Assembly: GCF_019469165.1 (NCBI RefSeq)
Contig: NZ_CP048263.1
Location: forward strand, 496,001 to 560,000
Origin: Gilliamella sp. ESL0443
Lineage (GTDB): Bacteria; Pseudomonadota; Gammaproteobacteria; Enterobacterales; Orbaceae
DNA: 64,000 nt
Reading direction: 5' to 3'
Of this stretch, positions 1-64,000 are shown in pieces. Both the position numbers and the translations under genes were made by a program. Numbering within the stretch: the first letter of the stretch is position 1; each line of letters begins with the position of its first letter. Under the pieces are notes generated by a model that was given only the letters and a program-made list of their open reading frames with translations, made no database searches and was not told the DNA's origin.

Positions 1-11
1 GGCGAGTTGAT

Positions 12-620
12 ATGCGTAAATATCTAATTTTACTCGCTGGTTGCCCCTGTACAGGAAAGACTTATCTGGTTAATAAATTGCAACAACAATTTACAGACAG
101 TTTTGTGATAACACCCGATGAGGCTAAAGTTTTATATGCTGACTCTGTCGGTTTCAATTCGAAAGCTGAAAAGCAGGCGCTTGAGCACAAAGTTTGGCAT
201 TTTTATTATGGTGTTTTACAACTGTATATGGATGCTGGTAAACACGTTATTATTTCTGAGTATCCCTTTAGTGATAAGCAGAAACACCGGTTGAGTGAGT
301 TGGCGCAAAAGTATCATTATCAAGTGATCACAATTCGCTTAATTGCTGATTTTGAGGTGTTATGGCAACGTCGTTATCAACGAGACCGCTCACCGGAACG
401 GCATTTGAGTCATATTATGCAGCACTATCACTATGGAGATAAACTTGAAGATCGTAGTTTGGCCGACGATTTAGTCACTAAATCACAATTTTATCAAATC
501 TGTCAAACTAGAAAGTACGACGAGTTTGCTTTGGGGCAATTGCTCGAAGTGGATGTTACCCATTTTAATCAAGTTGATTATTCGGGTTTATTGGAAAAAT
601 TGAAGCAAATCGTTAAATAG
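12..620 (+). CDS. P-loop kinase-like ATP-binding protein
   Basis: A 202-residue protein beginning with a short hydrophobic beta strand followed by a Walker A loop (G10 to T17, GCPCTGKT). This places it among small P-loop NTPases of the AAA_33/zeta-toxin/nucleoside-kinase type. An acidic TPDEAK segment near residue 35 and a basic RRYQRDRSPERH stretch near residue 120 could form the substrate and lid regions of a small-molecule kinase. The substrate is unknown. It lies at the window edge, so its upstream context cannot be read. A perfect palindrome 19 bases downstream suggests transcription ends there. A toxin role is not supported, since no antitoxin-like partner is seen in the window. Confidence 0.7.
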   Translation: MRKYLILLAGCPCTGKTYLVNKLQQQFTDSFVITPDEAKVLYADSVGFNSKAEKQALEHKVWHFYYGVLQLYMDAGKHVIISEYPFSDKQKHRLSELAQKYHYQVITIRLIADFEVLWQRRYQRDRSPERHLSHIMQHYHYGDKLEDRSLADDLVTKSQFYQICQTRKYDEFALGQLLEVDVTHFNQVDYSGLLEKLKQIVK

Positions 621-638
621 TAATTTTATTAGATCATC

Positions 639-664
639 AATGCCGATTAACGTTAATCGGCATT
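639..664 (+). terminator. Palindromic terminator after the P-loop kinase
   Basis: The 13-base arm AATGCCGATTAAC is followed directly by its exact reverse complement, then by an AT-rich ATATTT tract. It lies 19 bases after the kinase stop codon. The short U tract makes it a moderate intrinsic terminator candidate. Confidence 0.55.
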
Positions 665-858
665 ATATTTAGGGTGATAAGCAAATAAATCAGATTTGAT
701 TGTAGGAATAGGCAGTTACGGATCAATAGTGAAATAGGTTAGTTTTATATCTTCGTTTATCTTCTCAATAACATTTTAAATACAAAAAATTCTTTTAATT
801 TAGCAATCAAAGATTATGATAAGCCATTTCTAATCAGTCAAGTTGAATGAGCTAAACA

Positions 859-1269
859 ATGAAAAGACTGCTATTTATTTTTATTGTTTTTATGTTTGTA
901 GTAAATGCTAAGCCTCATTTGGATCATGAAAATTATGGCAAGTGGGAGATGTTGACCGAGTTAAATAATAAAAATGTGATTTATGAGCCTTGTTATTGCG
1001 GTAATCGTTTTATAAATTATCAAAAAGGTAAACTGGATGATTATACCGGGCAAGAAATGATTTCATGTGAGATAAAATCGAGCTACTTTAAAGACGGCAA
1101 ATAATTTATCGATTTAGAATCAAAATGTAGCTACTCTGATAGCATAAGTTATGAAGTTAAGGATGAAAATACCTTAATTTGGCATTTATACAATTCAATT
1201 TCTTTAGTAATGACTAATCAGCCCGATAAGTTTGACAAGGTCTTTGAAACATGTGATGAGAGACAGTAA
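859..1269 (+). pseudogene. Small secreted protein gene interrupted by an in-frame stop
   Basis: The first 81 codons encode a hydrophobic signal peptide (MKRLLFIFIVFMFVVNA) and a short mature part containing a CYC motif. An in-frame TAA at 1102-1104 ends it after SYFKDGK. The same frame then stays open for 54 more codons (FIDLESKCSYSDS at its start, ending in FETCDERQ) to a TAA at 1267-1269. The second half has normal codon texture and further cysteines. The simplest reading is one 136-residue exported protein broken by a single-base change such as TAT or TAC to TAA. The function is not recognised. Read-through or a sequencing error are alternatives. Confidence 0.6.
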
Positions 1270-1308
1270 AGCTATTAACATTTATCTCTATCAAGTCAAA
1301 GGTCAATA

Positions 1309-1326
1309 CCGACACAATGGTGTCGG
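1309..1326 (-). terminator. Hairpin downstream of katA
   Basis: The 7-base arms CCGACAC and GTGTCGG enclose the loop AATG, 17 bases beyond the katA stop codon on the minus strand. The following tract on that strand is not strongly U-rich, so this is a weak terminator candidate. Confidence 0.4.
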
Positions 1327-1343
1327 CACGATTATTTTACTTT

Positions 1344-2804
1344 TTAGCTTTTGATTAGATCAACTTCAATACCTAACCCTTTTGCTACACCTGAACCATA
1401 ATCGGGATGGACTTTATAGAAGTGTTTAAGCTGTCTAATTTGAATATCACGATCGACGTTTTTCATCGAAGTGACAATATTATCAAGAAGCAGTTGTTTT
1501 TGATCTGGACGCATTAAATTAAATAATGCACGTGGGTGCGAATAGTAATCACCATCAACACGATGATCGTGTTTATCCATTGTGCCGGCAGGGACATGCA
1601 TCGGTGGCTCAGCATACTGCGGTTGTTGTTTAGGTGCACTATCAACACTATTTGGTTCATAGTTTGGTGCATTATCTGGCGTATAAAAGCGCATAGCTCC
1701 GTCACGTTGATAATTGTGTACCGGACATTTAGGTGCATTGATTGGTAATTGTTGGTAGTTTGTACCGATACGATAACGGTGCGCATCAGCATAAGCAAAT
1801 ATTCGCCCTTGTAACATTTTATCCGGTGATAAGCCAATACCAGGTACAATATTACTTGGTTCAAATGCAGATTGTTCTACTTCAGCAAAATAGTTTTCCG
1901 GATTACGGTTAAGCTCCATAACACCGACTTCAATAAGCGGAAACTGTTTTTGCGACCAAACTTTTGTGACATCAAATGGGTTTTCTGGGTGGTTATTGGC
2001 TTGTTCTTCACTCATCACTTGTATATAAAGTCGCCATTTAGGGTAGTTACCTTGTTCAATGGCATTAAAGAGATCTTCTTGCGCTGAATCAGGGTTGCTA
2101 CCGTCGAGTTCTGCGGCTTTTTTAGGATGAATATTTTTAATGCCTTGTTCCGTTCTAAAATGCCATTTTACCCAAGTTCGTACATTATCTTTGTTGATTA
2201 AACTATAAGTATGGCTACCAAAACCATGCATATGTCGAAATCCGTCTGGAATGCCTCGGTCAGAAAATAGAATTGTTACTTGATGAAGTGATTCTGGCGA
2301 TAAAGAGAAAAAGTCCCACATCATTTGCGGATCTTTTAAGTTGGTCTTAGGATCGCGTTTTTGGGTGTGAATAAAGTCTGGGAATTTGAGTGCATCACGA
2401 ATAAAAAATACTGGTGTGTTATTACCGACGATATCCCAGTTACCTTGATCTGTGTAAAATTTTACTGAAAATCCACGTGGATCACGTGCCGTGTCAGATG
2501 AACCACGTTCACCGCCAACAGTTGAAAATCGAGCAAAAACGGGAGTTTGTTTGCCAACTTCGGCAAAAATGCTGGCATAGCTATATTGAGTAATGTCATT
2601 GGTGACGGTAAATGTTCCGTGTGCGCCAGAGCCTTTGGCATGGACTCGTCTTTCCGGAATATTTTCACGGTTAAACTGAGCGAGTTTTTCGATTAATTGA
2701 TAGTCGTCAATCAATACCGGTCCACGAGGGCCAGCAGTGCGAGAGTTTTGATTGTCGGCAATAGGGGCACCATTATTGGTGGTGAGTTCTTTTTTTTCTG
2801 ACAT
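1344..2804 (-). CDS. katA: Monofunctional haem catalase
   Basis: This 486-residue small-subunit catalase splits hydrogen peroxide into water and oxygen in the cytoplasm. The catalytic His is H55 in RRVHAKG, the distal Asn is N128 in VGNNTPVFF, and the haem-ligand Tyr is Y338 in [10 protein letters not shown]. The length matches clade 3 bacterial catalases, which lack the C-terminal flavodoxin-like domain of large catalases such as KatE. An AAGGAG ribosome site lies 7 bases before the ATG and fixes the start. It appears to be a single-gene unit, with about 230 bases of upstream intergenic DNA in which no clear OxyR site was identified. Confidence 0.97.
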
Positions 2805-3031
2805 TGCAATACTCCTTATTAGATTGTAACTTTATAGTTAAAGAGTTGTGATTGATTTTATTGAAAAACTAACTTACTAAGGAATAAGATAAAGACGGTG
2901 ATGCGTGTAAAAAAAGATATTGCTCGATTTATTATATAACTAAATTGGCTGTTAATTGTAGAAAAACAAATTAATTATTTTTTAATCTAGTAATGAGCGA
3001 TAGTGAATATAAAAATGGGTCCTTAACCAGA

Positions 3032-3571
3032 TTAAGCATAAATGATTTCCGGTAATTTAACATCCCAATGCTGATTATCAACATGATCAACTTTTTGGCA
3101 GGCAAATGCTAGCCCAATAGGATAAATTTGCTGTTGTTGGTAGTTTTCAAGTAAGCGATCATAATAGCCACCGCCCATACCGATACGAAATCCTCGGTCA
3201 TCAAAAGCCACAAGTGGCGTAAAGATGATATCAAGTTGTTCAATATCTATGATTTTAGTTTTATCGATCACTGGTTCTAAGATACCAAAGCTATTTTTTA
3301 CTAGTGGTGTATTTGGGGTGTAATTTAAGAAGATTAGTTTATGCTCAGCAACTGGGACAGGTAAATAGACCGATTTATTTTGTTGCCATAGATATTCAAT
3401 AATCGGTTTAGTGTCGACTTCTCCATCAAATGATAAGAATATTGCAATATGTTGTGCTTGGCTGACGGCAGGATGGTTTTTTATTTGTTGGTAGATTATG
3501 GCCTGTGCGCTGTCGCGTTGTGCCTGAGATAATTCACGTCTTTTTTGACGTATAGTTTGCCGAATGTCCAT
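3032..3571 (-). CDS. fau: 5-formyltetrahydrofolate cyclo-ligase
   Basis: This 179-residue member of the 5-FTHF cyclo-ligase (YgfA/Fau) family converts 5-formyl-THF to 5,10-methenyl-THF using ATP. The signature GMGGGYYDRL is at residues 131-140, and the N-terminal basic helix RQTIRQKRREL is typical. It lies immediately downstream of 6S RNA on the same strand, the same arrangement as ssrS-ygfA in E. coli, where the two are cotranscribed and the RNA is processed from the precursor. The length is normal for the family. Confidence 0.93.
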   Translation of the reverse strand: MDIRQTIRQKRRELSQAQRDSAQAIIYQQIKNHPAVSQAQHIAIFLSFDGEVDTKPIIEYLWQQNKSVYLPVPVAEHKLIFLNYTPNTPLVKNSFGILEPVIDKTKIIDIEQLDIIFTPLVAFDDRGFRIGMGGGYYDRLLENYQQQQIYPIGLAFACQKVDHVDNQHWDVKLPEIIYA

Positions 3572-3599
3572 AAGTTTTTATTTGAAAGAGAGAAGGAAT

Positions 3600-3782
3600 A
3601 AAGACTCCAAGATGCCGTTAGGGGCGTAACCCTTGAACCCGAGGTTCAAGGTGAATAGCATGTTTTAATTTTTAGGTTTCCTAAGTTAATTAGGCATACA
3701 CACCAATTAAAAATCACACCATTCTAAATTAAAGATTATCGGCTCAGGGGACTAACCCATATCGCGAACATCTCAGAGATGT
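3600..3782 (-). ncRNA. ssrS: 6S RNA
   Basis: Read on the minus strand, this stretch begins with CTCTGAGATGTTCGC and contains AGTCCCCTGAGCCGATA. It later has CACCTTGAACC followed by GGTTCAAGGGTTAC, and it ends with GGCATCTTGGAG. These are the conserved 5' closing-stem strand, the bubble-flanking segment and the 3' half of enterobacterial 6S RNA, in the right order. The 5' GAGATG pairs with the 3' CATCTT. The length of about 183 nt is close to that of E. coli 6S. The RNA binds sigma-70 RNA polymerase and represses many promoters in stationary phase. The position between zapA and fau matches E. coli. Exact ends are estimated by alignment to remembered E. coli sequence. Confidence 0.95.
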
Positions 3783-3787
3783 TTACT

Positions 3788-3815
3788 ATGATACAAAATT
3801 TAGAAAATCATACAA
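3788..3815 (-). promoter_or_regulatory. Candidate sigma-70 promoter for 6S RNA
   Basis: On the minus strand a TTGTAT -35 box (3810-3815) and a TATCAT -10 box (3788-3793) are separated by 16 bases. The -10 box ends 5 bases before the expected first base of 6S RNA. It lies between the zapA stop and the RNA. Confidence 0.6.
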
Positions 3816-3847
3816 TAGTCTTTGTGGTTTATTTACATTTCATCTAA

Positions 3848-4132
3848 CTAATTGTTAGTATTTAATGCGGAATCAAGTAATTGCTGTAGCATTTTTAGTC
3901 GATTTGCAAATTCATCGCTTTTTTCTTTTTCTTTCGTTAGTTCGTAAGAGATATTTAATGCAGCAGTCATGATAAGTTGATCGCTTCCAACTTGGGGGGA
4001 TTTTTCTCGTAAATTTGTTAATCGCGCATCTAAATCTTTAGCTGCATTTGTAAGTGCGTCAACTTCATCGACTGGACAATTAAATTTTAACGTTCGCCCA
4101 AAAATCTGAACGGTGACAGCTTGATTTTCCAT
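3848..4132 (-). CDS. zapA: Cell division protein ZapA
   Basis: A 94-residue ZapA-family protein that binds FtsZ and promotes Z-ring bundling at mid-cell. The N-terminal beta-strand domain contains IFGRTLKFNCP, and a long C-terminal helix from about residue 50 onward carries heptad hydrophobics for the antiparallel coiled coil (ELTKEKEKSDEFANRLKMLQ). It starts 7 bases after the dxs stop, so it is probably translated from the xseB-ispA-dxs message. 6S RNA and fau follow. E. coli zapA pairs with ygfA in a different neighbourhood from dxs, so this joined cluster is a lineage-specific arrangement. Confidence 0.9.
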   Translation of the reverse strand: MENQAVTVQIFGRTLKFNCPVDEVDALTNAAKDLDARLTNLREKSPQVGSDQLIMTAALNISYELTKEKEKSDEFANRLKMLQQLLDSALNTNN

Positions 4133-4139
4133 ATTTAAC

Positions 4140-5996
4140 CTATAGTTTGATAAATTTATTAATTTTGTCGATTATATGTTTAGCGTTTAATCCGACTTCA
4201 TCTCGCATTTCTTGCTGTGAGCCTTGCGGGATAAAAATATCAGGCAATCCGATATTTAAAATATCACATTTTATTTTTTTCGATAACAAAAATTCATTAA
4301 CAGCGCTTCCTGCTCCACCTTTGATGCTGTTTTCTTCGATGGTGACCAGTATATTATGGCTTTGGCTAATGTGCAAAAGGACTTTTTCATCAAGTGGTTT
4401 TACAAAACGCATATCTATCACTGTAGCATTTATTTGTTCGGCTACTTGTAAAACTTCAGGTAATAGTGTGCCAAAATTGAGTAAAGCGATCTCTTCGCCC
4501 TGCCGGCAGCATTTTGATTGCCCTAATGGTATTGTTTTTAGTGGCTCTAAATGTGCGCCAGTGCCTTCGCCTCGAGGGTAGCGTACTAATGCTGGTCCAT
4601 CATGTAAATAGCCTGTGTAGAGCATTTGTCGGCATTCGTTTTCGTCACTTGGGGTCATGATGACTAAGTTTGGAATACAGCGTAAAAAGCTTAGATCAAA
4701 CGCACCTTGGTGGGTTTCACCATCAGCCCCCACAATGCCCGCGCGGTCTATCGCAAATAAAACCGGTAAGTTTTGGATGGCAATATCATGAATGACTTGA
4801 TCGTAAGCTCGTTGCAAGAAGGTTGAGTAGATAGCAACCACTGGTTTTAATTCGCTAATAGCAAAGCCGGCAGCTAATGTGACTGCATGTTGTTCAGCAA
4901 TGGCGACATCAAAGAATTGATCTGGAAATCGTTTAGCAAATTCAGTCATGCCAGAACCTTCGCTCATGGCTGGCGTGATTGCCATTAGGCGTTTGTCTTG
5001 CTCTGCTATTTCACATAGCCAGTCACCAAAGATTTTGGAATAAGTTGGGGTAATTTTATTTGTGCTTGGTAATATTCCTTCATTTGGATTAAATTTAGGA
5101 ACGCCGTGCCATAAGGTTGGGTTTTGCTCGGCTGGAGCATAACCTTTTCCTTTCTGGGTGATAATATGCAGTAATTGTGGGCCTTTTAGTTGTCTGACTT
5201 TTTGTAAGGTGGCAACTAATGTTTCAATATCATGTCCATCAACAGGACCAATATAGTTAAAACCTAATTCCTCAAATAAAATAGCCGGAGTGACTAAGCC
5301 TTTTAGGTGCTCTTCCGTTTTTTTGAATAGTTCTTTTAATGGTGGAATATTGGAAAGCACTTTTTTGCCACTTTCACGAAGTGAGGTGTAGGCTTTGCTT
5401 GATAATATTTGTGCCAAGTGTTGATTAAGTGCACCTGTGTTTTCTGAAATGGACATATCGTTGTCATTAACGATAACTAGCATATCTGGTTTTATGTGCC
5501 CAGCATGGTTCATCGCTTCAAATGCCATACCAGCAGTTAAGGCCCCATCACCAATAATAGCGGCGACTTTTTTACCTGACTGTTTTTTTTGCTCTGCGAT
5601 CGCAATACCCAGCGCTGCACTTATTGAGGTTGATGAATGTCCTGTTGTTAATACATCATATTCACTTTCATTTCGGTGAGGAAACGGGTGTAATCCCCCT
5701 TTTTGGCGAATAGTTAGCATCTGATCGCGTCGACCCGTTAGAATTTTATGTGGATAAGCTTGATGACCTACGTCCCATATAATTTTGTCAAATGGTGTTT
5801 GATAGACGTAATGCAACGCGACTGTTAATTCGACCACACCAAGACCTGAAGCTAAATGACCACTAGATTGGCTGACACTGTCTAATAAAAATTGTCGCAG
5901 TTCCTGACTAATTGCTGGCAATTGTGCGAGCGGATATCGCCTAAGATCCGCAGGTGAATTGATTTGCTTTAATAGAGGATATTTGTCTAAATTCAT
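4140..5996 (-). CDS. dxs: 1-deoxy-D-xylulose-5-phosphate synthase
   Basis: This thiamine diphosphate enzyme of the MEP isoprenoid pathway condenses pyruvate with glyceraldehyde 3-phosphate to give DXP. The ThDP/metal site runs from [19 protein letters not shown] to VNDNDMSIS (about residues 150-185). The transketolase-like pyrimidine domain follows around [16 protein letters not shown]. The frame is open with an ATG three codons upstream (6005), but the start at 5996 gives MNLDKYP, which aligns with the usual Dxs N-terminus; neither has a strong ribosome site. It lies downstream of ispA and xseB, as in E. coli. The protein is about 618 residues, the normal length. Confidence 0.96.
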
Positions 5997-6017
5997 TTTT
6001 ATCATCTAGTTATTTAG

Positions 6018-6887
6018 TTAACTATTTCGATTAATAATAAAACCAGCAAGGTCTTGTAATGGTTGGCTATTATAAGGTATTTGCGTCAGACTATCGATAG
6101 CTTGTTGATATAACTTGTGTGTCATTTCGATGGCATTTTGTAAACCCATCAATGCTGGATAAGTGCTTTTTTCTAGCTTAAGATCAGAGCCTTGTGGTTT
6201 ACCCATCAGCTCTTGTTCACCAATGACGTCTAATATGTCATCTTGTATCTGGAATGCTAGTCCAATTGCTTTAGCATAGTTGTCTAACATTGGGTAATAG
6301 GGTTGAGCTACCTCATCGCATGAATAAGCACCGAGCCTTACTGCCGCTTGAATCAAGGCGCCAGTTTTATAGTTATGGATAGTTTGTAAGTGTTCCAACG
6401 TGACTGTTTGGTGTTCTGCTTGTAAATCCAGTGATTGACCTAAACACATTCCAGCAAGGCCACTTGCACTTGCTAGTTCAGCAATCATTTTTATTTTACT
6501 TTGGTTGCTGATTTGTTGGTTTTCGGATAATAGGCTGAATGCTAGTGATTGTAGTGCATCACCAGCGAGGATGGCTTGTGCTTGGCCAAATTTTATGTGG
6601 CAGGTTGGTTTTCCTCGCCTTAGATTATCATCATCCATTGCGGGTAAGTCATCATGAATTAATGAGTAGGTATGCATCGATTCAATGGCTGCAGCAACTG
6701 AATCGAGTTTGGTTAGCGGACAATTAAACATTTGTCCGGTTAAATAGACCAGAATAGGGCGTATTCGCTTGCCACCAGCAAGCAGGCTGTAACTCATCGC
6801 TTGTTGCAAATTAGATGGTGCAAACTGCGAAATATATGTTGTTAGATAGTTATCAATACGTTCTTGTAATGGTTTTAGGCTATTCAT
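6018..6887 (-). CDS. ispA: Farnesyl diphosphate synthase
   Basis: A class I trans-prenyltransferase that builds farnesyl diphosphate from IPP and DMAPP. The first Asp-rich motif is [18 protein letters not shown] and the second is [11 protein letters not shown], both with the required aspartates. The frame extends upstream to 6965, but the ATG at 6887 ([15 protein letters not shown]) matches the family N-terminus. It overlaps the xseB stop by 8 bases, which suggests translational coupling. The resulting 289 residues fit the family. The product feeds undecaprenyl phosphate and quinone synthesis, downstream of Dxs in the same operon. Confidence 0.95.
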
Positions 6888-7119
6888 TATTATCAATGGA
6901 AAATTCAGATAATTGTGCATCACTATTTTCAGATAATAAAATTTGGATGCGTTGCTCAGCTTCATTAAGTTGTTTTTGACCAGAACGAGCTAGTTTGATG
7001 CCTTTTTCGAATTCATTTAGTGCTTCATCTAATGGTAAATCACCATTTTCAAGTTGAGTGACAATTGCTTCAAGTTGCTTGATGGTTTCTTCGAAACTGA
7101 CTTCATTATTGTTTGACAT
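6880..7119 (-). CDS. xseB: Exodeoxyribonuclease VII small subunit
   Basis: A 79-residue protein with the XseB signature: [20 protein letters not shown] followed by [24 protein letters not shown]. Both helices are amphipathic and form the small helical subunit that assembles on XseA in the single-strand-specific exonuclease VII. It is the first gene of the xseB-ispA-dxs unit, and its stop overlaps the ispA start. The large-subunit gene xseA is not in the window. The upstream TAAGAAGGAGTACG region provides a good ribosome site. Confidence 0.94.
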
Positions 7120-7195
7120 ATCGTACTCCTTCTTATACCAAATGAGTATACACGTATTTTTTATGATGGTGAATTAAGATGTTTTAGTTAACAAT

Positions 7196-8545
7196 TTAAC
7201 TAAGCTGTTCTTTTTCATTTTCAAGTTCATCAACTGATAGTTGAGCAATATCCGGATTAATTGGTTTTTTTACTTCAATCCCTAATTCCCTAAATCGTTC
7301 TATTTGACCAATCACGTTACCACGTCCTTTCGAGAGTTTGTTCATTGAGTTTTGATAGGTTTGTTGGGCTTTATCCAAACAGTTGCCTAGATTTTCCATA
7401 TCTTCGATAAATCCACGTACTTTGTCATATAGTTTGCTGGCTCTATCAGCAATAAGCTCGGCATTACGATTTTGGTATTCAAAACGCCATAAATTATGAA
7501 TAGTTCGCAAGGCAACCAATAGGGTAGTTGGGCTAACAATCATGATGTTACTTTTTAATGCATCATTGATTAATGATGGATCTTGATCGATGGCGGATAA
7601 AAATGCCGGTTCGACAGGAATGAACATTAGAATGTAGTCTAATGATTGAATGCCATTTAGTTTATGGTAATCTTTTTGACTAAGTTGTTTTAAGTGATTA
7701 CGCACAGCAATTAAATGATCAGCAATGGCTCTAGTTTTTGTCTCTTCGTCATCACTATTAAAATAACGTTCATAGGCAACTAAGGTGACTTTGGAATCGA
7801 TGACTACATCACCGCCTTGGGGTAAGTGAACAATTACATCTGGTTGTAGACGTCGGTTATCTTCATTAGTTAGATTAACTTGAGTGTGATATTCGTAACC
7901 TTGACGCAATCCGGAATTATCCAATATTTGACTAAGAATAAATTCACCCCAATTACCTTGGGTTTTGTTATTGCCTTTTAACGCATTGGTTAAATTGGTG
8001 GCTTCTTTCGTCATGAGTTCGTTGAGCTGTTGCAAGTTGCGAATTTCGTGAGTTAGGGTATGGCGTTCTTTGGCTTCTTGACCAAAGCTATCTTGAACTT
8101 GCTTTTTAAAGCCCTCTAATTGTTGTTTAAGAGGTGAGAGTAAAAACTCTAAGCTTTGTTTATTTTGTTGCTCAATTTTTTTGCCACTGTGCTCAAAAAT
8201 TCGATTTGCTAAGTTTTCAAATTGCGTGGTTAATCGTTGCTCGCTTTGTTCTAAAACTGTCTGTTTTTCATGTGCGGCATTGATAATCTCTTCTAAGCGC
8301 GTTTTTAATTCACTAATTTTGATATTTTGAGCAACATTTTGTTGTTGGTATTGGCTCAACTCTTGTTCTAATTGAGTGATATTTGCCATTAATGACTGAT
8401 TTTCTTTATTTCTTTGATTAAGTTGTAAATCATATATGGCATGTAGGTTATTCGCTTTAAATTGCGCTTTTAGCATGGCAATTAGTAAGGCGATAATGGC
8501 AATAATTATAACTGCCCATTCACTTAAGCCTAAACTTCCTAACAT
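7196..8545 (-). CDS. rmuC: DNA recombination protein RmuC
   Basis: A 449-residue RmuC-family protein. An N-terminal membrane anchor (WAVIIIAIIALLIAML, about residues 10-25) is followed by a long coiled coil rich in Gln and Glu to about residue 170. The conserved RmuC nuclease-like domain comes next (GNWGEFILSQILDNSGLRQG, then DVVIDSKVTLVAYERYF). RmuC limits inversions at short inverted repeats and is related to restriction-type endonuclease folds; its biochemical role is incompletely known. The gene starts 2 bases after the epmA stop, indicating one transcript. Confidence 0.93.
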   Translation of the reverse strand: MLGSLGLSEWAVIIIAIIALLIAMLKAQFKANNLHAIYDLQLNQRNKENQSLMANITQLEQELSQYQQQNVAQNIKISELKTRLEEIINAAHEKQTVLEQSEQRLTTQFENLANRIFEHSGKKIEQQNKQSLEFLLSPLKQQLEGFKKQVQDSFGQEAKERHTLTHEIRNLQQLNELMTKEATNLTNALKGNNKTQGNWGEFILSQILDNSGLRQGYEYHTQVNLTNEDNRRLQPDVIVHLPQGGDVVIDSKVTLVAYERYFNSDDEETKTRAIADHLIAVRNHLKQLSQKDYHKLNGIQSLDYILMFIPVEPAFLSAIDQDPSLINDALKSNIMIVSPTTLLVALRTIHNLWRFEYQNRNAELIADRASKLYDKVRGFIEDMENLGNCLDKAQQTYQNSMNKLSKGRGNVIGQIERFRELGIEVKKPINPDIAQLSVDELENEKEQLS

Positions 8546-8547
8546 GA

Positions 8548-9522
8548 TTAAGCCCTTTCAAACGTGAATGAAATCACATCATCTAAATTCATTGCATCAA
8601 GTGCCAACATAATTAAGCGGTCAAGCCCAACGGCAACACCTGCACAATCTGGTAAACCCGCTTCCATAGCCGCGATTAATTCAATATCGATGTTTTGTGG
8701 TGGTAAGTTTTGATTTGCTCGATCAATATTATTTTGTTCAAAACGCATCTTTTGTTCTTGCGGATTGGTGAGTTCTTTAAATCCATTAGCTAGTTCAACC
8801 CCTTTGTAATAAAACTCAAAACGGCTTGCTACACGATGATCTTCTGAACTGATCGCTGCTAAAGCTGCCTGTGAGGCAGGGAAGTTATAAACAGCGATAG
8901 GTTTTTCTTGTCCAATATGCGGTTCAACGCCAAAACTAAATAAACATTGTAATAAGGTGTCGCGATCATAATCATCAGTATTGAGTTCAATATTTAGTTG
9001 TTTGATAGCTTCAACTAAAGTTGCGTGATCAGCTTCCAGTGGGTCAATATTAAGATGACGTTGGAATGCCTTTTGGTAAGAGATTCGTTCCGCAGGTTCA
9101 CAATCTAGGATGCTTTGCAGTAGATCATCGACTTCGTTGATCATTTGCATCATATCAAATTGAATACGATACCATTCGAGCATTGTAAATTCAGGGTTAT
9201 GATAACGGCTTACTTCTTCATGATTGCGAAAACATTTACAGATTTGATAAATCGGTCCACTGCCAGCAGCTAATAACCGTTTCATATGATATTCAGGGCT
9301 GGTGATTAATGACATTTTTCGCCCTTGTTGTTCATCGTTTTCACCAGGTTTTAAAAATAAGGTATGAAATGAACTAAGATGTACATCGGTTACCGCATAT
9401 TGACTTAGGGTCGGGGTTTCCACTTCCAAAATACAGCGGTCAGCAAAAAACTGTCTTACTTTAGATACAATTTTAGCGCGCTTAAGTAAATTATTAATAG
9501 ATGCAGTAGGTTGCCAAGTCAT
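8548..9522 (-). CDS. epmA: EF-P lysine lysyltransferase EpmA
   Basis: A 324-residue class II lysyl-tRNA synthetase paralogue (PoxA/GenX/YjeA) that attaches (R)-beta-lysine to elongation factor P. It lacks the anticodon-binding domain, consistent with the short length. Motif 2 ([22 protein letters not shown]) and motif 3 ([12 protein letters not shown]) of the class II catalytic core are present. The partner genes epmB and efp are outside the window. The ATG at 9522 is the only sensible start. rmuC follows by 2 bases. Confidence 0.94.
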
Positions 9523-9560
9523 AAAAAATATCCATGCATATTGATTAATTTCTAAAAGAC

Positions 9561-9585
9561 GAAATAGGGCATTAAGCCCTATTTC
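9561..9585 (-). terminator. Intrinsic terminator of the opgGH operon
   Basis: Perfect 10-base arms GAAATAGGGC and GCCCTATTTC enclose the loop ATTAA, directly after the opgH stop. On the minus strand the hairpin is followed by GTCTTTTAG, a short U-rich tail. Confidence 0.75.
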
Positions 9586-11940
9586 TTATTGCTGGCATTC
9601 ATTTTGCCACAATGTGAACAAATTGTCGTATTTTTCTTGTTGATGCCAGATATGGCGATGAAGTGCAGAAAGAATAATTGGATCTTCTAAGATCGCTAAT
9701 TGTTGTTCTTTACTAATTTTTTCTAAATCCACTTGTTGATAATGCTCAATAAGTTGTTTTCGCAACTGCTGATTTTTTGAGTTAGGTAAATGACGAGAAG
9801 TCGATAATGCACAGGCTAACGCATTATAAATAGGATCGACAAGCGCCATAATAAAGCCATGTTCAATAAAAGCAGCTTCGGTTTGGACTAAATAGTCACC
9901 AGTTAGTTTTACTGCTCGGGACGGATGGGTTTCTTCCGGTGTTAAGAATAACCCTGCTTTTTTGGCTTTCATACCAATACTTGATAAGCCAGAAATACGA
10001 ACAACTAATGGTGAAATGGTTAATGGAATTAATATCGCTATATACCAATAAGTAAATTGAGGATTTAACCAAATAATCACACATAACCAAACTATGCCTA
10101 GTAGCGATAATGGCCAACAGAAGTAGAATGATTCGCCCCAAGTTAAGGCATCATCGTTTCTTGCTGGTGATTTCCATTGAATTTTGCTACCCAGCCATGC
10201 TTTAACCACAAACTTGCTGTGGAAGATCATGCGGATTGGTGCAAGGATCATCGACCATACCATTTCAATTAAAATCGATAATGATAATTTGAATATTCCA
10301 CCCACATCTTTTGCACCTGTTCGAGCAATAATAATGCCATAACTAAACAGTTTAGGTGCAAATAGCAATACCATTGTGGTTGAAAGTAATTGAATAGCTA
10401 ATTGTTCATCCCACTTTGGCCACGTTGGATAAAATTGGTTAGGTTGGAAGAAGTATTGTGGTTCAGATATATTGAACACTAATAATAAGAGAGTAGAGAA
10501 GATCAAGAAGATTAACCACAATAGTGACGAGATGTAAGCCATACCACTGGTTAAAAACATTACACGGTGAGTTAAAGTAATTCCACTTTTGAAGATTAAT
10601 CGCAAATTAATCAAATTACCCATGCACCAGCGATTATCGCGTTTGAGATCTTCTATCATGTTTCCTGGTAGCTCTTCATAACTACCATTCATATCATACG
10701 CAATCCATACGCCATAACCTGCACGACGCATTAACGTCGCTTCAACTAAATCGTGCGATAAGATATGAATAGGGCCTTTACGTTTTTGTAATGGCGATAA
10801 AATACAGTGCTCAATAAATGGTTTTAGGCGAATCATAGCATTGTGACCCCAATATTGGGCTTCACTTAATTGCCAGAAGTGAGTACCTGAGCAAAAAATA
10901 TCACTGTATATTTGATTGGCAAATTGTTGAATACGACCATATAAGGTTGTCATTCTGACCGATTTAGGCGGAGACTGTAAAATACCTGCTTTTGGATTCA
11001 TTTCCATCATTGCGATCATTTTTAAGATACAATCACCGGTCATAATACTATCGGCATCAAGAATCATCATGTATTCATATTGGTGCCCCCAACGACGGCA
11101 GAAGTCATCGATGTTACCACTTTTACGTTTTACGCGACGCTTACGGTGGCGATAAAAGATATTACAACCATTGTCAGCTTTTTTAGCGTTAAATTCAGCC
11201 CATGCTTTTAATTCATTGACATAGAGATCGGGATCATTGGTGTCGCTTAGAATATAAAAATCACAACACTGCGCATGTCCGGTTTCAACTAGCGATTCAT
11301 AAGTTGCTTCTAGCCCTGCAAATACCCGTGAAACATCTTCATTACAAATTGGCATGACTAATGCAGTACGATGTTTGGCGTCAATGTGGTTAGCGGGATC
11401 ATTGGGGATGGCAATAGTGTAGCGATCTTTTTTGATCACCGCCAAAATAAGCCCCATGATGCTAGTCCAAAATCCAATTGAAATCCAACAAAATAGGATA
11501 GCAAATAAGGCAATGATAAAACCTTGTATGATATAAGGAATGATGCTGTAAATGGCAAGTTCTGGGTTGATATCCCAATTTGCCATAAAATTGATTTGTT
11601 GCCAGCTTTGATAAGGTAATAAGGTTGATAAGTAAGTTGTGCCGTAATAAGTTTGTATGGCAATAAGCACAAACATAATTAAACGACGAATAAGTGCGAT
11701 GATATTCAGACCAGGTTTGGATTGAGGACTATAACGTTCATTCCAAATTTGTGGTTGAACCGAAACACGCTCAACTTTTGGATAAGTTGGTTGTTGTTTT
11801 CTTTCATCATTAAAATGATCAGTATTGCCAACTTGATTGAGTCGATATTTTAGAAATTCGAGTTTATCGTTTGGCAAGTCTTCCGATTTCTGACGCCAAT
11901 ATTCGGCGTCAGATAGGTTTTCGAAATAATCTTTTTTCAT
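9586..11940 (-). CDS. opgH: Glucans biosynthesis glucosyltransferase H
   Basis: This inner-membrane family 2 glycosyltransferase polymerises the beta-1,2-glucan backbone of osmoregulated periplasmic glucans from UDP-glucose. Two N-terminal membrane segments lie around residues 80-105 and 130-165. The cytoplasmic GT2 domain carries the DAD metal motif at 295-297 and the RDNRW acceptor/product motif at 434-438, followed by several more membrane segments. At 784 residues it is somewhat shorter than the roughly 850-residue E. coli protein. It follows opgG by about 20 bases in the classic opgGH order. Confidence 0.95.
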   Translation of the reverse strand: MKKDYFENLSDAEYWRQKSEDLPNDKLEFLKYRLNQVGNTDHFNDERKQQPTYPKVERVSVQPQIWNERYSPQSKPGLNIIALIRRLIMFVLIAIQTYYGTTYLSTLLPYQSWQQINFMANWDINPELAIYSIIPYIIQGFIIALFAILFCWISIGFWTSIMGLILAVIKKDRYTIAIPNDPANHIDAKHRTALVMPICNEDVSRVFAGLEATYESLVETGHAQCCDFYILSDTNDPDLYVNELKAWAEFNAKKADNGCNIFYRHRKRRVKRKSGNIDDFCRRWGHQYEYMMILDADSIMTGDCILKMIAMMEMNPKAGILQSPPKSVRMTTLYGRIQQFANQIYSDIFCSGTHFWQLSEAQYWGHNAMIRLKPFIEHCILSPLQKRKGPIHILSHDLVEATLMRRAGYGVWIAYDMNGSYEELPGNMIEDLKRDNRWCMGNLINLRLIFKSGITLTHRVMFLTSGMAYISSLLWLIFLIFSTLLLLVFNISEPQYFFQPNQFYPTWPKWDEQLAIQLLSTTMVLLFAPKLFSYGIIIARTGAKDVGGIFKLSLSILIEMVWSMILAPIRMIFHSKFVVKAWLGSKIQWKSPARNDDALTWGESFYFCWPLSLLGIVWLCVIIWLNPQFTYWYIAILIPLTISPLVVRISGLSSIGMKAKKAGLFLTPEETHPSRAVKLTGDYLVQTEAAFIEHGFIMALVDPIYNALACALSTSRHLPNSKNQQLRKQLIEHYQQVDLEKISKEQQLAILEDPIILSALHRHIWHQQEKYDNLFTLWQNECQQ

Positions 11941-11961
11941 GTTATGTGCTTATTATTAAGA

Positions 11962-13521
11962 TCATTGAGCCGGAAATTGTCCGCTCCAAGTTTCGGACAC
12001 GATCGTATGTGATTTTTTCGACGATAATTGAAGGCGAATGTCAGTTGGTTTTTTGTTATCTTCAACGTTGAATCGCACTAGTACTCGCCAACCTTTTGTT
12101 ACAGAGTTGTATTGTGTATCACAGCTAACTATTGAACCATTATTAATACTTGAAATAACGTCAACTGGGTCTTGCTCTGATAAGTTTGGACCAACAAAAT
12201 CCACAACATAAGCATTAGAACCATCAAGTTTACGTATTAAGTTTGCTTGTTTTATATCACCTAATGATAAGCGCGTACTTTCTGCTCTAGCTTCATTTTT
12301 TGGATAACGTTGTTGTTCGTTGAGTGAATAATGTAATCGATATTTAACATCTAACACATCACCAGCTTTATATTGTTTTTCGGGTACCCAGTAGGTAACG
12401 ATGTTGTCGTTGGTTTCATCTGCGGTAGGGATTTCAACCAATTCAACTCGACCTTTATGCCAATCATTCAATATTTCAACCCATACACTTGGACGAAGTT
12501 CGTAATGGTCGTCGAGATCTTGATAGTCATCAAAACCTTTGTCACGTTGAATTAAACCAAATGCTTTAGGGCTTTCTAAACTATATGATGAAAAAGATAA
12601 GCGTTTAGGATTATTTAATGGACGCCAAATCCACTCATTTTTGGCCTGAATTGAAAGTCCATTAGAATCGTGCATTGCTGGACGATAGTTTAATAGTGGT
12701 GATGGTTGGTTAGGGCCAAATAAGAACATACTAGTCAGTGGTGCCACACCAAGTTTTTTAACTGAATCACGGAAGAATACTTTGGCTTCTACAGTAATAG
12801 TAGTATCAACACTTGGGATTAAGGTAATTTTGTAAGCCCCTGTTACACTTTTAGAATCAAGTAGGGCATAAATGACTAAATGTTTTTGATTTGGTTCTGG
12901 GCGTTCAATCCAATACTCTTTAAAACGTGGAAACTCTTCGCCAGACATTTCGCCTGTATCAATCGCAAGTCCACGCGCTGAAAGACCATAATGCTGATTT
13001 TTACCAACAGCACGGAAATAGCTACCACCTAGTGCGGTAAATATTTCATCGTCGGTTTTTGCTGGGTTATTGATTGGATAGTGCACTTTAAATCCAGCAA
13101 AGCCTAGTTTTTTAGTATCTAACTTATCTAAATTAATAGGACTTAAATCGAAGTAATCTGGGCTAAATTTAATTTCATTAACTTGATTGTTTACAATCTC
13201 ATTAATTTTGACAGGTACATCAAAATACATGCCTTCATGATAAAATTCGAGTTTGAAACGACTTTTGCGATCGCTCCAATATGCTTTATCATGCTTAAAA
13301 TAAATCTTTTGATAATCGGCAAATTGTAGTGACGATAATTCACTAGGAATATTTTTAGATGGTTGGACATAAGCTTTTTTTGATAGTTTTTCTGCTTGTG
13401 TCACAACATCGTTAAATGTAAAAGCCCATGAAGAAAAACTTAAACAAGATAAAGATGCGATACAAACTATCTTGCAAGTTAATGTTTTACTAAATCGACT
13501 AATAGGTAATAAATTGTACAT
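11962..13521 (-). CDS. opgG: Glucans biosynthesis protein G, periplasmic
   Basis: This periplasmic OpgG/MdoG protein is needed for synthesis or branching of osmoregulated periplasmic glucans. A basic, hydrophobic signal peptide ends near SFSSWAF, before FTFNDVVTQAEKLSKKAYV, the usual start of the mature OpgG fold. GSYFRAVGKNQHYGLSARGLAI is a family hallmark. The frame could start at a GTG (13533), but the ATG at 13521 is better placed behind AGTGAG, giving 519 residues. The gene begins about 20 bases after an unknown lipoprotein gene and precedes opgH. Confidence 0.95.
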   Translation of the reverse strand: MYNLLPISRFSKTLTCKIVCIASLSCLSFSSWAFTFNDVVTQAEKLSKKAYVQPSKNIPSELSSLQFADYQKIYFKHDKAYWSDRKSRFKLEFYHEGMYFDVPVKINEIVNNQVNEIKFSPDYFDLSPINLDKLDTKKLGFAGFKVHYPINNPAKTDDEIFTALGGSYFRAVGKNQHYGLSARGLAIDTGEMSGEEFPRFKEYWIERPEPNQKHLVIYALLDSKSVTGAYKITLIPSVDTTITVEAKVFFRDSVKKLGVAPLTSMFLFGPNQPSPLLNYRPAMHDSNGLSIQAKNEWIWRPLNNPKRLSFSSYSLESPKAFGLIQRDKGFDDYQDLDDHYELRPSVWVEILNDWHKGRVELVEIPTADETNDNIVTYWVPEKQYKAGDVLDVKYRLHYSLNEQQRYPKNEARAESTRLSLGDIKQANLIRKLDGSNAYVVDFVGPNLSEQDPVDVISSINNGSIVSCDTQYNSVTKGWRVLVRFNVEDNKKPTDIRLQLSSKKSHTIVSETWSGQFPAQ

Positions 13522-13540
13522 AAAAAGACTCACTTGAGTA

Positions 13541-14197
13541 TTATCTAAAAATATTGTTGTAATTGATAATATTGTCTTTAGGGCTACTTAAGCATTTTTC
13601 CATAAAGTCGCTTCTCATCTCTTGAAGAATACTTGGGTTTTCATCAATCAAAAAGTGAGAGTAGTTATCTTTGAGAATTTTAGCTTTTAAAGCGGCCAAA
13701 TCTTGCACTGACATCTTAAATAAAGTTTGATAACTTTGGATTATATTATTGGTATCATTAGTATAAACTGCTTCAATAAAATCTGCTGACCATTGACAGT
13801 AATTTTTAACATTACTATCAGTTGGTGTGATTTTTTTCAACTCAAGATTATGTTCAGCTTGGTTTTCCTCGACGACTCTTTTAAGTTGAATGTCATATTT
13901 TAGCTTGTAGAATTCTTTGAGATAAAAATTTAGCACACAGGCAGATTGGTTGCTGTCACCTTTACAGTTTAAAATACCGTGTTTGGTTATATAGCTGTCA
14001 AAGTGTTTGTCTCCAACGAGTTGAAGTAATTGTTTTTTTGCGTCCACAACAAACGAATTATTTTGTTCAGATTGTTGCTTTAAAATCGCTAACTGATCAA
14101 CTTTAGTTTTACCATCGGTTGAAGACGTATTGTTTTTTACACAGCCTGCGGCAAGAATAGAGACAATGGCGCATGTAAGGATATTACTTATTTTCAT
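13541..14197 (-). CDS. Uncharacterised lipoprotein upstream of opgG
   Basis: A 218-residue protein not recognised by family. The N-terminus MKISNILTCAIVSILAAGCV is a lipoprotein signal with lipobox LAAGC, so Cys19 would be lipidated. The mature part is charged and mostly helical in appearance, with paired cysteines (LNCKGDSNQSACVLN near 75-90, NYCQW near 133, EKCLSS near the C-terminus) that could form disulfides in the periplasm. It ends 7 bases before the longest opgG frame, so the three genes are likely one transcript. That suggests an envelope or glucan-related role, by position only. Confidence 0.75.
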   Translation of the reverse strand: MKISNILTCAIVSILAAGCVKNNTSSTDGKTKVDQLAILKQQSEQNNSFVVDAKKQLLQLVGDKHFDSYITKHGILNCKGDSNQSACVLNFYLKEFYKLKYDIQLKRVVEENQAEHNLELKKITPTDSNVKNYCQWSADFIEAVYTNDTNNIIQSYQTLFKMSVQDLAALKAKILKDNYSHFLIDENPSILQEMRSDFMEKCLSSPKDNIINYNNIFR

Positions 14198-14363
14198 ATA
14201 TCAAATTCCACGAATATATTCTTGAGTTGTAATTTCAGGATGAGCAACTTACACTTTTTAGTGGAGCCGTAGCGCGAAATTATATACTCTTATTCTTTTA
14301 AAAACACTAGATGATTACATTAAATTTATAAAAACGCATTTATTATTCTTTTGTAAGTTTTTA

Positions 14364-14603
14364 TTAATGTCGACATATTTTTCGAACATCGACGGTAAAT
14401 TGTGAATCATCAATTGAAGCCGGCTTAAATTTTCCTTTTGCTTTTAAAAAGGCAATAAGTTGCTCGGCATTCATATCGGAGTTGGAACAGGTATGAAATT
14501 TAGCCTCGGTACCGAATTTTTTGTGTATGGCTTCAAGTAAAGATGATTCAGTATAATCATTCCCATCCATCATTTGTAACACTTCGTGGCCGTGAATTGA
14601 CAT
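14364..14603 (-). CDS. yecH: YecH-family small protein
   Basis: A 79-residue protein of the YecH (DUF2492) family, recognised from MSIHGHEVLQMMDGNDYTES at the start and the late Cys/His residues (FHTCSNSDMNAEQLI, ending RKICRH). The spaced His and Cys residues suggest metal binding, as proposed for this family, but the function is unknown. A GGAGAGGAAAAAAG region precedes the ATG. It stands alone between opgG's lipoprotein neighbour and rnb, with hairpins on the rnb side. Confidence 0.85.
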   Translation of the reverse strand: MSIHGHEVLQMMDGNDYTESSLLEAIHKKFGTEAKFHTCSNSDMNAEQLIAFLKAKGKFKPASIDDSQFTVDVRKICRH

Positions 14604-14733
14604 CTTTTTTCCTCTCCATATAGCAGTTTAAACTAGCTTTATTTTTTATTTTTTTGAGCGGTGAAAGATAGCAGATATTATTATTAAAAAAAAGAGGATA
14701 AATGTTAAAAATATTATTAATATTTTTTAGCTT

Positions 14734-14755
14734 AACCCTGATAATTATCAGGGTT
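14734..14755 (-). terminator. Palindrome between rnb and yecH
   Basis: AACCCTGATA and TATCAGGGTT are exact inverted repeats separated by AT, 41 bases past the rnb stop. There is no strong U run on the minus strand, so termination is plausible but not assured. Confidence 0.45.
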
Positions 14756-14795
14756 ATTAATCATAGTTTGTAACTGATTAAATTGACTAGGGAAT

Positions 14796-16739
14796 TTAAG
14801 AGTTAGATTCATTCAGTTTCACAATAACCGATAGATTTTCCATTTTAATTTCATGAATTTTAACAGTGATCAAATCAGCAATTTTGTATGCAGTTTCGCC
14901 TTTAATTTTAATTAGCCCTTCATCCGGACTAGTTGATATTTCATCGCGCACGGCATGAATCATTGACAGTGGTAAAAATGCTAATGCGCCAATATCATTT
15001 AAACGAACTCTCGCACCGCCACGGTTGATATCTAATATTTCCGCTGCGAACTCTTGTCCTATTTTGTTAGATAAATATTGGCAATAAAGGTTTTCGGCAA
15101 TATCGCGCTCAGCTAAACGTAATTTTTTACGTCTATCAGCCATGCTCTCTAATTGTTCGTTGGATGGAGCTGTTAAGGCTTCTGCTTTAAGCGAGGCTTT
15201 AAGTATACGATGGTTTATCATATCACCATATTTTCGAATTGGTGAAGTCCATGTTGCATAAGCATCAAATCCTAAACCAAAGTGAGGTTCTGGTTTTATA
15301 GAGAAATCAGCAGGTGTTTGGAACTTTCTTAATCGTGTTGATAAGAAGTCATTATCATCACTTAATCGGCGGAATTTAACATAGCCTTCAAATGAAGTAA
15401 GTGATTCTTTATCAAAATCTGTAATGCCATTGTCTGCTAATATTTTTAATATTTGTTCAATGTATTTGGTATCAAAGCCTGAATGAGTGTTAAATACGCC
15501 AGTACCTACGTTTTCTTTCAAATACATGGTGAGCGCTAAATTAGCGATAATCATCACTTCTTCAACAATATTATTGCCGATGCCACGTGATTCTTTGATG
15601 ATTGTTTTTACTTGACGATTATTATCAAGGATAAATCGATAATCATTGTTCACTTTGAAAACTAACGCATTTTGTTGGCGCCAATTTATCCGTGTTTTTG
15701 CCAATTCTGATAATAATTTTAGTTGGTTTTTTATTGCCGCGTCATCGATATTTAAATCACCACGATTCTCTAAAAATTCAGACACATTGTGGTAAGAAAG
15801 CTTAGCTTTCGATTCAATCCATGCGGGTAAAAAACTGATATCATCATTCGTAAATTCGCCATTTTTATCAATTTTAATTTTACAAACCATAGCTGGACGT
15901 TTTTGATTAGCTTTTAATGAACAAAGATCGTCCGCTAACTGTTTTGGTAACATTGGAATATTAAAGTCGGGCAGATAGGTGGTAAAGTTTCGGTTTTTTG
16001 CGATATTGTCGATTTCACTATCTTGCTCAATATATGCGGTTGGATCCGCGATGGCGATCATCAGGTTATAATTACCCATATCATCTTGTGAAATGGTAAT
16101 CGCATCGTCCATATCTTCGGTATTTTCACTGTCAATTGTAAAAAATTGAATATCCGTTAAATCTTGACGATTTTCTTTTTCAGTCTCTGAAATTGTTAAA
16201 GATTCAGCTTGTGGAGCTTTGTCTTCTAAATTATAACGAGCTAAAGTTTTAAGCCATAGTTGATAAATTGAATCAGCACTGGCAATAAATTTTGTTATTT
16301 CAGCAAGAAAATGATTTTTATTTTTTTCTAATGGATGAGATTGTAAGGTGGCAACAACCCAATCACCTTCTTTTAATTTTTGCTTTACTTCAGGATTAAC
16401 TTTACAGCGAATAGCAAAATTGACAGGTATATTTTCGGGATAAATGACCATCGCATTATCTAAAAAACCAATTTTGCCAATAAATTTTTGTAAACTACTT
16501 TCAATTAATACTTCAGGTTCAAATGATGTTTTATCGTTAATGGTGGAAATAGTGCCAGAAACTTTATCACCATGACAAACCATTTTCATTTTCGAAACAG
16601 CAATAAAGTAGTCAGTTTTGTTGTCAACATTTAGAAAGCCAAAACCTTTTTCATGCGCTCGGACGATACCTTCAACACGAGGTTTTTGTTCATATAATTC
16701 TTTTTTTAGTTGGGCTAGTAAAGGGTTATTTTGAAACAT
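14796..16739 (-). CDS. rnb: Exoribonuclease II
   Basis: A 647-residue 3'-5' exoribonuclease that degrades single-stranded RNA in the cytoplasm. An N-terminal cold-shock-type RNA-binding region (residues about 20-90, KGFGFLNVD) precedes the RNB catalytic domain. The Mg-binding aspartates are D203, D209, D211 and D212 in the DSENTEDMDDAITI segment. A C-terminal S1 domain follows (IGQEFAAEILDINRGGARVRL). The length and order match E. coli RNase II rather than the larger RNase R. The gene is divergent from the ybfF-type esterase. Confidence 0.96.
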   Translation of the reverse strand: MFQNNPLLAQLKKELYEQKPRVEGIVRAHEKGFGFLNVDNKTDYFIAVSKMKMVCHGDKVSGTISTINDKTSFEPEVLIESSLQKFIGKIGFLDNAMVIYPENIPVNFAIRCKVNPEVKQKLKEGDWVVATLQSHPLEKNKNHFLAEITKFIASADSIYQLWLKTLARYNLEDKAPQAESLTISETEKENRQDLTDIQFFTIDSENTEDMDDAITISQDDMGNYNLMIAIADPTAYIEQDSEIDNIAKNRNFTTYLPDFNIPMLPKQLADDLCSLKANQKRPAMVCKIKIDKNGEFTNDDISFLPAWIESKAKLSYHNVSEFLENRGDLNIDDAAIKNQLKLLSELAKTRINWRQQNALVFKVNNDYRFILDNNRQVKTIIKESRGIGNNIVEEVMIIANLALTMYLKENVGTGVFNTHSGFDTKYIEQILKILADNGITDFDKESLTSFEGYVKFRRLSDDNDFLSTRLRKFQTPADFSIKPEPHFGLGFDAYATWTSPIRKYGDMINHRILKASLKAEALTAPSNEQLESMADRRKKLRLAERDIAENLYCQYLSNKIGQEFAAEILDINRGGARVRLNDIGALAFLPLSMIHAVRDEISTSPDEGLIKIKGETAYKIADLITVKIHEIKMENLSVIVKLNESNS

Positions 16740-16862
16740 AGTTTTTAATATTAATTGAAAAATTTGAACTAAATTCTATCATAGTTATGCTTTTGGGGTT
16801 ATTGAATTGTTTATTAGTGATGACGAAACAGTCTTAATTACAATAAATTGTAGAGTGGCATA

Positions 16863-17600
16863 ATGAAATTAAACTATAAAATACAGGGTGATAATCAACC
16901 AATTTTATTGATGCATGGTTTATTTGGAAGCCTAGATAATTTAAATATGTTAGCTAAAGATCTGTCTAGTCATTACCAAACTATTCAGGTTGATTTGCGC
17001 AATCATGGTCAATCTCCATGGTCAAATGTCATGAATTATGAAGTGATGGCTGAAGATGTTGCTGAGTTATGTCATGATTTGCAGTTACAAAATATTATAT
17101 TAATCGGCCATTCAATGGGAGGAAAAGTTGCCATGCAATTAAGCCAACTTATTCCTGTTTCTAAAATCTGTGTCATTGATATTGCGCCAGTTAAATATAC
17201 TCAAACGGCAAATGCACCTGTTCTTAACGCTTTAGAAAAATGTATTAATCAACAATTAACTGATAAAAAGCAGATTATTGAACTTATGCATGATTTAAGT
17301 GCCCCGACAATTTCATTTTTACTTAAATCTTTTAAACATCAGCATTGGTTGTTTAATGCTCAAGTCATTATTGATCAATATGACAATATATGCGATTGGC
17401 ACACAATTTCACCTTGTAACGTACCGACATTATTCATCCGAGGTGGAAATTCAAACTATATTACTGATAAGGATTATCCAGCAATATTTAGCCAATTTCC
17501 AAATGCTCAAATTGAAATAGTAGAAGGTGCTGGTCATAATGTTCATGCAGAAAAAACTCAGCAAGTTTTACAACTTTTACATACAAAAAGCTTCATCTAA
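16863..17600 (+). CDS. ybfF: YbfF-type alpha/beta-hydrolase esterase
   Basis: A 245-residue alpha/beta-hydrolase related to E. coli YbfF, an esterase active on short acyl and acyl-CoA substrates in vitro. The oxyanion region is LLMHGLFGS (residues 16-23). The nucleophile elbow GHSMGG places Ser84, and the C-terminal GAGHNVHAEK supplies the catalytic His (probably H225). Its physiological substrate is unknown. The 3' end overlaps the convergent HAD phosphatase gene by 4 bases. Confidence 0.9.
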   Translation: MKLNYKIQGDNQPILLMHGLFGSLDNLNMLAKDLSSHYQTIQVDLRNHGQSPWSNVMNYEVMAEDVAELCHDLQLQNIILIGHSMGGKVAMQLSQLIPVSKICVIDIAPVKYTQTANAPVLNALEKCINQQLTDKKQIIELMHDLSAPTISFLLKSFKHQHWLFNAQVIIDQYDNICDWHTISPCNVPTLFIRGGNSNYITDKDYPAIFSQFPNAQIEIVEGAGHNVHAEKTQQVLQLLHTKSFI

Positions 17601-18298
17601 TCGATTGTGGTTGGTGCATTGTTTAAAATGAGCTTATGGTCGTCATCCAACACAATAATGCTATCATTTATCACTTTAACTTTTGAAAAGTCTGGGATCG
17701 CAGTTTGTGCTCCGTGTTTGATAAGCTCAGCATCGCCTATTCCAACACAATAGGCGCCAGCTTCAACTGCTGAAGTCACGCCACTTATTGAGTCTTCAAA
17801 TACTAACGTTTCAGCGGGTGGTAGCATAAGGCGTTTAGCGCCAAGAAGATAAGGATCGGGGTAGGGTTTTCCACGAGCCACATCGTTTCGTTCCACTATC
17901 ACAGAAATACATTCCTGTATATTCAGAATTGCCATTATTCGATCTATTTTTTCGCGCCAACCACTGGTTACAATCCCCACCCTAATTTTAGCTTTCGCTA
18001 AGGCATGTATTAATTGTGCAACACCTGGTATTGGATCATAATCAGCAGTATTTTCAGCGTGCATGATATAGTCTTGAACACATTTTTGCGCTTTAGTTGA
18101 TAGATGCCCAAACAGTGCTTTAATCGTATGTGGCCCGGGTTGGCCATGAATATGTTTAATAATATCGTCATCCTTGACGGTTATTCCATATAACTTGCCA
18201 GCCTCAATCCATGCATTTTCAATAACGGTATTTGAATCAATTAGAACCCCATCCATATCAAATAAAACCGCAGAAATTTTTTTTATTGCCTTACTCAT
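17597..18298 (-). CDS. HAD-family sugar phosphatase
   Basis: A 233-residue haloacid dehalogenase superfamily phosphatase. Motif I is FDMDGVLIDS with nucleophile D14 and acid/base D16. Motif II is the Thr/Ser in VTSG, and motif IV is FEDSISGVTSAVEAG. The alpha-helical cap after motif I (subfamily IA) resembles the sugar-phosphate phosphatases YfbT/YniC and beta-phosphoglucomutase. The residues diagnostic of the mutase were not established. The substrate is probably a phosphorylated sugar or polyol. The gene overlaps the ybfF-type gene tail to tail and is divergent from the LysR regulator. Confidence 0.87.
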   Translation of the reverse strand: MSKAIKKISAVLFDMDGVLIDSNTVIENAWIEAGKLYGITVKDDDIIKHIHGQPGPHTIKALFGHLSTKAQKCVQDYIMHAENTADYDPIPGVAQLIHALAKAKIRVGIVTSGWREKIDRIMAILNIQECISVIVERNDVARGKPYPDPYLLGAKRLMLPPAETLVFEDSISGVTSAVEAGAYCVGIGDAELIKHGAQTAIPDFSKVKVINDSIIVLDDDHKLILNNAPTTID

Positions 18299-18501
18299 AA
18301 GTTTTTTACCCCGTACGTTAACCTTAACCGAGAATTTAACTATTTACATTGAATCTTTGGACTTATAGAAGAGCGTCCATTTAACAATAAATATCTTAAT
18401 TTTATTCATAACTAATTGTACTTATTGAAATTAATATAAATAGTAAAAGTAATTATGTATAATGAAAAAAATGACTGATTTGATAACAATTAGGAATGGA
18501 T

Positions 18502-19389
18502 ATGGACATTGAAATGAAGTTGCTACGAGCTTTCGTCGCACTTGTAGAGGTAGGGAATTACCGTGTCGCTTCTGAGCAATTATTTATAACACAACCCGCG
18601 TTAACTAAACAAATTCAAGCATTTGAACGAGCAATTGATCGAAGACTGTTTATTCGTGGTCGAAATGGCGCAAAATTAACTGAAGTCGGGAAGGCGCTAT
18701 ATCCTGAAGTAAAAAAGCTATTACAACAGAATAAGAAATTTTTACTTTTTGCTAATAATATTAAAAAAAACATGAATGGAATTCTTTCAATCGGTTTTGG
18801 CATATCTTGTTTTCAACATGTTCCTAAATGGATTCGAACTTTTTCTGAAAGAAATCCGCAATGCCATGTTTCAGCAAAACAACTTCCTTCAAACGAGCAA
18901 ATTACTCTGCTAATGCAGGGGGAATTAGATATTGGTTTTGTCCGTATGCCTGTGCCAGAGTCATTGAGTTCAATTATGTTATTTAAAGAGTATATCGTGC
19001 TAGCAGTTCCAAATAATCTAAAAGTCAGTAGGAACAATCTTAAAGGTGTATTAGAAACGCATCCCTTATTACATATAAACCCCTACTTGGCGCCTTGTTT
19101 GACCGAGCAAACAAAATTATTACTTGAGGCTATAAACGCTATACCAAAACAGGGTGGGGCGACGAATGATCTTCCCTCTCTTTTGGCTTTAATTGCTGCC
19201 AAAAATGGCATTGCTTTTGTGCCCGCTAGTGTTTGTCATTTTCTACCTAAAGGTGTAAAACTTGTTACGCTTGAATTAGCTCAAACGGGATGGAATATTG
19301 CGGTTGCATGGAATGAAAAAATTGAAAATAAACAGCGTAATTTATTTTTAGAAATGAACATCAATCACATAACAAACGTTGTTGTTTAA
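18502..19389 (+). CDS. LysR-family transcriptional regulator
   Basis: A LysR-type regulator of about 295 residues. The N-terminal winged helix-turn-helix is clear (LLRAFVALVEVGNYRVASEQ, then LFITQPALTKQIQAFE), followed by an effector-binding periplasmic-protein-like domain from about residue 90 (GILSIGFGIS). Two ATGs compete. AGGA at 18492-18495 sits 6 bases before the ATG at 18502 but is too close to 18496, so 18502 is chosen. It is divergent from the HAD phosphatase gene, which it might regulate. Its last 29 bases overlap the convergent ppdC gene. The effector is unknown. Confidence 0.9.
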   Translation: MDIEMKLLRAFVALVEVGNYRVASEQLFITQPALTKQIQAFERAIDRRLFIRGRNGAKLTEVGKALYPEVKKLLQQNKKFLLFANNIKKNMNGILSIGFGISCFQHVPKWIRTFSERNPQCHVSAKQLPSNEQITLLMQGELDIGFVRMPVPESLSSIMLFKEYIVLAVPNNLKVSRNNLKGVLETHPLLHINPYLAPCLTEQTKLLLEAINAIPKQGGATNDLPSLLALIAAKNGIAFVPASVCHFLPKGVKLVTLELAQTGWNIAVAWNEKIENKQRNLFLEMNINHITNVVV

Positions 19390-19705
19390 TCGTTTTATGA
19401 TTCGGTGGGGTGATATCAATAAAAACCATTTTACAAGGTGCAATATAAGGTTGGCTGTAAACTTGATATTGCCACTCTTTTGGTATGATTTTATCTACCG
19501 TATGAGGGTAACTATCAAGTAAAGCAAACGCCATTTGCTGTGCTTTGAAATATTGATGAAAATAGTGGTGTTGATTAATAATTGAGGTTAAATAACGAAT
19601 AAAACCCAGCATGATGATGGCAAACATTAAACATGACAACATAACTTCAATTAAACTAAAGCCAGCTGTTTTTTTATTACTTATATTTTTACTATTCACA
19701 ATCAA
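19361..19705 (-). CDS. ppdC: Prepilin-like protein, PpdC type
   Basis: A 114-residue protein with a type IV prepilin leader: KKTAGFSLIEVMLSCLMFAI, with cleavage expected after Gly15 and Glu five residues into the mature protein. One hydrophobic helix is followed by a short globular part with two cysteines. The size, position and gene order match ppdC of the E. coli ppdA-ppdB-ygdB-ppdC cluster, minor-pilin-like genes of the type IV pilus or competence class. The 3' end overlaps the convergent LysR gene by 29 bases. recC, which follows in E. coli, is absent here. Confidence 0.8.
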   Translation of the reverse strand: MIVNSKNISNKKTAGFSLIEVMLSCLMFAIIMLGFIRYLTSIINQHHYFHQYFKAQQMAFALLDSYPHTVDKIIPKEWQYQVYSQPYIAPCKMVFIDITPPNHKTIKQQRLLCD

Positions 19706-20132
19706 TCATCTTCTTTTCAGGGCAATAATCTAACCAATGACCTTTTTCAACAATAAGTTGGTTATCTTCAAAATGCGTTAACATATAAAGGAAATAATCA
19801 TCATTAGCTTGTCCACGTACTAGGGTGTAGTTATCCACTTTTAATCGCGATTTTTTTATACATGCTTTTAATTGATATTGAGTATCACATAAGCATTGCC
19901 ACTCTTCAGTTGGCGGTTGCCAAATTTGTTTGGTTGCCCAATTTAAACTGGAACTAGCTTGATTAAACTGACGATAATATTTGGTTTCAATCAAATAGCT
20001 CCTTTTTATCGAATCAATGGTAATTTGAAACCCCGTTAGCAAAAGAAGTCCAACAATGGTTAATATGATCACCATCAAAAGCGTGCTAAAGCCATCATAT
20101 TGAGTTACTGAACGATTAAAAGGGATTTTCAT
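19692..20132 (-). CDS. ygdB: YgdB-like pseudopilin-associated protein
   Basis: A 146-residue protein with a Gly-Phe junction and a hydrophobic helix (YDGFSTLLMVIILTIVGLLL). This resembles a prepilin N-terminus but lacks the +5 glutamate, as in YgdB/PilX-like minor pilin subunits. The C-terminal part contains several cysteines (WQCLCDTQYQLKACIKKS). It overlaps ppdB by 17 bases and ppdC by 14 bases, so the cluster is tightly coupled. It is likely a minor pseudopilin initiating assembly, by analogy only. Confidence 0.75.
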   Translation of the reverse strand: MKIPFNRSVTQYDGFSTLLMVIILTIVGLLLLTGFQITIDSIKRSYLIETKYYRQFNQASSSLNWATKQIWQPPTEEWQCLCDTQYQLKACIKKSRLKVDNYTLVRGQANDDYFLYMLTHFEDNQLIVEKGHWLDYCPEKKMIDCE

Positions 20133-20679
20133 TTTTAATAATGGTTGTTGTTTGATATTTAATTTTTTTGTTTTTCTTCAATTGAGCACTAATATCTATC
20201 TCAAAATGATTATTTTGTTTTTTGATTGAAAATTGAGTGATTTTAATGTCGTGAGGATCGAAAATTTTCTCCCAATTGACACCTTCGCAATTGATTGTTC
20301 CAACTTTATATTCCAAATTATTATTATAAAGCCGATACGCAAAGATATCTGATTTGGTTGGAATAGTCGTATTATGAACCCAATCATTGCGGATCTCGCT
20401 ATCGTAACGGAAGATATAGCAATTTTTTGCTGGGTTGATTTCAATTGGTTGCTGACTTATCTTTTCTGGTTTATTGGCGATAAATCCAGCACGTTTCAAA
20501 TCTTTGGAAATACTAACAATACCTTGATGAATATTCCTTTGTAGATGGGTATTAAGATTTTGCTGAAGTATAATCGATTGTAATTTACTATAAAAAGCTG
20601 TGATGCCAATGAAAATTAAGCTAGAAAAGGTGATGCTTAACATCATTTCAAATAACGAAAATCCATCTTGCTTTAACAT
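20116..20679 (-). CDS. ppdB: Prepilin-like protein, PpdB type
   Basis: A 187-residue prepilin-type protein. KQDGFSLFEMMLSITFSSLI gives a short positively charged leader, Gly-Phe cleavage site, Glu at mature position 5 and a membrane helix. The length equals what is expected for PpdB/PilW-like minor pilins. The mature domain contains a KNCYIFRYDSEIRNDW segment and a second Cys (TINCEGVNWEK). The processing peptidase and the rest of a pilus machine are not in the window. Confidence 0.8.
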   Translation of the reverse strand: MLKQDGFSLFEMMLSITFSSLIFIGITAFYSKLQSIILQQNLNTHLQRNIHQGIVSISKDLKRAGFIANKPEKISQQPIEINPAKNCYIFRYDSEIRNDWVHNTTIPTKSDIFAYRLYNNNLEYKVGTINCEGVNWEKIFDPHDIKITQFSIKKQNNHFEIDISAQLKKNKKIKYQTTTIIKNENPF

Positions 20680-21149
20680 CGCGGCAGCCCTGGTAAATAA
20701 CTATTTTTCTTACAAAACCGAATCCGCCCGCGATATGAAATAATAATTTGTGTGGTGCCAATGGCATTATGCAATTCGAATGTACCGGTTTGAGCCATAT
20801 TTTTTCGCCCCCAAAAAGAGATGGTTTTTTTATCGGCTAAATCATTTAATTCAACAGAATTGTTGGGTTTAATAAAATAGCTAGAGCCTTCTTGGCAAGT
20901 CGCTGGTTTTTCGCCTTTGCTGATGCTTAAGCACCAAGGCGTCAAAAAATAATAGATGTGGACATTTTCGTTAGCGTTATAAGCTTTAGCTTGGATTTCC
21001 TCAAGAAAATAGGCTAACTGTTTTGTGGTAGTAGTAAGTTCGTTACGGAGCTGTAATTCCTTCCAATGTTGCACGCCTATTGAAGCCAAAATAGCACCAA
21101 TACAGATAACAAATAAAAGTTCTACTAAAGAAAATCCATCGTTTTGCAT
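20673..21149 (-). CDS. ppdA: Prepilin-like protein, PpdA type
   Basis: A 158-residue prepilin-type protein and first gene of the ppd cluster. The leader MQNDG is followed by FSLVELLFVICIGAILAS, a canonical class III signal with Glu+5, resembling GspH/FimT pseudopilins. Cysteines occur in TPWCLSISKGEKPATCQ and at the C-terminus. The next gene overlaps by 7 bases. The roughly 220-base space to the divergent dapD presumably contains both promoters. Confidence 0.8.
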   Translation of the reverse strand: MQNDGFSLVELLFVICIGAILASIGVQHWKELQLRNELTTTTKQLAYFLEEIQAKAYNANENVHIYYFLTPWCLSISKGEKPATCQEGSSYFIKPNNSVELNDLADKKTISFWGRKNMAQTGTFELHNAIGTTQIIISYRGRIRFCKKNSYLPGLPRC

Positions 21150-21367
21150 TATTTTTTGTTACAAGATTTTATGAGGATTCAACTTTATATTCAAAGAAAA
21201 CAACTGTATTAAATATTGTTCAGATTTTGTGAAGGGTATTCCAAATAATTTATCCTTTTTGAGAAATCTCAATGATACGATAAACCACTTAAAAATAACT
21301 TTATATTATATTATACTGTTTGCCCAATTAAATTTGCTAACGGACTTAAAGTTAAAGGAAACGAGAA

Positions 21368-22192
21368 ATGCAACAATTACAAACTATTATTGAGGCAGCA
21401 TTTGAACGTCGTGCTGAAATTACGCCTTCGAATGTTGATACTGTAACACGTGATGCAATTAATCAATGTATCGCTCTATTAGACAGCGGTAAAATGCGTG
21501 TCGCGGAAAAGATTAATGGCGATTGGGTGACTCATCAATGGTTAAAAAAAGCGGTATTGCTCTCTTTCCGTATTAATGAAAATCAACTTATTGATGGTGG
21601 CGCAACAAATTATTATGACAAAGTGCCATTAAAATTTGCTGATTATGATGAAGCTCGCTTCCAACAAGAAGGCTTCCGTGTAGTTCCATCAGCAATTGCG
21701 CGTAAAGGTGCTTATGTTGCTCGTAATACCGTATTAATGCCATCTTACGTAAATATCGGTGCTTATGTTGATGAAGGCACGATGGTTGATACTTGGGTAA
21801 CTGTTGGTTCATGTGCACAAATTGGTAAAAATGTTCACTTATCTGGTGGTGTTGGTATTGGTGGTGTGTTAGAACCATTACAAGCAAACCCAACTATTAT
21901 CGAAGATAACTGTTTCATTGGTGCTCGTAGTGAAATCGTTGAAGGTGTGATTGTTGAAGAAGGCAGTGTGATCTCAATGGGCGTATTTATTGGTCAAAGT
22001 ACTAAAATTTATGATCGAGCAACTGGTGAAGTTCATTACGGACGTGTTCCAGCTGGTTCGGTTGTGGTATCAGGTAACTTACCAACTAAAGATGGCAAAT
22101 ATAGCCTTTATTGTGCAGTTATTGTGAAAAAAGTCGATGCTAAAACTTTAGGTAAAGTTGGTATTAACGAATTACTTCGTACTATCGATTAA
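21368..22192 (+). CDS. dapD: Tetrahydrodipicolinate N-succinyltransferase
   Basis: A 274-residue enzyme of the succinylase branch of lysine/diaminopimelate biosynthesis. It transfers succinyl from succinyl-CoA to tetrahydrodipicolinate. The N-terminal helical domain ([17 protein letters not shown]) is followed by left-handed beta-helix hexapeptide repeats from about residue 105 to 235 ([39 protein letters not shown]). The length is identical to E. coli DapD. TAAAGGAAACGAG upstream gives the ribosome site. A GC-rich hairpin terminates it. Confidence 0.97.
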
Positions 22193-22204
22193 TCTTAATA
22201 ATAA

Positions 22205-22229
22205 TGCCGCCGTAAATATTGTGGCGGCA
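22205..22229 (+). terminator. Hairpin after dapD
   Basis: TGCCGCC and GGCGGCA form a 7-base GC-rich stem with an 11-base loop, 12 bases after the dapD stop. The tail (ATTAAAAG) is not U-rich, so efficiency is uncertain. Confidence 0.5.
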
Positions 22230-22285
22230 ATTAAAAGAGTTGTTTAAAATAAGTAATACTTATAACGATTAGAAGAGGAAAATTT

Positions 22286-22777
22286 ATGCCTTCTTTTGAT
22301 ATTGTGTCAGAAATTCAAATGCCAGAAGTTAAAAACGGTGTCGACAATGCGACTCGTGAACTGACTACTCGTTGGGATTTCAAAAATGTCGAAGCATCTT
22401 TTGAGCTCAATGAAAAAAATGAAACCATCAAAGCAACTAGCCAATCCGATTTCCAAGTTCAACAGCTATTGGATATTTTACGTGATAAATTGGCCAAACG
22501 TGGTATTGATGGCGGAGCGCTAGAAATTCCGGAAGAGCTGGAACATAGCGGAAAATTTTATAGTATTACGGTCAAACTAAAACAAGGTATCGATAAAGAG
22601 TTAGCTAAAAAAATAGTTAAGCTGATTAAAGACAGTAAACTTAAAGTGCAAGCTCAAGTACAAGGTGAGCAGGTTCGCGTTACAGGTAAGTCTCGTGATG
22701 ATTTACAAGCTGCCATGGCATTAGTCAAAAATGGTGAATTAGGGCAACCTTTCCAATTTACTAATTTCCGCGATTAA
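22286..22777 (+). CDS. yajQ: YajQ-family nucleotide-binding protein
   Basis: A 163-residue YajQ (DUF520) protein. The typical start [20 protein letters not shown] and the [13 protein letters not shown] segment are present, followed by the second ferredoxin-like half ([20 protein letters not shown]). Members bind nucleotides or RNA, and some homologues in other bacteria bind cyclic di-GMP. AGAAGAGGAAAATTT provides a ribosome site. It is probably a single-gene unit with terminators on both sides. Confidence 0.95.
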
Positions 22778-22796
22778 TAGATCTTCATTCATGATT

Positions 22797-22847
22797 ATTG
22801 CCGACTTGATGACTCCTTTTTAAAGCATTTTTCGGCAATATTTTTTT
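22797..22847 (+). terminator. Long-loop terminator after yajQ
   Basis: ATTGCCGA and TCGGCAAT form an 8-base stem with a 27-base loop, followed by A and seven T. It lies about 20 bases past the yajQ stop. The long loop is unusual but the U tract is strong. Confidence 0.65.
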
Positions 22848-22869
22848 ATCTATTTTCTTAATAAATCTT

Positions 22870-22895
22870 AAAAAAAGTTGAGGAACGCACTTTTT
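22870..22895 (+). repeat. Dispersed A-run/core/T-run element, copy 1
   Basis: Seven A, the core GTTGAGGAACGCAC and five T. It is the most divergent of four copies in this window (others at 54135, 56244 and 63175). It ends 136 bases before the bglX start codon, in the same orientation. Confidence 0.6.
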
Positions 22896-22944
22896 GAAGC
22901 TTATATTTTTAAGAATAAATGCTTTTATCTTTATTTTTAGGGAT

Positions 22945-22960
22945 GTTATTTCTAAATAAC
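22945..22960. promoter_or_regulatory. Perfect palindrome upstream of bglX
   Basis: GTTATTTCTAAATAAC is a 16-base perfect inverted repeat (7-base arms around CT), 71 bases upstream of the bglX start. It could be an operator or, with the following GAGATTTTTTT, a weak terminator. No regulator can be assigned. Confidence 0.3.
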
Positions 22961-23031
22961 GAGATTTTTTTAGTTAAATACGTTATGCTATCCGCTAGTC
23001 TATCCTCTAAAATTTAAAAATACTTATTATT

Positions 23032-25305
23032 ATGAAAAAATTCGTGTTATTTTTCGTTTTTTTTATTTTTTCATCCCCTTTATTTGCTCAAAATCCTAAT
23101 AGTGAAGAAAAGAAAGCGTTTATTGATGACTTGATGTCAAAGATGACGATTAAAGAAAAAGTAGGGCAACTGCGATTAATCAGTGTGGGTGGTGATCTTA
23201 CACTAGACAAAGTCCTTGACCAAATTGAAGCGGGTGAAATTGGTGGTATTTTTAATACTGTAGTTGAGCCTGATCTATCTCGAATGCAAGAAAGAGCATT
23301 AAAATCGCCGAATAAAATCCCTGTTTATTTTGGTTTTGATATTATTCACGGTCATCGTACGGTATTTCCTATTAATTTAGGGATTGCTGCAACTTGGGAT
23401 CGTGATGCGATAGGTAAAGTTGCTGAAGTATCATCTGATGAAGCAACTTCTGATGGACTTAATGTAACTTGGGCGCCAATGGTTGATATTACGCGAGATC
23501 CAAGGTGGGGCCGAGTGTCAGAAGGATTTGGTGAAGATCCTTATTTAGCGTCGGAAGCAGGACGTATTTTTGTCGAAAAAATGCAAAAACAGTCTCTTGA
23601 GGATAAAAAATCATTAGTGACAACCGTTAAGCATTTTGCGCTATATGGTGCGGTTGAAGCTGGTCGTGAATATAATAGTACGGATATGAGTGAACGAAAA
23701 ATGTTCCAAGAATATCTTGTACCATATAAAGCGGCTGTAGATGCAGGCAGCCGAGCGGTTATGGTTGCACTTGTTAGTGTAAACGGTATTCCTGCTACCT
23801 CTAATCATTGGTTATTAACCGAGGTACTGCGTGAACAATGGCATTTTGATGGTGTAGTGGTTAGTGATCATGGTGCTATTCGTGAATTAATTAATCACGG
23901 TGTGGCAAAAGACGCTAAAGATGCAGTTAGAATTGCGATCCTAGCTGGTATTGATATCAGTATGAATGATGAGTATTTTTTACAGTTTATACCAGAACTA
24001 GTTAATGAAGGTGCAATCTCTCAAGAGCAGATTAACCAAGCGTGTCGTCATGTATTAGAACTGAAATATGATATGGGATTATTTAAAAACCCTCATCGAA
24101 ATTTAGATCCTAATTTTGATATTGAAACCATGTTCGCCAACGATCGTTTACATCGTGCAGAAGCAAGGGATGTTGCGCGTCGTAGTATTGTATTGTTAAA
24201 AAATGAAAACAATGTTTTACCTTTGAGCAAAAATAAAAAAATTGCGGTGATTGGACCGTTAGCAGATTCAAAACGCGATATTTTGGGTAGTTGGTCTGGT
24301 GCTGGGCGAGCTAATTTAGCCGTAACCCCTTTGGAAGGGATTAAGAATGCTGTTGTTAATCCAAAATTAGTGAGTTATGCATGGGGTGCCAATATTTCGG
24401 ATGATCCAAATCTTTATAAGTTCTTAAATTTATATGAAGAGATCACTAAATTTGATAAAAGACCTGCTGATAAAATGATTGCCGAAGCGGTTGCTCAAGC
24501 TAAAAGATCTGATGCTGTTGTTTTATTTGTTGGCGAAGCCGAAGGGATGGCGCATGAATCATCAAGCCGAACTGACCTCAATTTGCAAGCAAGCCAAAAA
24601 CGTTTAATCACAGCATTAAAAGCAACAGGTAAACCACTAATTATTGCATTGATGAATGGGCGCCCACTTACCGTGAAAGAAGAATATGAACAAGCCGATG
24701 CGATGCTTGAAACTTGGTTTTTAGGTACTGAAGGTGGTAATGCTGTAGCTGATGTTCTCTTTGGTGATTATAACCCATCAGGTAAATTACCGATGTCTTT
24801 CCCAGATAATGTTGGTCAAATTCCTGTTTATTATGGTCAATTAAATACTGGTCGACCTCATGGTACGGTCAATATGGGTAAATACACCACTTCTTATTTT
24901 GATAGTCCAAACGAACCGTTATTTCCATTTGGTTATGGTTTGAGTTATACCAATTTTACGATTGATTTTTCACTATCAAAAACTGAAATGTCGCCAAATG
25001 GTGAAATCGAAGTGATAGCCAATGTAGAAAATACTGGTGATAGAGAGGGGACGCAAGTTGTCCAATTATACTTGCAAGATGTGACTGCTTCAGTTAGCCG
25101 TCCTGTCAAAGAGTTAGTTGGATTTGAGAAAATAGCACTTAAACCTCACGAAAAAGGCCAAGTAAAATTTGTTATCAAATATGACATGTTAAAATTCTGG
25201 AATGACAAAATGCAATATGTTGCAGAACCAGGTAAATTTAATGTGTTTGTAGGCTCAGATTCGACAACCAAACAAAAGCAAACATTCACTTTACTTGATA
25301 AGTAA
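23032..25305 (+). CDS. bglX: Periplasmic beta-glucosidase, GH3
   Basis: A 757-residue glycoside hydrolase family 3 enzyme exported by a signal peptide (KKFVLFFVFFIFSSPLFAQ). It releases glucose from beta-linked oligosaccharides in the periplasm. The catalytic nucleophile is D279 in VVSDHGAIRE. Substrate-binding motifs DPRWGRVSEGFGEDPYL (about 156-172) and KHFALYG (200-206) are present. The second domain (GPLADSKRDILGSWSG, GEAEGMAHESSSRTDL) and a C-terminal fibronectin-III-like domain complete the fold. The length is as in E. coli BglX. It probably supports use of plant or host-diet glycosides. It is monocistronic with a terminator. Confidence 0.96.
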   Translation: MKKFVLFFVFFIFSSPLFAQNPNSEEKKAFIDDLMSKMTIKEKVGQLRLISVGGDLTLDKVLDQIEAGEIGGIFNTVVEPDLSRMQERALKSPNKIPVYFGFDIIHGHRTVFPINLGIAATWDRDAIGKVAEVSSDEATSDGLNVTWAPMVDITRDPRWGRVSEGFGEDPYLASEAGRIFVEKMQKQSLEDKKSLVTTVKHFALYGAVEAGREYNSTDMSERKMFQEYLVPYKAAVDAGSRAVMVALVSVNGIPATSNHWLLTEVLREQWHFDGVVVSDHGAIRELINHGVAKDAKDAVRIAILAGIDISMNDEYFLQFIPELVNEGAISQEQINQACRHVLELKYDMGLFKNPHRNLDPNFDIETMFANDRLHRAEARDVARRSIVLLKNENNVLPLSKNKKIAVIGPLADSKRDILGSWSGAGRANLAVTPLEGIKNAVVNPKLVSYAWGANISDDPNLYKFLNLYEEITKFDKRPADKMIAEAVAQAKRSDAVVLFVGEAEGMAHESSSRTDLNLQASQKRLITALKATGKPLIIALMNGRPLTVKEEYEQADAMLETWFLGTEGGNAVADVLFGDYNPSGKLPMSFPDNVGQIPVYYGQLNTGRPHGTVNMGKYTTSYFDSPNEPLFPFGYGLSYTNFTIDFSLSKTEMSPNGEIEVIANVENTGDREGTQVVQLYLQDVTASVSRPVKELVGFEKIALKPHEKGQVKFVIKYDMLKFWNDKMQYVAEPGKFNVFVGSDSTTKQKQTFTLLDK

Positions 25306-25311
25306 ATACAA

Positions 25312-25337
25312 AAACCGTCGGTTTTAATCGACGGTTT
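25312..25337 (+). terminator. Intrinsic terminator of bglX
   Basis: AAACCGTCG and CGACGGTTT make a 9-base stem with an 8-base loop, followed by AGTTCTTTT. It begins 6 bases after the bglX stop. Confidence 0.75.
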
Positions 25338-25410
25338 AGTTCTTTTATTCAATCTTTCAACCTTTAAGACTAATATATAAGATTATTTACTGATATCGTT
25401 TACGTTTTTA

Positions 25411-25443
25411 AGGTAAAAAAATACGAGTCAATGACTCGTATTT
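25411..25443 (-). terminator. Intrinsic terminator of the qmcA-nfeD unit
   Basis: Inverted repeat arms AAATACGAGTCA and TGACTCGTATTT are followed on the minus strand by a TTTTTT-ACCT tail (A-run at 25414-25420 on the plus strand). It lies 19 bases beyond the nfeD-like gene. Confidence 0.8.
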
Positions 25444-25462
25444 AATCCATTTATTATTACAA

Positions 25463-25927
25463 TTATCTATTGAGTGCTTTTACTTTCAGAACTAATCCAT
25501 CAACAGCAATCACTTCAACAGGTTGTCCAACTTCTAGATCTTGGTTACATTTTGCTGACCATGTGCCATCTTTTATTTTTACCCGACCCGAACCATTAAT
25601 TATAGCCTCGGTAACGATGGTTTTGATTCCGATTAATTCTTGTTGGGGTTGATTTATTTCACTTTTACCAGATTTATCTTTACCATGTTTTTTTAACCAC
25701 ACCCACCAAAGATAAGCCGATACCAAAGTAAAAATAGCAAATAAAATCCATAGAATTGGCCAAGATAAAGGGACAACCCAAGCTATTAAACCAACAACAA
25801 TGGCTGCAATTCCACTCCAAAGCCCATATCCGGAAGTTCCCAATAGCTCAAGGATCAGTAAAATACCACCTAAAGCAATAAATACCCAGTGAGGATAATC
25901 ATAAATAACCGTTAAAAAATCAGTCAT
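25463..25927 (-). CDS. NfeD-like membrane protein, YbbK type
   Basis: A 154-residue short NfeD-family protein. Three or four hydrophobic segments occupy residues 10-75 (PHWVFIALGGILLILELLG, GIAAIVVGLIAWVVPLSWP, ILWILFAIFTLVSAYLWWVW). A C-terminal OB-fold NfeD1b domain follows (IGIKTIVTEAIINGSGRVKI, then WSAKC). Such proteins are almost always paired with SPFH/stomatin proteins, as here with qmcA 73 bases upstream. The pair is thought to organise inner-membrane microdomains. It corresponds to E. coli YbbK. Confidence 0.9.
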   Translation of the reverse strand: MTDFLTVIYDYPHWVFIALGGILLILELLGTSGYGLWSGIAAIVVGLIAWVVPLSWPILWILFAIFTLVSAYLWWVWLKKHGKDKSGKSEINQPQQELIGIKTIVTEAIINGSGRVKIKDGTWSAKCNQDLEVGQPVEVIAVDGLVLKVKALNR

Positions 25928-26000
25928 TGATTGTTACCTAATTTATTGAAATATAATATCTTCCTAATTAGATTAGGAAGAATTGTTTCACTAAAGCAAA

Positions 26001-26909
26001 TTATTTAGAGTTTTTAATTAATTCTGCAATACCGCCAATGCTACCCATTAAGCTAGAAGCATCTAGTGGCATCATCACTACTTTACTGTTATCTGAAGCA
26101 CCGATTTGTTGTAAAGCTTCAGTATATTTTTGAGCAACGAAGTAGTTGATCGCATTAATGTTACCAGCAGCAATCGCTTCTGAAACCATTTGTGTAGCTT
26201 TTGCTTCGGCTTCGGCAGCACGTTCACGCGCTTCTGCTTGTAAAAATGCAGCTTGTTTTTCACCTTCTGCTTTTAATATTTCTGACTGTTTTTCACCTTC
26301 AGAGCGTAAAATAGCCGCTTGGCGGATACCTTCTGCTTCAAGGATCTCAGCACGTTTGTTACGTTCAGCTTTCATTTGCGCGTTCATGGCTGCAATAAGT
26401 TCTGCTGGTGGGCGAACGTCACGAATTTCGATACGGGTAATTTTAATTCCCCAAGGGCTAGTTGCATCATCAACAATGCTAAGAAGTTTTGAGTTGATGT
26501 GATCACGTTGTGATAACATTTCATCAAGTTCCATACTACCAAGTACGGTACGAATGTTTGTCATCATCAGATTAATAACCGCACGCTCAAGTTGATTAAC
26601 TTGGTAAGCAGCTCTTGCAGCTTCTTGTACTTGAATAAAGCAAACCGCATCAATTTGTACATTCGCATTATCTTTAGAAATAACTTCTTGAGATGGGATA
26701 TCAAGAACTTGTTCCATCATATTAATTTTGCGACCCACACCATCCATAAATGGGATAATGATGTTTAAGCCAGGCTCAAGCGTATGAGTGTATTTACCAA
26801 AACGCTCGATGGTATATTGGTATCCTTGTGGAACAATGGTAATAGCTTTAAAAACGGTTACGATAGCTAATAAAACTATTATCGCAATAAGAATATAAAA
26901 TATTGGCAT
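26001..26909 (-). CDS. qmcA: SPFH/band-7 membrane protein QmcA
   Basis: A 302-residue stomatin/prohibitin-like protein. One N-terminal membrane helix ([20 protein letters not shown]) precedes the band-7 domain ([20 protein letters not shown] onward). A long Ala/Glu-rich coiled coil runs from about residues 180-255 ([20 protein letters not shown]). The length and start agree with E. coli QmcA (YbbJ neighbour). It is the first gene of a two-gene unit with the NfeD-like protein, and is divergent from the trp operon. Confidence 0.94.
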
Positions 26910-27239
26910 ATATCAAAATCTCTAAATTTTATTAATGTATTGATTATTCTAATTGGTATTAGGATATTTGACAAACTATTAGTTTTTAACCATGTGAAAT
27001 CAAAATAGCCTAATAGATCATTTGTTAAATACGGCAACGTGGAAAATTATCTTGAAAAGATCAACCTAGCTCCTCGATTTTAATTTCATCATAAGTTATT
27101 GAGCACTGCTTTATTCGCTGGTCTGAAATCATATAGGTTAAAATCGTTCAATCATCAATGTCATTAATTTAAAAAATGAGTCTAAATAAACCTATTTTTT
27201 ATAAAGGCTAATTTTATTTATTGAATATAAAATATTCGC
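26910..27239. other. Intergenic region between qmcA and the trp promoter
   Basis: These 330 bases are AT-rich with no convincing reading frame. They must contain the qmcA promoter on the minus strand. No recognisable regulatory motif other than the trp control region that follows was seen. Confidence 0.5.
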
Positions 27240-27273
27240 TTGACAACACACTAATGAACTAGTTTAATAGTAC
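27240..27273 (+). promoter_or_regulatory. trp promoter with overlapping TrpR-like operator
   Basis: A TTGACA -35 box (27240-27245) is followed after 17 bases by a TTTAAT -10 box (27263-27268). GAACTAGTTTAATAGTAC (27256-27273) spans the -10 box and closely resembles the E. coli trp operator, an imperfect palindrome around CTAGTT/AACTAG. This predicts repression by tryptophan-bound TrpR. The trpR gene is not in the window. Confidence 0.85.
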
Positions 27274-27299
27274 AACATCTTTTTTAAGCAGATATAATA

Positions 27300-27380
27300 A
27301 TGATAAATCATCAAAATCCTTTAACTCACTATAAAAAAACTACTGTTTTGAGTTGGTGGCGCATCACTTTCTGCGGGTGA
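27300..27380 (+). CDS. trpL: trp operon leader peptide
   Basis: An ATG opens a 26-codon frame starting MINHQNPLTHYKK and ending in VLSWWRITFCG before TGA. It contains two adjacent Trp codons (TGG TGG at 27354-27359), the hallmark of TrpL. It is longer than the 14-residue E. coli peptide. Ribosome stalling at the Trp codons when charged tRNA-Trp is scarce would favour the antiterminator described in the next entry. It lies about 30 bases downstream of the predicted transcription start. Confidence 0.88.
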   Translation: MINHQNPLTHYKKTTVLSWWRITFCG

Positions 27381-27427
27381 TGTGATGATGTCCTTTTTTC
27401 ACAAGACCCGCTAAATGCGGGTTTTTT
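27361..27427 (+). terminator. trp attenuator (alternative hairpins)
   Basis: The terminator stem is ACCCGC (27406-27411) with GCGGGT (27417-27422), loop TAAAT, then a T run. The alternative antiterminator pairs GCGGGT (27373-27378) with the same ACCCGC, extended by TGTGA (27381-27385) with TCACA (27399-27403) across a GA/AG internal loop. A competing 1:2 hairpin is CATCAC (27362-27367) with GTGATG (27382-27387). All elements of classic transcription attenuation are visible. Confidence 0.88.
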
Positions 27428-27474
27428 AGTTTAAAAAAAAGATAAAAAATAATTTTATATAAAGAGAGTCAACA

Positions 27475-29037
27475 ATGAATAAGCCTACATTAACACAAAT
27501 AATCAAAACCATTGGTTATTATCAGGATCCGACTCAGGTATTTTATCAACTTTGTGATAATAAACCGGCAACATTGTTGCTTGAATCTGCCGAAATTGAT
27601 AATAAACAGGGGATTAAAAGCGTAATGATCATTAATAGCGCTTTAACTATTTCGGCCCTAAACAACGAAGTGACTTTTCAAGCTTTAACCAGCAACGGAC
27701 AAAAATTATTACCTTTGTTAGAGCAAGCATTTCCTGATAACGTCACTAAAACAAAAATAGATGAACATAATCTTAAGTTAGTGTTTCCACCTATTGATGG
27801 TTTGCAAGATGAAGATTCTCGCTTGAAGTCATTATCGATTTTTGATGCATTAAGAACATTATTAAATATCGTTAATATTCCCGAAAAAGCGAGTTCAGAT
27901 GCCGTTTTTGTCGGTGGATTATTTGCGTATGATTTAGTGACAAATTTTGAACATTTACCAATATTACCAACTGAACAACGTTGTCAGGATTTTCGTTTTT
28001 ATTTAGCTGAAACTTTATTGGAAATTAATCACAAAGATCGCGTTTCATTATTAAAAGCAACGGCCTTTACTTCTTGCACTGATGAGATTGCACGCTTAAA
28101 TCAACGATTAGATGAATTTCAAAATAAACTCAATCAACCAATGAGCACAATTAAAAGGCAATCGTTGGCTGAAATGGATGTTGCTTGTAATAAGAGTGAT
28201 GATGATTTCAATACCATTGTTAAGAAAATGCAAGATGCGATTCAACAAGGTGAAATCTTCCAAGCTGTTCCATCTAGACGTTTTTCATTACCTTGTCCTC
28301 AACCATTATCTGCATATCAAGTCTTAAAAAATAATAATCCAAGCCCTTATATGTTTTATATGCAAGACGAGGATTTTGTTTTATTTGGTGCCTCACCTGA
28401 AAGTGCACTCAAATATAATAAAGCCAATAATCAAGTTGAAATTTATCCAATTGCTGGTACTCGCCCACGTGGTTTAAACACTAATGGCGAGATTGATTAC
28501 GATTTGGATAGTCGATTAGAGTTGGAAATGCGCACCGATAAAAAAGAGTTAGCTGAACATTTAATGTTGGTCGATTTAGCACGAAATGATTTAGCTCGAA
28601 TTTGCCAGCCAGGGACGCGATATACCAAAGAGTTATTAAAAGTTGATCGTTATTCTTACGTTATGCATTTAGTTTCAAGAATTGTTGGTCAACTACGTCA
28701 AGATCTTGATGCACTACATGCTTATCAAGCTACCATGAACATGGGAACATTAACTGGAGCGCCAAAAGTTAGGGCAATGCAGTTAATTGCCGAATCGGAA
28801 AAAATAAAACGGGGTAGTTATGGTGGGGCAGTTGGATATTTTACTGCCAATGGTGATCTTGATACTTGTATCGTTATTCGCAGTGCTTATGTGGAAGATG
28901 GTGTTGCAACCGTACAAGCTGGATGTGGCGTGGTTTTAGATTCAGAACCACAAGCAGAATCGGATGAATCACGTAACAAAGCACGTGCTGTTGTTCGCGC
29001 GATTATGGCAGCACATAATGTAGAAGGTGTATTCTAA
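27475..29037 (+). CDS. trpE: Anthranilate synthase component I
   Basis: A 520-residue chorismate-using enzyme that, with the TrpG domain, makes anthranilate. The N-terminal [16 protein letters not shown] (residues 34-49) is the tryptophan feedback-binding element (LLES). The C-terminal chorismate-binding domain has [22 protein letters not shown] and [15 protein letters not shown]. It is the first structural gene after the attenuator. Its TAA stop shares one base with the trpGD ATG, implying translational coupling for a one-to-one complex. Confidence 0.98.
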
Positions 29038-30668
29038 TGGCTAATATCTTATTTCTTGATAACGTTGATTCGTTTACTTATAACTTAGTCGATCAGTTAC
29101 GTCACAATCAACATAACGTGACAATTTATCGCAACACAATTCCAGCTGATGTGATCATCGAAAAATTATCACAAATGCAAAATCCTATCCTAATGTTATC
29201 ACCAGGACCTGGAGCACCGAGTGAAGCAGGTTCAATGCCTGAATTACTTAAACGTTTAAAAGGTAAATTACCGATCATTGGTATCTGTCTTGGACATCAA
29301 GCGATTGTTGAATCTTATGGTGGTATGATTGTCCCTGCGGGCGATATTTTACATGGAAAAGCTTCATTAATTGAACATGATGGGCAAGCGATGTTTAAAG
29401 ACTTACCCAATCCATTACCGGTCGCGCGCTATCACTCATTAAAAGGTGAAAACATACCGAAAACATTAACCGTCAATGCCATGTGTAATAATATCGTTAT
29501 GGCAGTACGTAATGATCAAGATCGGGTTTGCGGTTTTCAATTTCATCCTGAATCAATTTTAACGATTCAAGGGGTAAAATTATTAGAACAAACCATTGAA
29601 TGGGCACTGAATCCACCACAAAAACAGCCAGAAGCAAAACAAGAAGCCATTGTTGATAAGCAAGAATACAATATTCAACCGATTTTAAATAAATTGTACT
29701 TAGGGCAAGTATTGTCTCAAGAAGAGAGTAAAATACTGTTTAATTTAATTATTCAAGGTAAAATAGAACCAACGGTACTAGCAACCGCTATCATTAGTAT
29801 GAAAGTTCGGGGTGAAAAACCTGATGAAATTGCCGGAGCAGCTCAGGCCTTACTTGAAAATGCTGATCCATTTGAAGTGCCTGATTATGATTTTACCGAC
29901 ATCGTTGGGACTGGTGGAGATGGAACTAACAGCATCAATATCTCCACAGCCAGTGCTTTTGTTACTGCGGCATTAGGGTATAAAGTTGCTAAGCATGGTA
30001 ACCGTGGTGTGTCGAGCAAATCAGGATCATCAGATGTTTTATCCGCTTTAGGTATTAAACTAAACATGTCAGCGGAAGCATCTCGAAAAGCGCTTGATGA
30101 ATTAGGTGTGTGTTTCTTGTTTGCTCAGCAATATCACTCAGGATTCCGCCATGCTGCACCAGTACGTCAGCAACTTAAAACACGAACAATTTTTAATGTT
30201 CTTGGGCCGTTGATTAATCCATCACGACCAAAACGTATTTTACTTGGTGTTTATCATCCTGACTTGATAAAACCGATTGCAGAAACATTAAAAATGTTAA
30301 ACTATACCCATGCTTATGTGGTACATGGCTCAGGGATGGATGAAGTCGCTATTCATGGCGAAACTCAAGTTGCCGAAGTAAAAAATGGTGAAATTCGCTA
30401 TTTTACTTTGACACCAGAAGATTTTGGTCTACAGCAATATACTTTGAAAGATATTGAAGGTGGAACACCAGAAATGAATCGTGATTTATTGTTAGCGATT
30501 TTACAAGGACATGGTAAACCCGCGCATGAAGCAGCTATTGCTGCAAATGTGGCGATGTTAATTAGCCTATTTGGTGAACCAGACTTAAAACAAAATGCTA
30601 AGCGTGCAATAGAATTAATGCGTAGCGGTAAAGCTTATGAGCTATTACAAAAGTTAGCAGCAAGATAA
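29037..30668 (+). CDS. trpGD: Fused anthranilate synthase II / phosphoribosyltransferase
   Basis: A 543-residue fusion. The glutamine amidotransferase domain (1-190) has nucleophile C84 in GICLGHQA and H170/E172 in FHPES. A linker of about 25 residues rich in Gln, Glu and Lys precedes the anthranilate phosphoribosyltransferase domain (about 215-543), whose PRPP loop [11 protein letters not shown] starts at 291. The fusion is typical of enteric bacteria. It catalyses ammonia supply to TrpE and the second pathway step. It overlaps trpE by one base. Confidence 0.97.
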
Positions 30669-30683
30669 TGAGTGGAGAATAAG

Positions 30684-32066
30684 ATGGCAATTGCAGCATT
30701 AACTGAAAATGTTGAAATGGCAACGGTCTTAAAAAAGATCATTGAAGATAAACAGCTATGGCTTGCCGAGCAACAAATTAAAAATCCACTGGCTAATTTT
30801 AAAAATAAAGTTGTACCTAGTGATCGTGATTTTTACCAAGCGTTAAATCAACCGAAAACGGTATTTATTTTAGAATGTAAAAAAGCATCGCCATCCAAGG
30901 GATTAATTCGAGATGATTTTGACCCAGCAAGTATAGCCAAAGTTTACAAAGATTATGCTTTGGCAATCTCAGTTTTAACTGACGAAAAATACTTTCAAGG
31001 TCGTTTTGAGTTTTTACCAATAGTACGTAATGAAGTCACCCAACCCGTACTTTGCAAAGACTTTATTATCGATGAATATCAGATTTACTTAGCACGTTAT
31101 TATCAGGCTGATGCCATCTTGTTAATGTTATCGGTAGTCAATGATGATGAATATCGCCACTTAAGCCAAGTTGCTCACCAACTTAATATGGGGGTACTGA
31201 CGGAAGCTAGTACCGAACAAGAAGTTGAACGAGCTATCAAACTTGGCGCTAAAGTGATTGGTATTAATAACCGTAATTTACGCGATCTGTCGGTTGATCT
31301 CAATCGGGTAAAAACTTTATCAAAAACAATCCCTGATGATCGAATCATTATTAGTGAATCAGGTATTTATACGCACAATCAAGTTAAAGATCTTAGCCAT
31401 TATGCTAACGGTTTTTTAATTGGTAGTGCACTTATGTCTGAGCCAAACTTAACCTTAGCTATCCGTAAAGTAATGCTAGGTGAAAATAAAGTTTGTGGCT
31501 TAACCCAACCACAAGATGCAATAACCGTCTACCAAGCTGGTGCGGTTTATGGTGGATTAATTTTTGTGCCTAAATCACCAAGATATATAACACCGACTAA
31601 AGCGCGTAGTGTTATCGCATCGGCACCCTTGAATTGGGTTGGTGTTTTTAAAGATAGTGATATAGATGAAGTATGCGAAATAGCTAAACAACTATCACTT
31701 TATGCAGTGCAATTGCATGGTCATGAGGATGATAACTATATCAAAACACTTCGCCAAAAATTACCCTCAACCTGTCAGATCTGGAAAGCGTTAAGTATTA
31801 GCGATAACATCCCAAATCATGATAACCCACTAGTATCACGTTACATATTTGATAATGGTGCCGGTGGAACAGGTAAAAGTTTTGATTGGTCACTTTTGCG
31901 TGACAAAGATTTAAGTAATGTCATTTTGGCTGGAGGTATTAATCCGCAAAATGTGAGTGAGGCGCTCACTACCGATGTTATTGGTGTTGACCTTAATTCG
32001 GGCGTTGAAGTTTCACCAGGAATTAAAGATAAACAAAAAATCAAATTAGTATTTGAACAAATTTAA
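30684..32066 (+). CDS. trpCF: Fused indole-glycerol-P synthase / PRA isomerase
   Basis: A bifunctional protein of 460 residues with two TIM barrels. The first half is IGPS (TrpC): [20 protein letters not shown] near the N-terminus and [15 protein letters not shown] in the barrel. The second, from about residue 255, is phosphoribosylanthranilate isomerase (TrpF): [20 protein letters not shown] and [11 protein letters not shown]. The frame opens at a GTG (30672), but that codon lies in the GTGGAG ribosome site of the ATG at 30684, which is preferred. The TrpC-TrpF fusion is standard in enteric lineages. Confidence 0.96.
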
Positions 32067-32089
32067 CTGATTACATTAAAGGAATGGTT

Positions 32090-33283
32090 ATGTCTAAATT
32101 AAATCCTTATTTTGGCAAATTTGGTGGTCAATATGTGCCACAAATATTGATGCCTGTGCTTGAACAACTTGAGGATGCTTTTATATCGGCGATACACGAT
32201 CCAAGTTTTCAAAAAGAATTTAACGATCTTTTGGTTAACTACGCTGGTCGCCCGACAGCATTAACACTGTGTAAAAATCTTACCGCAGGGACCAAAACAA
32301 AACTATATCTAAAACGTGAAGATTTAGTTCACGGTGGTGCACATAAAACTAATCAAGTATTAGGCCAAGCATTACTCGCTAAAAGAATGGGTAAAACTGA
32401 AATTATTGCCGAAACTGGCGCAGGTCAGCATGGCGTTGCTTCAGCATTGGCGTGTGCATTATTGGGTTTAAAATGCCGAATATATATGGGGGCTAAAGAT
32501 GTTAAACGCCAAGCTCCGAACGTATTTAGAATGCGACTCATGGGGGCAACAGTTATTCCGGTTGAAACCGGCTCTGCAACCTTGAAAGACGCTTGTAATG
32601 AAGCATTGCGAGATTGGTCTGGTAGTTATGAAACCGCTCACTATATGTTAGGTACAGCTGCTGGACCGCACCCATTCCCGACTATAGTGCGTGAATTCCA
32701 ACAAATAATTAGCCGTGAAGCGAAACAACAAATTTTGGAAAAAGAGGGTCGATTACCTGATGCTGTCATCGCTTGTGTTGGTGGCGGTTCAAACGCAATT
32801 GGGATGTTTGCTAATTTTATTGATGATAAGTCAGTAAAATTAATTGGGGTTGAACCAGGAGGTCATGGCATCGAAAGTGGCGAACATGGTGCATCACTTA
32901 AACATGGTAAACTCGGTATTTACTTCGGTATGAAAGCCCCAATGATGCAAACCGAAGAAGGCCAAATTGAAGAGTCTTATTCGATTTCTGCAGGCCTTGA
33001 TTTTCCAGCTGTTGGACCTCAACACGCTTATTTAGATAGTATTGGTCGGGCAGATTATGTTTCTATCACTGATGATGAAGCGCTTGAAGCGTTTCAGGCC
33101 TTATCACGCAATGAAGGAATTATTCCGGCTTTAGAGTCATCTCATGCCTTAGCCTATGCACTTAAGATGATTAAAGAAAATCCAAACAAAGAACAACTAT
33201 TAATTGTCAATTTATCAGGTCGTGGCGATAAAGATATTTTTACGGTTTACGATGTATTAAAAGCAAAAGGAGAAATAGAATGA
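32090..33283 (+). CDS. trpB: Tryptophan synthase beta subunit
   Basis: A 397-residue PLP enzyme joining indole and serine. The Schiff-base lysine is K86 in HGGAHKTNQ, and the phosphate loop is [10 protein letters not shown]. The ATG at 32090 is preferred over 32084 because AAAGGA lies at a proper distance only from the former, and [13 protein letters not shown] then aligns with the E. coli protein. Its TGA overlaps the trpA ATG by four bases (ATGA), coupling the two subunits of the alpha2-beta2 complex. Confidence 0.98.
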
Positions 33284-34086
33284 GCCGTTATCAAAAACTG
33301 TTTGACCGCTTAACAGTCGAAAAACGAGGTGCATTTGTTCCTTTTGTTCCAGTTGGTGACCCTAATCCACAGCTTTCCTATCAAATTATTCAAACAATGA
33401 TTGATGCAGGGGCTGATGCGTTAGAACTAGGCATTCCTTTTTCTGACCCAATGGCAGATGGTCCAACTATACAAAATGCTAATATTCGTGCTTTTAATGG
33501 TGGCATAACCGTTGCCAAATGCTTCGAAATCTTAACCAAAATCCGCGAAAACAATCCTGATATTCCAGTTGGATTATTAATCTATGCCAATTTAGTATTT
33601 AAAAATGGTATTGATAACTTCTATGCGAAGTGTGCTAAAGCAGGGGTGGATTCAGTATTAATTGCTGATTTACCTGTAGAGTATGCCGAAGAGTTTACGG
33701 GAGCTGCTGAAAAACATGGCATCGCACCAATATTTATCTGTCCACCTAATGCGGACGATGAAGTGATTGAAAATATTGCTAAACGAGGCAAAGGTTATAC
33801 TTACTTAGTATCACGAGCAGGAGTAACCGGTACAGAAAACCGTGCTAATAAACCACTCACTCATTTACTCGAAAAACTAACTGAATTTAAAGCACCACCA
33901 GCAATTCAAGGTTTTGGTATTTCAGAACCCGCTCAAGTTAGTGAAGCAATTAAATCGGGTACAGCGGGAGCTATTGCTGGATCGGCAACGGTTAAAATCA
34001 TTGAAAACAATCTTAATAATCCAGACAAAATGCTGAGTGAATTATCAACTTTCGTTAAAACCATGAAAGCAGCAACGCAAAAGTAA
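33280..34086 (+). CDS. trpA: Tryptophan synthase alpha subunit
   Basis: A 268-residue TIM barrel that cleaves indole-3-glycerol phosphate and channels indole to TrpB. The catalytic acids are E49 ([12 protein letters not shown]) and D60 (MADGPTIQ). The phosphate-binding segment is FGISEPAQV followed by [12 protein letters not shown]. The length equals E. coli TrpA. It is the last gene of the operon, followed by a hairpin. Confidence 0.98.
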
Positions 34087-34098
34087 CATTAACCAATG

Positions 34099-34128
34099 AT
34101 TAATCCGCTGAATATTAGGCGGATTAAT
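34099..34128 (+). terminator. Hairpin ending the trp operon
   Basis: ATTAATCCGC and GCGGATTAAT are exact 10-base inverted repeats with a 10-base loop, 12 bases past trpA. The tail lacks a U run, so Rho or a second site may assist. Confidence 0.6.
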
Positions 34129-34262
34129 TCACTTGAAAAACGAATAATTATACATATATAAAACCTAACTATAGATTAATCATAATTGTTCACCAGTTAA
34201 AAATCATAGCCCCTTAGTTTCAATAACTTTAAGCTTTTTGTGAATTCTGATATGATTTTGGG

Positions 34263-34290
34263 TTGCAATTTTTACAAAATACAGTATAAT
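34263..34290 (+). promoter_or_regulatory. Promoter of the initiator tRNA gene
   Basis: TTGCAA (34263-34268) and a consensus TATAAT (34285-34290) are spaced by 16 bases. The -10 box ends 14 bases before the mature tRNA 5' end. Confidence 0.75.
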
Positions 34291-34304
34291 CTTCAGCCAT
34301 CTAT

Positions 34305-34381
<77 letters not shown>

Positions 34382-34470
34382 CTTAAATTTTCATTCATAT
34401 TAATCTATCCTATTTTTATTGTCTGAAAGTTCGAATCAAGTGGCTTCATTATATTATGTTTTATATGTAG

Positions 34471-34492
34471 CCTCGCTTGTCGGGGTTTTTTT
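34471..34492 (+). terminator. Terminator after the tRNA gene
   Basis: CCTCG and CGGGG pair (one G-U) around CTTGT, followed by seven T. It lies 90 bases after the tRNA. The stem is short but the U tract is strong. Confidence 0.55.
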
Positions 34493-34525
34493 ATATGATT
34501 TAAACGTTAGTTTAAAAGGAATGTT

Positions 34526-34544
34526 GGGCTTTATGCCCTTTTTT
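34526..34544 (+). terminator. Terminator or attenuator just before rimP
   Basis: GGGC and GCCC with loop TTTAT are followed by six T, ending about 20 bases before the rimP start. It may attenuate read-through from metY into the nusA operon. The 4-base stem makes it tentative. Confidence 0.45.
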
Positions 34545-34566
34545 ATTTTCTGCAGTGGAGGTTTGT

Positions 34567-35028
34567 TTGGCTAATTTAGAACAGCAATTGACCGAAATCA
34601 TCCAAGAGCCTGTTAATGCACTTGGCTTTGAGCTAGTTGGGGTTGAATACATTCGTGGTCGTTACCCAGTTTTGCGCGTATATATTGATAGTGAAAATGG
34701 TATTACCGTTGATGATTGTGCTGATGTTAGTCGACAAATTAGTGCGGTACTTGATGTAGAAGACCCAATTAAAGATGCTTACAATCTTGAGGTCTCCTCA
34801 CCAGGTATGGATCGACCTTTGTTTACGCTTGAACATTACCAACGTTTTATTGGTGAAGAAGTCACAATAAGTTTGCGTATTCCTGTTGCCAATCGCCGCA
34901 AGTGGAAAGGAAAGATTAAATCCATTGATAATGAAATGATTACATTAATCGTGGATGAAAATGATGAAGTGTTTGCTTTTAGTAATATACAAAAAGCGAA
35001 CATTGTACCTAATTTTAACCTTAAATAG
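34567..35028 (+). CDS. rimP: Ribosome maturation factor RimP
   Basis: A 153-residue factor for 30S subunit maturation. [20 protein letters not shown] and the core [20 protein letters not shown] match the family, with [19 protein letters not shown] in the centre. The likely start is TTG at 34567, because GGAGG at 34557-34561 sits 5 bases before it; the in-frame GTG at 34555 overlaps that site and is rejected. It is the first gene of rimP-nusA-infB-rbfA-truB, and nusA begins 16 bases downstream. Confidence 0.94.
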
Positions 35029-35044
35029 AGTACGGGTGTAAAGG

Positions 35045-36520
35045 ATGAATAAAGAAATTTTAGCTGTTGTTGAAGCGGTATCTAATGAAAAGGCACTTAC
35101 ACGTGACAAAATTTTCGAAGCGCTAGAAACCGCGTTAGCAACGGCCACTAAAAAGAAACATACTGTTGATATAGATGTTGTCGTAAAAATTGACCACAAA
35201 ACGGGTGATTATGATACGTTCCGCCGTTGGTTAGTGGTTAATGAAGTGACTCAACCTACTAAAGAAATCACATTGGAAGCAGCTCAATTTGAAGATCCTA
35301 ATGTAAAAGTAGGTGACTATGTTGAAGAACAAATTGAATCAGTCGCATTCGACCGCATTACAACACAAACAGCTAAACAAGTCATCGTTCAAAAAGTACG
35401 CGAAGCTGAGCGTGCTATGGTTATTGACATGTTTAGAAACCGAATTGGTGATATCGTAACGGGTATTGTTAAAAAGACCAACCGTGATAGTGTTATCCTT
35501 GATTTAGGTAATAACGCTGATGCAATGATGTCTCGCCATGATATGTTACCACGTGAAAACTTCCGAATTGGTGACCGTGTTCGAGGTATTTTATATCTTG
35601 TAGAACAAGATAATAAACCAGCACAACTCTGTGTTAGTCGTTCAAATCCTGAAATGATGGAAGAACTATTCCGTATAGAAGTACCTGAAATCGGCGAAGA
35701 GATGATCGACATCAAAGGTGTTGCTCGTGATCCAGGTTCTCGCGCTAAAATTGCTGTTAGCAGTAATGACCGCCGTATTGACCCTGTTGGTGCATGTGTC
35801 GGTATGCGAGGTGCTCGCGTTCAAGCTGTTTCGAATGAATTTGGTGGTGAACGTATTGATATTGTTTTATGGGATGATAACCCAGCTCAATATGTTATTA
35901 ATGCTATGGCACCAGCCGATGTAGTATCTATCGTAGTTGATGAAGACAAACACACTATGGATGTTGCCGTTAATGCAGATACCTTACCGCAAGCTATCGG
36001 CCGTAATGGACAAAATATCCGTTTAGCATCACAACTTACTGGTTGGACGTTAAACGTCATGAGTACTGAAGATCTTCAAGAAAAACACCAAGCAGAATCT
36101 TTCGCAGCAATCAATAACCTAATGAAACATTTGGATATTGAAGAAGATCTTGCGCAACTTTTAGTTGAAGAAGGATTTACTTCACTTGAAGAGCTTGCTT
36201 ATGTACCAGTAGATGAGTTACTTGAAATTGAAGAACTTGATGAAGAACTGGTTGATGCATTAAGAAATCGAGCAAAAGATGCCTTAACGACTATCGCACT
36301 TGCTCACAGTGGTGATAAACGACCTGCACAAGATCTATTAGATCTACCAGGTATGACACAAGAATTAGCCTATCAATTAGCACAACAAGATATTGTGACT
36401 CTAGAAGATTTAGCTGAACAAGGTACAGATGATCTTACAGACATTGAAGGTTTAACAAGCAAACAAGCTGGCGATTTTATTATGGCTGCCCGTAATATTT
36501 GTTGGTTTGCAAATGAATAA
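35045..36520 (+). CDS. nusA: Transcription factor NusA
   Basis: A 491-residue elongation/termination factor that binds RNA polymerase. The RNAP-binding N-terminal domain (1-130) is followed by S1 ([20 protein letters not shown]), KH1 and KH2 ([38 protein letters not shown]) and two C-terminal acidic repeats ([40 protein letters not shown]). The duplicated repeats are the E. coli-type architecture. It ends 17 bases before infB. Confidence 0.98.
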
Positions 36521-36537
36521 TTGAGGGAAAGTTATAC

Positions 36538-39186
36538 ATGACCAAAGTATCAATCGAAACACTGGCTCAAGAAATAAATACACCAGTGCAAACACTTTTG
36601 CAACAGTTTGCTGATGCCGGAATGAAAAAGACTGCATCAGATACTGTTACTCAAAAGGAAAAAGAAGCTTTGCTTGCGCATTTAAAACCTCAGCAAGGCC
36701 CAACAAAATTAACTTTACAACGTAAAACACATTCAACACTAAATGTGTCAAGCGGTGGTGGCAAAAGTAAAGAAATCAAAGTCGAAGTTCGTAAAAAACG
36801 CACTATCGTGAAACAAGATCCTGCTGAATTAGAAAAAGCGCGTCTTGAAGCGGAACAAAAAGCGAAACAAGAAGCTGAATTGAAAGCACGTAAAGAGGCT
36901 GAAGAAAAAGCTAAACAAGAGGCTCAAGAGCAGAAGAAACGCGAAGAAGTCGAAGCTAAAAAACGCAATCAAGAAGAAAAAGCGAAAGTTGCTCAAGAAC
37001 AAGCAGCTGATCCAAAAGTGAAAAAAGCGCAAGAAGAAAAAGCTCGCTTAGAAGCCGAAGCAAACGAAATCAAGCGTAAAGCGGAAGAAGAAAACCGTCG
37101 TAAACTTGAAGAAGAAGCCAAACGTATGGCGGAAGAAGCGCGCAAACTTGCTGAACAATATAGCGATAGTGATGAAACAGATAACAGTGATGATGATGAC
37201 TATCATGTCACTACATCTAAATATGCTCGTGCAGCTGAAGATGATACCGACCGTGAAGTTGAAGGTGGTCGTGGTCGTGGACGCGGTAGCAAACAGACTA
37301 AACAGAAAAAATCGAGCAAATTATCAGAAGGTAAAGCAGAACGTGAAGAAGCGCGTGCTGTAACGCGTAGTAGCCACAAGAAGAAAGGCAAAAGTACGTT
37401 ACAACAAAGCTTTACTAAACCGGTTCAAGCGATTAACCGCGATGTGGTTATTGGTGAAACCATCACTGTTGCCGAACTTGCTAACAAAATGGCAGTAAAA
37501 GGTTCAGAAGTGATCAAAACCATGATGAAAATGGGTGCAATGGCAACCATCAATCAGGTTATCGACCAAGAAACCGCTCAACTTGTTGCTGAAGAAATGG
37601 GACACAAAGTGGTACTTCGTCGTGAAAACGAACTTGAAGAATCACTAATGAGCGACCGTGATACTGGTGCAGAAAAAGTTTCTCGCGCACCTGTTGTGAC
37701 TATCATGGGCCATGTTGACCATGGTAAAACCTCACTACTTGACTATATTCGTAAAGCAAAAGTTGCTTCAGGCGAAGCTGGTGGTATTACTCAGCACATC
37801 GGTGCTTACCATGTTAAAACCTCAAGCGGAGAAATCACATTCTTAGATACTCCAGGCCATGCTGCATTTACATCAATGCGTGCTCGTGGTGCTAAAGCAA
37901 CCGACATCGTGGTATTAGTTGTTGCAGCTGATGATGGTGTGATGCCACAAACTATTGAGGCGATTCAACATGCGAAAGCGGCAAATGTACCAATTGTTGT
38001 TGCAGTAAACAAAATTGATAAGCCAGAAGCCGATCCGGAACGTGTCAAAGGTGAACTTGCTCAATATGGCGTGATGTCAGAAGATTGGGGCGGTGATACT
38101 CAGTTCGTTCATGTTTCAGCAAAAGCTGGTACAGGAATTGACCAACTACTTGAAGCGATTTTATTACAAGCAGAAGTACTTGAACTTACTGCTTATGAAT
38201 CAGGTATGGCTAGCGGTGTCGTTATCGAATCATTCCTTGATAAAGGTCGTGGTTCCGTTGCTACAGTACTTGTTCAATCAGGTACCTTACGTAAAGGTGA
38301 TATCGTATTATGTGGATTTGAATATGGTCGTATTCGTGCAATGCGCAACGAATTAGGTAAAGAAGTTACCGAAGCGGGCCCATCAATTCCGGTTGAGATT
38401 TTAGGTCTTTCAGGTGTACCGTCAGCAGGTGATGAAGCAACAGTTGTACGTGATGAAAAGAAAGCACGTGAAGTTGCCTTATATCGTCAAGGTAAATTCC
38501 GTGATGTTAAACTTGCACGTCAACAAAAAGCGAAACTTGAAAACATGTTTACTAACATGACTGAAGGTGACGTATCTGAACTTAATATCGTCCTTAAAGC
38601 TGACGTACAAGGTTCGGTTGAAGCAATTTCTGATTCATTACTTAAACTATCAACAGATGAAGTTAAAGTTAAAATCATTGGTTCAGGCGTAGGTGGTATT
38701 ACCGAAACTGATGCATCACTTGCAGCAGCATCTAATGCTATCATCCTTGGTTTTAATGTTCGTGCCGATGCTTCAGCGCGTAAAGTTGTTGAAGCTGAAA
38801 ACTTAGATTTACGTTACTATTCAGTTATTTATGACTTAATTGATGAAGTTAAACAAGCCATGAGCGGTATGCTTGCTCCAGAATACAAGCAAGAAATTAT
38901 TGGTCTTGCTGAAGTGCGTGATGTATTTAAATCACCTAAATTTGGTGCAATCGCTGGTTGTATGGTAACTGAAGGCGTAGTTAAACGTCATAACCCAATC
39001 CGTGTATTACGTGATAACGTGGTTATCTATGAAGGCGAACTTGAATCATTACGTCGCTTCAAAGATGACGTTAACGAAGTTCGTAACGGCATGGAGTGTG
39101 GTATTGGTGTTCGTAACTACAATGATGTTCGCGTTGGCGATACTATCGAAGTCTTTGAAACTGTCGAGATCCAGCGTACTATTTAG
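36538..39186 (+). CDS. infB: Translation initiation factor IF-2
   Basis: An 882-residue GTPase that delivers fMet-tRNA to the 30S subunit. The N-terminal IF2N domain (1-50) is followed by a very charged Lys/Glu/Ala helical region (about 85-205) and an acidic/RGRGRG linker. A second IF2N-like domain lies near 300-350. The G domain begins with G1 GHVDHGKTS at residue 391, G3 DTPGHAAF and G4 NKID. Domains II-IV complete it. Internal in-frame starts could give IF2-beta forms, as in E. coli; this was not resolved here. Confidence 0.98.
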
Positions 39187-39197
39187 TTAATACGCTA

Positions 39198-39229
39198 AAT
39201 AAGCAAGGTTTTTATAAACCTTGCTTATT
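39198..39229 (+). terminator. Strong hairpin between infB and rbfA
   Basis: A perfect 14-base stem (AATAAGCAAGGTTT with AAACCTTGCTTATT) and loop TTAT, 12 bases after the infB stop. No U run follows and rbfA begins 22 bases downstream, so an RNA-processing or mRNA-stability site is as likely as a terminator. Confidence 0.6.
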
Positions 39230-39250
39230 CACATTTTAAGGAAAATAGAT

Positions 39251-39628
39251 ATGGCAAAAGCATTTAATCGATCATCTCGGGTCGGACACGAATTACAAAA
39301 AGAGATTGCGATTATTTTACAGCGTGAAATCAAAGATCCACGTTTAGGCATGGTAACGGTTTCGGGTGTAGATATTTCACGTGATCTCTCTTATGCAAAA
39401 GTGTTTGTAACGTTTTTAAATGATGATGATCCACAAGTTATCGAGCAAGGATTGACTGTCTTAAATGATGCTAAAGGGTATATTCGAACACTCATTGGTA
39501 AAGCAATGCGTTTACGAATTATTCCTGAAATTAAATTCTTTTATGATGAATCACTTGTTAAAGGTATGCAGATGTCTAGTCTAGTATCTGATGTTATTAA
39601 ACAAGATAACGAACGTCATAAAGATTAA
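39251..39628 (+). CDS. rbfA: Ribosome-binding factor A
   Basis: A 125-residue cold-shock factor that binds the 30S subunit near helix 1 of 16S rRNA. It starts [20 protein letters not shown], with a KH-like fold and a [23 protein letters not shown] core. The frame extends upstream without a good start, and AAGGA 8 bases before the ATG at 39251 fixes it. It is the fourth gene of the rimP-nusA-infB-rbfA-truB cluster. Confidence 0.95.
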
Positions 39629-39692
39629 TAATAAAATTGCTCAATATTGTAAAAAATATTGAGGAGTGTGATCCGTTTCAAATAAAATATCG

Positions 39693-40583
39693 ATGATGAA
39701 TATAAAAAAAACTCGCCGTGATGTTCACGGCGTTTTGTTATTAGACAAACCACAAGGCATGACATCAAATGATGCCTTACAAAAAGTGAAAAGATTATTC
39801 AACGCAAAAAAAGCAGGGCATACTGGCGCGCTAGATCCATTAGCCACTGGAATGTTACCTATCTGTTTTGGTGAAGCGACGAAATTTTCACAATACTTAT
39901 TAGATTCTGACAAACGCTATCGCGTGATCGCCAAATTGGGTGAACGTACCGATACGTCTGATGCGGATGGTCAAATAATTTCTACTAGATCGGTTAATAT
40001 CACTCAATCACAAATCGACGAAGCATTAACTCATTTTCGCGGCGATATTTTACAAGTTCCAACCATGTTTTCGGCTTTAAAATATCAAGGCAAACCACTT
40101 TATGAATATGCTCGTCAAGGTATTGTTATAGAGCGAGAAGCTAGACCCATTACAATTTATGAAAACCAGTTTATCCAATACGATTCAACTAAGCACGAAT
40201 TAACCTTAGAAATCCATTGTTCAAAAGGGACTTATATTCGTACCATTATTGATGATTTAGGTGAATTACTTGGCTGTGGGGCACATGTAATTTATTTAAG
40301 ACGTCTACAAGTATCAAATTATCCTATCGATAATATGATCACCCTAGATGAATTGCAAAATGAACCAATGCTTATGCCAGTCGATAGCCCATTACAAGAC
40401 TGCCCTAAAGTGGTATTAAGTGAAAGCCAAGGTAAAGACATTTTATTAGGTAGAACCGTAATTGTTGAAAACAGTGTAAGTGTTGAAACATTAGTCAGAA
40501 TTTATCAAGGCCAACAATTTATTGGTGCAGGAACTCAAATCCTTAATAAATTGTCACCTAAAAGATTAATTTCAACATCCTAA
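39693..40583 (+). CDS. truB: tRNA pseudouridine-55 synthase
   Basis: A 296-residue enzyme making pseudouridine 55 in the T loop of t[23 protein letters not shown] is motif I, and the catalytic Asp is D48 in [34 protein letters not shown] and [19 protein letters not shown] follow. Two adjacent ATGs (39693 and 39696) are possible starts. In E. coli rpsO and pnp follow; here a convergent LacI-type regulator is next, so the cluster is broken at this point. Confidence 0.96.
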
Positions 40584-40608
40584 TTAAATCGTTAATCAAT
40601 TTAAAATA

Positions 40609-41655
40609 TTAGCAATTAGTAAAAAACATTTCGGTATCAATAGTATGGCATTGTGATAATGATGTCATATTATGTTCAAGAAGATCACATAACAATTGTG
40701 CTGATTTACATCCCATTTTGTATAAAGGCTTATTGACTCTACTCAATTGATCTAATTCATTATATTGAAGATCATTGGTATGGCTAATATAAGTAATTGC
40801 AAGCGGATGTAGTAATTGTGATTGGCTCTTTTTGACTTGGTGTAATGCGCCAAAAAGTGAACGATAATTCGATAAATAATTTTGCGTATGATAGCAATCA
40901 TAACAAGAAAGACTACTCAAATCCTCAAAAATAACGGCTGTCGGCGGCTTATTGCTTTGAAGTAGTGTCTTAATGGCATCTCGCCCATGTTCATACGTAA
41001 GGCAACCTTGAATGACATAATCACTATCAATCGGCATATTGATTCGTTGAAAAGCCTGTTGGTAGCCTTGCAAGAAAAATGAGGAGTTAGTATTTTTATC
41101 GCTATTAATAAAAATTGCGATCTTATTATGCCCCTGCTCAATTAAATGCTGAGTGGTTTGATATCCAATTGTCAGATGATCGAAATGAACACAGGTAAAA
41201 TTCTTCTTAAAATGATTAACAAATACAATTGGTGGTAATGAATTTTTATAACTATATAGCTGGGTAAGGTATGGAGCTTGATTTATAATGATAATGCCAA
41301 TAAAACAATTTTGCTTAATATATTGAATTAAATAATAGAGATCATTTTTAACCTTATAAGGAAATTGTAAATAAAACAGTTGAAACCCAGCTTCATGTAA
41401 AACTTGCTCAATACCAAAATTGATTAAGCTTTTAGAGATAAGCTGATTATCAACAACTAAAATTTTATTGCTTTCATGAACGGGTTGATAATCTTTTAAA
41501 TTTTTTGATAGATCAACATTTAAAGCCTTCATCGCCTGATAAACCAGAAATTGAGTTTGTGGAGATGTTAGGTTGGGTGTTCTTAATACTCTTGATACAG
41601 ATGCGATTGAAACCTTTGCTTCTTTCGCTATCATCGATAATGAGATCTTCGCCAT
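40609..41655 (-). CDS. LacI/PurR-family transcriptional regulator
   Basis: A LacI-family repressor of about 348 residues. The helix-turn-helix and hinge helix are at the N-terminus (SLSMIAKEAKVSIASVSRVL, then NLTSPQTQFLVYQAM). A periplasmic-binding-protein-like sensor domain follows (KILVVDNQLISKSLINFGIE, TVIFEDL region). The frame opens at 41715, but residues 1-20 there are hydrophobic noise; the ATG at 41655 (MAKISLSMIAKEAK) is the family-typical start. The effector and target genes are unknown, with no adjacent sugar operon. Confidence 0.9.
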   Translation of the reverse strand: MAKISLSMIAKEAKVSIASVSRVLRTPNLTSPQTQFLVYQAMKALNVDLSKNLKDYQPVHESNKILVVDNQLISKSLINFGIEQVLHEAGFQLFYLQFPYKVKNDLYYLIQYIKQNCFIGIIIINQAPYLTQLYSYKNSLPPIVFVNHFKKNFTCVHFDHLTIGYQTTQHLIEQGHNKIAIFINSDKNTNSSFFLQGYQQAFQRINMPIDSDYVIQGCLTYEHGRDAIKTLLQSNKPPTAVIFEDLSSLSCYDCYHTQNYLSNYRSLFGALHQVKKSQSQLLHPLAITYISHTNDLQYNELDQLSRVNKPLYKMGCKSAQLLCDLLEHNMTSLSQCHTIDTEMFFTNC

Positions 41656-41829
41656 AATTATAAATTTAGTTAAATATAAAATTACTTTAACGAGGATTAT
41701 TAAAATTGTAATCAACTAAAATTCAATTTTTCGAGCAAGATTCCAAAATTTAGAAAATATCTTTTTTCCAAAATCTTTAACAATAAAGTGGTATAATTGC
41801 CATTAAATACTTTAATTCGGGTTTATCAT

Positions 41830-42837
41830 ATGTCTGCATGGAATATCGCCATTGTTGGTGCGACAGGACAAGTAGGTTCTGCGCTAATTGAGTTATTAAA
41901 TGACTCAAAAACTATTGAAATTGAAAATCTCTATTTAGTCGGTAGCGATAACAGCGCTGGCGAAGTAGTTCGTTTTGCCGGTAAAAATTTAACCGTCATT
42001 GATAGCGAGCAAATGGATTGGAGTCAATGCCATTTTGCCTTTTTTGTTGCAGGTACTAAAACTAGCGAAAAATATGCTCAAACAGCTGCTCAAGCAGGCT
42101 GTATCGTTATTGATGCGAGCGGATTTTTTGCTGATCAAGACCATATCCCATTAATTGTACCTAAAGTAAATAACAGCGTATTAACCGAATATCGCAATGA
42201 AAATATCATTGCTGTTGCAAGCCCAACCGTATCTCAATTATTACGTTGCGTTGCATCACTAACCGATATTCAATTACTGACTAATCTTCATTTAACCAGC
42301 TTTATTCCTTCATCATTATATGGCAAGCCAGGTGTGGATGAACTAGCAGGACAAAGCGCTAGATTACTCAATGGAATGCCAGTTGATAACGAGCTATTTG
42401 ACAATCAACTTGCCTTTAACTTATTACCGCTTTCGCATGAGTCTGACCACCAAAGTTTAGGTGAACACACTCAAATTAACCAAATTCGTAAAGTGATAAG
42501 TAATTATGATTTACCTATTTCAATTGAATCCGTAATTGTGCCGGTCTTTTATGGACTAGCTCAAGCGGTGAATGTTTCCAGTAGCTTACCCATTGAATTA
42601 GACATGGCTCGTTTTAGTGAATTTGGCGTTGAAGTAAAAAGTGAAGATTTACCAACCCCAGTAACTGAAGTCAATACCGAAGGTGAAAAGAACTTAACCA
42701 TTAAACTCGCTAATTTACGACACAGCTATGGAAATTATGAACAAATTCAATTTTGGTCAGTAGCAGATAATATCCGTTACTTAGGTGGACTAATGTTAAT
42801 CGAGACACTTGAGATCCTGATTAATGACTACCTCTAA
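41830..42837 (+). CDS. usg: Usg protein, ASA dehydrogenase paralogue
   Basis: A 335-residue homologue of aspartate-semialdehyde dehydrogenase. The Rossmann start [20 protein letters not shown] is clear, but the usual catalytic Cys-containing motif is not evident: [11 protein letters not shown] occurs where Asd has SNCTV. This marks it as the Usg (non-Asd) type seen upstream of truA in E. coli, whose function is not known. The frame opens at 41797, but the ATG at 41830 gives the family start. It overlaps truA by 14 bases. Confidence 0.88.
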
Positions 42838-43615
42838 AATTGCATTAGGTATCGAATATGATGGTAGTGGCTATTTTGGTTGGCAACGACAACAGCACGT
42901 TGACTCTATCCAAGAAAGGTTAGAATCGGCTTTGTCTGTCATAGCTAACGAGCCAATAGCCGTATTTTGTGCAGGACGAACCGACGCTGGTGTACATGCC
43001 ACAGGGCAAGTAATTCATTTTGAAACTAACGCTCAGCGCGGTGAAGGAGCATGGACAATGGGCGTAAACTCTCATCTTCCTGACAATATCGCTGTACGGT
43101 GGTCAAAAAGTGTGGATGACAGTTTTCATGCTAGATTTAGCGCAACTGCTCGGCGTTACCGATATGTGATTTATAATCATCGTTATCGTCCAGCAATTTT
43201 GGCCAAAGGCGTGACGCATTATTATCTGCCATTAAATGAAGAACTGATGCATCAAGCGGGGCAATATTTATTAGGTGAAAATGATTTCTCATCATTTAGA
43301 GCTGCGCAGTGTCAATCGCGAACGCCCTGGCGTAATATTCATCATATTCAAGTTACAAGACAGGGTGAATATGTTATTGTCGATATCAAAGCAAATGCCT
43401 TTGTACATCATATGGTACGCAATATTGTCGGAAGTTTGTTAGAGGTTGGTGCAGGTAATCAACCACCGCAGTGGATTGATGAGCTATTAAAAGCGAAAGA
43501 TCGTACTCAAGCTGCAGCAACCGCGAAACCTGAAGGTTTATATTTGGTTCAGGTAGATTATCCATTAGAATATCAAATTCCTGATTGCGCTTTAGGGCCA
43601 TTATTTATAAAGTAA
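42824..43615 (+). CDS. truA: tRNA pseudouridine synthase A
   Basis: A 263-residue enzyme modifying positions 38-40 of the tRNA anticodon stem-loop. The catalytic Asp is D54 in [30 protein letters not shown] and the later [16 protein letters not shown] are characteristic. It overlaps usg by 14 bases, which suggests coupled translation. dnaB follows after 33 bases. Confidence 0.97.
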
Positions 43616-43648
43616 GCAAATTAGCTATAGATTAAATTAAATAAAAAG

Positions 43649-45076
43649 ATGAATGCAATGAATACTGATGATTCAAATAAAGAACTCAAAAATCAAGACG
43701 CAAAAAAATCAAAAGTACAAAATATAAAATTACCACCTCACTCAATTGAGGCAGAACAAGCCGTGCTTGGTAGCCTAATGCTGGATAATCAGCGTTGGGA
43801 TGTTGTTGCTGAAATGATTACCGACCGTGATTTTTATTCTCGTCATCACCAACTTATATTTTCAGAAATGCATACCTTAGTCAGTCGTGGTACCCCGATT
43901 GATTTAATCACCTTATCTGAAAGCTTAGAAAGTAAAGACTTACTTGTTGATGTAGGGGGATTTGCTTATTTAGCTGAGTTATCGAAAAACACACCAAGTG
44001 CCATTAACGTAGTGGCCTATACCGATATTATCCGCCAGCAAGCGATATTGCGGGAACTGATTAGTGCTTCAAATGAAATTGCTGATAACTGTTACTCAAC
44101 TGAAGGCCGAGACAGTACCGAAATTTTAGACTTAGCTGAAAGCAAAATCTTCCAAATTGCCGAAAGCCGTACTAAGCAGGGTGAAGGACCGAAAAATATT
44201 ACCGATGTGCTAGAAGCTACCGTCGCAAAAATTGAAGAGTTATTCCAGCGCCCACATGATGGCGTGACAGGGGTCTCAACCGGCTTCCTTGATTTAGATA
44301 AAAAAACCGCAGGATTACAGCGTTCAGACTTAATTATTATTGCAGCTCGTCCATCAATGGGTAAAACCACATTTGCGATGAACCTTTGTGAAAACGCCGC
44401 TATGATGCAAGATAAGCCGGTACTAATCTTTAGTTTAGAAATGCCATCAGAACAGATTATGATGCGTATGCTGGCCTCGTTATCACGTGTTGATCAGACT
44501 CGTATTCGTACAGGCCAACTACAAGATGATGATTGGGCAAGAATATCGAGCACCATGGGATTACTGCTGGAAAAGAAAAACATCTACATTGATGACTCAT
44601 CAGGATTAACCCCTATGGAGCTACGCTCTCGAGCAAGACGAATTTACCGTGAACATAAAGGATTAAGTATGATCATGGTCGATTACTTACAGCTGATGCG
44701 AGTACCAAACATATCAGAAAACCGAACTCTTGAAATCGCCGAGATCTCACGCTCATTAAAAGCATTAGCCAAAGAGTTACAAATTCCGGTTGTTGCTCTT
44801 TCACAGCTAAACCGAAGCTTAGAACAACGCGCCGATAAACGACCAGTTAACTCCGACTTACGTGAATCAGGATCTATCGAACAAGATGCCGATGTAATTA
44901 TGTTCATCTATCGTGACGAAGTATATAACGAAGCATCAGAACATAAAGGTATTGCAGAAATCATCTTAGGTAAACAGCGAAATGGTCCAATTGGTAAAGT
45001 ACGCTTAACTTTCCAAGGTCAATTCTCAAGGTTTGATAATTACGCTGATGCGGGTAAATATTTGGATGACGAATAA
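43649..45076 (+). CDS. dnaB: Replicative DNA helicase
   Basis: A 475-residue hexameric 5'-3' helicase of the replication fork. The N-terminal helical domain (PPHSIEAEQAVLGSLMLD) is followed by a RecA-like motor: Walker A ARPSMGKTT near residue 235, Walker B MIMVDYLQLM, and H4 DLRESGSIEQDADVIMF. ATGs at 43649 and 43658 are both possible starts. No intein is present. It is convergent with sitD, and the two share a hairpin in the 36-base gap. Confidence 0.97.
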   Translation: MNAMNTDDSNKELKNQDAKKSKVQNIKLPPHSIEAEQAVLGSLMLDNQRWDVVAEMITDRDFYSRHHQLIFSEMHTLVSRGTPIDLITLSESLESKDLLVDVGGFAYLAELSKNTPSAINVVAYTDIIRQQAILRELISASNEIADNCYSTEGRDSTEILDLAESKIFQIAESRTKQGEGPKNITDVLEATVAKIEELFQRPHDGVTGVSTGFLDLDKKTAGLQRSDLIIIAARPSMGKTTFAMNLCENAAMMQDKPVLIFSLEMPSEQIMMRMLASLSRVDQTRIRTGQLQDDDWARISSTMGLLLEKKNIYIDDSSGLTPMELRSRARRIYREHKGLSMIMVDYLQLMRVPNISENRTLEIAEISRSLKALAKELQIPVVALSQLNRSLEQRADKRPVNSDLRESGSIEQDADVIMFIYRDEVYNEASEHKGIAEIILGKQRNGPIGKVRLTFQGQFSRFDNYADAGKYLDDE

Positions 45077-45113
45077 TTGAAGTATCGTAAATGTGAAAAA
45101 CAATACTTCAATT
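45075..45113. terminator. Bidirectional hairpin between dnaB and sitD
   Basis: AATTGAAGTAT and ATACTTCAATT form an 11-base stem with a 17-base loop that overlaps the stop codons of both convergent genes. It could end transcripts from either side. Confidence 0.6.
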
Positions 45114-45942
45114 AACGCCTTATTTTTTTATTAGCGTAGATCCGATAAAACTGGGCAAGAGTAAAAATCACTGCTTGTAAAATCACAATACAAGCACTGG
45201 TTGACGCATCTATATGAAAACTGATTAAAGTACCAGTTACCGTTGAAAATACCGATACAATTACTGCAATCACTAACATCTTTTCAAAACGTTTAGTCAA
45301 TAAAAATGCAGTTATGCCAGGCGCAATTAACATCGCAATCACCAAAATAACACCTGCAGCTTTAAGTGATCCAACAATAGTCAATGCTAAAATACTTAAT
45401 AAACCGTAATGTAATAATTTAACTGGCAAACCAACTACTCTTGCTTGCACGGCATCAAAACAATACAGCATTAAATCACGGCGTTTAATGATAACTAAAA
45501 TCGAAACAATGCTTGCAATCGTAATAATTTGGATGAGTTCTTGATAGCTTGTTCCCAACACACTACCAAATAAAATATGATTCAAATGTTGCGACGTTTC
45601 CACTTTAGAAAACAGTACTAAACCAAAAGCAAACATTCCCGAAAAAACGATGCCCATTACAGTATCTTCCTTTATTCGACTGTTATCTTTAATGTAACCA
45701 GTAGCAACCGAACAAAATAGCCCCGACGCAAATGCACCTATTATTAAAGGGATCCCAGCTAAATAAGCAAGTACAATACCGGGTAATACCGCGTGAGAAA
45801 TAGCATCGCCCATCAACGACCAGCCTTTTAACACTAAAAAGCATGACAGTAGGGCGCAAACAATACCAGTAGCTAGCGCAGCTAGAATGGCACGTTGAAC
45901 AAAAGGAATTGTAAGAGGATGATAGATAAGTTCCCATATCAT
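45112..45942 (-). CDS. sitD: Metal ABC transporter permease SitD
   Basis: A 276-residue ABC-3 family permease with about eight membrane helices (QRAILAALATGIVCALLSCF; GWSLMGDAISHAVLPGIVLA, a conserved family motif). With SitC it forms the channel of a manganese/ferrous-iron importer. It overlaps sitC by four bases and is the last gene of the sitABCD operon. It is strongly similar in pattern to SitC, as expected of duplicated permeases. Confidence 0.92.
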   Translation of the reverse strand: MIWELIYHPLTIPFVQRAILAALATGIVCALLSCFLVLKGWSLMGDAISHAVLPGIVLAYLAGIPLIIGAFASGLFCSVATGYIKDNSRIKEDTVMGIVFSGMFAFGLVLFSKVETSQHLNHILFGSVLGTSYQELIQIITIASIVSILVIIKRRDLMLYCFDAVQARVVGLPVKLLHYGLLSILALTIVGSLKAAGVILVIAMLIAPGITAFLLTKRFEKMLVIAVIVSVFSTVTGTLISFHIDASTSACIVILQAVIFTLAQFYRIYANKKIRR

Positions 45943-46793
45943 ACTGAACCTCCTTGTCTTGCTTGGCTGATTCGGCGTGAAATCAACCCTTGTCTTGGTG
46001 CAAATAAAAATGCTGCCAAAAAGACTAAAGTTTGTAATGTCACAATCACACCACCTGTTTCACCATTAAGGAAATAACTGATCCAAGCGCCAATTGCACT
46101 CGTCAGCGCACCGATGATAACTGAAATAATTAACAACCGTGAAAATCTATCGGTAAGTAAGTAAGCCGTCGCGCCAGGAGTTACTACCATCGCTATGACC
46201 AAGATTGCACCGACCGTTTGCAGTGCAGCAACAGTACAGGCACTTAAAATAGTAAAAAAAAGAATCTTTAACTGTAATGGTTTTAAGCCAATTGAACGAG
46301 CATGAGTTTCATCAAAAAAGACCACTAACAGATCCTTCCAAAAAAACAGTAGCAAAATCAGTGAAACTAAAATAATAATTTGCACTTGCCACATATCACT
46401 ATCATCAATTCCCAAAATATTACCAAAAATAATAGTTTGCACATTAACAGAAGTTGGATTTAGTGAAATGATTAAAAGACCAATAGCAAAAAAGGTCGAA
46501 AAGATAAAACCAATAATGGCATCTTCTTTTAAACGAGTGAAAGCACGTACAATTGTTATTGATAAAGCTGCTAACAAACCGGTAAAAAAAGCGCCCACTG
46601 AATAAGGTAAGCCAAGCGCATAAGCACCTGCCACACCGGGCACTACTGAATGCGAAAGGGCATCGCCCATTAAAGACCAGCCTTTTAACATCAAAAACGC
46701 CGACAAAAATGCGCAAGCTGCACCAACAATACTACTTACCCAAATGGCTTTTAACATAAAGCCATAAGTAAAAGGTTCAAGAAGCAGTTCCAT
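45939..46793 (-). CDS. sitC: Metal ABC transporter permease SitC
   Basis: A 284-residue ABC-3 permease. LLEPFTYGFMLKAIWVSSIV begins the first helix. The motif GWSLMGDALSHSVVPGVAGA and the ARSIGLKPLQLKILFF cytoplasmic loop are diagnostic of zinc/manganese/iron permeases of the ZnuB/SitC group. The gene abuts sitB without a gap and overlaps sitD by four bases, so the four subunits are translated together. Confidence 0.92.
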   Translation of the reverse strand: MELLLEPFTYGFMLKAIWVSSIVGAACAFLSAFLMLKGWSLMGDALSHSVVPGVAGAYALGLPYSVGAFFTGLLAALSITIVRAFTRLKEDAIIGFIFSTFFAIGLLIISLNPTSVNVQTIIFGNILGIDDSDMWQVQIIILVSLILLLFFWKDLLVVFFDETHARSIGLKPLQLKILFFTILSACTVAALQTVGAILVIAMVVTPGATAYLLTDRFSRLLIISVIIGALTSAIGAWISYFLNGETGGVIVTLQTLVFLAAFLFAPRQGLISRRISQARQGGSV

Positions 46794-47690
46794 TTAGTGT
46801 TGCCCTTTAGTTTCAATAACAGTTGGTTCGACTAGAAAATCTTTGTGAGCCGAGTCATCATTGCCTTCACCATAAAATATAGCTGCCCGCTCATCATCAG
46901 TTAAAATAGACATTTTACGAGGATCTTCATCTTGGTGTAATTGTTCACCAGACAAGCTTAAATAACGTAGTGCGCCACCAAATGTCATCATCAAATTTTG
47001 TGGGGTAAATGTTGTTTTAGTTTCACCAAAAGCCAACACGGTTTGATTAATCAACACTACCTGATCACAAAACTCTGGCACACTACCTAAATTGTGAGTA
47101 GAAACTAAAATCAAATGGCCTTCATCACGAAGATCTTTAAGCAGATCGATAATGGCATTTTCGGTTTTCACATCAACGCCCGTAAATGGCTCGTCTAACA
47201 ATAACACCTTACCTTGTTGAGCCAAAGCTCTAGCTAAAAAGACACGTTTTTTTTGACCGCCAGAAAGTTGACCAATCTGGCGATGCTTAAAATCCAACAT
47301 ATTGACTCGTTCTAATGCCAGATCGACTTGTCTTTTATCTTCCTTACTTGGTATTCGTAAAAAAGACATATGACCATAACGCCCCATCATCACCACATCC
47401 GATACCAAAACCGGAAAATCCCAATCGACTTCTTCAGTTTGAGGAACATAGGCAATAATATTTTGCTTTAATGCTTGTTTTACCGAAATATCATTAAACG
47501 TCACTTGTCCTTTAGTGGGTTTTATCATCCCCATAATGCTTTTAAATAGTGTCGATTTCCCACTACCATTAACGCCGACAAGTGCACAGATAGTGCCACC
47601 ATTCAAACGAAAACTCGCATCATGAATTGCTGTATGACCATTATTATAGGTCACGGTAATATCATCAACATTTAAGCAAATTTGAGTCAT
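46794..47690 (-). CDS. sitB: Metal ABC transporter ATP-binding protein SitB
   Basis: A 298-residue ABC ATPase. Walker [10 protein letters not shown] is at 39-47, followed by the Q-loop [11 protein letters not shown], the signature LSGGQKKR, Walker [13 protein letters not shown] and the H-loop STHN. The [13 protein letters not shown]-loop is typical of manganese/iron Sit/Mnt systems. A C-terminal tail of about 50 residues (from [20 protein letters not shown]) follows the core. It overlaps sitA by one base. Confidence 0.94.
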
Positions 47691-48610
47691 TATTTTTCGA
47701 ATCCTTTAGCGATTGTTTCAACCGTCACTTTTAATAAATCGATATAAGTAGGAACAGGGCCATCTTTAGTAGAAAGTGAATCAACATACAACACACCACC
47801 ATAAGTAGCGCCAGTTTCTTTACTTACCTGCTTAGCAGGTTTATCAGAAATCGTACTCTCACTAAATAAAACAGGTATATTATTAGCACGCACTAAATCA
47901 ATAAGATGTTTAACTTGTTTAGGTGTACCTTGTTGCTCGGCATTAATTGGCCAGAGATACGCCTCTTTAAGATTATAATCACGTGCTAAATAACTAAAAG
48001 CGCCTTCACTGGTCACTAACCAACGCTGTGATTCAGGGATCTTAGCTAAACGCTCACGAAGTGGGGCATCAAGCGCCTTAATTTTTGCCACATATTCTGC
48101 GGCATTCTTATTATATATTTCGGCGTTTTTCGGATCATATTTAACCAAAGCCGCACGAATATTTTCGACATAAGTTAAAGCAAGTGTTGGTGACATCCAA
48201 GCATGAGGATTTGGATTACCTTTATAGCTACCTTCTTGAATCGGCATTGGCTCAATGCCTTCAGTTACGACAACTGAAGGCACATCTTTAATATCTTCAA
48301 AAAAGCGCTCAAACCAAAGTTCTAAGTTTAAACCATTCCACAACACCAAATCGGCAGACAGTGCTTTATTAATATCTTGTGGTGTAGGATCGTATTCATG
48401 AATTTCGGCGCCAACTTTAGTGATTGACTCCACAACCGCGGCATCACCAGCCACGTTTTGGGCAATATCTTGTATAACAGTAAATGTGGTAACAACTTTA
48501 AATTTTTTCTCATCAGCTGATGATGAATTGGTCAGACCCGTCAAAACCAGTAGCGATGCTAAAATCGCATTTAATAATGTCTTACGGTTTTTAAAAAAAT
48601 TGAATTTCAT
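47690..48610 (-). CDS. sitA: Metal-binding periplasmic protein SitA
   Basis: A 306-residue cluster A-I (ZnuA-like) solute-binding protein. A signal peptide ([17 protein letters not shown] region) precedes the mature domain. Candidate metal ligands are the His in [13 protein letters not shown], the His in [11 protein letters not shown], the Glu in [13 protein letters not shown] and the Asp in VDSLSTKDG. It lacks the His-rich loop of zinc-specific ZnuA, favouring manganese or iron. First gene of sitABCD. Confidence 0.94.
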
Positions 48611-48624
48611 TGATTAATCCTTAT

Positions 48625-48652
48625 TGTATACTATCTGTTCGAACTCAATCAA
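48625..48652 (-). promoter_or_regulatory. Candidate sitA promoter
   Basis: On the minus strand TTGATT (48647-48652) and TATACA (48625-48630) are separated by 16 bases, upstream of AATAAGGATTAATCA before the sitA ATG. Confidence 0.55.
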
Positions 48653-48754
48653 GTACAGAAAATAAGCTGTAGATAAACGATCAGAAATGTATGAAATCCT
48701 TTTCTAGATCACTCCCTATTACTTTAAAAATGCAAAAATGATATTTTAAATGCT

Positions 48755-48773
48755 AATGAGAATTATTATCATT
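48755..48773. promoter_or_regulatory. Fur-like box between sitA and ldh
   Basis: AATGAGAATTATTATCATT matches the 19-base Fur consensus GATAATGATAATCATTATC at most positions of its two half-sites. It lies 144 bases upstream of sitA and 168 bases upstream of the dehydrogenase. Iron-responsive control of sitABCD is expected, though the site is far from the best -35/-10 pair, so an upstream promoter may exist. Confidence 0.65.
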
Positions 48774-48941
48774 AATAAAAACAAAAGTCAAATTTTTTAT
48801 TACTCAATATTAAACAAAAATACAAAAAAAGCGTAGCCAGCTACATCTATTAGAACGATAGATAATGTAGTGTTAAACTGGAGATGATATCGCACTCCAT
48901 CAAAAAAGTAGAATGACAACTTATAAATAACGAGGCTAAAT

Positions 48942-49862
48942 ATGAAACTACGTAAAGTAATGATTATTGGTGTAGGAAATGTCGGTTCAACCACCGCTTA
49001 TACATTAGTCAATCGTGGATTTTGTGAAGAGATCGCACTCGTCGACCTTAATAAAGACTTAGCCTACGGTCACGCACAAGATCTACTCGATGCCGCCGCT
49101 TATCGACAAAACATGATAAAAGTCAGTTTACGTGAATCGACGGACTGTGCTGATATCGATATAGCCATTATTACTGTTACCTCAGGACTGGCACAAAAAA
49201 GCAGGGCAGAAGAGCTGTCAGGCACATCTAAAATCATGGCTAATCTTATTCCCAACATGATGAAAAGCGGATTCAAAGGCATATTCCTAATTGCCACAAA
49301 CCCGTGTGATGCAATTACTTATCAAGTCTGGAAACTATCTGGTTTACCTCGTCATCGCGTCATTGGTACGGGTGTTTGGCTCGATACAGTTCGCCTGCGA
49401 CGATTACTCGGTGAACAAATGGATATCGGACCACAAAGTATTGATGCTTTTATTGTGGGAGAACATGGTGACTCACAATTTCCGGTATGGTCACACTCTT
49501 CAATTTATGGCATAAATCTTAATCAACTTGAAAAAAATAAAATTAATTTTGCTGACATTGGTACTAAAGCTAAAAATAAAGGCTTTGAAATCGTCAAATA
49601 CAAACACTGCACCGAATACGGCATTGCCAGCACGATTGCTGAAATTTGCCAACACATTTTCACCAACAGCCATCGAGCATTAGCATTAAGTTGTATTTTA
49701 GATGGTGAATATGGGTATAAAGATGTCGCTATAGGGGTACCGGCAATTTTAGATCAGCATGGTATTAAAAAAGTGATACAACTTGATTTTAACGATCAGG
49801 AAAAACAGCTATTTGATACAAGTATTAATATTGTGAAAGGTTATATTCAACATATTAATTAA
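48942..49862 (+). CDS. L-lactate / L-2-hydroxyacid dehydrogenase
   Basis: A 306-residue NAD-dependent LDH/MDH-family enzyme that interconverts 2-oxoacids and L-2-hydroxyacids. The Rossmann motif is GVGNVGS (10-16). The substrate Arg is R151 with D148, and the proton-relay His is H175 in GEHGDSQFPVWS. The active-site loop reads LAQKSRAEELSG and lacks the usual QKPGETR spacing of lactate dehydrogenase. R88 instead aligns better with L-2-hydroxyisocaproate dehydrogenases. Pyruvate reduction during fermentation is likely, but broader substrates are possible. It is divergent from sitA. Confidence 0.85.
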   Translation: MKLRKVMIIGVGNVGSTTAYTLVNRGFCEEIALVDLNKDLAYGHAQDLLDAAAYRQNMIKVSLRESTDCADIDIAIITVTSGLAQKSRAEELSGTSKIMANLIPNMMKSGFKGIFLIATNPCDAITYQVWKLSGLPRHRVIGTGVWLDTVRLRRLLGEQMDIGPQSIDAFIVGEHGDSQFPVWSHSSIYGINLNQLEKNKINFADIGTKAKNKGFEIVKYKHCTEYGIASTIAEICQHIFTNSHRALALSCILDGEYGYKDVAIGVPAILDQHGIKKVIQLDFNDQEKQLFDTSINIVKGYIQHIN

Positions 49863-49935
49863 TCTTATTAAAGTTAAAACTTATGTCATACTTTTATCAG
49901 CCAATAGCGATAAGCATTTTATCTGATTCTATTTA

Positions 49936-49957
49936 AAGCCGATTAATAAATCGGCTT
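49936..49957 (+). terminator. Terminator of the dehydrogenase gene
   Basis: AAGCCGAT and ATCGGCTT form an 8-base stem with loop TAATAA, about 75 bases past the stop. The tail CTTGTAC is weakly U-rich. Confidence 0.55.
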
Positions 49958-50111
49958 CTTGTACAATTTGATTTTTGATGATTGGGTAAATTAACGTCAT
50001 AAAAATGGTCTATAGTCATTTTGTTGCAATCAATATGCAATTTTATCTTATCACATTGAACACACTCAAAGAGATAACCAGTCAGTGAGCCATCTTTGGA
50101 TAATGACGTTC

Positions 50112-50972
50112 TTACTCCTCAATAAGACGAATTGTTTCCTGCAATTTTTTCAATTCAGCAGTACTTAGAAAATAATTAATAGAATTTTTAATATAATCAG
50201 CTATTTGTTTATATGTTTGTAAATTATCGGATATAGGATAACAGTCAATATAATGACTAAATGACACGATATCATCAATATCGGCAAACTGTTGCTTGGT
50301 AAGTTTATTCAAATATTGTTTTAAATTTTTAGTTTGACAGTTTACCGGAGAGGCTTGTAACCAAAACTGATTGTCATGAAACTGATAAGTTAAATCAATA
50401 GCTTTTTTATATTGATAGATATCGTCTTTTACCTCCGCTACATAGCCGAGTTCATAAACAGCGTCTAGTTTAATATGAAATAGCTGATCTTTAATCGTGG
50501 ATGAAAAGTAAAATATGTGATCTTCATGTCCAGTTTTTCCCGCTACCATTAATTCATCTAGATATTTTCCATTTTTGTCAAAAGCATTAATTAATTTGAT
50601 ATCTTCGTTGAAACCTTCGCCTATACCATCAAAAGTAAAATCATAGAGTATGAATTTGATATCACCCATTTCAAAGCGGCCAATAGCTTTTAGATTTTTT
50701 AGCGTAAAATAGTTGTCGGTTTCAAAAATAGGCTTATCATAATAGCTATAATCATCATCATCGAAATGGAAAAATTTGCTATCAACATATATTCCAGTGA
50801 CGGTATTATAGCTATCAATAGGCATGGATAAAACAGGTAAACTTTGATAGAAGTCATCGAAGGAATCAAAATGCTTTCTATGATTATATGAGTTATCATT
50901 GGCAAACACTACATGAGTGTTAAACAGAGTAAAAAATATCGCTAAACATAAAGTAGAAACTATTTTTTTCAT
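50112..50972 (-). CDS. Uncharacterised exported protein
   Basis: A 286-residue protein not recognised by family. A signal peptide KKIVSTLCLAIFFTLFNTHV ends near VVFA before NDNSYNHRKHF. The mature protein is rich in Asp, Tyr and Phe (FHFDDDDYSYYDKP) and has beta-strand-like alternation up to about residue 200, with DFTFDGIGEGFNEDIKLINA resembling a calcium-binding-type acidic loop. Two cysteines near the C-terminal third may pair. The C-terminus is a predicted helix (STAELKKLQETIRLIEE). It has no operon partners. Confidence 0.7.
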   Translation of the reverse strand: MKKIVSTLCLAIFFTLFNTHVVFANDNSYNHRKHFDSFDDFYQSLPVLSMPIDSYNTVTGIYVDSKFFHFDDDDYSYYDKPIFETDNYFTLKNLKAIGRFEMGDIKFILYDFTFDGIGEGFNEDIKLINAFDKNGKYLDELMVAGKTGHEDHIFYFSSTIKDQLFHIKLDAVYELGYVAEVKDDIYQYKKAIDLTYQFHDNQFWLQASPVNCQTKNLKQYLNKLTKQQFADIDDIVSFSHYIDCYPISDNLQTYKQIADYIKNSINYFLSTAELKKLQETIRLIEE

Positions 50973-51112
50973 TTTCCTATAAAATCCTTTTTTATTACTA
51001 AATATTTACAATTTTTGCAGTCAGTATATTTCATGAAATAAGTTTTTCTTTCTGCAATGTTACATCTTCATAACTATTTAATTATGTAGATAAATTATGG
51101 CATTAGTTTTGA

Positions 51113-51265
51113 CCAAAAATCCAGATTTATCTGATTGTTGAGATTAAAGCATTTAGTAATGGGATAATTATTGGAAATTATAGAAATAATGGAAAGTGGT
51201 GTTGTGATAGCAGCAATTTCGCCAATGAATTTAAGAAAGGTATCAGGTTTCGTTTAATAGAATAG
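51113..51265 (+). pseudogene. Possible 3' remnant of a surface-protein gene
   Basis: A 50-codon open stretch without any ATG, GTG or TTG start ends in TAG. Its last 35 codons read like a real protein C-terminus (GNYRNNGKWCCDSSNFANEF, then KKGIRFRLIE). It sits in otherwise gene-free DNA between the unknown exported protein and gcd. It may be the decayed end of a lost gene. Chance cannot be excluded. Confidence 0.25.
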
Positions 51266-51296
51266 TTAAATTAAACTGACTAGATTGTATTTTATT

Positions 51297-51333
51297 TGCC
51301 ATTATATCGTTAAAACTAAACGATATAATGGCA
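51297..51333 (-). terminator. Long hairpin downstream of gcd
   Basis: A perfect 15-base stem (TGCCATTATATCGTT with AACGATATAATGGCA) and 7-base loop, 38 bases past the gcd stop. There is no U tract on the minus strand, but the stem is among the longest in the window. Confidence 0.55.
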
Positions 51334-51371
51334 TTTCTAGATTAAGCTTATTTTATCTATTTTGCCAAAAA

Positions 51372-53735
51372 CTATTTTTTATCTGGCAATGCATAAGCAA
51401 TAACATAATCGCCACGCACAGGAGATTGTCTTGCGCCACTAGCTGAAATCACAATATATTGTTTACCTGTTTTTGGTGAGATATATGTTATTGGAGTACC
51501 TTGACTACCCACCGGTAATCTTGCTTTCCAAACTTCTTCACCGGTAACGGAATCAAAGGCTCTTAGGTAAAAATCTTGCGTAGCAGCAAAGAATAATAAA
51601 CCGGATTTAGTCGCCATTGGTCCACCAATGGTCGGCATACCGATTGGAGCAGGTAAATGCATAGGTATACCTAAAATACCCGTATCCATAACAGTGCCTA
51701 AAGGTTTTTGCCAAACCACTTGACGTGATTTAAGATCAATAGCTGTCATTGTACCATACGGTGGTTTTTGGCATGGAACGCCAAGAGGTGAGGTAAATCT
51801 TAAACGCATTGCACCAAATGGTGTTCCTTTTTGTGGAACAATACCCATCTCAATCCCGCTTGAATTTTTCGGAATTTGATCTTGAGGAATCATCCAATTT
51901 TTCAAGCCAATACGCATATCATTAACAAACATTAAATTGTTTTGAGGATCAACTGCCACGCTACCCCAGTTCATACCACCCAACGATCCTGGATATTGTA
52001 ACGTTTTAGTCATACCCGGCGGAGTGAACAGACCATGATATTCAGAACCAACAAAGTCAATACGACAAAGAAGCTGATCATATGGTGTTGCTCCCCACAT
52101 ATCGAACTCAGTTAAGGTTTCATTACCAATTGAAGGCATCCCCACTGAAAATGGTTGAGTCGGAGAATAATATTCACCCGGAACATTACCTTGCGGAACT
52201 GGTTTTTCTTGGACTTCTGCAACAGGTTTACCCGTTACGCGATCAAGCATAAAAATTTGACCTGATTTTGTGGTTTGCACAATGACTTTTGTCACGCCAC
52301 CATTTTCATTTGGAATATCATAAAGTAATGGTTGGGAAGGTAAATCATAATCCCATAAATCATGATGAGCCGTTCTAAATGTCCAACGAATTTGTCCTGT
52401 TTTACGTTCTAAAGCCACAATAGACGAATTAAAATCATCATCATAATGAGTTCGACCACCACCAAAAAAGTCTGGGGTTGCATTACCGGTTGGAGCATAA
52501 ACAAGATCGAGCTCTGGATCGTAAGCCGTTGTTGCCCAAACGTTAACGGTACCGCGAGTATAGGTTTCATTTGCAGGTGGTACATCGGTAATATTTGGAT
52601 TACCCGGATCCCACGCCCAAACCAAATTACCGGTATGAACATCAAAAGCTCGAACTACCCCGCCAGGTTCATTGATTGAAAAGTTATCGGCAACCCGTCC
52701 ACCAACAACAATAACATCTTTGGCTACTAACGGTGCAGCAGTCGGTTCATAATAGCCAGGCGGAATATCACCCATATTTTTCTTAAGATCCACAACGCCT
52801 TTATCACCAAAATCTTCACATAATTTACCGGTATTGGCATCGATTGCCATTAAACGGGCATCAATAGTGTTCATAATGATTCTAGCTGAACAAGTCGCAT
52901 TACTATTGCTAACATTATCTAAACTATCTTCATAATAAGCTAAGCCTCGACAACGCTCCCAGTTTGGAGTTGATGCTTTAGGATCATAGCGCCATTTTTG
53001 TTGACCTGAATCTGCATCTAAAGCAATCACAATATTTGTTGGGGTGCAGAGATAAACATTTTGGCCAATTTGTAATGGCGTATTTTGATCTTCCGGACCT
53101 GAACCGCTGTTATAAGGCACATAACCGGTACGATAAGTCCATGCGACTTGAAGATCTTTTACATTCTCTTTGTTAATTTGATCCGCTCCGGAAAAACGCG
53201 TCCCTTTAGTGGTATTCGCATATTGTCTCCAATCAAGCAGATTGTCTGTAGGTTTCAATTGATTGTTGGCTAAAGGTACTGCATTTTTAATCACATTATG
53301 TTCCTGGAACATAAATCCGAGCGAAACACAAAGCGCAACAAAAATAAAAATACCGACAGCATACCCACCTTTGCCAGCTTTATTATCGCCTGTTTCATGT
53401 TTCTTTAATGTTGGATAAGCAAATGCAATAAGCATTGCAAAACCACCAAATACCATTAAACGAGAAAATAACGGCCAGAACTGCAAACCAACTTCATATA
53501 ATGCCCAAACAATTGTTAAGGCATAAGCTAAAGCATAAAGCCATGCACCTTTAGTGTTTTGCTTAAATAAAAGAAATGAGGAAACGATTTGCACCAACCC
53601 CATTAATAAAAAATACCAACTACCACCAACGGCAACAAGTCGCACACCGTTAATGGTCAAAAACAGCCCGCTGATTAATAAAATTGTGGCAACAAGCCAT
53701 AAATAAAATTTTTTAGCACCATTTATCTTTATCAT
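51372..53735 (-). CDS. gcd: Membrane PQQ-dependent glucose dehydrogenase
   Basis: A 787-residue quinoprotein that oxidises glucose to gluconolactone in the periplasm and passes electrons to ubiquinone. Five N-terminal membrane helices lie in residues 10-150 (FYLWLVATILLISGLFLTI; YAVGIFIFVALCVSLGFMF). The eight-bladed propeller begins at DWRQYANTTKGTRFS. AHHDLWDYDLPSQP and the W-docking blades (GALRAFDVHTGNLVWAWDPG type) bind PQQ. The length matches E. coli Gcd. No pqq synthesis genes are in the window, so the cofactor may come from outside. Confidence 0.96.
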   Translation of the reverse strand: MIKINGAKKFYLWLVATILLISGLFLTINGVRLVAVGGSWYFLLMGLVQIVSSFLLFKQNTKGAWLYALAYALTIVWALYEVGLQFWPLFSRLMVFGGFAMLIAFAYPTLKKHETGDNKAGKGGYAVGIFIFVALCVSLGFMFQEHNVIKNAVPLANNQLKPTDNLLDWRQYANTTKGTRFSGADQINKENVKDLQVAWTYRTGYVPYNSGSGPEDQNTPLQIGQNVYLCTPTNIVIALDADSGQQKWRYDPKASTPNWERCRGLAYYEDSLDNVSNSNATCSARIIMNTIDARLMAIDANTGKLCEDFGDKGVVDLKKNMGDIPPGYYEPTAAPLVAKDVIVVGGRVADNFSINEPGGVVRAFDVHTGNLVWAWDPGNPNITDVPPANETYTRGTVNVWATTAYDPELDLVYAPTGNATPDFFGGGRTHYDDDFNSSIVALERKTGQIRWTFRTAHHDLWDYDLPSQPLLYDIPNENGGVTKVIVQTTKSGQIFMLDRVTGKPVAEVQEKPVPQGNVPGEYYSPTQPFSVGMPSIGNETLTEFDMWGATPYDQLLCRIDFVGSEYHGLFTPPGMTKTLQYPGSLGGMNWGSVAVDPQNNLMFVNDMRIGLKNWMIPQDQIPKNSSGIEMGIVPQKGTPFGAMRLRFTSPLGVPCQKPPYGTMTAIDLKSRQVVWQKPLGTVMDTGILGIPMHLPAPIGMPTIGGPMATKSGLLFFAATQDFYLRAFDSVTGEEVWKARLPVGSQGTPITYISPKTGKQYIVISASGARQSPVRGDYVIAYALPDKK

Positions 53736-54364
53736 GAATAATCCTTATACTTAATATTAATCTTACTATTGATTAAATTTCTCAGTTAATTTGACGATGT
53801 TTAATGAGTAATGGTAGAAAACGACGGGGGTAAAAGATGAACTCCTTAATTATTTATCATCATCCATCAACAAGGCAAAAACTTGTCTGATAAATATGCA
53901 ATTAATATGCTCTCAATCATTGAGAAAAACAATAGGGGCATGAAAAATTTTTTTGACTTTTTTGCGATTAAAATTCACGTATTTTAATATCCCAAAATAA
54001 TAAATTTTATGGTTAAAAATCAAATTATTAGCATAAAGTTAACGCATACTTTTATCATATAAAGCATATTAGTCTGATTGAATGTTTCGCCAGTTTAAAC
54101 AAACTGAAAGGATTTCTTGATTTTTTTATAACTCAAAAAAGTTGAGGAGCAGGTTTTTTAGGTTATAAATTCTACTTTAAAAAGTTATTAAATGATCAAA
54201 ACGACGATTTTAAACACTAAAATAAAATTTTTCAGGATCAACATACCAAATTTTAAAGATTTGTAATTGCAATATATTTAATTAAAACAGTAATTAACCA
54301 ATTAATAGTCAGATCCTTTTTAGATCATATTTACGAAAGCTAACGTAATTGAGTGAAAAAAGTG
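53736..54364. other. AT-rich intergenic region upstream of gcd and the surface-protein gene
   Basis: About 630 bases with no credible gene. It must hold the gcd promoter (minus strand) and contains one copy of the dispersed A-run/core/T-run element. Otherwise nothing recognisable is seen. Confidence 0.6.
54135..54159 (+). repeat. Dispersed A-run/core/T-run element, copy 2
   Basis: Six A, the core GTTGAGGAGCAGG and six T. Outer bases TTTATAAC and GTTATAAA extend the A/T pairing into a longer imperfect inverted repeat. It lies upstream of the putative phase-variable gene in the same orientation. Confidence 0.75.
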
Positions 54365-54393
54365 TTGCATCGTGTTTTTCCAATCACTATACT
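54365..54393 (+). promoter_or_regulatory. Candidate promoter P1 of the surface-protein gene
   Basis: TTGCAT (54365-54370) and TATACT (54388-54393) are separated by exactly 17 bases. A transcript from here would include the ATG at 54485 and the heptamer repeat. Confidence 0.6.
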
Positions 54394-54466
54394 TTTTACA
54401 CGGTTTTAGTTAAGAAACTAAAATTTAATGTAAAAGTATAAAATTTCAAATAAATCATAAAATTAC

Positions 54467-54496
54467 TTGACAGGATTGTCGCAAATGTTTTATAAT
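54467..54496 (+). promoter_or_regulatory. Candidate promoter P2 next to the heptamer repeat
   Basis: A consensus TTGACA (54467-54472) and consensus TATAAT (54491-54496) are spaced by 18 bases. The -10 box ends 3 bases before the tandem repeat, so transcription would begin inside it. The AGGA used as ribosome site for the ATG at 54485 overlaps the -35 box. Confidence 0.5.
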
Positions 54497-56097
54497 TTCC
54501 AACAGGCAACAGGCAACAGGCAACATGGCTAACCTCTAATTTAAATTCGTCTAAGTTCAGCTTCCAACGTTCATTTTACACCGAGATTTATTTTTCCACG
54601 CAATTATGTGGAATTCTGCGAATTATCGCGCGATCCGCTTTTCGATCCTCTTATTCTTTTAAATTATCTTGGTGGATTCTTTTGGGTTCGGTTATTTTAC
54701 ATCCTTTTTCTAGCTTCGCATTAACTTCACAGACTACAAAAAATCCGATTCAAGGTAGCGCACCTTATTTAACCTTTGATGGTGGTCGTACTCGTGTGGT
54801 TGATACTGATGCTTTGCTTGGGATTACGTTATCTAATGGTGTTAAATACACGCCTTCAACTAATACTTCTTTTACAACGCCAATCGTATTGCCTGTTGCG
54901 GGTCAAAGTTTTGCTGATATTGGTATGTTGGTTCCTACTTATACTAATTCAGTCGCTTTAAGTTCGCTTATCGGTCCACCTTATAATTATTGGGGAGATG
55001 ATGATGGCGATACTGACGTTACAGCTAATGGTAGTTTAAGTTTATCTATCGTTGATAAATATAATCAACCCGTCACGCGTCATGCTGTTCCAGATATTTG
55101 CAAGGCGCCTTATCAGGTTAAATTAGCTAGCACTGACGGCACATTAAGTACTCGTTATGGCGTTCCAAGTAGTCGTATTTTCAGCGCAAGTAATGTTACT
55201 TATTATATCAATCCACAAGCAGGGGCTGTGGTTTGTTTTGCTAGGCCTAACTTAAGATATTTAATTATTGAGAATGAATATCATTATTTTAATCACGTAT
55301 CTGGTCCTGCTTCTATTTGGAACCCTGCTAAGGGCTTTTTACTTCAATCAATTACGCCGTCATCTTATGGTTTAAATTTTCCGACTACTGGCGCTAACAA
55401 TTTGTATTTTGACTTAGACATTGCTGGTAGTAATCAGGCTTTATCTTGGGCTCCTGTCTCGCATGATGGCATCACTGCTACTATGACTAGTTCTACAGCG
55501 ACAGGCGTACGCGTCACTTTAACTGGGCCGGTTTTAACTAAATTCGGACGGAATTCTAGCAATTTTGCTGTTGAGATTCCTGCAATTAAGCCGCCTACTT
55601 TGCCACAAACATTCGAGTTAGTCGGTCGCGATAACAGTGGTAAAGCTGCCATTAAATATGGTTTTGTATTAAAGCAGTGGTTTTATCCTTCTAACCAAGC
55701 TTATACTTATGATAAAGCATCATCTATCTGTAGTGATCAACGTTTACGTTTAGCTACGGTTAAAGATTTAACTAATGCTTCTTGTAATGGGATAAATTCT
55801 CGTAGTGAATGTAAAGGTGCCGTCGGCGCAATACCTTCATCACCTAATAATTACTTTCAGCGTATAATTGGTGCAGGATTGTTTAGTGAGTGGGGCTCAA
55901 CGCACTCATATAATAACATCGGTTTTTTTGACCTCAGTTACTACTGGACTAGTGATGGAATAATGCCTCCTTTAAAAGGCCGTAAATCATCAATAACTCC
56001 TACTCAGAACCGTAAATTTGCCGTTAGTCCGAGAAATGGTTCGATAACACGTTTTTCCATTAAGAGTTCTAGTCCCATGCTCTGTGTCTCGCCTTAG
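54496..56097 (+). CDS. Putative phase-variable exported surface protein
   Basis: The frame is open from 54496 to the TAG at 56095-56097 (533 codons), but its first usual start is a TTG at 54682 that would cut into the signal peptide. Upstream codons encode a long N-region (SNLNSSKFSFQRSFYTEIYF, then KLSWWILLGSVILHPFSSFA), an extended signal peptide. The mature protein is Ser/Thr-rich. Its C-terminal third (FVLKQWFYPSNQAYTYDKAS; RLRLATVKDL; YYWTSDG) resembles DUF1566/Lcl-like or lectin-like domains of adhesins. ATG 54485, with AGGA 9 bases upstream, joins this frame only if the heptamer repeat gains one copy. The family is not firmly recognised. Confidence 0.7.
   Translation, partial: FPTGNRQQATWLTSNLNSSKFSFQRSFYTEIYFSTQLCGILRIIARSAFRSSYSFKLSWWILLGSVILHPFSSFALTSQTTKNPIQGSAPYLTFDGGRTRVVDTDALLGITLSNGVKYTPSTNTSFTTPIVLPVAGQSFADIGMLVPTYTNSVALSSLIGPPYNYWGDDDGDTDVTANGSLSLSIVDKYNQPVTRHAVPDICKAPYQVKLASTDGTLSTRYGVPSSRIFSASNVTYYINPQAGAVVCFARPNLRYLIIENEYHYFNHVSGPASIWNPAKGFLLQSITPSSYGLNFPTTGANNLYFDLDIAGSNQALSWAPVSHDGITATMTSSTATGVRVTLTGPVLTKFGRNSSNFAVEIPAIKPPTLPQTFELVGRDNSGKAAIKYGFVLKQWFYPSNQAYTYDKASSICSDQRLRLATVKDLTNASCNGINSRSECKGAVGAIPSSPNNYFQRIIGAGLFSEWGSTHSYNNIGFFDLSYYWTSDGIMPPLKGRKSSITPTQNRKFAVSPRNGSITRFSIKSSSPMLCVSP
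54500..54520 (+). repeat. Heptanucleotide tandem repeat, three copies
   Basis: Three exact copies of CAACAGG followed by a partial fourth (CAACATG). The unit is not a multiple of three, so copy-number change shifts the reading frame. It lies between the ATG at 54485 and the gene body. Confidence 0.9.
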
Positions 56098-56243
56098 CCT
56101 TTTTAATTTCTTGAAAGAGGGAATAGGGGAAGGAACTATAGCGTTAAAAAGTGTAGTTTAGTCATATGGTTAATGATGAAATGCGATTTTGTAGAGATGC
56201 TTGAACTACCTGATATGAGGATTAATTTCTTGACGTATTAAAG

Positions 56244-56268
56244 AAAAAAGTTGAGGAGCGGGGTTTTT
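56244..56268 (+). repeat. Dispersed A-run/core/T-run element, copy 3
   Basis: Six A, the core GTTGAGGAGCGGGG and five T. The core is identical to copy 4. It lies 146 bases downstream of the surface-protein gene, so copies 2 and 3 flank that gene as direct repeats. Confidence 0.8.
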
Positions 56269-56372
56269 GGGGCATTGATATGACTAAAATTAATCCAATC
56301 TTTTTATCAATAATAAAATAGCATGGTTAATAATTAGTTAATCGTTAATCTATAATGTGTTGAGACAAAATT

Positions 56373-56390
56373 CGCCCCTGATTGGGGGCG
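56373..56390 (-). terminator. Terminator of the ilv operon
   Basis: CGCCCC and GGGGCG form a GC-rich 6-base stem with loop TGATTG, just past the ilvA stop. On the minus strand it is followed by AATTTTGTC. Confidence 0.7.
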
Positions 56391-56396
56391 GTTGAA

Positions 56397-57938
56397 TTAT
56401 TTACCGGTTAAGAATAGTTTAAGTGAAGGATTTTCTGTTTCGTTATGGAATCCGTAATCCAATTCAGTTAAATGTTTTGTAAAGGTGCTATGGCTGGCGT
56501 TGTCTATTTCAAAGGCGGCTAGCACGCGACCATAATCGGTGCCGTGGCTACGGTAATGGAACATTGAGATATTCCAATTGGTACCCAAGGTTTGTAGGAA
56601 TTTGAGTAGTGCGCCTTGTGATTCAGGGAATTCAAAGCTGTAGACTTGTTCATTAATCGGTTGGCACGGTTTGCCTCCAATCATGTAACGGACATGCAGT
56701 TTTGCCATTTCGTCATCGGTTAGATCAACAACTTGATAACCGGCTGCGGTCAGTTCTTGCATGATTTCGTCTTTTTCGTTGCTTTTGGCAATTTTAACCC
56801 CAACAAACACGCAAGCTGATTTGTCGTCATGATAGCGGTAGTTGAATTCGGTCACAGCACGACCACCGAGCAGTTGACAGAATTTGAGGAAGCTGCCTTT
56901 TTGTTCTGGAATCGTGACCGCTAACAGGACTTCGCGTTTTTCGCCTAGCTCGCAACGTTCTGATACATAGCGTAGGTTGTGGAAGTTTAAGTTAGCGCCG
57001 GATAGAATATGGGCTAAGTTTTCGCCACAGATGTTGTTTTGTTCAACATATTTTTTCATTCCCGCTAACGCCACCGCGCCAGACGGTTCGGCAATAGCGC
57101 GCACATCGTCAAATAGATCTTTAACGGCAGCACAAATTTCATCACTATCGACAGTAATTATGTCGTCGATATATTGCTGGCAAAGTCTAAATGTTTCGTC
57201 ACCAATGCGTTTTACCGCGACGCCTTCAGCAAATAAGCCCACTCGATCAAGGTCAACGGGATGACCGGCAATGAGTGCTGCTTTTAGGCAGGCATCATCT
57301 TCAGGTTCAACCGCAATGACTTTAATTGATGGCATGATTTGTTTGATCAATACGGCAATACCGGCTGCAAGCCCTCCACCCCCAACGGGGACAAAGATGC
57401 GGTCAAGTTTGGCATTTTGTTGCAGTAGTTCCATGGCGATACTGCCTTGCCCTGCTATGACAAGGGGATGGTCGAAAGGGGGAATAAATATACGGTTTTG
57501 TTCTTTGGCTAATTCCATTGCTTTGGCTTTGGCTTCATCAAAGTTGGCTCCATAAAGTAGTACTTCTCCACCAAATCCTTTTACCGCTTCGACTTTAATA
57601 TCTGCTGTGGTTAATGGCATGACAATGAGGGAATTGATGCCTAATTTTGTGGCTGAAAATGCGACACCTTGCGCATGATTGCCGGCTGATGCAGCAATCA
57701 CGCCACATTTACGTTCTTCCGGTGTTAGGCTGGCAATCATGGCTTGCGCGCCCCGTATTTTGAAGCTGTGAACGAGTTGGCGATCTTCTCGCTTAACAAA
57801 CACTTGGTTTTTTAGGCGAGAGGAGATTTTTTCCATATACTCTAGTGGTGTCACTTGAGCGACATCGTATACCGCACTACATAGCGTGGCTTTTAGATAA
57901 TCAGCGCCGGTTAGTTTGTTATTATTCACGTTAACCAC
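56397..57938 (-). CDS. ilvA: Threonine deaminase, biosynthetic
   Basis: A 513-residue PLP enzyme converting threonine to 2-oxobutyrate, the first step of isoleucine synthesis. The Schiff-base Lys is K60 in [12 protein letters not shown] and the phosphate loop is [11 protein letters not shown]. Two C-terminal ACT-like regulatory domains ([40 protein letters not shown]) mark the isoleucine-inhibited biosynthetic form. It overlaps ilvD by 8 bases and is the last gene of ilvLGMEDA. Confidence 0.97.
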
Positions 57939-59781
57939 CTAGTTTACTTTTATCACGTACCGCACCTTTGTCAGCACTGGTTGCTAAGCTTGCATAAGCT
58001 TTTAGTGCGTATGAGACATAACGGTTACGGTTATGAGGTGTAAAGGCTTTATCACCGCGAGTGAGTTCAGCTACGCGACGACGTTCTAATTCATCTTCAG
58101 GTACGAGGATGTTTAATTTTCGATTTGGGATGTCGATATCAACAATATCCCCATCTCGAACTAAACCAATCACGCCACCGTTGGCAGCTTCTGGCGATAT
58201 GTGACCAATGGATAACCCTGATGAACCACCAGAGAATCGACCATCGGTAATTAATGCACAAGCTTTGCCAAGACCCATTGATTTTAGGTAGCTGGTTGGG
58301 TAGAGCATCTCTTGCATCCCTGGTCCACCTTTTGGCCCTTCATAGATGATGACGACTACATCACCTTCAACGACTCGACCACCTAAGATTGCATCAACCG
58401 CATCTTCTTGGCTTTCATAGACTTTGGCTGGTCCACGGAAGACTAAGTTTTCAGCTGCAACACTTGCCGTTTTTACAATTGCGCCATCTATGGCGACGTT
58501 ACCGTATAGGGTTGCTAGTCCGCCATCTTGGCTGTAGGCATGTGCTTTGTCGCGGATACAGCCGTTTTGGCGATCGTCATCAAGCGAATCCCAGTAACAA
58601 TCTTGTGAGAAAGCTTTGGTGGTGCGAATACCAGCCGGACCACTGCGATACATTTTTTTTACTTCTTCGTCAGTGGTTTGGGTGATGTCGTATTTTGCAA
58701 ACGTTTCTTGTAAGCTTAGACCAAGCACGTTGTGGACATTGCGGTTAAGTAATCCGGCTTTGTCTAACTCTGATAATATTGAGACAACCCCACCCGCGCG
58801 GTGTACATCTTCCATATGATAAATGGCGGTACTTGGCGCTACTTTACATAGGTGAGGGACTTTGCGAGATAGTCGGTCAATGTCTGACATGGTGAAGTCG
58901 ATTTCACCTTCTTGTGCAGTGGCAAGTAAGTGCAATACGGTATTGGTTGAACCACCCATAGCAATATCGAGCGACATGGCATTTTCGTAGGCCGCTTTGG
59001 TGGCTATTGATCGCGGTAAGTACGAATCATCATCCTGTTCGTAATAACGTTTGGTGATTTCAACAATGCGTTTAGCGGCATTTAAGAAGAGTTTTTCACG
59101 TTGTTTGTGTGTCGCAACCAGTGAACCATTACCCGGTAATGATAAACCTAATGCTTCAGTTAAGCAGTTCATTGAGTTAGCAGTAAACATACCTGAGCAT
59201 GATCCGCAAGTTGGGCAAGCCGACTGTTCAATTGCTTCACTATCGGCATCGCTAACATTTGGATTGGCACTTTGGATCATGGCATCAACTAGGTCGAGTT
59301 TGATGATTTTATCTGATAGTTTGGTTTTTCCCGCTTCCATTGGTCCGCCTGAAACAAAAACGGTTGGAATGTTTAAGCGCAGTGAAGCCATTAACATGCC
59401 GGGGGTGATTTTGTCACAGTTTGATATGCAGATCATGGCATCAGCACAATGGGCGTTAACCATGTATTCTACTGAATCGGCAATTAGTTCTCGTGAGGGT
59501 AGTGAGTAAAGCATACCGCCATGCCCCATGGCGATACCGTCATCGACAGCAATGGTGTTAAATTCTTTGGCAATGCCACCACATGCTTCAATTTCTTTTG
59601 CTACCAGTTGACCAATATCTTTTAAGTGAACATGGCCCGGTACAAATTGTGTGAATGAGTTAACCACTGCGATAATGGGTTTACCAAAGTCTTCATTTTT
59701 TACGCCTGTTGCACGCCATAAAGCGCGGGCGCCCGCCATGTTGCGACCTTCAATCGAGGTTGCTGAACGATATCTAGGCAT
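57931..59781 (-). CDS. ilvD: Dihydroxy-acid dehydratase
   Basis: A 616-residue Fe-S enzyme dehydrating dihydroxy-acids to the 2-oxo acids of valine and isoleucine. Cluster cysteines are C122 in [12 protein letters not shown] and C195 in [35 protein letters not shown] is also characteristic. The length is identical to E. coli IlvD. It lies between ilvE and ilvA as in enterics, and its stop overlaps the ilvA start. Confidence 0.98.
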
Positions 59782-59903
59782 TTGTTGCTCCCAATTTTTT
59801 TAATGCAAGCGACCGATTTCTTTCGGTACGTATTTGTGTTTTCAATCTATTTTAAATCGTTAAATAATGATGACATCGCGGTTTTTACAGCGGTGTACTG
59901 AGT

Positions 59904-60833
59904 TTATTTAATTGGATCTAACCAACCGTATTTGTCTTCAGTTTTGCCATTAAATAATCCGAAGAATGTTTGTTGGATTTTCTTGGTGATTGGGCCACAA
60001 CGACCAATACCAACTTGGATTCGGTCAACACTACGCACTGGTGTGATTTCGGCAGCGGTACCAGTCATAAATACTTCATCAGCTAGATAGAGTGATTCAC
60101 GTGATAGAGTTTGTTCACGTACTTCAATGCCTAGATCATGTGCAAGCTTGATGATTGCATCACGGGTAATGCCTGGTAGTGCTGATGATGATAGTAATGG
60201 GGTAAATAATATGCCATCTTTGACGATAAATAAGTTTTCGCCAGAACCTTCAGAAAGCTGACCGTTTACGTCTAATGCGATGCCTTCTTGGAAGCCATTA
60301 GCTCGCGCTTCTGATCCGATAAGAAGTGATGATAAGTAGTTACCACCCGCTTTAGCTGCTGCTGGGATAGTGTTTGGTGCAAAACGGTTCCATGATGATA
60401 CCATTGCGTCAATACCTTGTTCTAACGCATCTTCACCAAGGTAGGCTCCCCATGGGAATGCTGCAATCATAACATCAGTTTTGTAGCCAGCAGGCGGAAT
60501 AACGCCCATACCAACATCACCAATAAAGACTAATGGGCGAATGTAGGCACTTTTTAGGTTATTTTTTTTGATGACTTGGCGAGTGGCTTCCATGATCTCT
60601 TCAAGAGAATAAGGGACAGGAAAACGATAAATTTTGGCTGAGTTTAGTAAGCGTTGTGCGTGTTCTTTATGGCGAAAAATTGCTGGACCGTTGTGAGTTT
60701 CATAACAACGAACACCTTCAAATACTGAAGTTCCATAGTGTAGGGCGTGTGACATTACGTGTATTTTTGCATCAGCCCATGGAACCATTTCGCCATTTAG
60801 CCAAATATAATCAGATTTTGCTGTAGTACCCAT
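59904..60833 (-). CDS. ilvE: Branched-chain amino acid aminotransferase
   Basis: A 309-residue fold-type IV PLP aminotransferase performing the last step of valine, isoleucine and leucine synthesis. The PLP Lys is K161 in AAAKAGGNYLSSLL. YGTSVFEGVRCYET and EVFMTGTAAEITPVRSVD are family signatures. Gaps of about 120-140 bases separate it from ilvD and ilvM, longer than other spacings in the operon. Confidence 0.98.
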   Translation of the reverse strand: MGTTAKSDYIWLNGEMVPWADAKIHVMSHALHYGTSVFEGVRCYETHNGPAIFRHKEHAQRLLNSAKIYRFPVPYSLEEIMEATRQVIKKNNLKSAYIRPLVFIGDVGMGVIPPAGYKTDVMIAAFPWGAYLGEDALEQGIDAMVSSWNRFAPNTIPAAAKAGGNYLSSLLIGSEARANGFQEGIALDVNGQLSEGSGENLFIVKDGILFTPLLSSSALPGITRDAIIKLAHDLGIEVREQTLSRESLYLADEVFMTGTAAEITPVRSVDRIQVGIGRCGPITKKIQQTFFGLFNGKTEDKYGWLDPIK

Positions 60834-60974
60834 TTTTTGTTTTCCTCTTAAATTTACTTTTATTAAGCATGTATTTTGCTTTTATTAATTTGTGCATTAT
60901 ACATAACTTTGTTTAACTGCTATAGTTTATTAATTTAATTTGTCTTTTTTACAAAAGAATCTATTTGTTCTTTA

Positions 60975-61208
60975 CTACGCTACCGTTATCACATCCTCCA
61001 ATTTGGTAATTTGGTTTTGCAGTGACGATAGCGTTCGTTCGGTTGTTAATGTCAGTGTCAAGGTGAATAATTGATTGTCAATTGATTGCATTTGCATCTG
61101 TTCGATATGGCCTCCACGGTGGCGAACAACGCGTAATATGCGTTCAAGTGAACCCAATTTATCATTGGCAGTTATGGTAAATTGATGTGTCGCTTTTTGA
61201 TTCATCAC
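60975..61208 (-). CDS. ilvM: Acetolactate synthase II small subunit
   Basis: A 77-residue ACT-domain protein (HQFTITANDKLGSLERILRV, then RHRGGHIEQMQMQ). It is the regulatory subunit of acetolactate synthase II and slightly shorter than E. coli IlvM. The start directly abuts the ilvG stop, so the two subunits are coupled. An ATG with ACAAGGAGTAAGTG upstream supports the start. Confidence 0.93.
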   Translation of the reverse strand: MMNQKATHQFTITANDKLGSLERILRVVRHRGGHIEQMQMQSIDNQLFTLTLTLTTERTLSSLQNQITKLEDVITVA

Positions 61209-62885
61209 TTACTCCTTGTTACTTTTATCTAACATGTTTTCGTTTGCCGCGCCCGGTGGTACCAGTGGCCATACGTTTTCTAGCTCATCGATACATACGT
61301 GCAGTAGATAAGCACCTTTCGAATTGAATAGGTTATCGAGTGCGCCTTCGATTTCCGATTTTTTGCTGATGGTTTGCCCTGGTATATCAAAGGCTTTGGC
61401 TAGCATTAAAAAGTCGGGGTTATCTGATAAGTTGGTTTCGCTATATCTTTCATTAAAAAATAGCTCTTGCCATTGCCTTACCATGCCTAGGCGTTGGTTA
61501 TCAATAAGAACGATTTTGACGGGTAATTTTTTGCGTTTGATCGTTGTTAATTCTTGTACATTCATCATGAATGAGCCGTCACCCGATACGCAAATTACCA
61601 TGTCGTTTGGTCTAGACATTTGTGCGCCAACTGCCGCTGGTAATCCAAAGCCCATAGTGCCAAGCCCACTTGAGGTAATAAAGTTTTGTGGGTGGGTAAA
61701 GGACATGTGTTGCGCTGTCCACATTTGGTGCTGACCTACGTCGGTGGTGATGACGGTGTTAGCTGGTTTGCGCTCAGAAATGCGTTTGAGCAGTGCTGGC
61801 GCATAAATGGCGTCACCCGGATGATCATAACGTGTTGGATGCTGGGCTTTCAGTTGTTTTATTTTGTTATGCCAGTCATCAATTGAGACCGTTTGGTTAA
61901 GCATCGGTAATACGTGTTTAATATCACCTTGTAAACCTAAATGGGTTTGGCGTAGTTTGTTGATTTCGGACTGATCAATATCGACATGGATCACTTTTGC
62001 ATGTTTAGCAAATTCGTTAAGTTTGCCAGTAACGCGGTCGTCAAATCTAACGCCTAAAGCGATCAGTAAGTCACACTCTTGTACAGCTAAGTTAGCCGCT
62101 TTGGCGCCGTGCATCCCGATAAGCCCTAAGTAATAAGGATTGTTAAGGTCAGCAACGCCAAGTCCTTTTAAAGTCGATACGCTTGGGATTTGGGTTAGCG
62201 TCATAAATTCGCGTAGTTCATTGATAGCACCAGAAAGCCCAACACCGCCACCAATATAGAGCATCGGTTTTTTGGCTTGGCAGATCATTTGTTTGGCTTG
62301 TTTTATCTCGTCAGGTGAGATTGGGTAGAGTTGAGCATTATCAGAAGGCGTTTTTATGGATGTTGGCGTTAAATAGGTTTGGTAATCATGGTCGGCAAGC
62401 TGGATATCTTTCGGGATGTCAATTAATATTGGTCCCGGCCTGCCCGAATTGGCTAAGTTGAAGGCCTCTTGTAAGGTATTTGGCAACTGGGTGGCATCAT
62501 CTATTAAATAACTATGTTTGGTGCACGCTAAAGATAATCCTAAAACGTCAACTTCTTGGAAGGCATCAGTGCCTATAAGTGTCGTTGGAACTTGGCCGGT
62601 TAGTGCGATAATTGGTACAGAATCAATTAATGCATCCGCAAGGCCGGTAATTATATTGGTTGCACCGGGGCCTGATGTGGCAATGCAAACGCCAATTTTG
62701 CCGGTGGCACGGGCATAACCAATGGCTGCCATGGCTGCGCCTTGTTCGTGACGGCAAAGTACGTGTTCAATTCCACCATCATAAAGCGCATCGTATAGAG
62801 GCATAATTTGACCACCAGGATATCCAAAAACGGTAGTAATGCCTTTTTCTTTTAAGGTTTTTACAATCCACTGTGTTCCTAACAT
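61209..62885 (-). CDS. ilvG: Acetolactate synthase II large subunit
   Basis: A 558-residue ThDP enzyme condensing pyruvate with pyruvate or 2-oxobutyrate. The ThDP-activating Glu is E47 in [19 protein letters not shown]. The ThDP/Mg motif is [20 protein letters not shown], and the FAD-linked middle domain is present. The frame is intact, unlike the frameshifted ilvG of E. coli K-12. It is the first structural gene after the ilvL leader and attenuator. Confidence 0.97.
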
Positions 62886-62917
62886 TCATTCCTCACTTTT
62901 TGCTTAGCCATTTGTTC

Positions 62918-62953
62918 AAAAAAAAACCCCCGCTTTTTTGTGGCGGGGGTTTT
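62918..62953 (-). terminator. ilv attenuator terminator
   Basis: On the minus strand CCCCCGC and GCGGGGG arms form a stem extended by flanking A/T pairs, with a 9-base loop, followed by at least eight T. It lies between ilvL and ilvG. A second GCGGGGG inside the ilvL coding region (62989-62995) can pair with the first arm as antiterminator. Confidence 0.88.
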
Positions 62954-62973
62954 GAAATATGATGACCATATAT

Positions 62974-63054
62974 TTAACTCAAAAGACGCCCCCGCGTTGG
63001 AATAATGACCACGCTAATGTTAATGAGGACGACGACGATGAGTGAAAAGTTCAT
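62974..63054 (-). CDS. ilvL: ilv operon leader peptide
   Basis: A 26-codon frame reading MNFSLIVVVLINIS and then VVIIPTRGRLLS before TAA. Its first eighteen codons include five Ile, five Val and two Leu, the regulatory amino acids of the operon. The VVIIP segment resembles the IIIPP part of E. coli IlvL. Stalling at these codons would expose the antiterminator. No strong ribosome site is visible. It is too short for routine gene calling. Confidence 0.87.
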   Translation of the reverse strand: MNFSLIVVVLINISVVIIPTRGRLLS

Positions 63055-63092
63055 TTGTAATTATTTCGTTAATTTTTTAAAAATATTTATCC

Positions 63093-63120
63093 AAAATACT
63101 CGTTTTAAAAAAAAGTGCAA
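63093..63120 (-). promoter_or_regulatory. Candidate ilv promoter
   Basis: On the minus strand TTGCAC (63115-63120) and TATTTT (63093-63098) are spaced by 16 bases, about 40 bases upstream of the ilvL start. The region is very AT-rich, so alternatives exist. Confidence 0.45.
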
Positions 63121-63174
63121 CAATTTTTTTGTTGTTTTTTTTAAAAGCATCATCAATTCATTTATATGTTCGTT

Positions 63175-63200
63175 AAAAAAAGTTGAGGAGCGGGGTTTTT
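63175..63200 (+). repeat. Dispersed A-run/core/T-run element, copy 4
   Basis: Seven A, the core GTTGAGGAGCGGGG and five T. The core is identical to copy 3. It ends 137 bases before the lipoprotein gene start, almost the same spacing as copy 1 to bglX. Confidence 0.8.
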
Positions 63201-63337
63201 GATGATTTAAATAGGATTGTTTTGGCTTTTTAATGAAGGTTGGTGTATAACTATTCTTCATCTTCCCTAAATTGCTTTGAGCATTTTTTAACTCTTTATT
63301 CATAATTACTATTTATTACGTTATGTGAGATATCATT

Positions 63338-63781
63338 ATGAAAATATTTAAATTTCTAGCGTTTTTTGTAGTGAGTTTTTTGCTGTTAAGTTGTGATAAT
63401 GCTAAAAAAAATACCCCAGTTGAAAATGATTCCCTTGCAGCAATACAAAATTCGATGATTGAGCCTATGAAAAAAGCCTTACCCATTGAGGTTGATGAGT
63501 TAACGACTTTGGTTGGCGTTGAGAAGGATAAGGATCGTAATATCATCAATTATCAATATGATGTTAAAAATACGCCAGAGCATACGATGTTGTTACCCAG
63601 TACGCTCGATACGATTCGCCAAGCACTTTTTACTGCTTATTGTGAAAATACGGAGGATATGCAACAATTGAAAACGGCGTTCCCGGATGGGGCATACTAT
63701 CATTATTTTATTGATAATAAAGAGATTGTTGTGGTTGAATTAACGCCAGCCGATTGTCAGACAAAAGGTAATCGGCAATAG
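63338..63781 (+). CDS. Small uncharacterised lipoprotein
   Basis: A 147-residue protein. KIFKFLAFFVVSFLLLSCDN is a lipoprotein signal with lipobox LLSC, so Cys19 would be lipidated; Asp at +2 suggests inner-membrane retention by the enteric sorting rule. The mature part has a basic/acidic helix (NSMIEPMKKALPIEVDELTT), a YQYDVKNTPEH strand and two further cysteines. The family is not recognised. A second exported-protein gene begins 28 bases downstream. Confidence 0.75.
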   Translation: MKIFKFLAFFVVSFLLLSCDNAKKNTPVENDSLAAIQNSMIEPMKKALPIEVDELTTLVGVEKDKDRNIINYQYDVKNTPEHTMLLPSTLDTIRQALFTAYCENTEDMQQLKTAFPDGAYYHYFIDNKEIVVVELTPADCQTKGNRQ

Positions 63782-63809
63782 CTTCTATTGGTTATGGATG
63801 AGTGGATGA

Positions 63810-64000
63810 ATGATAAAAATTATTTTTTTATTGCTGCAATTAAGTTTTGAGTATTCACAGTATAGCAATGATGGGATTGATAAGCTTGTGGACACTATTG
63901 GTACTGAAAAAAAACAGAGATTAATACAACTCATCGATGAATATCCTGATAAAAAGGACCTAGATTTCGATAATAAGACTGATGAGTCCGATTATTATAG
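63810..64000 (+). CDS. Truncated exported protein gene at window end
   Basis: An ATG at 63810 opens a frame that stays open to the window end (63 codons seen). The N-terminus MIKIIFLLLQLSFEYSQYS looks like a signal peptide, followed by a charged segment (IDKLVDTIGTEKKQRLIQLI) and an Asp-rich stretch. GGATGAGTGG just upstream may serve as ribosome site. It probably forms a pair with the preceding lipoprotein gene. The family cannot be judged from the fragment. Confidence 0.55.
   Translation, partial: MIKIIFLLLQLSFEYSQYSNDGIDKLVDTIGTEKKQRLIQLIDEYPDKKDLDFDNKTDESDYY

Follow-up and report, generated by a model that had tools for sequence, protein, structure and literature searches.

The window analysed here is a stretch of 64,000 nucleotides from a Gilliamella genome of 2,404,493 bases, a bee gut symbiont. 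At positions 54365-56097 of its forward strand lie, from 5′ to 3′, two promoter-like sites (P1 and P2), a leader ATG within the P2 spacer, a CAACAGG heptamer array and an open frame of 533 codons. P1 (54365-54393), read from the sequence, is a putative upstream promoter-like site of the form TTGCAT-17-TATACT, and its predicted transcript would contain ATG 54485. P2 (54467-54496) agrees with the sigma-70 consensus at 12 of 12 positions, with TTGACA at 54467-54472, an 18-base spacer and TATAAT at 54491-54496, and it ends 3 bases 5′ of the array; since the ATG lies inside its spacer, a transcript from P2 would be predicted to begin within the array and to lack a start codon. The array (54500-54525) contains three full copies of the unit and a partial one (3.7 exact copies, TRF score 52), and a three-copy 21-mer with up to 2 mismatches allowed gave a mean of 0.00 matches across 100 dinucleotide shuffles of the window.

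An initial annotation of this DNA had placed the array between ATG 54485 and the long frame (54496-56097), and inspection of the sequence bears out these positions. The ATG (54485-54487) follows a Shine-Dalgarno-like AGGA (54472-54475) at a distance of nine bases and opens a leader frame of 15 codons (54485-54529, the OFF product here) closed by TAA at 54530-54532; with the array intervening, it cannot enter the 533-codon frame as sequenced. The accompanying frame arithmetic is also correct, as one unit more or two fewer would give a continuous frame of 539 codons. The statement that the long frame lacks an in-frame ATG or GTG holds for its 5′ part, where TTG 54682 is the sole canonical start codon 5′ of the signal-peptide-like stretch, but not for the mature body, in which ATG, GTG and further TTG codons occur. 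Between array and signal sequence (window positions 54620-54680, and in own-genome paralogues), the leader carries in-frame GATCCTTTTTC-like units of approximately 12 bases, variable in number and reading RSFF, which produce clusters of GATC (Dam) sites. A CTTTACAAAAGTTAAC-like block at about 54325-54345, upstream of P1, was also seen by eye in family members of several species and is possibly an operator. An Rfam search of positions 50000-60000 gave zero matches at the gathering score, by which a known RNA element at the locus was ruled out, and a synteny look-up found the left neighbour gene in 6 of 35 genomes, this one included.

The long frame comprises a leader segment, a signal-peptide-like hydrophobic stretch (by eye) and a mature body. 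From ALTSQT onward (54718-56094) the mature part is predicted to form an Ig-like plus C-type-lectin-like tail of the invasin/intimin type without a beta-barrel, based on a structure match to 1cwv and 1f00 (invasin/intimin tip). Intimin_C also gave weak hits to 7 of the 62 members searched, and together with the structure match this identifies the Ig-like and C-type-lectin-like C-terminal tip of inverse autotransporters in the family. The beta-barrel translocator was not found: at E 0.1 the mature parts of the 62 members matched nine families, and PF11924 was not one of them. Unlike domains D4-D5 of the invasin/intimin tip, then, the family protein has no N-terminal beta-barrel, stands alone and exists in tens of copies. 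A sequence search of the PDB found no match at E 1, and a named protein family was rejected for the locus protein, as NCBIfam gave no hit and Pfam sub-threshold hits only. A separate PF11924 match in the same genome lies in an 895-codon frame (G000:C1:1858968-1859780, L357).

CAACAGG arrays occur at 17 places in the genome, every one 5′ of a gene from this one family, and with two CAACAGC arrays the total is 19, of which 18 are out of frame. The protein has 33 family matches in its own genome, 31 of which keep 490 or more codons open, and the leader ATG is in frame in 11 of the 12 array-less members (two of the 11 are fragments, and the twelfth was not read properly). Across the genus, 32 of 35 genomes searched contain family matches, with up to 56 per genome and, in wkB178, up to 29 array-bearing family genes. 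Doubled CAACAGG was absent from the 23 other genus genomes searched; other species use other units. The genus sample consisted of 243 unique family 5′ ends of at least 200 codons each, with one genome per species. The loci read (77 named-genome loci, 80 regions and the genome-search loci) were picked along E-value listings from several hundred family matches, and the copies are related, so that p-values lack phylogenetic independence.

Arrays tied to a leader ATG were found at 135 of the 243 ends (132 heptamers, 2 octamers and 1 tetramer); frame counts omit 17 ends classed as out of frame without an array, several visibly mis-picked, and 41 classed as having no ATG. A recount that allowed periods of 4 to 12 found periods 6, 9 and 12 absent among these arrays, and all 135 place a non-triplet repeat (period 7, 8 or 4) between start codon and gene body. 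The heptamers fall into 21 unit sequences up to rotation, including CAACAGG, CAACAGC, CAACACA, CAACACG, AACACCC, AAGACAC, AAGCCAC, AGACACC, TGGCATC, AGGCATC and GACAACA. Exactly three full copies are present in 113 of the 132 heptamer arrays, a count by which the family appears to be default-OFF rather than freely fluctuating, and 112 of these 113 are out of frame, the exception having an extra base behind the array. Eight of nine two-copy arrays are likewise out of frame (the ninth, of 2.4 copies, adjoins unread bases), as are all six with five or more copies; the leader ATG is in frame in all four four-copy arrays and in one-unit members read beside near-identical three-unit ones. The 126 out-of-frame heptamer arrays are thus made up of 112 with three copies, all at one frame offset, 8 with two and 6 with five or more, and the 6 of 132 in frame are the four with four copies, the one with three plus the extra base and the one with 2.4. 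These six occur in six genomes, at most one per genome, most genomes having been sampled in part. Long arrays, with 5 to 23 copies of 7-, 8- or 4-mers, numbered 20 and came mostly from distant members; those of Orbaceae bacterium ESL0721 and G016 have 7 to 23 copies, again of these three unit lengths. They resemble the arrays of classical contingency loci.

Among 140 gene pairs that share 85% identity or more across 900 bases or more, the number of units differs in 10, and 14 pairs were classified as having an array in one member only. We found three versus two AACACCC units in genes 97.1% identical, three AGACACC units (out of frame) versus one (in frame) at 95.9% identity, and three AACACCA units (out) versus four (in) at 92.1% identity within one genome and 92.9% across species. 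Longer arrays differ as well, with 15.75 versus 17.75 GCCA units in genes 92.4% identical, and GACAACA arrays of 12.7 and 14.6 copies in genes 92.3% identical. Unit number thus differs between near-identical genes and sets the frame, with one- and four-unit members in frame, as in a contingency locus, and the whole-unit differences look like the expected trace of unit gain and loss. In 27 same-genome pairs at least 85% identical, involving few loci, the units themselves are different and the copy number is still three. The initial annotation's reading of the gene as phase-variable and currently OFF is, in sequence terms, supported, with paralogues and relatives behaving as predicted: copy numbers differ among relatives rather than remaining at exactly three, no in-frame start downstream of the repeat is conserved in homologues, and the N-termini of in-frame relatives begin MHYNF, MFYNF or MYYN. 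The same counts support extending the idea to a probable genus-wide default-OFF family.

The out-of-frame copies remain intact and under constraint. Over the mature part, their median dN/dS is 0.42 (919 pairs, 115 copies), compared with 0.38 for in-frame copies (72 pairs, 49 copies), and two close cross-species OFF pairs have values of 0.17 and 0.21. Values above 1 were obtained for 3.3% of OFF pairs and for zero in-frame pairs; among the closest OFF pairs listed, 8 of 12 exceed 1, all in G. apis. In G. apis NO3 (G043), within-genome comparisons of the mature part (for example L179 versus L178 and L181) give 1.1-1.3, which suggests possible diversifying selection or recombination in these pairs. 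Paralogues sharing under half of their 12-mers have identical tracts of at least 80 bases within gene frames, to which the counts were confined to leave aside shared DNA of neighbouring genes, in 7 of 406 pairs in the own genome, 78 of 465 in wkB178, 21 of 253 in G. apis NO3, 7 of 210 in G042 and 4 of 253 in G023. With the longest tract between divergent paralogues reaching 416 bases, this suggests that recombination may also shuffle the family.

From array to signal sequence, the long frame has 0 stops in 120 of 120 out-of-frame short-array copies, compared with averages of 4.5 and 3.4 per copy in the other two frames, so translation that begins upstream of the array seems at times to continue into the long frame. 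The leader itself seems weakly constrained, since its substitutions show hardly any third-position bias (4700, 5102 and 5464 by codon position) and of its 4643 indels only 1846 (40%) are multiples of three. A second start behind the array was not evident, as a Shine-Dalgarno sequence with a start codon occurs in the long frame in 4 of 126 copies versus 3 and 6 in the other frames, and in 70 of the 126 out-of-frame heptamer copies the stretch of long frame that leads from the array to the signal sequence lacks any ATG, GTG or TTG codon. TTG 54682 was rejected as a downstream start because it is not conserved. That the leader ATG is a mere promoter part was rejected as the sole account, given that array-less and one-unit members keep it in frame.

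Of 126 short-array copies, 124 have a P1-like TATAAT or TATACT 50-112 bases 5′ of the leader ATG (10 after shuffling), as do 35 of 49 array-less in-frame copies (8 after shuffling); by eye, the -35 part differs between species. Searching the genome for TTGACA-17/18-TATAAT returned 19 perfect sites in 2.40 Mb, all at family members, with 18 before arrays and one before a one-unit-like member, while the reversed pattern gave 5. The genus has 118 perfect sites in 19 of 35 genomes, five of which account for 9 to 40 sites each (19 in the own genome, G000, 14 in G042, 40 in G043 and 9 each in G006 and G005); where the family has no match, in three genomes, the counts are 0, 0 and 1. ATGNNN stands before TATAAT in 97 of the 118 (82 of these were counted by eye, in G000, G042, G043 and G006, and the others with a script). 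Because TTGAC and ATGNNNTA enter the score used to pick the ATG, ATG-anchored promoter statistics are partly circular, and P2 scores near arrays were anchored on the array: of 91 unique sequences upstream of short arrays, 53 hold a perfect site and 68 one that scores 11 or 12 out of 12, versus 3 and 7 of 84 array-less in-frame members (odds ratio 33, with copies that are not independent). In sites with a score of 10 or more, the end of the hexamer lies 2 to 5 bases 5′ of the short array. At long arrays the sites are weaker, with 1 of 18 perfect (a figure confounded with species), and two array-rich genomes lack perfect sites, namely G041 (0 of 10 unique sequences, mean score 10.1) and G023 (0 of 14, mean score 10.6). 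Conservation between genomes is 0.89 and 0.81 in the hexamers and 0.55 in the spacer for 17-base spacers, and 1.00, 0.99 and 0.52, respectively, for 18-base spacers, in alignments chosen on the hexamers and therefore favouring them. As P2 is enriched before arrays and P1-like sites also occur in array-less members, P2 tracks the short array and not expression from the ATG.

We consider it likely, with a probability of about 0.8, that the gene belongs to a large family whose members vary in phase at the level of translation. An mRNA transcribed from P1 would be translated from AUG 54485 through the heptamer array. With three units, or two, the ribosome would reach a stop just behind the array (OFF), and with four units or one it would enter the 500-codon frame and produce an exported invasin-tip-like protein (ON). 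Whole units would be gained and lost, most simply via slipped-strand mispairing, and three units would be the usual OFF state, such that few array-bearing members are probably ON at once, beside the in-frame array-less members. From the DNA we infer use of the leader ATG as start, the slippage mechanism, switching within populations, export and a surface role. Several points count against this account: free switching would put about a third of the heptamer arrays in frame, compared with the 6 of 132 seen (in copies that are related), three-unit arrays are short for slippage, the leader is weakly constrained, some OFF pairs have dN/dS values above 1, and the role of P2 is left unexplained. For P2, a tentative and rather unlikely proposal is that site and array form one device for transcription-driven, promoter-gated phase variation, in which RNA polymerase melts the array and copies it from the very first bases and thereby lets a three-unit array slip often enough to switch, while the transcript, having no start codon, makes no protein. 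It is plausible that starting transcription within a short array makes it slip more readily; the missing perfect sites in G041 and G023 make the device slightly less likely, and a non-coding transcript or interference with transcription from P1 are alternatives.

The stability of the three-unit state also fits an explanation in which the out-of-frame bodies are silent cassettes whose sole route to the surface is gene conversion that places them in in-frame copies, with the array as a lock. The identical tracts of at least 80 bases between otherwise divergent paralogues speak for such exchange, and we regard this as possible, if doubtful; the frame-changing whole-unit differences between near-identical genes run counter to a lock, and silent copies retain P1-like and P2 sites and a start codon that a cassette would not need. 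Cassette recombination and unit switching are compatible and can coexist. Alternatively, most out-of-frame copies could be decaying relics of an older switch, now fixed OFF, as the shortness of three-copy arrays, the few in-frame arrays and the dN/dS values above 1 might indicate. We judge this very unlikely in view of the long open frames kept in 31 of 33 own-genome matches, a median dN/dS of 0.42 that is near the in-frame value, and unit sequences that changed while copy number stayed at three (the 27 same-genome pairs, from few loci).

Constraint on the genes could also mean that three-unit copies are expressed as they stand, either because ribosomes shift frame within the array or because the P2 transcript is translated from a non-canonical start, and it is consistent with this that the three-unit state at one offset dominates (112 of 126 out-of-frame heptamer arrays) and that P2, perfect in many copies, would transcribe just the part behind the ATG. 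We find it highly improbable all the same: Shine-Dalgarno sequences with starts are about as rare in the long frame (4 of 126) as in the others (3 and 6), two- and three-unit genes would need opposite shifts, the widely varying unit sequences have no evident shared slippery site, and four-unit genes are in frame with no shift at all.

The class of mechanism favoured here, translational slipped-strand phase variation, is already known from neuO and from Haemophilus loci. In Escherichia coli K1, neuO is a prophage-borne acetyltransferase gene with 3 to 53 copies of the heptamer AAGACTC in its 5′ coding region, where unit number sets the reading frame and full-length translation follows if it is divisible by 3 (PMC13001214). 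A heptanucleotide tandem repeat in the 5′ coding region sets the frame in both systems, but neuO is a single prophage gene, whereas the Gilliamella family is chromosomal, comprises tens of adhesin-like genes with mostly exactly three units, varies in unit sequence by locus, is in frame at one or four units and often has a perfect promoter-like site adjoining. Surface-protein genes of Haemophilus influenzae similarly carry repeats whose units of 4, 7 and 8 bases are non-triplet, with hmw unit lengths that differ by strain; one heptamer tract within an hmw1A frame is frame-shifting, and a TonB-dependent receptor gene has an AACAACC tract that numbers 1-7 units (PMC2651432). The usual hmw1A and hmw2A heptamers, in contrast, are in the promoter, about 70-106 bases upstream of the gene, in 13 to 38 copies (PMC2651432), whereas the Gilliamella array lies behind the start codon in tens of paralogues and usually has three copies. 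Short heptamer repeats that are numerous in a genome and close to start codons are also found in Beggiatoaceae, where TAACTGA forms direct repeats of 2 to 6 copies; there the unit is fixed, mostly lies just 5′ of the start codon of genes without common function and is proposed to bind a post-transcriptional regulator (PMC4679880). The Gilliamella unit, by comparison, is not conserved, sits behind the ATG and marks one gene family.

Titles and abstract openings of the literature on Gilliamella phase variation, repeats and adhesins or invasins contained no description of the family, nor did the portions of the literature searched report such a scale in an insect symbiont, a three-unit state maintained despite differing units, or a promoter-like site fused to an array. 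Contingency loci have been described mainly from pathogens of hosts with antibodies. An insect-gut symbiont with up to 29 array genes would point instead to phages, competing strains or the host epithelium as the selecting force. The constant period and copy number among differing unit sequences amount to a natural experiment on what a switch needs, and the promoter-like site at the array raises the question of whether transcription initiation sets the slippage rate of short repeats.

In G007, four identical perfect TTGACA-17-TATAAT sites are spaced 331-332 bases apart (G007:C1:1742524-1743547), and similar sites were seen twice in G014 and once in G005; the repeated sites in G007 are perhaps a tandem small-RNA array. 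Within the window, a 33-base tandem repeat of 2.1 copies with 81% matches lies at 26231-26300.
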